A model generated the notes under the pieces. That model ran no database searches and was not told the origin of the DNA. It worked only from the letters and a program-made list of their open reading frames with translations. A stretch of DNA of 21,954 bases, taken from the IMG/VR virus record IMGVR_UViG_3300037493_002207, positions 1-21,954 of that record. One strand, given 5' to 3'. Every line of letters begins with the position of its first letter. The first letter of the stretch is position 1. Positions 1-21,954 of this stretch are shown piece by piece. Both the position numbers and the translations under genes were made by a program. Source of the DNA: a virus.

Positions 1-711
1 TGTAATACTCAATACCAAACCCTGCACTAATAGAGTTAGCCGCAGCATTTACCCAATCGGCACCGTTATATTTTATGATTTGGTCTAATACAGGTGCGGC
101 AATAACTACATCAGTAAGAGAATCAAGGGGGGAGTTCATCGTTGTAGCGTTACCAACAGAAGTTACTGCACCCGTTAAGTTAGCGTTAGTTACCACCGTA
201 GCGGCATTGCCTACTGAAGTTACCCCACCTGTTAAGTTAGCGTTGGTTACTACTGTTGCCGCATTACCTACAGAAGTCACACCACCTGTTAGATTAGCAT
301 TAGTAGTTACAGTGCCTGCGGTTAAACCTGAAGCTGTACCTGTGATATTAGTACCTACAAATGCTGCTGGTGTACCTAAACCAATTGCATTACCTGATGC
401 ATCTAACCACACACCCTTTTCAGAAGGATAGGTTACAAAAACATCTTGTGTACCAGAAGAGAAGTCTACAGGGGTTACTGCACTACCCGATATAGGTGTA
501 GTTCTAGCTAGTGTAGTACCTGAAATTGTATAAGTACCTATACCAACTTCCCAGTTCGGTCCCCCTTGGTCTGCAATACAGTAGTAGCATGTATTAGTAT
601 CACCAATAACGGAAAAAGACTGATAGCCTGTGGAGGCTCCAAGCAGTGTTACCGTGCCAGTACCGGGCGAAGTAGCCGTTTCTTTTACTCTATCTTTAAG
701 GACGAGAGCCA
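1..711 (-). CDS. Tail fibre-type protein, N-terminal part (3' end beyond window)
   Basis: Reading leftward from ATG at 709-711, 237 codons stay open to the window edge, so the C-terminus is missing. The N-terminus begins MALVLKDRVKETATSPGTG and continues with YQSFSVIGDTN and WEVGIGTYTISGTTLART. This opening is recurrent in tail-fibre or tail-associated proteins of aquatic phages, where it is thought to attach the fibre to the tail and a variable distal part contacts the host. Residues of about 133-190 are three imperfect 19-residue repeats (NLTGGVTSVGNAATVVTNA), as in beta-solenoid or fibrous stalks. It follows the 188-aa gene by 14 bp and lies last in the leftward unit visible here. The family assignment is by recalled N-terminal similarity; receptor binding is inference. 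Confidence 0.75.
144..314 (-). repeat. Three 57-bp tandem repeats in the fibre gene
   Basis: Units at 144-200, 201-257 and 258-314, read on the minus strand, encode three 19-residue copies of NLTGGVTSVGNAATVVTNA with substitutions. The unit nearest the window edge is the most diverged at protein level (NLTGAVTSVGNATTMNSPL). The period is a multiple of three, so unit gain or loss would lengthen or shorten the fibre stalk without breaking the frame. Confidence 0.85.
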
Positions 712-725
712 TTTGCGGCTCCTAA

Positions 726-1292
726 TTAAGCAGCTGTTGCAGCGTATGTAACAGAAAGCGTATCGCCTGAAGTTACAATCTTATTACCGGCAGTAAAGTC
801 ACCGGCACTGAATAGTGTGCCTGTTGTATCATCTTTGGTAGCTGAACCACCCATATTGATGAAACAACCTGCCACTGTACCAGAACCTGTCATTGCGAAT
901 ACCACTGCGGCTGATGTAGTTACAACACCACCTGATGCGGCACCGAATGTTGGAGTTTTACGAGTACCTGTGTATGTCGGAGCATTAGCACCACCAACTT
1001 CTAGCCAAGTAGCATGAGAGGCTTGTGTATCAGCAACATCAGCTGTACCTACACCTTTTAAGCCCATTACTACTGCACCTGCGGCACTATTACCAAGAAC
1101 AGTATCCATGGTTAGGTTTTTACCTACTGTGGTCACTAGATTGTGGATATCGTCTTTCCATTTTAAAGAGCCACTAGCATCATGGCACTCAACGGTGTAA
1201 TAGCCTGAGATACTTGTCACTTCTGAGTGGCTGGCACCTCTGTCTACTGTGGCTTCACATACGTCAGCCATTTGTACTTTTTCTTTAAACAT
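726..1292 (-). CDS. Conserved phage structural protein (188 aa)
   Basis: I chose the ATG at 1290-1292 (MFKEKVQMADV) because AAGGAG lies seven bases upstream; the ATG 14 codons earlier lies inside the next gene and has no such site. Residues of about 44-60 (KWKDDIHNLVTTVGKN) match a recurrent motif of small virion or tail-associated proteins in aquatic phages. The rest is rich in Gly, Thr, Ala and Val with no membrane segment, fitting a beta-rich structural protein. It lies 10 bp below the 143-aa gene and just before the tail fibre. The exact role is unknown. Confidence 0.65.
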   Translation of the reverse strand: MFKEKVQMADVCEATVDRGASHSEVTSISGYYTVECHDASGSLKWKDDIHNLVTTVGKNLTMDTVLGNSAAGAVVMGLKGVGTADVADTQASHATWLEVGGANAPTYTGTRKTPTFGAASGGVVTTSAAVVFAMTGSGTVAGCFINMGGSATKDDTTGTLFSAGDFTAGNKIVTSGDTLSVTYAATAA

Positions 1293-1302
1293 TTTTAACT
1301 CC

Positions 1303-1734
1303 TTAGATGATTCTAATAATAGCACTTGACACATTATTTGGAGGAAAACGAAGGGTAAAGGTGTTATTTACTGAAACCTTTTCTGATCCAAAATTTAACA
1401 CCGCCACGGCCCGATTGCCATTTGATGCATTATATACTAAAGCCCCAAATGCTGTAATAGTTGATGCGGTAAATGAAATATCACTAAAACTAGTATAGCC
1501 AATCGTTCCAGATACCGAAGTACCAACCTTCGTTAGAGTACCCCCTCCTGCAGTATAGGATCCGCTTGCAGCCACCTCCCCCACAGTCGAATACACCGTA
1601 GTAGAAGCGTTTAAAACAGCGGCATCAGTGTATAAGGCAATCTTAAAGGTATTGCCTCCCACCACCTCAAAATCATGCAATGCCTGCAAGAGTTCTTGTT
1701 TAAAGGAGGAGCATAAGGTCTGTGTAATAGCCAT
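1303..1734 (-). CDS. Conserved phage virion-type protein (143 aa)
   Basis: It starts MAITQTLCSSFKQELLQALHDF and then NTFKIALYTDAAVLNASTT, a pattern I recognise from small proteins in the tail gene blocks of marine and freshwater phages. The C-terminal half is beta-rich (TLRFPPNNVSSAIIRII at the end). AAGGAC lies upstream of the ATG. It sits between the SU10-type adaptor and the 188-aa protein, so a tail or virion role is likely. No enzymatic motif is visible. Confidence 0.65.
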   Translation of the reverse strand: MAITQTLCSSFKQELLQALHDFEVVGGNTFKIALYTDAAVLNASTTVYSTVGEVAASGSYTAGGGTLTKVGTSVSGTIGYTSFSDISFTASTITAFGALVYNASNGNRAVAVLNFGSEKVSVNNTFTLRFPPNNVSSAIIRII

Positions 1735-1743
1735 TTATAGTCC

Positions 1744-2400
1744 TTAGTTAGGTGAAGGAGACTGGACAACAAGCCTGGCCATACCATCCCTGTATTCATC
1801 ACGGCGACGGCGACCTTGTTGCTCCACACCAAGCCCTTGAATAGCTTGTTTGTAGCTATTTTCAAAGTATGCCATCATGTCTGGAGGTCCTTTTGTATAG
1901 CTATAGGCTTGTATCAAGCATGCATATAAAAGCGCTTCAGGGGCGTTAATACTGACCCATGTTTCGGTATTAGTAGAAGATAATGTAGTAGGCTTGCGAA
2001 TATAACCTATTTCTACTGAAAAGTTGGCATTAGGGGTAGGGGCAATGTAAAACGTGTTTTGATCCCATACGGAATAAAATTTAGGAACACCCGTTGTAGT
2101 GCCATCTACCCAATATTCTTTTAAGAAAGAGGTATCTCTAAATTCTAGGAAAATTTGATCACCGGCTGCATCTGTTAAGATTAGGTAACGGTGTGTAAGC
2201 AAGTCAGTCGGAGCCGTTAAAAATCTATTACCACTTGTCATCGTTCCGGTAGATTCTTTTTTAAAGTCATCAAGGTCGATGTCCCTAAGAATCCTATTTT
2301 CAGACATTGTAATAAATGTATTAATCACAGGCTCAGTAAATACATTACTGCCCACTTCGGTGTAGTTTCTAATATTTGTTACTAGTTCATCATATGTCAT
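1744..2400 (-). CDS. SU10-type adaptor / neck protein (218 aa)
   Basis: The protein begins MTYDELVTNIRNYTEVGSN and carries FITMSENRILRDIDL, GNRFLTAPTDLL, PKFYSVWDQNTFYIAPTPN and a C-terminal helical part ending RRRRDEYRDGMARL. This order matches the adaptor family of phage SU10 and relatives, which forms a ring below the portal and links head to tail. The ATG overlaps the stop of the upstream zinc-ribbon-like gene as ATGA (2397-2400), which suggests translational coupling. Family recognition is from memory of the motif pattern; the neck role also fits a second adaptor-like gene two genes upstream. Confidence 0.7.
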   Translation of the reverse strand: MTYDELVTNIRNYTEVGSNVFTEPVINTFITMSENRILRDIDLDDFKKESTGTMTSGNRFLTAPTDLLTHRYLILTDAAGDQIFLEFRDTSFLKEYWVDGTTTGVPKFYSVWDQNTFYIAPTPNANFSVEIGYIRKPTTLSSTNTETWVSINAPEALLYACLIQAYSYTKGPPDMMAYFENSYKQAIQGLGVEQQGRRRRDEYRDGMARLVVQSPSPN

Positions 2401-2747
2401 GTTATTTCCACCGTAACTGTTCCTAGCGCACTTACTGCATATAAATCCCTATCTTCTGTAGCAGGACGCATATCTATGGTATTCGTTGCACTTCCTCTAC
2501 TCTGAAACGCAGTGTCTCCAGGCGCTCCTACAAACACAACCAGCGGCTCTACTCGATCAGGCCTAGGTTGCTCAAGGGCTTGGGCATCTGCCACAAACTG
2601 CAAGGGCTCTAGCTGAGGCTCTTTTGGTTCATAGTCGTCTGGACAGACTTTAAATCCGCGCCAGTTTTTTCTTAATACGTTGTACGGGTACCGCTGTCCG
2701 CAGTAATCGCATAATCCAAACGCGTACTTACCAGAAGCATATGCCAC
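2397..2747 (-). CDS. Small zinc-ribbon-like phage protein (116 aa)
   Basis: The start is GTG (2745-2747), giving MAYASGKYAFGLCDYCGQRYPY; GGGAT lies a suitable distance upstream, and an overlapping ATG two bases upstream is in another frame. C13-x2-C16 forms one knuckle. The second half reads KVCPDDYEPKEPQLEP, where relatives I recall usually have CPxC, so the fourth ligand appears to be replaced by Asp. The protein may bind metal differently or not at all. It is encoded between the two adaptor proteins and overlaps the next start by 4 bp, so it probably belongs to the neck module. Its function is unknown. Confidence 0.6.
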   Translation of the reverse strand: MAYASGKYAFGLCDYCGQRYPYNVLRKNWRGFKVCPDDYEPKEPQLEPLQFVADAQALEQPRPDRVEPLVVFVGAPGDTAFQSRGSATNTIDMRPATEDRDLYAVSALGTVTVEIT

Positions 2748-2748
2748 A

Positions 2749-3423
2749 TTAATATCCCATTACGTCTGGTACAAAGTGGGCGCTTGCGGTATCCCTATCC
2801 TCTGCCGCTGCACGTGCGAACTCTTCTTCATATAGCGCTTTTAAAGCGGGCGTACGATCAGGAGTAAATTTAAGGGACAAGTAGTAAGCCAATCCAGCAG
2901 CTAGACAAGGCAAGAAACGGAAATTAACATCCGCTGTATTGGAGTATTCCCCCGCATCGTCCATTCGTTTAATACGATAGTACCTAAGTTGATATAAATT
3001 GGAGGCACTAGGCGTTGGGTACAGGTATACTTTAGGAATGTTGGTACGTTCCACATATAACTGGGCAGGCCTTGCCTGTGTTGATTTATCCGGAATATGC
3101 AAGTACTCGGCACGACTAATCCTATCAATTACAATGTCAACAGAAGGGCTTTGGGACAAATCTCTGATAACGGCTGAAAGCACGTTTACAGTATCCGTAT
3201 CCAACACAACTTCTATTTGACCGACCGTCAGGTTAGCTGTAGCAAGTTCAATAGTCCAAAGGTTCAGGCCACGATTTGCCCACTCTAAAAACATTAGATT
3301 GAGTGAACGACGAGCTGTTTTAAGTTGATTTCCGTTGGTCATTTGCATGCCACAACGTTCAAAAGACTCCTCTATAAGCTCGTCGATCTGTAAATCAAAT
3401 ACCGTGGTACCTGAAGTAGCCAT
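2749..3423 (-). CDS. P22 gp4-like head-completion / adaptor protein (224 aa)
   Basis: The N-terminal half is helical (FDLQIDELIEESFERCGMQ, then ARRSLNLMFLEWANRGLNLW), followed by a beta-rich part with PKVYLYPTPSASNLYQLRYY and a C-terminal helix with EEEFARAAAEDRD. This order of helix pair, W-rich LxLW segment and strand-rich middle is typical of P22 gp4-like and T7 gp11-like adaptor proteins that close the portal and start the short tail. It directly abuts the stop of the 69-aa gene upstream and the GTG gene downstream, so the neck genes look like one operon. The assignment is by overall pattern, not by a diagnostic residue. Confidence 0.6.
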   Translation of the reverse strand: MATSGTTVFDLQIDELIEESFERCGMQMTNGNQLKTARRSLNLMFLEWANRGLNLWTIELATANLTVGQIEVVLDTDTVNVLSAVIRDLSQSPSVDIVIDRISRAEYLHIPDKSTQARPAQLYVERTNIPKVYLYPTPSASNLYQLRYYRIKRMDDAGEYSNTADVNFRFLPCLAAGLAYYLSLKFTPDRTPALKALYEEEFARAAAEDRDTASAHFVPDVMGY

Positions 3424-3633
3424 CTAGCACATGCCACCTTTTTTCATTTTCTTAGCACAGCCGCCATCTTTCATGCCCATAGCCATGCGTTTACGAGGAC
3501 TGATTGCCTCACCGCCGTCAGCTAGAAACACTGGACCTGTAGTTTTGCTTGTGCCTTTTACCATTTTATTACGAGGACCTTTTTCAACGCAACCGCCACC
3601 AGCAGTTGCTGCACCCATACCTTTTCCAGCCAT
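3424..3633 (-). CDS. Small Gly/Lys/Met/Cys-rich basic protein (69 aa)
   Basis: The protein is strongly basic and low-complexity. It contains VFLADGGEAISPRKR, GMKDGGCAKKMKKGGMC at the very end, and four cysteines. AAGGAGATATATT precedes the ATG. The repeated xxGG motif recurs in the 83-aa protein by the portal and in the 581-aa protein (see findings). The composition suggests a nucleic-acid or capsid-interior contact, but this is inference. I recognise no enzymatic family. Confidence 0.6.
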   Translation of the reverse strand: MAGKGMGAATAGGGCVEKGPRNKMVKGTSKTTGPVFLADGGEAISPRKRMAMGMKDGGCAKKMKKGGMC

Positions 3634-3679
3634 AATATATCTCCTTAGTTATTGCCTTTCAGCCCTACCGTCATTTCCC

Positions 3680-3985
3680 TTATGCAGCCGCTCCGCCTTC
3701 AAACAACAGCGTAACACTTAGTACATTAGCACTTGCAACGTCAATAAATACGCCGTCTGAAAACAAAATTCCCATGTTAGGAATCATAATATCATGTGCG
3801 CCCGCGACTGCAGGGGTATTAATTGTGATTAAAGCAGTTGCAGCATCTGTTGCTCCATTTTTAAGACTAAAGGAAGATGCCGTAGCATTACAGGTATAAT
3901 AAATCCCGTTTACACGGGTTCTACCTGAGATAGCGGCTGCATCAGCCGTTTTAGTAACAGCCTGTAAATTACTGGATATACTCAT
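3680..3985 (-). CDS. Small beta-rich structural-type protein (101 aa)
   Basis: The start is supported by AAAGGAG seven bases upstream of ATG. The sequence (MSISSNLQAVTKTADAAAI, then VNGIYYTCNATASSFSLKNG) is rich in Ala, Ser, Thr and hydrophobic residues in alternating patterns, with no signal peptide or membrane helix. It is placed between the 161-aa TGN-repeat protein and the small basic protein, in the segment just past the terminator that follows the capsid gene. A decoration or head-associated protein is plausible. No family is recognised. Confidence 0.5.
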   Translation of the reverse strand: MSISSNLQAVTKTADAAAISGRTRVNGIYYTCNATASSFSLKNGATDAATALITINTPAVAGAHDIMIPNMGILFSDGVFIDVASANVLSVTLLFEGGAAA

Positions 3986-4015
3986 TTTTAACTCCTTTAA
4001 AGTTAGAAGTTAAAA

Positions 4016-4501
4016 TTAAGCTGTACGTGTAAATGTATAGGCAGTTGCACTTGCAAACATTAATGTAAAGCGTGCAATGCCTGTAGCACCCGCTGCAATA
4101 GTCAAGTCACCAAAGCTGCCTGCTGTGTCAGCCGCTGCAGAAGATAAAATGCCGTTCACAGCTACTACCATAGTTATAGTGCTTGCACCTGCAGTGTTAT
4201 CAACGTACAAGTCAAAAACAGTGCCTCTAACGGCGCCAAGTGCAGCGCCAAGTAAAGTACCTGTAGGAAGTGTGATTGCTGTAGCTGCTGCTGATGTAGA
4301 TGTAATATAACCTGTAGCTACTTGTGCTGCGGTTGCTACGGCAGTGGCGTTGATTGCTGCGGTAGTAGCATGAGTGATTCTGCCAGTTCCTGCGATATTG
4401 CCTGTGATATTACCTGTTACATTACCTGTTACATTACCTGTAATGTCGCCAATAAAGCCATTTGTAGATGTGACTGGTCCGGAAAACGTGGTTGAAGCCA
4501 T
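4016..4501 (-). CDS. Fibrous structural protein with TGN repeats (161 aa)
   Basis: The start is the ATG at 4499-4501 (MASTTFSGPVTSTNGF), with GGAGAAATTCAA in front; an in-frame ATG 34 codons earlier would lie in the structured leader. Residues of about 17-40 are tandem TGN(V/I) tetrapeptides (GDITGNVTGNVTGNITGN), followed by a globular beta-rich part. Such repeats occur in phage fibre and spike proteins as short beta-solenoid stems. It is the first gene after the capsid terminator and may be expressed from its own promoter. A head fibre or decoration role is inference. Confidence 0.6.
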   Translation of the reverse strand: MASTTFSGPVTSTNGFIGDITGNVTGNVTGNITGNIAGTGRITHATTAAINATAVATAAQVATGYITSTSAAATAITLPTGTLLGAALGAVRGTVFDLYVDNTAGASTITMVVAVNGILSSAAADTAGSFGDLTIAAGATGIARFTLMFASATAYTFTRTA

Positions 4502-4525
4502 TTGAATTTCTCCATACAAAGTTAA

Positions 4526-4585
4526 GCTTATTAGTCTCGTATGCGTCTGCCGGGACAGTCTAATAAGCCGGATAATTCCCGGAAT
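4526..4585 (-). promoter_or_regulatory. Structured 5' leader of the TGN-repeat gene
   Basis: The 180 bp between the capsid gene and the 161-aa gene contain, after the terminator, a 9-bp inverted repeat (GCTTATTAG at 4526-4534 with CTAATAAGC at 4560-4568). A smaller dyad, ATTCC-C-GGAAT, follows at 4575-4585. Both lie between the terminator and the ribosome-binding site of the 161-aa gene, so they would be in its leader or operator. A TATATT box lies further upstream on the minus strand, but no convincing -35 accompanies it. Confidence 0.4.
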
Positions 4586-4633
4586 ACTCACAATATACAC
4601 CATCTACAGAAAAATAAAAGGTCTTTTTGCAAC

Positions 4634-4658
4634 AAAAAAGCCACCCGAAGGTGGCTTT
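4634..4658 (-). terminator. Intrinsic terminator after the major capsid gene
   Basis: A perfect 9-bp stem, AAAGCCACC (4637-4645) with GGTGGCTTT (4650-4658), encloses a four-base loop. On the minus-strand RNA this is C(UUCG)G, an unusually stable tetraloop, followed by a U run. It starts 24 bp past the stop of the major capsid gene, so it should end or attenuate leftward transcription there. The plus-strand reading also has a stem but only a poor U run. Confidence 0.9.
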
Positions 4659-4681
4659 CCATTCTACGTATTACCGTTGAA

Positions 4682-5590
4682 TTAAGGTGTACCTGGGCAA
4701 CCAAAGATACCGCGTGGATCGCTGTAGCCAAAGCTATAACGCTCACGTGCTTTGTAGCGTACGTTACCTGTATCAAAATCACCTTCAAAACCAGTTTTGA
4801 ACGCAACACGTTCAAACATTTTCATGCCGTTAGGAGCATCAGTTTTGATGAACCAAGCGTCTGGGTCTGTTAAGTAATGGTTTACAGTGTAACCTTGAGG
4901 AACCATACCCATGTTTTTGATAGCATTGATATCATTATCAGCAGTACCAACACGTAATGTAGATTTCAAAATACGATCTGAGGTAAATTGTAGTTCTTTT
5001 GGAACAATTAATTTCAAACCACGGACCGCGATTTTTAAACCACGTTCGTCAGTGAATGCTGCGATGTCAATCAAAGCTTGCTCAAGTGAAGTTTCGCTTA
5101 AGTCAGCTGGAGTTGTCAACTCGTTGCGTAGATCTGGACCAGACAATGTCGGGTGGTCAGTTGCACACAAAGGTTTGCCGTCGCCGCCGAGTGCTGTAGT
5201 AAACGCGTTGTTTAATACGGCTGCTGCTTTGATTTGTTTTGTTGTTGCCATTGAACGAGCTAATGCTTTAGTGTAACGAGCAGCAAGTGATGCGTACAAG
5301 TTATCTTCAACAGCTTCTTCAGTTAATGAATAAGCCAAAGCAATGGTTTCGTGTGTGTAGCGTGCTGTGTAAACTTCTTGAGCATTGTCGTATGAAACGC
5401 CAGCACCCTCAGTTTTAACAGGAGCTTCACCGAAGCCTGATAACATTACTTCTTCTTCAAACGCACGGTCAGAAGTTTCAGTATCGTATATTTGCTCGTG
5501 CTCTTTTTCGTAACCCTTGTATTCCATGCCGAACAATGCGTTCAGACCTGGCTCAAGTTCTTTTACTAGTTGGGAACGTGAAATTGCCAT
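4682..5590 (-). CDS. Major capsid protein, Mu gpT-like family (302 aa)
   Basis: The protein should form the icosahedral shell (HK97 fold). Features typical of the Mu gpT-like family are the N-terminal MAISRSQLVKELEPGLNALFG, the ARYTHETIALAYSLTEEAVEDN segment near residues 75-97, LIVPKELQFTSDRIL in the middle, and the C-terminal DTGNVRYKARERYSFGYSDPRG. The length matches the family. AAGGAGCTTAATC precedes the ATG. It follows the putative decoration protein by 2 bp and is followed by a strong terminator. There is no obvious delta-domain, consistent with the separate scaffold-like gene upstream. Confidence 0.87.
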   Translation of the reverse strand: MAISRSQLVKELEPGLNALFGMEYKGYEKEHEQIYDTETSDRAFEEEVMLSGFGEAPVKTEGAGVSYDNAQEVYTARYTHETIALAYSLTEEAVEDNLYASLAARYTKALARSMATTKQIKAAAVLNNAFTTALGGDGKPLCATDHPTLSGPDLRNELTTPADLSETSLEQALIDIAAFTDERGLKIAVRGLKLIVPKELQFTSDRILKSTLRVGTADNDINAIKNMGMVPQGYTVNHYLTDPDAWFIKTDAPNGMKMFERVAFKTGFEGDFDTGNVRYKARERYSFGYSDPRGIFGCPGTP

Positions 5591-5592
5591 GA

Positions 5593-6174
5593 TTAAGCTC
5601 CTTGACCAGCAACGCCAGCGCTGCCGAATAGATGTTCATTGATTTTTACAACCGCAACGGCGTTAGTGCCGAATTCGTTGCCTGGAACGTTGTATAAACC
5701 AACGATTTTCACATTTAAAGCTGCTGTGTCGGCGATAGTAGAAGAATCTAACTCCATTGCAGATTGACCTGTGGTTGTATTGCCTGTACCTGCAACTACG
5801 TCAGCGTTCTTACCGATGTTAGCTTGTACAAAGCCTTCATCACATTGAATAGTGAATAATTGAGCTGGATCATCAATAACATCAGCTGTAATAGTGCCTT
5901 GAGTGATGTTAACGCTGCCTGGGTAGTAGTTTTTAAAAGTTGGTTTACCTGTGGTTGGATCAATGTAATTACAACCGTTGAACACGCCTACTGCTGCAGT
6001 GTGTGTCGCTGGTGCAAATGCCACTAAATAACCATCAAATACTGTTACCAAGTCGCCTTGGAAAATTGCGCCTGCTTGGTTGTCTGCGATCAAGAAACCG
6101 TACTGAGCTTGCGCACCAGTAGCTGAAAGGTTCCCCATTGCACGAAGACCAAAGGCTTTATCTACGTTTGCCAT
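5593..6174 (-). CDS. Capsid-associated (decoration-like) protein (193 aa)
   Basis: It begins MANVDKAFGLRAMGNLSATG and contains DNQAGAIFQGDLVTVFDGYL and VGVFNGCNYIDPTTGKP. This is a common architecture of proteins encoded immediately before or after Mu gpT-like capsid genes in aquatic phages. It is beta-rich, with no membrane segment. AAGGAAATGACAAA precedes the ATG. The placement, 2 bp ahead of the major capsid gene, implies production in similar amounts and a role on the shell, as a decoration or cement protein. That role is inferred from position and composition. Confidence 0.65.
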   Translation of the reverse strand: MANVDKAFGLRAMGNLSATGAQAQYGFLIADNQAGAIFQGDLVTVFDGYLVAFAPATHTAAVGVFNGCNYIDPTTGKPTFKNYYPGSVNITQGTITADVIDDPAQLFTIQCDEGFVQANIGKNADVVAGTGNTTTGQSAMELDSSTIADTAALNVKIVGLYNVPGNEFGTNAVAVVKINEHLFGSAGVAGQGA

Positions 6175-6196
6175 TTTGTCATTTCCTTAAATTAAG

Positions 6197-6682
6197 TTAT
6201 TCGGAGGATTTAGGTCCGCCGAACGATACACGGGTCTGACGAGTAGGATTTTGAATTCGCATGGATGAATGTCCATTTGATTTACTTAAATCGTTATCGA
6301 CAGCCAATAATTGGTCATGGGTGCGTGATTCGTAATACTCGCGTCGCTCTTGTGCTGTTTCCTCTGGGATTCTTGCAAGCAACAAACCTCCCACGCTGAT
6401 AACACCAGCATGTCGGCCATCGTCTACTGAAGGACTGCTAAATTCTGGGTACTCGTCGGCACGTACTAATTCATAACCTTCACGCATCTTGCCCATGACG
6501 TTAATACGGTCTTCTTGTCCACCAGCTTCTGATCTAATCCAACGGTGCTTGTATCCAGGAGGCGCAGGAGGCGCATCCAATCGTGAAGGAGGGGCCCAAG
6601 ATTTACGGCGCGCAGTTTTATCACGTGAATCTGCCTCACGTGCATTGCGGTTTAGTTTTGGTACAGCTTGTTCTTGATCCAT
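6197..6682 (-). CDS. Conserved phage head-region protein (161 aa)
   Basis: The protein has a charged N-terminus (RNAREADSRDKTARRK), then PSRLDAPPAPPGYKHRWIR, MREGYELVRADEYPEF and HAGVISVGGLLLARIPEETAQ, and a C-terminal TRVSFGGPK. The WIR / REGYE-VRADE / GGLLL-R-P order is a recurrent signature of a protein of unknown function that accompanies scaffold and capsid genes in aquatic phages. AAGGAGTAATAAA precedes the ATG. Likely a head-assembly accessory; no catalytic motif is visible. Confidence 0.65.
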   Translation of the reverse strand: MDQEQAVPKLNRNAREADSRDKTARRKSWAPPSRLDAPPAPPGYKHRWIRSEAGGQEDRINVMGKMREGYELVRADEYPEFSSPSVDDGRHAGVISVGGLLLARIPEETAQERREYYESRTHDQLLAVDNDLSKSNGHSSMRIQNPTRQTRVSFGGPKSSE

Positions 6683-6686
6683 TTTA

Positions 6687-7589
6687 TTACTCCTTAACGT
6701 ATTTGGCGTATTCTTCTAACGGAACACCCAATTTTTTAGCGATCGCAACTTGGCTCGGTGATAACCGAACAGTGCGGCGTGCATTATTTACTCCAGAAGA
6801 TCTGGATGCAGGCGCAACCGTTTGCACGGGTCGATTGGTCCTGGTTTTTACATTAAACTGCGTTGGAAACGCTTCGCGCAGTCTGTTATTAAGCTCATCA
6901 TAATACTCATCTGAGTTTGGGTCAAATCTTTCTGATAAAACCATTTGTTTATGAATACCTTGAGCAGCATGAGTCATTGCAACATTCTTGCCATACCATT
7001 CATTCTCCTCGGCCCACGCTTCGGCTTTAGGGTCATAGACAGGACGCTGTTGTTGCACTGGTTGCTGAACTTGTTGAGGCGCTTGCTGTGCTTGTTCCTG
7101 GTTGTATTGACGGCGTGACGTTGTTTCAGAGAGGCTGCGTTGTTCCATTTGAATTTCAGTCAAACGTTCTTGCGCTTCAATCTCCGTGTCGTAGTCACCT
7201 TCTTCACGTGCCTTACGGATAATCTGTTTTAGGGCAACAGCTTGTGTTTCAATACGACTCTGGACTTCGCCTAGGCGAGCATTGTCAGAATTGTATGCTT
7301 GTTGCTCATAGGCCTGTGCTTTTTGCTGTACGTTTTTAGCGTACTCTAGCGCAGCCTGTTCGCGACGTTCTGTTTCGCGTAGACGAGCAGTAAGCTTGTC
7401 AATACGTTTCTTCACCTTGTCGCTGTATACATCTAATTCCTCGCCTTGCGCCTGTGTTGATTGTGTCTCAACAATAGGTGCTGCGTTGGAGTCGTTTTCA
7501 ATCAGTTCTGAACCACCGTCTTCGTCAAGCTCGACAGTAGCCGGACTTTCGTCTTCTTCGCCTACCTTAAAGTCTAAATCATCAGCCAT
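6687..7589 (-). CDS. Scaffold-like capsid assembly protein (300 aa)
   Basis: The N-terminus is very acidic (residues 1-60, many Asp/Glu). A long predicted coiled coil follows (about 57-160, with KKRIDKLTARLRETERREQ and many Glu, Gln and Arg). Then comes a Gln/Pro-rich linker (about 165-185) and a basic C-terminal part ending with a small helical motif (RLSPSQVAIAKKLGVPLEEYAKYV). Acidic coiled-coil proteins with a basic tail just ahead of the capsid gene are typical of phage scaffolds (T7 gp9-like), which guide procapsid assembly and are then released. AAGGAG precedes the ATG. The assignment rests on architecture and position. Confidence 0.72.
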   Translation of the reverse strand: MADDLDFKVGEEDESPATVELDEDGGSELIENDSNAAPIVETQSTQAQGEELDVYSDKVKKRIDKLTARLRETERREQAALEYAKNVQQKAQAYEQQAYNSDNARLGEVQSRIETQAVALKQIIRKAREEGDYDTEIEAQERLTEIQMEQRSLSETTSRRQYNQEQAQQAPQQVQQPVQQQRPVYDPKAEAWAEENEWYGKNVAMTHAAQGIHKQMVLSERFDPNSDEYYDELNNRLREAFPTQFNVKTRTNRPVQTVAPASRSSGVNNARRTVRLSPSQVAIAKKLGVPLEEYAKYVKE

Positions 7590-7602
7590 AACTTTCTACT
7601 CC

Positions 7603-8073
7603 TTACATATGCAAGATGTCTTCAGGGGAATTTACAATACCCAAGATTTCATCATCGTTTAAAAATCGGATTTCACCACCATCGATAGAAATACGTGAAC
7701 CAGCGTACCTGCCAAAGATTACCCAATCACCTTCCGCGCACCAAGCGCCGAATGGAAATTTAGATTCATCCTTGTAGGCTAAATCACCCATCTTTAATAC
7801 ATAGCCGCAATTCGTAGCCAGCTGCGTACGTTTTTGAGTTTCTTCTGCTATCACAATACCGCCCTTAGTGCGCTCTGCGCCTCTGTAAGGTAGTACTGCT
7901 ATACGCCATCCTGTAGGACGAGGAATACGGTCTATTGCTTCCTCTGGTATCAGTGATGGGTCGAACTGGCCTTCTGCGTCGTAAGCATCGTCAATAGACG
8001 GCTGCTTGTTCTTCTCGTTCTCTAGCCATTTAAGTTCTAGCGCTGTTAGGTTCTTTGTTTCTTCTTCTGCCAT
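7603..8073 (-). CDS. GroES-like co-chaperonin (156 aa)
   Basis: Residues of about 53-147 align with the Cpn10 fold: PTGWRIAVLPYRG, the mobile-loop segment TKGGIVIAEE (69-78) that would dock on GroEL, EGDWVIFGRYAG, and SIDGGEIRFLNDDEILGIV. About 50 extra residues at the N-terminus make it longer than the roughly 95-residue bacterial GroES. I chose the ATG at 8071-8073 because GTGGAG lies six bases ahead; the in-frame GTG four codons upstream has no such site. It is encoded among the head genes, 13 bp before the scaffold gene. A T4 gp31-like role, adapting the host GroEL chamber for capsid protein folding, is inference. Confidence 0.85.
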   Translation of the reverse strand: MAEEETKNLTALELKWLENEKNKQPSIDDAYDAEGQFDPSLIPEEAIDRIPRPTGWRIAVLPYRGAERTKGGIVIAEETQKRTQLATNCGYVLKMGDLAYKDESKFPFGAWCAEGDWVIFGRYAGSRISIDGGEIRFLNDDEILGIVNSPEDILHM

Positions 8074-8087
8074 AAGGGTCTCCACGG

Positions 8088-8282
8088 TTAAAAATCTATA
8101 TCATCAGGATTAGAGTTCAAGGAGTCCTTGATCATATCCTCTACGAGTTTTAAGCCTTCTAGACGCCCCATCATGAAGCGATAACGCTCCATGTTGGCAA
8201 TGGTGCCGTTCAGCACAATGCCTTCAGAGTCGGACTGTAACTTTCTAACTTCCTTAAGAAGTCTTTCTGCATATTCAAGCAT
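8088..8282 (-). CDS. Small helical protein of unknown function (64 aa)
   Basis: The protein is charged and mostly helical (MLEYAERLLKEVRKLQSDSEG, then MERYRFMMGRLEGLKLVEDM), resembling a short coiled coil. The ribosome-binding site is weak (GGAAAT). Its stop lies 15 bp before the start of the GroES-like gene, inside the same leftward unit. Such small helical proteins often sit near portal genes in phages, but I recognise no family. Confidence 0.5.
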   Translation of the reverse strand: MLEYAERLLKEVRKLQSDSEGIVLNGTIANMERYRFMMGRLEGLKLVEDMIKDSLNSNPDDIDF

Positions 8283-8306
8283 GGTTCAATATTTCCATGT
8301 AAAAGG

Positions 8307-8330
8307 CAGACGATCTAGAACCCTCGTCTG
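8307..8330 (-). terminator. Hairpin between the 83-aa and 64-aa genes, possible weak terminator
   Basis: An inverted repeat, CAGACGA (8307-8313) with TCGTCTG (8324-8330), encloses a loop containing TCTAGA. On the minus-strand RNA it is followed by CCUUUUA, a short U run. It could act as a weak terminator or attenuator between the portal pair and the chaperonin-scaffold-capsid genes, or as an mRNA-processing site. Confidence 0.4.
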
Positions 8331-8345
8331 TAGGCTTAAAACTTA

Positions 8346-8597
8346 TTAGCAAATCTTTACGCGTTTATTACCGTCTTTTTTCTTTACATATGTTACTTCA
8401 GCAGACATTGCATCGCCGCCTTTTTTCATTTTAGCAGGCTTAGCTTTGCTGTATGCAATCGCCACAGCCTGTTTCACGGCCTTAGCCTTTGACGCTGGCT
8501 TGCTAGTTCCAATCTTACCTGACTCTTTGAAGTCCCCGATAAGTGTACCGATGTTGCTAGAAATTGTTTTCTTGCTACTACCTGATTTAAGCGGCAT
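8346..8597 (-). CDS. Small basic head-region protein (83 aa)
   Basis: It is lysine-rich: MPLKSGSSKKTISSNIGTLI at the start, then SKPASKAKAVKQAVAIAYSK, then PAKMKKGGDAMSAEV and a basic tail. The K(A/P)xKQAxAIAxS motif is shared by small phage proteins of unknown function encoded beside portal genes (DUF6496-like, from memory). AAGGAGATAAC precedes the ATG. The start overlaps the end of the portal gene by 11 bp, so translation is probably coupled. The KMKKGG motif recurs in the 69-aa protein. Confidence 0.6.
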   Translation of the reverse strand: MPLKSGSSKKTISSNIGTLIGDFKESGKIGTSKPASKAKAVKQAVAIAYSKAKPAKMKKGGDAMSAEVTYVKKKDGNKRVKIC

Positions 8598-10980
8598 TGT
8601 TATCTCCTTGGTTAGTTTGGCCTAACATCTGCTGTTCCATAATGGCCAACCGCTCACGGGCAATATCAGCACGTTCGTTGGCAATTTCATCTTGTGACTT
8701 AATACGGTTCTCATTAACTTGGCCAGTTTGGTCCACTTTAGCCTGCTCAATAGCCAAGCTCTTCTCTTTAGCCGCTGCATCCGCCGCGTCAGCCTTAGCA
8801 CGTTGATCCAACTCTTGTTTCTTAAGCTCCACGACTGGGTCTGTAGGTGGTTGATTCGCTCCAGAGATTTCATCTTGCATTGTTTTAACGTCAGCCATGG
8901 CTTGCGCTACCTTCAATGCAATCATACCCTCTTTCTGGATAATAGATATCATACCGTCAGGATCTGTGCCGTATGCCTTAAACAATTCAACTTCCACGTC
9001 CTCTTCTGCACGAATACGGATGTGTTGCAAGATATGCTTCTGCAATATTATGGCAGACATCGGATTAGCCTGCAACATAGGCGACATGCCCATGCGTAAG
9101 TGAGATTCAATGTGCGCATCATGCTGTTGACCAGCAAATGCTTTCAATTCCATTGTATCCAATACGTCCGCATTCTCTGTCGCGGGGTCCTTGGGCATTT
9201 GTGAGTTCTGTGGACGCAATATGCCGTCGATATCCCGCACGTTTAGTGCTGAATAGACCCGATAGTATGCCTCATACATGTTATGCATCTGTGGGGCCGC
9301 CTGCGCAAGCTGTAGCTGTGTTTGTGCAAGGGTTATACGTTGTGCTGTAGAGAATATGTTAGGGTCAGCAACAGGAAGTACTGCCACCATGTTGTCAAAG
9401 TCTGCTTTTTTAATCTTACGACTAGCGCCGGGTACGTCATAGGGGTACTCTTTTGGTAAGTACTGAGCAAAACCCTTAGCAAGCAGTTGAAATTCTAATT
9501 TTTGAGCATAATGCAGACGTTTATGGATGGCGGACATCACCATTGAGCCACGTTCTAACAGTGCAATGGTTGTTCCGACTGCTGCATTTTGATTACCATC
9601 ACCTACTTGCATGTCCGCAGTACTTGCAAGACGCTTTCCAGCGTCGACAGTGAAGCCTAATAACTGGAAGAGTGTTTGACTAGGTTCTTTATACGGTAAA
9701 GGTAGTAATGATGACTGTAATTCAGCGCCACCAGCGTCAATATCACGCCATTCGCCCGGTTGGATAGGTGTATCCGTGTCCGCGATCCGTGCGCCTTTGG
9801 CCTTGAAGCCTGCTGGTAGGTTAGAGAACGTACCCGCGTCAAGTAATTGACGTAATGCAGACGTTGCTGTCTTAGAAAGGCTGCCAATTAAGTGAACAAA
9901 GCCCAAGCCATACGCACCAAGGCCCTCGATTAGCACATAATGCACAAAATAATTGGTACGGCGTTTTAATTCGTCGCCTTCTGCCCAGTTACGTCGTACA
10001 CCAAGCACTTTTCCGCTCACTTCGTCAAGCGTTACAATGTATGGAAGCTTAATTCCTGTGATTTCGCCGTCTTCATCCGTGTCTTCAAAGCCTGGAATGT
10101 CATAATCCACTTGAAATTCAAGTAAAAACACTTCTTCGGCTTGGTCAGAAGGGGTTAACCCTGTTTGACGGTCAACACTTTCTTGAATTTGGTCTTGGTC
10201 AGGGTCAGAAGTCTCTGATTGAATGTCTAAATCTAAATATTCACCCGCTACAACACGCTTTCTAAACTCGTTTGCGTCCATTGGCACGTGATGCGTGATC
10301 CGTGGACACTGGCTCATGACACTTGAGCCTGTGTAAGGGATGTATAAGTCGTCAGCAAGCACTAACTTACTCACCATTCTGTCTAATTGTGCATTAAAAT
10401 ACACTTTTTTGAACACAGAACCACCGTAACCTAGGTAGAAAAGTGCTTGGTCCATCTCTGGCGTGTACTCTTCCATCACTGTGGTCAGTTCGTAGTTCAT
10501 AAAATCTTGAACACGTGCCGCTTGCTGTAATTTTTCTACTGTTTCTTTGCCTAAGACCTGCGCTCTAACAGGTCCATCTGCTGGCATTAGTTCCTTCATC
10601 GCCTGCGCTTGGAACTGCACTACCGCTTCTGTCAACATTGGATGTACTGCACCGGCTGCGCCACGGAATGGCTTGGTGCGTTCTTCCATTTTCAAGCCTA
10701 ACAGCTCAAGGCCCTTGGCATACATCTGCTCCCAGTCACTACGAGACGCTTTGTCAGCATCAAATAATGCCATTAAGTCAATTGACATACGGTTTAAATC
10801 GTCTTCGTCAACCACTTCTGCTAGGTTGGCGTCAAACTCTACGTCCCCTGCCTCGTCTTCACCCATCTCAATCGTAGCACCACCACCCTCTTCCAAGACG
10901 ATTTCGATTTCGGGCATGCCTTCCTGATCAATCTCAATAGATGTTTCAGGGGCTTGGTTAACTACTTTGTCAATGGGCAT
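8587..10980 (-). CDS. Portal protein (797 aa)
   Basis: The protein should form the ring at one head vertex through which TerL pumps DNA. After an acidic N-terminus (residues 1-60), it reads TKPFRGAAGAVHPMLTEAVVQFQAQAMKELMP, a segment characteristic of large portals of podovirus-like aquatic phages. Then come YTPEMDQALFYLGYGGSVFKK, YIPYTGSSVMSQCPRITH and FVHLIGSLSKTATSALRQLLDAG. The last 200 residues are helical and charged, Gln/Ala-rich, as in the barrel and tail helices of P22-type portals. The 797-aa length fits that large class. The ribosome-binding site is weak (GGACGAGAA), and a hairpin lies just upstream. Confidence 0.88.
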   Translation of the reverse strand: MPIDKVVNQAPETSIEIDQEGMPEIEIVLEEGGGATIEMGEDEAGDVEFDANLAEVVDEDDLNRMSIDLMALFDADKASRSDWEQMYAKGLELLGLKMEERTKPFRGAAGAVHPMLTEAVVQFQAQAMKELMPADGPVRAQVLGKETVEKLQQAARVQDFMNYELTTVMEEYTPEMDQALFYLGYGGSVFKKVYFNAQLDRMVSKLVLADDLYIPYTGSSVMSQCPRITHHVPMDANEFRKRVVAGEYLDLDIQSETSDPDQDQIQESVDRQTGLTPSDQAEEVFLLEFQVDYDIPGFEDTDEDGEITGIKLPYIVTLDEVSGKVLGVRRNWAEGDELKRRTNYFVHYVLIEGLGAYGLGFVHLIGSLSKTATSALRQLLDAGTFSNLPAGFKAKGARIADTDTPIQPGEWRDIDAGGAELQSSLLPLPYKEPSQTLFQLLGFTVDAGKRLASTADMQVGDGNQNAAVGTTIALLERGSMVMSAIHKRLHYAQKLEFQLLAKGFAQYLPKEYPYDVPGASRKIKKADFDNMVAVLPVADPNIFSTAQRITLAQTQLQLAQAAPQMHNMYEAYYRVYSALNVRDIDGILRPQNSQMPKDPATENADVLDTMELKAFAGQQHDAHIESHLRMGMSPMLQANPMSAIILQKHILQHIRIRAEEDVEVELFKAYGTDPDGMISIIQKEGMIALKVAQAMADVKTMQDEISGANQPPTDPVVELKKQELDQRAKADAADAAAKEKSLAIEQAKVDQTGQVNENRIKSQDEIANERADIARERLAIMEQQMLGQTNQGDNNAA

Positions 10981-10991
10981 AGGATTCTCGT

Positions 10992-11017
10992 CCGAGTATT
11001 TTCCGTAGTGTACTCGG
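10992..11017 (-). promoter_or_regulatory. Hairpin in front of the portal gene
   Basis: CCGAGTA (10992-10998) and TACTCGG (11011-11017) form a 7-bp inverted repeat with a 12-base loop. On the minus strand the stem ends about 11 bases before the portal ATG and touches its weak Shine-Dalgarno (GGACGAG). It could limit portal translation, since only 12 copies per virion are needed. No U run follows, so a terminator is unlikely. Confidence 0.35.
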
Positions 11018-11039
11018 TATTGCAGGGTTTATGCAAGTG

Positions 11040-12785
11040 TTACTTCTTAGTCTTTTTTGATTTATACGCAGCGGGTATTTTAAGATTAATGTCTCTTCCT
11101 TCCCTACCTAAGGCCGCCATTCCCATGTATGCGGGGACAGTCTCTAACAGACTAAAGCGAGAGGGGTCCTTATACGCATCTTTTATAGCCTCTCCATACT
11201 TAGCTATAGGGCCCATTTTTTCATACTTTTCCACAAAAGGTAAATCAGATTCATTAATGAAATCCCAGCGGTCATTGACAATAGCATCTCCGCTTGGGGT
11301 TTTTTTATAATTAAAACGTCCTATGGTATTGGCTAAATTTACTGACTCATCTGCCAGATCCTGAGGAATCCCTGTAGGATTCTGATAGTTAGCGTAGTCT
11401 TTGTACTGAATATTCCCTTTTCCCTTTTTAAGGCTTTCCAAGTTCCTTCTGGCAATTCCGGATTCTTTTTCAAACATCCCTTTTTGTCTTTTTAATTCCT
11501 GTTCTTCCAGGAAAGACTGTTTATGTGCGTCAGTCCATAGGGCTACCTTGGCAGGTATTTTATTAAATTCTGTTTTTCTATTACGCAGTTCTTTATCAAT
11601 ATCCACCAGTGCCGCTTTATTCTCTTCTAAAAGCGAGGGTTCTTTATTTAGTATAGCCTGCTCAGTTTCTTGGATAATACCTGCATATCCTGCCAACTCA
11701 TCCTCTGTCAAATCCTTATTAGTAAAAGGCTTTGTCCTGTCCCCTAATAACGTCTGTGCCGCAAAACGAATATTAGAAGGCACTGCCGTTTTCCAGCCTT
11801 CGTATGCCACATCTGCCGCTGGGTCTACTACATTAGACTTCAAATAGTTAAGCACGTCTTTAGCAGCAGAAGTTACATCACCGCCATTTCTAAACCGCTT
11901 GGTATATTTGATGCCAGCATTGTAGTAGTCCTTGCCGTCCCTTTGTGGGACATACACACCCTCAGCAGACACGTCACTAGTCGGACTCAACTCCTTACGG
12001 ATAGCTCCGGTAATCACAGGCTGCTTAGTCTCAGGGTCATACACATACTGCACTTCGTAATTGCCTATACGACCACGGCCCACGTAACTCGCGCCAACTT
12101 GACTTAACTTCTTTCCGCCTACATCCACGTCAGCAAAGGCCTGAAAACCATCCACATCCTTACTCACACGGGTGTCATACTTGCCTTGACCCCTTGACGA
12201 GCGCACTTCTTGCACGTCAACAGGGCCCGCTTTGGTACGTGAGTTTTCCAATAAGAACTGCTCAAGGTCCATGGACCGCGGGTCTTGGACCGCTACTGCC
12301 TCACCACCGTCCTCAAACGAGCTTACCCCTGCATGTCCTGCCAAATTATAGGCTTCTGGATTGGCAAAGGCGCGGATACCGCCTATTCTAGACGTGGCCT
12401 TATTCTGCGCTGCCGCAGCCAATTGGGCCTGATAGGCGTTTATATCCAAATCACCCTGTGCTGTGGGAAGGGTAGGTGCTGCTGGTTCCGCAATGCCAGC
12501 ATATGCCGCCTCTGTTTTTCCTGCATTCCAGTCCGCCACCCACTTGTTGTATGCGTCCGAGTAGGCAGCATGGTCCGTGGCATACTGATTGTGTGCGTTA
12601 AAATAAGCTTCGTCTTCTGCTTTTAATTTAGGTTTTACGTTTCTTGCTGCCGCATTTAACATCCCACCCGTGTCTTCCACTACACCCCCTGCCGCCATCT
12701 TAGCTGGCTGACTAATCCCAAGGGAAGCATAGGACTGTTGTACACGCTTTTCGTAGTCGTTGTCAAAGGGTGGAGTGTTATTCAT
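11040..12785 (-). CDS. Large protein of unknown function, probably virion-associated (581 aa)
   Basis: AGGACTACC precedes the ATG. The protein is hydrophilic with no signal peptide or membrane segment. Residues of about 1-150 are Ala-rich and disordered-looking. The middle (about 155-305) is charged and beta-rich. The C-terminal half is helical, with a coiled-coil stretch (QSFLEEQELKRQKGMFEKE) and a Lys-rich tail (KSKKTKK). Three segments share a GG motif: PAKMAAGGVV, SSFEDGGEAV and KRFRNGGDV. It sits between TerL and portal, where some phages carry internal or head-associated proteins. No enzymatic family is recognised. A cluster of GGNCC heptamers lies inside the gene. Confidence 0.6.
   Translation of the reverse strand: MNNTPPFDNDYEKRVQQSYASLGISQPAKMAAGGVVEDTGGMLNAAARNVKPKLKAEDEAYFNAHNQYATDHAAYSDAYNKWVADWNAGKTEAAYAGIAEPAAPTLPTAQGDLDINAYQAQLAAAAQNKATSRIGGIRAFANPEAYNLAGHAGVSSFEDGGEAVAVQDPRSMDLEQFLLENSRTKAGPVDVQEVRSSRGQGKYDTRVSKDVDGFQAFADVDVGGKKLSQVGASYVGRGRIGNYEVQYVYDPETKQPVITGAIRKELSPTSDVSAEGVYVPQRDGKDYYNAGIKYTKRFRNGGDVTSAAKDVLNYLKSNVVDPAADVAYEGWKTAVPSNIRFAAQTLLGDRTKPFTNKDLTEDELAGYAGIIQETEQAILNKEPSLLEENKAALVDIDKELRNRKTEFNKIPAKVALWTDAHKQSFLEEQELKRQKGMFEKESGIARRNLESLKKGKGNIQYKDYANYQNPTGIPQDLADESVNLANTIGRFNYKKTPSGDAIVNDRWDFINESDLPFVEKYEKMGPIAKYGEAIKDAYKDPSRFSLLETVPAYMGMAALGREGRDINLKIPAAYKSKKTKK
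12264..12291 (-). repeat. GGNCC heptamer cluster within the 581-aa gene
   Basis: Four consecutive 7-bp units of the form NNGGNYC lie at 12264-12291, including the perfect 12-bp palindrome GGTCCATGGACC at 12266-12277. The third unit deviates (GCGGGTC). The same heptamer recurs in clusters near the origin, so this looks like a dispersed short repeat that also tolerates coding sequence. Confidence 0.55.
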
Positions 12786-12831
12786 TCGGTAGTCCTAAAA
12801 GTCTTGTTGCAATATTTCCTAATTGTAGTCC

Positions 12832-15800
12832 TCAATAGTACTCGAACGCAACATCTTGTTGCTTATCCTCTTCCATTAAATCCGTGCCTAAAGAAATAAA
12901 ATTACCCGCCCTAAATCGCATCATCGCTTGAACAAAACTGTCAACCAAATCGTCGTTGTCGCCTTTTGGGAATGCCGCGCATTCTTCCACTAATTCCTCT
13001 GCCCAGTCCGTGTCCGGGGCCCACACCATGCCTGACTCCAACATAGGGGCCACAGAATGCGCACGCGATACCTTGTCCTGCCCACTGCGTCGACCTCCTG
13101 GCGAATACATGGTCACAGGAATGCCCACCCTTCTCAACTCCTGCTGAAGCGTAATCCCTGTCGCTTTGGCCTCGATCAGCACATTGTCAGGCTTCCACAA
13201 GTCATACTGCTCCTTGGCAATACGTTTAAGTTCAGGAAAATCCCATCGCCCCTTTGTTACGTCCAACAAGATAATATTAGGCCCTGAGTCCACATCAGGG
13301 TAAAACACACCCCACGTCGTAATGGCAGAAAAGTCAGCCGTCTCTTTTTTAGAATAAGCAGTATCGTAGGACTGCATAACATATTCAACCTCTGGAGGCT
13401 CGTCCGAGGGCCATACTTTCCACCAATCCCGCTTCAATATAGCACCTTCATCATTAGTAGGCTGCTGTTGCCACTGGGCCTGCCACTTCTGCGGTGATAA
13501 AGAGGCTTTGACCGCGAGCAACTCTTCAAGCTTCCAGAACGTGGGCCACAAGGGATTGCCACTAGGCAAAATAGCAGGAAATTCAATGACCTCCCAGCGA
13601 TCGGCATTGTGACTCTTCTGCGCCTTGACAAGACGTGCACTTAAATCCCGGCTTGACCAGCGGGTCATGACTACGACTACGGCCCCTCCAGGCTGTAGCC
13701 GTTGACGAGGACCAGAAGTATACCATTCCCATGCGTTCTCCATGGCGAGCTCTGACAAAGCGTCCTGCTCCGAGTGCGGATCATCAATAATCAACAAGTC
13801 CGCACCACGGCCCGTCATCGCGCCTCCAACCCCACAGTTATGTGTCAATACACCTTCTGCAAAAAAGGTGTGATCACCGTCCGTCAAGAAGTTGATGAAT
13901 CCTTCCCCCTGGTGCGTGGTCCGTGAAACGTGACCCGCTAAACGTACTCCCAATAATAGCCCGCATAGGTCTTGCGTTGCTTTTCCAAGACCCGCCATAT
14001 CCCCTTTAAGGCCGCAACCGGTTTTGGAAAATGTTTTGATGCCTCGGACAAGGAGCTGTGCTGCCGCACAACGGATCCATCCAAGACCTTTTGGAGCACC
14101 ATACATTGAAAGTTCTTCTTCCTGTACTTCTGCTCGTCGAATGGATTGTGTTCCTTCTTCAAACGATACGCTACCGCTTCTGGGGTGATGCCCAGCTCTC
14201 TTGCTATTTGCGCTAACGTCTTCCCATCGATTGTTACATTGCCTCGTCGATTGTTGGACTGTTGAACAGGCGTCTCCCATCGACAATTGTCCGGGCTGTA
14301 AGGCCCATCGTTGTCTATTCGCCCAATCGTATGCAGAGGAGACGGTGGCTCTCCCATGTCTTCCAAGAAATTCTCGAAGACTAGCCAACGCTCGGATACC
14401 GTAATGCCTCGTCCCCCATAATTGTTCCACTTCTCGTTCTTGGGGTTTAAACAACGAGACTTCATGTTGTACCATCGCCGGTACAAAGGCGTGTTCCAAA
14501 TAGCCATAGGCCCTCCTTAGGTAAGCCTTTATTCTATTCAAAATACTCTCCACACACAATACATCCGTTGAATTAACATGGGCAGCGTATACCCAACCAC
14601 GGTTCATGGTCCAAATGGGATGGCTCGCGGAACAATCTAATCCTGCAATATTGAATGTCTCACTATGCTTGGAGTGATAAATCTTTTGCACCGTAACGGA
14701 CTTACCGCAGTTTAACAAAACATCACCTTCTTTAATCCTATCCGCGGATAAAGGACCACGGACCGTGCGTACTAAAGCATAAGGGCGCAGACAGGCAAAA
14801 TATTCCCCACCATGGTCCGTGTCCCACCGACCCGCGGCCTTGGAGTCTGCTCGAAGGGCCACATTTGAAAAGACCTGCTTGTATTCTTCAGAGTCCATCA
14901 GGTTACGCACCTTACGGCCGAACCGCACAGCAAGCTCTCCCGTGTGGGTCGCTTGAATAATCTTGGTTTTAGGCTTACGGCCCATGATAAAAGCGGGTAG
15001 CAGATAGGATGAGAACTCAGATTTGGTATTATGTGTTACAACCCACCCCCTACCCGCCATAAATAGCCCATCTGCATTATCTACCTCCAGACACTGCACT
15101 AATCCTGTTCTAGAGGTGCGTTTTATATCTATTGATCGACTCCAATTACCCTTTAGGGGCCTACACCTATCAGCTTTTCTAGGAATACGTGCAGCATTAG
15201 CAAGTTTGAACATGATCCTGTGTGATGGCTGGCTTGGTATACCTTTATAGTTTGTTTGCCGAGTTGTAATCCGCGCTTTTACCCCAAGGGAGTGGATAAG
15301 GCATAAGACCTGCTCAATTATCGCTAAATTGGTTTGATTGAACGTAACCTTGCCATCTTTTGTCACGTCACCATCTGTGTCAATTAACCCTTGAAGTAGT
15401 GCCATGCGCTGGGATACTGATGCACAAAGATAGGTTTCAGGTATATGCTTGTTTTTTAATACTCCTAACTCACGTAGCTGAGAGTGCAGTCCTAAAACAT
15501 TGAATTGCTGAAAATTTGGGTTGTGCGTTGTTGAGTACCCACAGGCTTCCACCTGTGCCCGCATCTGGGGCATGTCAGCAAAGGAGCATCCAATTGACGC
15601 GCCATACGAACTCCCGTCGCCTAGCCATACCCCCAGTATATAGGGGTCTACTAGTAACTCTGCTTCGGGGTATTGTGCGGCAGATTGTCTGGGAAGTATA
15701 GGACGATTCCCTAAGGCCCTCCAACCTTCTGTCTCTAGCTTGTGCAAGATTTCTATTGTAGAAAGAGTTTGATATGGGCGATTTGAACCAAAGCGTACAG

Positions 15801-16230
15801 TCCAAAGGTGCTCCCCATCACATTCAATTGTTTGCCCATCAGAAGTCGTAACTTCGTATAGCCTCTCCTCAAAAACTGCCGATTTTCCCGTAACGACTAC
15901 AGGACTTCCATCGGGGGAAAATACAACATCCCCGTTAACTACACTCTCAACTGTTTTCCACCCTTTAGTTGTAGGTATTGGTGTATTTAGGGTAAGCCGA
16001 TGCCTTGGAGGCATGTTTATTATTAATCTTTTCAAGGTCCCGTCTGCTAAACGGTTAAAGGCATCTGCCATTTTTTCATGGTGAGCGCCAAAGATTCCGT
16101 CAGGCCACATATATTTTGCAAAGGACATGAAGTCCATTTGCGATTTTTCCTGTGCTTCTAGTTGCAGTAGTCGAAGCTCTAATCTAGCCGCTTCAATAGA
16201 GGCTTGTTCAGCCGCAGGGGTGCTAAGCAT
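12832..16230 (-). CDS. terL: Terminase large subunit interrupted by two inteins (1132 aa precursor)
   Basis: This is the ATP-driven packaging motor and headful nuclease. The mature protein would be 489 aa from three exteins: residues 1-77, 402-479 and 799-1132. Once spliced, the Walker A reads MPPRHTKSEF, split between residues 77 and 402. Walker B is LLIIDDP (812-818), motif III MTRW (855-858). The RNase H-like nuclease carries YDTAYSKK with D956, E1020 in VLIEAKATG, and NDDLVDSF with D1094/D1097. Intein 1 is residues 78-401 and intein 2 is 480-798. AAAGAG precedes the ATG at a long spacing. An HNH gene lies out of frame inside intein 2. No small terminase subunit gene is visible in the window. 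Confidence 0.95.
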   Translation of the reverse strand: MLSTPAAEQASIEAARLELRLLQLEAQEKSQMDFMSFAKYMWPDGIFGAHHEKMADAFNRLADGTLKRLIINMPPRHRLTLNTPIPTTKGWKTVESVVNGDVVFSPDGSPVVVTGKSAVFEERLYEVTTSDGQTIECDGEHLWTVRFGSNRPYQTLSTIEILHKLETEGWRALGNRPILPRQSAAQYPEAELLVDPYILGVWLGDGSSYGASIGCSFADMPQMRAQVEACGYSTTHNPNFQQFNVLGLHSQLRELGVLKNKHIPETYLCASVSQRMALLQGLIDTDGDVTKDGKVTFNQTNLAIIEQVLCLIHSLGVKARITTRQTNYKGIPSQPSHRIMFKLANAARIPRKADRCRPLKGNWSRSIDIKRTSRTGLVQCLEVDNADGLFMAGRGWVVTHNTKSEFSSYLLPAFIMGRKPKTKIIQATHTGELAVRFGRKVRNLMDSEEYKQVFSNVALRADSKAAGRWDTDHGGEYFACLRPYALVRTVRGPLSADRIKEGDVLLNCGKSVTVQKIYHSKHSETFNIAGLDCSASHPIWTMNRGWVYAAHVNSTDVLCVESILNRIKAYLRRAYGYLEHAFVPAMVQHEVSLFKPQEREVEQLWGTRHYGIRALASLREFLGRHGRATVSSAYDWANRQRWALQPGQLSMGDACSTVQQSTRQCNNRWEDVSANSKRAGHHPRSGSVSFEEGTQSIRRAEVQEEELSMYGAPKGLGWIRCAAAQLLVRGIKTFSKTGCGLKGDMAGLGKATQDLCGLLLGVRLAGHVSRTTHQGEGFINFLTDGDHTFFAEGVLTHNCGVGGAMTGRGADLLIIDDPHSEQDALSELAMENAWEWYTSGPRQRLQPGGAVVVVMTRWSSRDLSARLVKAQKSHNADRWEVIEFPAILPSGNPLWPTFWKLEELLAVKASLSPQKWQAQWQQQPTNDEGAILKRDWWKVWPSDEPPEVEYVMQSYDTAYSKKETADFSAITTWGVFYPDVDSGPNIILLDVTKGRWDFPELKRIAKEQYDLWKPDNVLIEAKATGITLQQELRRVGIPVTMYSPGGRRSGQDKVSRAHSVAPMLESGMVWAPDTDWAEELVEECAAFPKGDNDDLVDSFVQAMMRFRAGNFISLGTDLMEEDKQQDVAFEYY
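13938..14507 (-). CDS. HNH endonuclease nested out of frame in intein 2 (189 aa)
   Basis: It lies on the same strand as TerL but shifted by one base. Residues 1-88 are an HNH domain: WYNMKSRCLNPKNEKWNNYG, GGRGITVSERW, then PLHTIGRIDNDGPYSPDN and CRWETPVQQSNNRR, with probable active residues His59, Asn74 and Asn85. Residues 91-118 (TIDGKTLAQIARELGITPE) form a helix-turn-helix. The C-terminus (LSEASKHF...YAGYYWEYV) resembles a NUMOD1 DNA-binding module. AAGGAGG lies four bases before the ATG, so it is translated on its own. Its likely target is the intein-free terL site. The overlap spans the place where an in-frame endonuclease domain normally sits. Confidence 0.93.
   Translation of the reverse strand: MAIWNTPLYRRWYNMKSRCLNPKNEKWNNYGGRGITVSERWLVFENFLEDMGEPPSPLHTIGRIDNDGPYSPDNCRWETPVQQSNNRRGNVTIDGKTLAQIARELGITPEAVAYRLKKEHNPFDEQKYRKKNFQCMVLQKVLDGSVVRQHSSLSEASKHFPKPVAALKGIWRVLEKQRKTYAGYYWEYV
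14512..14518 (-). promoter_or_regulatory. Shine-Dalgarno of the nested HNH gene
   Basis: AAGGAGG on the minus strand, four bases before the HNH ATG at 14505-14507. In the TerL frame the same bases encode part of LRRAYGY. It is the strongest type of site seen on this strand and is the main evidence that the HNH protein starts independently inside the terL message. Confidence 0.85.
15028..15999 (-). mobile_element. Intein 1 of TerL: class 3 intein with LAGLIDADG endonuclease
   Basis: Residues 78-401 interrupt the Walker A loop between H77 and T402. Block A begins RLTLNTPIPTTKGW, with Arg where most inteins have Cys or Ser. Block B is CDGEHLWTVR, with H141 and Trp143 at B:12. Block F has Cys380 (LVQCLEVDNADGLFM), and the end is VVTHN with Thr399, His400 and Asn401. 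These are the Trp-Cys-Thr residues that define class 3 inteins, in which the block F Cys replaces the missing residue-1 nucleophile. Two endonuclease motifs, ILGVWLGDGSS (Asp205) and LLQGLIDTDGDV (Asp286), look intact, so it is probably active for homing. The +1 residue is Thr402. Confidence 0.92.
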
Positions 16231-16310
16231 ATGTTTTCATTCTCTTTAATTTTTGTAAAAATTTTTCTAGCAATGGCTTTATTAAAACAAGGGGGCCTAT
16301 TTGTAGGGTC

Positions 16311-16340
16311 ATCATACCTCAATTTCGTTTGGAGTGCGAA
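16311..16340 (-). promoter_or_regulatory. Candidate sigma70-type promoter for the leftward structural unit
   Basis: Read on the minus strand, TTCGCA (16335-16340) is followed 18 bases later by TATGAT (16311-16316). The -10 matches five of six consensus bases and the -35 four of six. It would start an RNA near 16304 with a leader of about 74 bases before the terL ATG. The surrounding DNA is AT-rich. Confidence 0.4.
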
Positions 16341-16413
16341 AAACTGTGCAAAATCGGGCTAAGGTAAGCGGCAGGCCGGCGGGGGTGGGCGTTTTTGGGG
16401 TATGGGGTCTAGC

Positions 16414-16434
16414 GCGGGCCGTGGGCCGTGGGCC
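16414..16434. repeat. GGNCC heptamer cluster A (three units)
   Basis: Three consecutive heptamers of the form NNGGGCC (GCGGGCC, then GTGGGCC twice). The pentamer GGNCC inside each unit is its own reverse complement when the middle base is ignored, so the clusters can fold on either strand. Confidence 0.75.
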
Positions 16435-16470
16435 TTGCGGCCAGTGACTCTCCCCCACCTATGGCCGGCC

Positions 16471-16491
16471 GCGGACCGTGGACCATGGGCC
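16471..16491. repeat. GGNCC heptamer cluster B (three units)
   Basis: Three consecutive NNGGNCC units (GCGGACC, GTGGACC, ATGGGCC) end 10 bp before the iteron-like repeats. The NN dinucleotide varies while GG and CC are constant. Confidence 0.75.
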
Positions 16492-16500
16492 AGCTGTACT

Positions 16501-16560
16501 GTATACCGAGCTGTATACCCTTGACTATACCGAGCTGTATACGTATACCGAGCTGTATAC
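16501..16560. repeat. Iteron-like repeats, three copies
   Basis: TATACCGAGCTGTATAC occurs three times, at 16502-16518, 16526-16542 and 16544-16560. Copies one and three are within the full 18-mer GTATACCGAGCTGTATAC. Start-to-start spacings are 24 and 18 bp, and the segment reads as hexamer modules (GTATAC, CGAGCT). A degenerate half copy (AGCTGTACT) precedes it at 16492. Direct repeats of this size beside DnaA boxes are typical binding sites for a plasmid-type initiator, but no initiator gene is recognised in the window. Confidence 0.75.
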
Positions 16561-16562
16561 CC

Positions 16563-16583
16563 AAGGGCCAAGGGCCGCGGACC
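16563..16583. repeat. GGNCC heptamer cluster C (three units)
   Basis: AAGGGCC twice and then GCGGACC, between the iterons and the first DnaA box. The same pair AAGGGCC-AAGGGCC, next to a GCGGACC unit, reappears in cluster E in reversed order. Confidence 0.75.
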
Positions 16584-16591
16584 GAGAAAAG

Positions 16592-16677
16592 TTATCCACA
16601 ATTTAGGGCCATTGCCCGCGTAAGTTATCCACATTCTATCCACAGCGAATCCACAGGAAACGCACAGGATATCCACA
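16592..16677 (+). promoter_or_regulatory. DnaA-box array, probable replication origin
   Basis: Two perfect TTATCCACA boxes lie at 16592-16600 and 16625-16633. Further copies in the same orientation are at 16636-16644 (8 of 9 bases), 16647-16655 (7 of 9) and 16669-16677 (8 of 9), with a decayed copy at 16658-16666. All starts differ by multiples of 11 bp, close to one helical turn, so the sites would face the same side of the DNA. With the adjacent iteron-like repeats this has the make-up of a theta-type origin using host DnaA. Initiation here is inference. Confidence 0.75.
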
Positions 16678-16703
16678 AGGGGCCCTGTATGGTAGCATCA
16701 AAA

Positions 16704-16717
16704 ACGGGCCAAGGCCC
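16704..16717. repeat. GGNCC heptamer pair
   Basis: Two units, ACGGGCC and AAGGCCC, lie between the DnaA boxes and the operator-like dyads. This is the shortest of the clusters and could be coincidental on its own. Confidence 0.45.
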
Positions 16718-16757
16718 TCTAGCGTGCTTAAAAAGCGCCTTGCTGGGCATGCGAGTT

Positions 16758-16804
16758 TAAATGTTAGTAAGTACTCACTAACATTTAGGTTAGTGACCGC
16801 TAAC
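16758..16804. promoter_or_regulatory. Operator-like dyads with GTTAGT / ACTAAC half-sites
   Basis: An 11-bp inverted repeat, TAAATGTTAGT (16758-16768) with ACTAACATTTA (16777-16787), surrounds an 8-bp centre. A second dyad, GTTAG-TGACCG-CTAAC, follows at 16789-16804. Half-sites GTTAG/CTAAC thus occur four times in under 45 bp. This looks like a regulator-binding region placed between the origin and the early promoter. No U run follows, so a terminator is less likely. The regulator is not identifiable in the window. Confidence 0.55.
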
Positions 16805-16805
16805 A

Positions 16806-16820
16806 TAGGCCAGCGGCCTA
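16806..16820. repeat. Short perfect inverted repeat TAGGCC-AGC-GGCCTA
   Basis: A 6-bp stem with a 3-base centre. It carries GGCCAGC, the core of the hairpins found between the early genes, and may belong to the same family. Confidence 0.45.
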
Positions 16821-16833
16821 CCGGTAAAACTTC

Positions 16834-16854
16834 ACGGACCACGGCCCACGGCCC
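16834..16854. repeat. GGNCC heptamer cluster D (three units)
   Basis: ACGGACC followed by ACGGCCC twice. Here the middle base is A or C, showing that the fourth position before CC varies while the 7-bp period holds. Confidence 0.7.
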
Positions 16855-16875
16855 GCGTGTATCGCATCGCCGGCA

Positions 16876-16910
16876 ATGGCCCGCGGACCAAGGGCCAAGG
16901 GCCTTGGGAC
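16876..16910. repeat. GGNCC heptamer cluster E (five units)
   Basis: The longest cluster has five consecutive units beginning ATGGCCC and GCGGACC, then AAGGGCC twice, and a diverged last unit (TTGGGAC). It includes the palindrome CCAAGG-G-CCTTGG. Confidence 0.75.
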
Positions 16911-16956
16911 TGGTTATTATATAAGCGAGTATGTGAGCCTGCCGCCGGTAATTGGA

Positions 16957-16976
16957 CGCCGTGAGCGCGCACGGCG
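16957..16976. repeat. GC-rich hairpin upstream of the early promoter
   Basis: CGCCGTG (16957-16963) pairs with CACGGCG (16970-16976) around AGCGCG. It lies about 60 bp before the candidate early promoter. No U run follows it on the plus strand. Confidence 0.45.
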
Positions 16977-17038
16977 GGGCCTTCGTGGGCATGCTGGCCA
17001 GTGTTATATACAGCGGGTAACCGGCGCGTAAAAAAAGC

Positions 17039-17067
17039 TTGCAAGGTTTAATAATATCGGTTCTAAT
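17039..17067 (+). promoter_or_regulatory. Candidate sigma70 promoter for the rightward early unit
   Basis: TTGCAA (17039-17044, four of six consensus bases), a 17-base spacer, and TCTAAT (17062-17067, five of six). Transcription would start near 17074, at the left edge of the dyad at 17075-17091, and about 45 bases before the ardC ATG. Confidence 0.5.
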
Positions 17068-17074
17068 ACTCATT

Positions 17075-17091
17075 CCACGCCGCCGGCGTGG
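17075..17091 (+). promoter_or_regulatory. Dyad at the early transcription start
   Basis: CCACGCCG and CGGCGTGG flank a single C. At the predicted +1 it could be an operator for a repressor, or form a stable 5' hairpin on the early mRNA. It precedes the ardC ribosome-binding site by 10 bp. Confidence 0.5.
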
Positions 17092-17118
17092 GCATACAGA
17101 AGAAAGGGGCAAGCCAAA

Positions 17119-17988
17119 ATGAGCAATCCTATATATAAACAAGTAACCGACGCCATCATCGCCGAGCTAGAAAAGGGCGCGGCGCCTTGGGTAAAACCAT
17201 GGCACGCGGACGCAATGAACGGCGGCGCGGACCATAACATCGTGAGCGGCGCGGCTTATCGCGGCGTCAATCGCTTAATCTTAGGCATGGCCAGCATGGG
17301 CCGTGGCTACAATGCGGCGCAATGGGCGACTTATAAACAATGGCAAGACCGCGGCGCGCAAGTGGCCAAGGGCGAGAAGGGCACGGCCATTTGCTTTTAT
17401 AAGCCCGTGGCCGGCACCGTCGACGCTATGACCGGCGACAAGACAAGCGGCTATGCAATCTTAAAAGCTTATAGCGTGTTTAACATCGAGCAAACCGACG
17501 CCGAGCGCGCACCGGCGGCCGAGCCCGTGACCGAGGCATTCGACGCAAGCGAGCAATGCGAGGCGGCCATAGTTAAAACCGGCGCCATTATCAGACACGG
17601 CGGCGACGCGGCTTTTTATATGCCGAGCACGGACGCCGTGCAATTACCTAATAAAACAAGCTTCGACACGGCCGCGCATTATTACGCCACGGCCTTCCAT
17701 GAGCTCACTCACTGGACCGGCGCTAAGCATCGACTAGCGCGCGACCATTCCGGCCGCTTCGGCAATCCTGCGTATGCATTCGAAGAGCTCATCGCGGAAA
17801 TTGGCGCGGCCTATCTATGCGCCGATAATGGCATCGCTGGCGAGCTTCGACACGCCGGTTATATTGGGCACTGGCTAAAGGCCTGCCGCGACGACGAGAC
17901 CGCCATATTCAAGGCGGCGGCAATGGCACAAAAAGCCGCGGACTTTATCAAGGGCACGGCGGCAGACGCCGAGGCCGAGGCGGCATAA
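17119..17988 (+). CDS. ardC: ArdC-like antirestriction protein (289 aa)
   Basis: The N-terminal domain (residues of about 4-125) is the ArdC ssDNA-binding fold: YKQVTDAIIAELEKGAAPWVKPW, YRGVNRLILGMAS, WATYKQWQDRGAQVAKGEKG. The C-terminal domain is a zincin: HELTHWTGAKHRL (His194, Glu195, His198) with FEELIAEIGAAYLC (Glu223/224) downstream as likely third ligand. ArdC homologues from conjugative plasmids protect incoming DNA from host restriction, and the length of about 290-300 aa matches. AGAAAGGGG precedes the ATG. It is the first gene of the rightward unit, fitting an early anti-defence role. Family assignment is firm; action in this phage is inferred. Confidence 0.92.
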   Translation: MSNPIYKQVTDAIIAELEKGAAPWVKPWHADAMNGGADHNIVSGAAYRGVNRLILGMASMGRGYNAAQWATYKQWQDRGAQVAKGEKGTAICFYKPVAGTVDAMTGDKTSGYAILKAYSVFNIEQTDAERAPAAEPVTEAFDASEQCEAAIVKTGAIIRHGGDAAFYMPSTDAVQLPNKTSFDTAAHYYATAFHELTHWTGAKHRLARDHSGRFGNPAYAFEELIAEIGAAYLCADNGIAGELRHAGYIGHWLKACRDDETAIFKAAAMAQKAADFIKGTAADAEAEAA

Positions 17989-17996
17989 TCTAACAC

Positions 17997-18016
17997 CGGC
18001 GGCCAGCTGGCCGCCG
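17997..18016 (+). repeat. 20-bp perfect palindrome between ardC and the 90-aa gene
   Basis: CGGCGGCCAGCTGGCCGCCG is fully self-complementary. It lies 8 bp after the ardC stop and just before the next Shine-Dalgarno. No U run follows, so it is not a standard terminator. It shares GGCCAGC with the hairpins at 18681 and 19104. Confidence 0.8.
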
Positions 18017-18039
18017 CAACTTAAGAAAGGGATTTTATT

Positions 18040-18312
18040 ATGACTGCATTTAATTTATGTTATACCGTTTTACTGGGCAAGCCTGCCGGCGCCAATATTG
18101 GCATAATCAAACACGGCGAGCGCGGATATCATGCGACCAATTTAGACTGGGGCGACGGCGACGAGGCGGCGGCAATCGTGCGCGAGGCCAACGACGCGCG
18201 CGGCATCGACGCGGCGACGCAATTAGACTTCGAGATTAAATCAATGTTTATATGGCCGCGCGACGAGTGGCAAGCGGCCGGTGCGCGGGCCGAGCGCGAG
18301 GCGGCCATATGA
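18040..18312 (+). CDS. Acidic protein of unknown function (90 aa)
   Basis: AGAAAGGGA stands about eight bases before the ATG. The N-terminal half contains NLCYTVLLGKPAGANIGIIK, the C-terminal half is acidic and helical (DEAAAIVREANDARGID, WPRDEWQAAGARAE). There is no membrane segment or known motif. Its stop overlaps the next start as ATGA, indicating coupled translation. No family is recognised; the position suggests an early host-takeover or regulatory function. Confidence 0.7.
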   Translation: MTAFNLCYTVLLGKPAGANIGIIKHGERGYHATNLDWGDGDEAAAIVREANDARGIDAATQLDFEIKSMFIWPRDEWQAAGARAEREAAI

Positions 18313-18671
18313 ATCAGTCAACCATAATCAAGCGCCTTCAGGCGCGAGCGCTGGCCAAGTATAACCAAGGATGGGACACTTTCGTCGAATGCTACGAGCT
18401 GGCGGACTGGCTGGCCTTTACGACCAATGACGACACCGGCGAGCCCATGACATGGCGCGAGGCGCTGGCACTGGCCGAGACATGCGCGAGCGTATGGCGT
18501 GAGCGCGCGGCCGAGGCGGCAAGGTATCGCGACGAGTGGCAAGCGGCCGAGGCGCGCGAGCCGGCCGAAGGGCCAGCGATGGCAGACGATGGCGGCGACT
18601 GGGACGACGACGGGCCACGCGAGCCGCTGGAATTCATACCGCATGCCGGCGATTATTCAAAATTCGATTAA
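18309..18671 (+). CDS. Acidic protein of unknown function (120 aa)
   Basis: The start MNQSTIIKRLQARAL at 18309 is chosen because it overlaps the preceding stop by 4 bp; an upstream in-frame ATG would reach into the 90-aa gene and encode an unrelated Arg-rich stretch. ALAKYNQGWDTFVECYELADW is a small-helix motif resembling other phage and plasmid proteins I recall. The C-terminus is strongly acidic (DDGGDWDDDGPREP). The function is unknown. Confidence 0.7.
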   Translation: MNQSTIIKRLQARALAKYNQGWDTFVECYELADWLAFTTNDDTGEPMTWREALALAETCASVWRERAAEAARYRDEWQAAEAREPAEGPAMADDGGDWDDDGPREPLEFIPHAGDYSKFD

Positions 18672-18680
18672 CTAAACCAT

Positions 18681-18700
18681 GGCGGCCAGCGATGGCCGCC
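18681..18700 (+). repeat. Intergenic GC hairpin 2
   Basis: GGCGGCCA (18681-18688) pairs with TGGCCGCC (18693-18700) around GCGA. It lies between the 120-aa and 117-aa genes, followed by the Shine-Dalgarno GGAGGT. It is close in sequence to the palindrome at 17997, with a four-base loop in place of a fully self-complementary centre. Confidence 0.75.
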
Positions 18701-18721
18701 GCTTAAACTGGAGGTATTATC

Positions 18722-19075
18722 ATGAAATTATTAAACGAGCTAAGACAAGCGGCGCCGGAATTCTTCGAGGCCCACGAGGCCAACAAGCGAGCACTGGCGG
18801 CGCTGGATGGCGTGCTATTGGGCCAAGGCCACATAATCATAGTGGGCGACATAGCTATGAAGCCCGAGATGGTACGCGAGGCCGGCGGCTGGCGTATGGT
18901 AGACGCGAGGCCGTGCAAGCTGGCCGAGGCGCCGCAATATTCCAAGGGCGCCGCCGAGATGCTGGCGGCCGAGATGGTGAACGGCAACGACGAGCGCGGC
19001 CGCGCCGTGCATATTCGCGAGGCGCTGGGCAATGCCATAGCGGCAACCGAGGCAATTATAAAAAGCTTGCACTGA
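18722..19075 (+). CDS. Protein of unknown function (117 aa)
   Basis: GGAGGTATTATC precedes the ATG. The N-terminal helix (MKLLNELRQAAPEFFEAHE) is followed by LLGQGHIIIVGDIAMKPE, a short beta segment, and a helical C-terminus (IREALGNAIAATEAIIKSL). It is hydrophilic and probably cytoplasmic. No catalytic motif or family is recognised. Reverse-strand and shifted frames across it are open because of the high GC content but lack ribosome-binding sites. Confidence 0.7.
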   Translation: MKLLNELRQAAPEFFEAHEANKRALAALDGVLLGQGHIIIVGDIAMKPEMVREAGGWRMVDARPCKLAEAPQYSKGAAEMLAAEMVNGNDERGRAVHIREALGNAIAATEAIIKSLH

Positions 19076-19103
19076 CTTAAATTTTAGGATTACAATCACA
19101 ACC

Positions 19104-19127
19104 AGCGGCCGGCGATGGCTGGCCGCT
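19104..19127 (+). repeat. Intergenic GC hairpin 3
   Basis: AGCGGCCGGC (19104-19113) pairs with GCTGGCCGCT (19118-19127), with one G-T position that would be a G-U wobble in RNA and a GATG loop. It lies in front of the Shine-Dalgarno of the 129-aa gene and belongs with the hairpins at 17997 and 18681. Confidence 0.7.
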
Positions 19128-19156
19128 CAATCATACAGATAGAAAGGGACGACATC

Positions 19157-19546
19157 ATGAGCACTAGAGGCCTATATACATTTAAAGACAACGACGGCGA
19201 TTACACCGTTTTTAAGCATTGGGATAATTATCCAACCAGTTCGACCGGCTATGGCGCGCATTTATTTATTGCCAACGCCTTGGCCTATGCATGGCAATTG
19301 CCACGCTTCGAAGCCGACGAATTCGCCGCTTCATTCATAGCGGCCAACAAGAAAGCCGGCGGCGGCGACTTAAGACTATTGCAGGCCGAAGCGATTAACG
19401 GCGATGCGCTGGGCGTGGAGTATTGGTATACCATCGAGGCCGACGGCCAGCGGCTTAAAGTATCATGCCGTGATATCTATCAAGGCGTGGACTTAGAGCC
19501 CGTTTATATTTCTGCACAATCAACCCAAAAAAGAAAGGCGGCTTAA
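19157..19546 (+). CDS. Conserved plasmid/phage protein beginning MSTRG (129 aa)
   Basis: The start at 19157 (MSTRGLYTFKDNDGDYTVFK) is preceded by AGAAAGGGA; an ATG 14 codons upstream would take in hairpin 3 sequence. HWDNYPTSSTGYG and LPRFEADEFAASFIAANKKAGG are recurrent in a family of phage and plasmid accessory proteins that I recognise without a known function. It is soluble, with no signal peptide. It lies 2 bp before the 68-aa gene. Confidence 0.75.
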   Translation: MSTRGLYTFKDNDGDYTVFKHWDNYPTSSTGYGAHLFIANALAYAWQLPRFEADEFAASFIAANKKAGGGDLRLLQAEAINGDALGVEYWYTIEADGQRLKVSCRDIYQGVDLEPVYISAQSTQKRKAA

Positions 19547-19548
19547 TC

Positions 19549-19755
19549 ATGGCGACATTTTATATTAGAGTAGAGCACGAGGTTATTGAGTACACCATTA
19601 TTGAAGTGGAGGCGGAAAGCGCCGACCATGCAATGAAGCTGGCGCGTGAGAATCCTAGCTATCAAAATGAAGTGGACTGGACGCTGGACAATGACATGGG
19701 CGACAATAGTTTTATCGCCTTGGATGATAATTTTAGCCCTATCGAGGAGGATTAA
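19549..19755 (+). CDS. Small acidic protein, possible paralogue of the 69-aa gene (68 aa)
   Basis: The start is supported by AGAAAGGCGG at the end of the preceding gene. The N-terminal strand pattern FYIRVEHEVIEYTIIEVEAESADHAMKLA resembles the start of the gene at 21283, and the same intergenic junction follows it. The C-terminus is acidic (PIEED). Such small beta-alpha proteins are common early phage products; the function is unknown. Confidence 0.7.
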   Translation: MATFYIRVEHEVIEYTIIEVEAESADHAMKLARENPSYQNEVDWTLDNDMGDNSFIALDDNFSPIEED

Positions 19756-19757
19756 TC

Positions 19758-20294
19758 ATGGCTTATTCATACGAAGTGACCACGGACACAATGGCGGATT
19801 GTCCGCGCAACTGGGATAATGTGGGCACCATTGCCACATGGCACCGCCAGTATAGTATGGGCGATGTTCAACCAACTGAAGAGCCATTGGACTGGGCCCG
19901 TAATATCAAGAGACAAGAGCCTAGCGCTGTGATAATGCCGGTATACATGTATGAGCACGGCGACATCACTGTTAGCCATACGCCTTTCTGGTGCCCTTGG
20001 GACAGTGGACAATTGGGTTACATGTATACGACGCTGGACCGTTACAACCAAATCATGGGCACCAGCTGGCGCCGGCTATCTAATAACCGTCGCGATATCA
20101 TGCGCGAGCAATTAATTCACGAGCTAAGTACATATGACAAGTATTTAAGAGGTGAGGTATATCAAGTGGCAGTGTATGACGATGATGGCGAATATATCGA
20201 CGGCGAGAGCGGCTATTATAACGAGGCCGAGGCCATAGAATCTGCCAAGGCAACCATTGCAAGAATGAATGCGGAGGCGCCAGCATGCATATAA
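19758..20294 (+). CDS. Conserved phage protein with a CPWDSGQLGY motif (178 aa)
   Basis: GAGGAGGATTAATC precedes the ATG. The middle part reads SHTPFWCPWDSGQLGYMYT, a signature I recognise from a family of phage and plasmid proteins of unknown function. The C-terminal third is VYQVAVYDDDGEYIDGESGYY followed by an Ala/Glu-rich helix. It has no membrane segment. Its end overlaps the GP88 gene by 10 bp, so the two are probably translated together. Confidence 0.75.
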   Translation: MAYSYEVTTDTMADCPRNWDNVGTIATWHRQYSMGDVQPTEEPLDWARNIKRQEPSAVIMPVYMYEHGDITVSHTPFWCPWDSGQLGYMYTTLDRYNQIMGTSWRRLSNNRRDIMREQLIHELSTYDKYLRGEVYQVAVYDDDGEYIDGESGYYNEAEAIESAKATIARMNAEAPACI

Positions 20295-20905
20295 TTCAAT
20301 TCATGCCTAAGCTTAGCGCGGCAAGCAAAATGCCGTGCCCTAGTTTTAGCACGCCGGCGACGGCGTGCAAGACCGGCCGCAAGCTGGCCGAGATTGCCGG
20401 CAGTGTGTGCTTTGATTGCTATGCAATGAAGGGTAATTATCGTTTTAAAAACGTGATAGGGCACAGGGAGCACAATTTAAAATCACTGAGTGATTTGCCT
20501 TCGTGGAAGGCCGGTATGATAGCCGCCATTAAAAGCAATGACACGACCGGCTTTTTTCGCTGGCATGATAGCGGCGACCTTCAGAGCGAGGCGCATTTAA
20601 TGGCTATTATCGATATTGCCGAGGCCCTGCCGGATGTGACTTTTTGGCTACCTACAAAAGAAAAAGGCATGCTGGCCAAGGTTAACCGACAGCGCGCTAT
20701 GCCGGATAATTTAACCATAAGGCTAAGCATGCCGATGCTGGACATGGCACCGGCCGGAAAGTGGCCGACAACGAGCACTGTTATGACCAAGGCCGGCAAG
20801 ATTGATGGCGTGGTATGCAAGGCGCCGGACAATGGTGGCAAGTGCGGGACATGCCGCGCGTGCTGGGATAAGACCGTTTTAAATGTAACCTACTTAAAAC
20901 ACTAG
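20285..20905 (+). CDS. GP88-family protein (206 aa)
   Basis: The whole protein fits the GP88 family named after a mycobacteriophage gene. It has MPCPSFSTPATACKTG, GSVCFDCYAMKG (Cys42, Cys45), RWHDSGDLQS at residues 92-101, FWLPTKEKG and TIRLSMPMLD. The C-terminal Cys cluster is CGTCRACWD (Cys187, 190, 193), followed by NVTYLKH at the end. Eight Cys in all suggest one or two metal or Fe-S sites. GCGGAGGC precedes the ATG. The biochemical function is not established; the family is frequent in phages and plasmids. Confidence 0.88.
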   Translation: MHIIQFMPKLSAASKMPCPSFSTPATACKTGRKLAEIAGSVCFDCYAMKGNYRFKNVIGHREHNLKSLSDLPSWKAGMIAAIKSNDTTGFFRWHDSGDLQSEAHLMAIIDIAEALPDVTFWLPTKEKGMLAKVNRQRAMPDNLTIRLSMPMLDMAPAGKWPTTSTVMTKAGKIDGVVCKAPDNGGKCGTCRACWDKTVLNVTYLKH

Positions 20906-20921
20906 ATAGCGAGAAAAGAAT

Positions 20922-21092
20922 ATGACGCGCGACGACATAATAAAAGAAGTGGCAAGGTTAAACATTGAACTATGCCGGCAATGCGCCGGCTTTAATGATG
21001 AATTCATTTATGACCTACTGGTATACGGATGCAAGGGATTAAATAATATGACCGACGACGAATTATCGATTGAACTGGAGCAATTAAAATGA
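20922..21092 (+). CDS. Small acidic protein (56 aa)
   Basis: ATG at 20922-20924 with GAGAAAAG seven bases before it. The product starts MTRDDIIKEVARLNIELCRQ and ends in MTDDELSIELEQLK. It is acidic and helical, with three Cys. Its TGA overlaps the ATG of the next gene as ATGA (21089-21092), which supports it as a coupled gene. It is too short to recognise a family. Confidence 0.6.
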   Translation: MTRDDIIKEVARLNIELCRQCAGFNDEFIYDLLVYGCKGLNNMTDDELSIELEQLK

Positions 21093-21280
21093 ACTTACAC
21101 TCAAGTATTGAATGGTGTATTAGTCGACTTGTAGATAATTACGAGTGGCAAGGCAATATAGATAGTGACGAATGGCAGGAGCTACAGGAAAAAATAGCAA
21201 TGGCCATAATTGCAGATAAGAGACTGGCGCAAATTGTGCTAAGCGCGTGCGAAGAGCACGGCATTATAGAGGAGGATTAA
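21089..21280 (+). CDS. Small acidic protein (63 aa)
   Basis: It starts in a 4-bp overlap with the 56-aa gene and ends 2 bp before the next. The sequence is helical and acidic (MNLHSSIEWCISRLVDNYEW, then EWQELQEKIAMAIIADKRL) and ends IIEED. The DNA at its 3' end repeats the junction found at 19744. The function is unknown. Confidence 0.6.
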   Translation: MNLHSSIEWCISRLVDNYEWQGNIDSDEWQELQEKIAMAIIADKRLAQIVLSACEEHGIIEED

Positions 21281-21282
21281 TC

Positions 21283-21492
21283 ATGGCTAAATATACAATA
21301 TGCCGCTATCTAGTAGTGTCGATAGTAGTGGAGGCCGACTCACCGGAGGAGGCGCTGGAGCTGGAGCAACAAAGTGACGCGTCCGTGAATATTATTGACG
21401 ACCGTTATCCCTTGGAGTGGGAGTGGAGCTGTAATCCTGCTTGGGTTATAGATGACCAAGGCGACACCGTGCTAGAGGAGAATGAGAATTGA
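21283..21492 (+). CDS. Small acidic protein, possible paralogue of the 68-aa gene (69 aa)
   Basis: The start at 21283 (MAKYTICRYLVVSIVVEADS) has GAGGAGGATTAATC directly before it; the ATG 12 codons upstream lies inside the preceding gene. The pattern of a beta strand, VEAxS and then EEALELEQQ resembles the gene at 19549, but identity is low. The acidic end (VLEENEN) overlaps the TTG start of a tiny hydrophobic peptide. Its function is unknown. Confidence 0.65.
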   Translation: MAKYTICRYLVVSIVVEADSPEEALELEQQSDASVNIIDDRYPLEWEWSCNPAWVIDDQGDTVLEENEN

Positions 21493-21569
21493 CCGAGCTA
21501 TTATTTAAAAGGTGCCTATGGGCGCTAGCATTTATTACAGTGATACTTTTAATAGGAGGTGTGATATGA
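21489..21569 (+). CDS. Tiny predicted membrane peptide (26 aa)
   Basis: A TTG start at 21489-21491 overlaps the previous stop as TTGA, and the TGA at 21567-21569 overlaps the next ATG as ATGA. GAGGAG lies about ten bases before the TTG. After MTELLFKRC the peptide is almost wholly hydrophobic (LWALAFITVILLIGGVI), enough for one membrane span with the basic residues on the cytoplasmic side. It fills an otherwise empty gap of 73 bp. Expression is inferred from this tiling; the function is unknown. Confidence 0.5.
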   Translation: MTELLFKRCLWALAFITVILLIGGVI

Positions 21570-21772
21570 CTATGTTCGAAGTGCAAGAGTTTTGTCTATG
21601 TGGAGGCTGGACCAATACGTGGAGCGATGATGGTGAGCCTACTAGATTCGAGAGTAAAGAAAGCGCACAGCTGGAGCTGGACGAATTTTTAAAAGAGATG
21701 GCGGAAGAGGTGAAGGCCGGCAATCTAGATGATTGTAGCGACCGCGATGATTTTAGAATTGTGGAGGTGTGA
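21566..21772 (+). CDS. Conserved small acidic phage/plasmid protein (68 aa)
   Basis: ATG at 21566 is preceded by AGGAGGTGTGAT; an in-frame ATG 18 codons upstream is in the gap filled by the hydrophobic peptide. MFEVQEFCLCGGWTNTWSDD and GEPTRFESKESAQLELDEFL form a signature I recognise from small phage and plasmid proteins of unknown function. It ends RIVEV and is followed 1 bp later by another possible micro-gene. Confidence 0.72.
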   Translation: MTMFEVQEFCLCGGWTNTWSDDGEPTRFESKESAQLELDEFLKEMAEEVKAGNLDDCSDRDDFRIVEV

Positions 21773-21773
21773 T

Positions 21774-21845
21774 ATGACTTCGATCAAAATGCCGGATTGG
21801 GACTATGGCGAAATATTAGCTAAAGGGGGACGATATGAGTATTGA
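21774..21845 (+). CDS. Possible micro-gene (23 aa)
   Basis: ATG at 21774-21776 follows GGAGGTGTGAT, the same junction as at 21556, and the frame closes at 21843-21845 after MTSIKMPDWDYGEILAKGG and four more residues. It overlaps the next start by 11 bp. It may be a real short peptide or only a leader that feeds ribosomes to the next gene. Confidence 0.35.
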   Translation: MTSIKMPDWDYGEILAKGGRYEY

Positions 21846-21954
21846 ATTATATGCAACAGACTTTGTACTACTAAAAAACGGTAAGCCAATGGAAGGGCTA
21901 GACATTATATATGCCCAATCGGGATTAGATGAACTAGCTTGGGATGGGTTTACA
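21835..21954 (+). CDS. Partial gene at the right edge (first 40 aa)
   Basis: ATG at 21835-21837 has AGGGGGAC before it. The 40 visible residues begin MSIELYATDFVLLKNGKPME and run off the window without a stop. No family can be assigned from this fragment. Confidence 0.55.
   Translation, partial: MSIELYATDFVLLKNGKPMEGLDIIYAQSGLDELAWDGFT

Follow-up and report, generated by a model that had tools for sequence, protein, structure and literature searches.

Phased DnaA-box array between the diverging transcription arms of a group of environmental bacterial viruses

The window, by which the whole analyzed stretch of 21,954 bp of a virus record is meant, contains an intergenic region of 888 bp (16231..17118 in the ORF list), which occupies the same place in the relatives. 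Two transcription arms diverge from it, namely, a leftward terminase arm (TerL, 12832-16230, minus strand) and a rightward operon headed by an ArdC-type anti-restriction gene (17119-17988, plus strand), and an array of DnaA boxes is located at the switch between these arms. Two operator-like dyads (GTTAGT...ACTAAC; AATGTTAGTAAGTACTCACTAACATT and GGTTAGTGACCGCTAACAT), which are inverted repeats present in most relatives, were found to the right of the array (16758..16808), and a similar operator-like dyad was found to its left in several relatives. The distance from the array to the ArdC gene ranged from about 460 to 890 bp across relatives. The array is flanked on both sides by clustered heptad-like GGNCC repeats (CGTGGGCCGTGGGCC and its complement; window positions 16411-16910). 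TerL of the window comprises 1132 aa versus 489 aa in close relatives; since the longer protein carries LAGLIDADG/homing-endonuclease domains, it is interrupted by one or more inteins.

Sites of the TTATCCACA type start at 16592, 16625, 16636, 16647, 16658, and 16669, all of them on the plus strand and offset by multiples of 11 bp, with 0, 0, 1, 2, 4, and 1 mismatches to TTATCCACA, respectively; with nine-base boxes, this pitch of about one turn of the DNA leaves gaps of 2 bp. Box 1 (16592..16600, slot 1 of the 11-bp register) and box 2 (16625..16633, slot 4) match TTATCCACA exactly and are invariant in eight of the eight haplotypes described below. Box 3 (CTATCCACA, 16636..16644, slot 5) and the weak box in slot 6 (GAATCCACA, 16647..16655) are conserved in position, their counterparts being TCATGCACA or CCATGCACA in some relatives for the former and TTATCCACA or TTATCCTTA for the latter. 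The site in slot 7 (AAACGCACA, 16658..16666) is hardly a DnaA box by its sequence and is identical in 8/8 haplotypes, while the box in slot 8 (ATATCCACA, 16669..16677) is invariant in all of them; the invariance of both slots is partly a matter of search selection, because some of the contigs were retrieved via the 3′ part of the array itself (the 20-mer of slot 7 served as the search pattern) and others via ArdC or TerL. As a control, first-order Markov sequences of the window length were generated, 400 with the composition of the window and 400 with that of the intergenic region. Four boxes with no more than one mismatch shared one 11-bp phase within 86 bp of the window, the maximum in the 800 random sequences being two, and the phased score at no more than two mismatches was 11 in the window versus a shuffle maximum of 3. 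The phased array is real, and the claim of the sequence-only reading that the boxes stand in one orientation at an 11-bp phase beyond chance was borne out, the arrangement never being matched in the random sequences.

The array was present in ten related contigs (L006-L009, L011-L013, L015, L089, and L090), which together with the window represented eight distinct haplotypes, all in one register and with the 86-bp geometry kept. A loss of this spacing in relatives had been named beforehand as an outcome that would count against the array, and the spacing proved to be preserved. When the window was aligned with six relatives (L011, with its partial array duplication, was set aside), no indels were found within the 86 bp, versus 1.17 and 0.92 per 100 aligned site pairs in the left and right flanks, respectively; pairwise counts of this kind are not independent of one another, although the contrast is a direct one. 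The 24-base spacer that separates box 1 from box 2 (16601..16624) and holds them exactly 33 bp (3 × 11) apart was the most variable part of the region, with a mean pairwise divergence of 41% versus 25–27% in the flanks, and its length was constant; therefore, it is the spacing and not the sequence that is selected, and the 2-bp gaps of the array are held by selection as well. Exact copies of TTATCCACA in six related records (54, 61, 25, 19, 11, and 10 kb) were confined to the array cluster and to one strand. The partial duplication of the array in L011/G001 (35635-35802) contains one interval of 12 bp instead of 11, that is, one extra base.

The distribution of the array was patchy. Among the 71 TerL loci compared, exact boxes were found upstream of TerL in all nine with TerL at least 95% identical and in none of the 62 with TerL 74–84% identical (up to 2.5 kb upstream examined); in 11 of the latter examined for 11-bp arrays of other motifs, none was evident, and different repeat words were present instead. 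Neither an exact box nor an array was detected in phage DSL-LC04, with polymerase and portal identities of 78% and 73%, or in Pelagibacter phages HTVC023P and HTVC027P. DnaA-box clusters were found within the few kb upstream of TerL in the more distant relatives L117, L119, L150, L211, L216, L220, L333, and L337 (TerL identity of about 56–66%), for the most part on the strand that does not encode TerL, which is also the case in the window; these relatives were chosen for paired or triple boxes and show recurrence rather than frequency. Greater stability than this patchy distribution shows would be expected of an indispensable origin, unless origins turn over in the region.

Similar arrangements were found in other viral sequences. 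For same-strand TTATCCACA pairs no more than 33 bp apart, in the first 120 loci listed in IMG/VR, the consecutive spacings were concentrated at 11 (35), 12 (37), 13 (12), 20–22 (40), and 32 bp (10), and none was 10, 15, 16, 27, or 28 bp; this pattern is the periodicity of the DNA helix, with 12 bp as common as 11 bp for these exact pairs. The triple TCCACA at 11 bp was present in at least 119 viral contigs versus 9 at the control pitch of 13 bp. Removal of shared sequences left 67 viral arrays, five of which were inside a predicted gene, and 15 of the 33 arrays with both flanking genes called were located between diverging genes. Terminases were most often the gene neighbors of these 67 arrays, with a few O-like, DnaD-like, or Rep3 initiators, and no decisive association was found among them. 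Half of the viral set was selected for 11-bp triples, only the pair-spacing count being unbiased on pitch, and prophages or plasmids may be present among the contigs of IMG/VR. Genes neighboring oriC (dnaA, dnaN, recF, rpmH, gyrB, or yidC, scanned within no more than 8 kb per locus) occurred in 1 of the 235 viral loci, and mis-binning of chromosomal oriC was rejected on this ground; among the listed bacterial matches to three exact boxes at the 11-bp pitch, 57 of 118 loci carried such genes, so that this triple pitch marks chromosomal origins. The viral arrays with three or more boxes (128, mutual relatives included) had no AT-rich flank as a class, unlike 54 dnaA- or dnaN-linked chromosomal arrays, in which it was present. 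In a 3.8-kb symbiont plasmid (L458, Candidatus Pantoea edessiphila plasmid pSOE2), four exact triple-box matches at the 11-bp pitch were found.

DnaA is usually discussed as the initiator of the chromosome and, in the phage cases met here, as a helper at the plasmid origin of P1. The 86-bp element is most economically regarded as a docking platform for host DnaA, and it very probably binds this protein. Several like-oriented boxes, including high-affinity ones, are present in it, as in an oriC. It resembles the left and right DnaA-oligomerization regions of E. coli oriC, in which a strong anchor box or boxes and weaker boxes have one orientation and 2-bp gaps (PMC6070618, PMC10316083); each gap region there contains four low-affinity sites 2 bp apart, which are filled from the neighboring strong boxes (PMC6070618). 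Boxes 3-5 of Thermotoga maritima oriC are likewise like-oriented with 2-bp gaps, an optimum for T. maritima DnaA, whose two-DnaA complex was maximal on like-oriented boxes at this distance (PMC10316083). By analogy, the 11-bp pitch should favor head-to-tail DnaA, and the array would work like an arm of the oriC oligomerization region. The two strong boxes would anchor host DnaA, and ATP-DnaA would be added head to tail over the weaker same-strand sites at 11-bp steps, as on the chromosomal oriC arms, probably in a cooperative assembly; the oligomer would recruit the host replicative helicase DnaB onto the phage DNA, on which the DNA polymerase and primase of the phage itself would then work. 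Unlike E. coli oriC, the phage array consists of one arm only, has two strong boxes 33 bp apart and no adjoining AT-rich unwinding element, and is carried by a phage without dnaA; in T. maritima oriC, a DUE with TAG trios is located beside the boxes, whereas none was found at the phage array.

Replication start through such recruitment of DnaA and DnaB is the most likely use of the array, although it can be proposed only tentatively, and we infer it in preference to a decoy. It is favored by the exact consensus boxes in a non-random phase, the conserved weak sites, the oriC-type gap with its optimum in DnaA pairing, and the pitch shared with chromosomal origins and hardly ever accompanied by oriC-neighbor genes in viral loci. 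The complete absence of indels despite the divergence of the spacer, the confinement of all exact boxes to one cluster on one strand in records of up to 61 kb, and the position at the switch of the two arms point in the same direction. The gene content of the relatives is consistent with this use. Of two such relatives, G001 comprises 54 kb, and G002 is a complete circle of 60,968 bp, its 61,095 bp including a terminal overlap of 127 bp. They encode a family-A DNA polymerase, an AEP-type primase, a UvrD/Dda-like SF1 helicase, an SNF2 helicase, and an exonuclease, as well as Pam3 gp33/gp34-like proteins, but profile searches of G000-G004 revealed no DnaB_C, Rep3, integrase, Bac_DnaA, ParA-type AAA_31, or IstB/DnaC; the controls matched as expected, and the coverage of Rep proteins and helicase loaders was that of the families named (Rep3 and IstB/DnaC). 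For a phage that has a polymerase and a primase and in which neither a replicative helicase nor a loader can be recognized, it would be an advantage if DnaA directed the loading of host DnaB.

Several results stand against use as a replication start. Neither an AT-rich unwinding element nor a DnaA-trio is present beside the array; the DNA is least stable in the conserved terminase leader, about 275–360 bp to the left of the array, and the viral arrays as a class lack the AT-rich flank seen in dnaA/dnaN-linked chromosomal arrays. Phage DSL-LC04, despite its related polymerase and portal, has no exact box, and neither do the 62 relatives with TerL 74–84% identical in the upstream stretches described above. 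The GC-skew check proposed for placing the origin was run on the complete relative and marked none: the skew follows the gene strand, because of which it cannot place an origin and was rejected as a marker. Thus, of the origin proposed in the sequence-only reading, the DnaA boxes, their non-random helical phase, and the conserved spacing remain, the plasmid-type iteron component does not, and an origin function is plausible.

A role as a DnaA decoy or inactivator similar to E. coli datA is possible but rather unlikely. As the copies of the phage increase in number, their arrays would bind up ATP-DnaA or cause it to hydrolyze its ATP, the host chromosome would start no further rounds of replication, and nucleotides and replisome parts would be left to the phage. 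Such a role would agree with the accessory distribution of the array, which is confined to one TerL clade (at least 95% identity) and absent in the sister clades and DSL-LC04, with its adjoining an accessory operon headed by the anti-restriction gene, and with the lack of an adjacent unwinding element both here and in the class. The make-up is datA-like in its boxes: datA is a non-coding locus for which no unwinding element is known, and two of its boxes are consensus ones, while four have one misfit each (PMC5835720); the array is likewise a non-coding cluster of two consensus and one-mismatch boxes without a DUE. However, the rigid 11-bp phase and the invariant very weak site would be unneeded for simple titration, and datA requires an IHF site between its DnaA boxes (PMC4585315).

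It is improbable that the array is a DnaA-controlled transcription switch, in which DnaA bound between the diverging arms would repress or activate transcription of the early (ArdC) or the late (terminase) arm, depending on the level of ATP-DnaA in the host. The divergent intergenic position, shared by nearly half of the scored viral arrays (see above), and the operator-like dyads nearby are in line with such control, whereas the variable distance between the array and ArdC in the relatives indicates no fixed promoter geometry, and the single weak promoter-like match in the region is at about chance level.

The suggestion that the boxes and upstream direct repeats form an iteron/DnaA origin of a theta plasmid, i.e., of a phage-plasmid replicon, is very improbable. 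Three direct repeats are indeed present (16501..16562, plus strand, copies at 16501, 16525, and 16543), with a size and a distance close to those claimed (20 bp in length, with 29 bp left between the last copy and box 1, versus 17 bp and 32 bp), and phage P1 offers a precedent, its oriR being phage-borne, with tandem DnaA boxes united with RepA iterons. However, in alignments with the window, the repeats were absent from all relatives; they are an insertion in the window alone, outside the conserved element, so that the iteron reading was rejected as largely refuted. The Rep3 (PF01051), ParA, DnaA, and integrase families were not found in the relatives (five records, including the complete G002), leaving no cognate Rep3 gene, and blastn revealed no plasmid match to the array region, while megablast revealed no phage match to the whole window. 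In addition, the pitch of the two abutting boxes in P1 is 9 bp instead of 11, and these boxes function together with RepA and iterons. The array is filed neither as an oriC nor as an iteron origin because an unwinding element and Rep/iteron features were sought and not found. As for a chance or low-complexity artefact of a region rich in other repeats such as the GGNCC heptads, it is next to impossible, given a phase unreached in 800 random sequences and the absence of indels among the compared haplotypes, and it is ruled out by conservation.

The array in this group of environmental bacterial viruses suggests docking of host DnaA, either to copy their own DNA or to deprive the host. With a conserved, selected oriC-style array in these phages and the same pitch recurring in other viral contigs, host DnaA can be put to the test as a target of phage takeover, and the arrays also offer natural DNA in which the assembly of DnaA is kept apart from unwinding. 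Many phage lineages could have independently evolved oriC-like DnaA filaments that are in helical phase and lack an unwinding element, for DnaB loading or ATP-DnaA capture, a suggestion made with some reserve; if true, it would be a general way to load host DnaB without a phage initiator or to halt host replication by capturing ATP-DnaA. Little was found in the literature on phage DnaA-box arrays, with subscription papers mostly outside the search, and their absence from it is thus not proven; an Ori-Finder prediction is available for one Pseudomonas phage (PMC11512268).

A block (CAAGGGGGCCT...GTGCGAAATCGGGCTAAAGC; 16285-16360) lies beside the TerL start, occupies the same place in L363-L421, and is recognizable in several relatives down to a TerL identity of 76%, where its surroundings are all changed; it is possibly a packaging site or a late promoter. 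The region upstream of TerL in relatives with TerL 74–84% identical (e.g., L365, L388, L417, L418, and L421) is GC-rich (often 58–72%) and fast-changing, and lineage-specific words, namely, GGCCACG heptads, CTCGAGGATCGC units, and TATACCCCCCGGGGTATA palindromes, occur there in such relatives. In DSL-LC04, ArdC is not annotated, and a rightward operon is absent from the corresponding place. The GC content at the start of the ArdC operon (window positions of about 16300-19500) is 52–61% versus 42–50% across most of the phage, and this part may be an acquired module.
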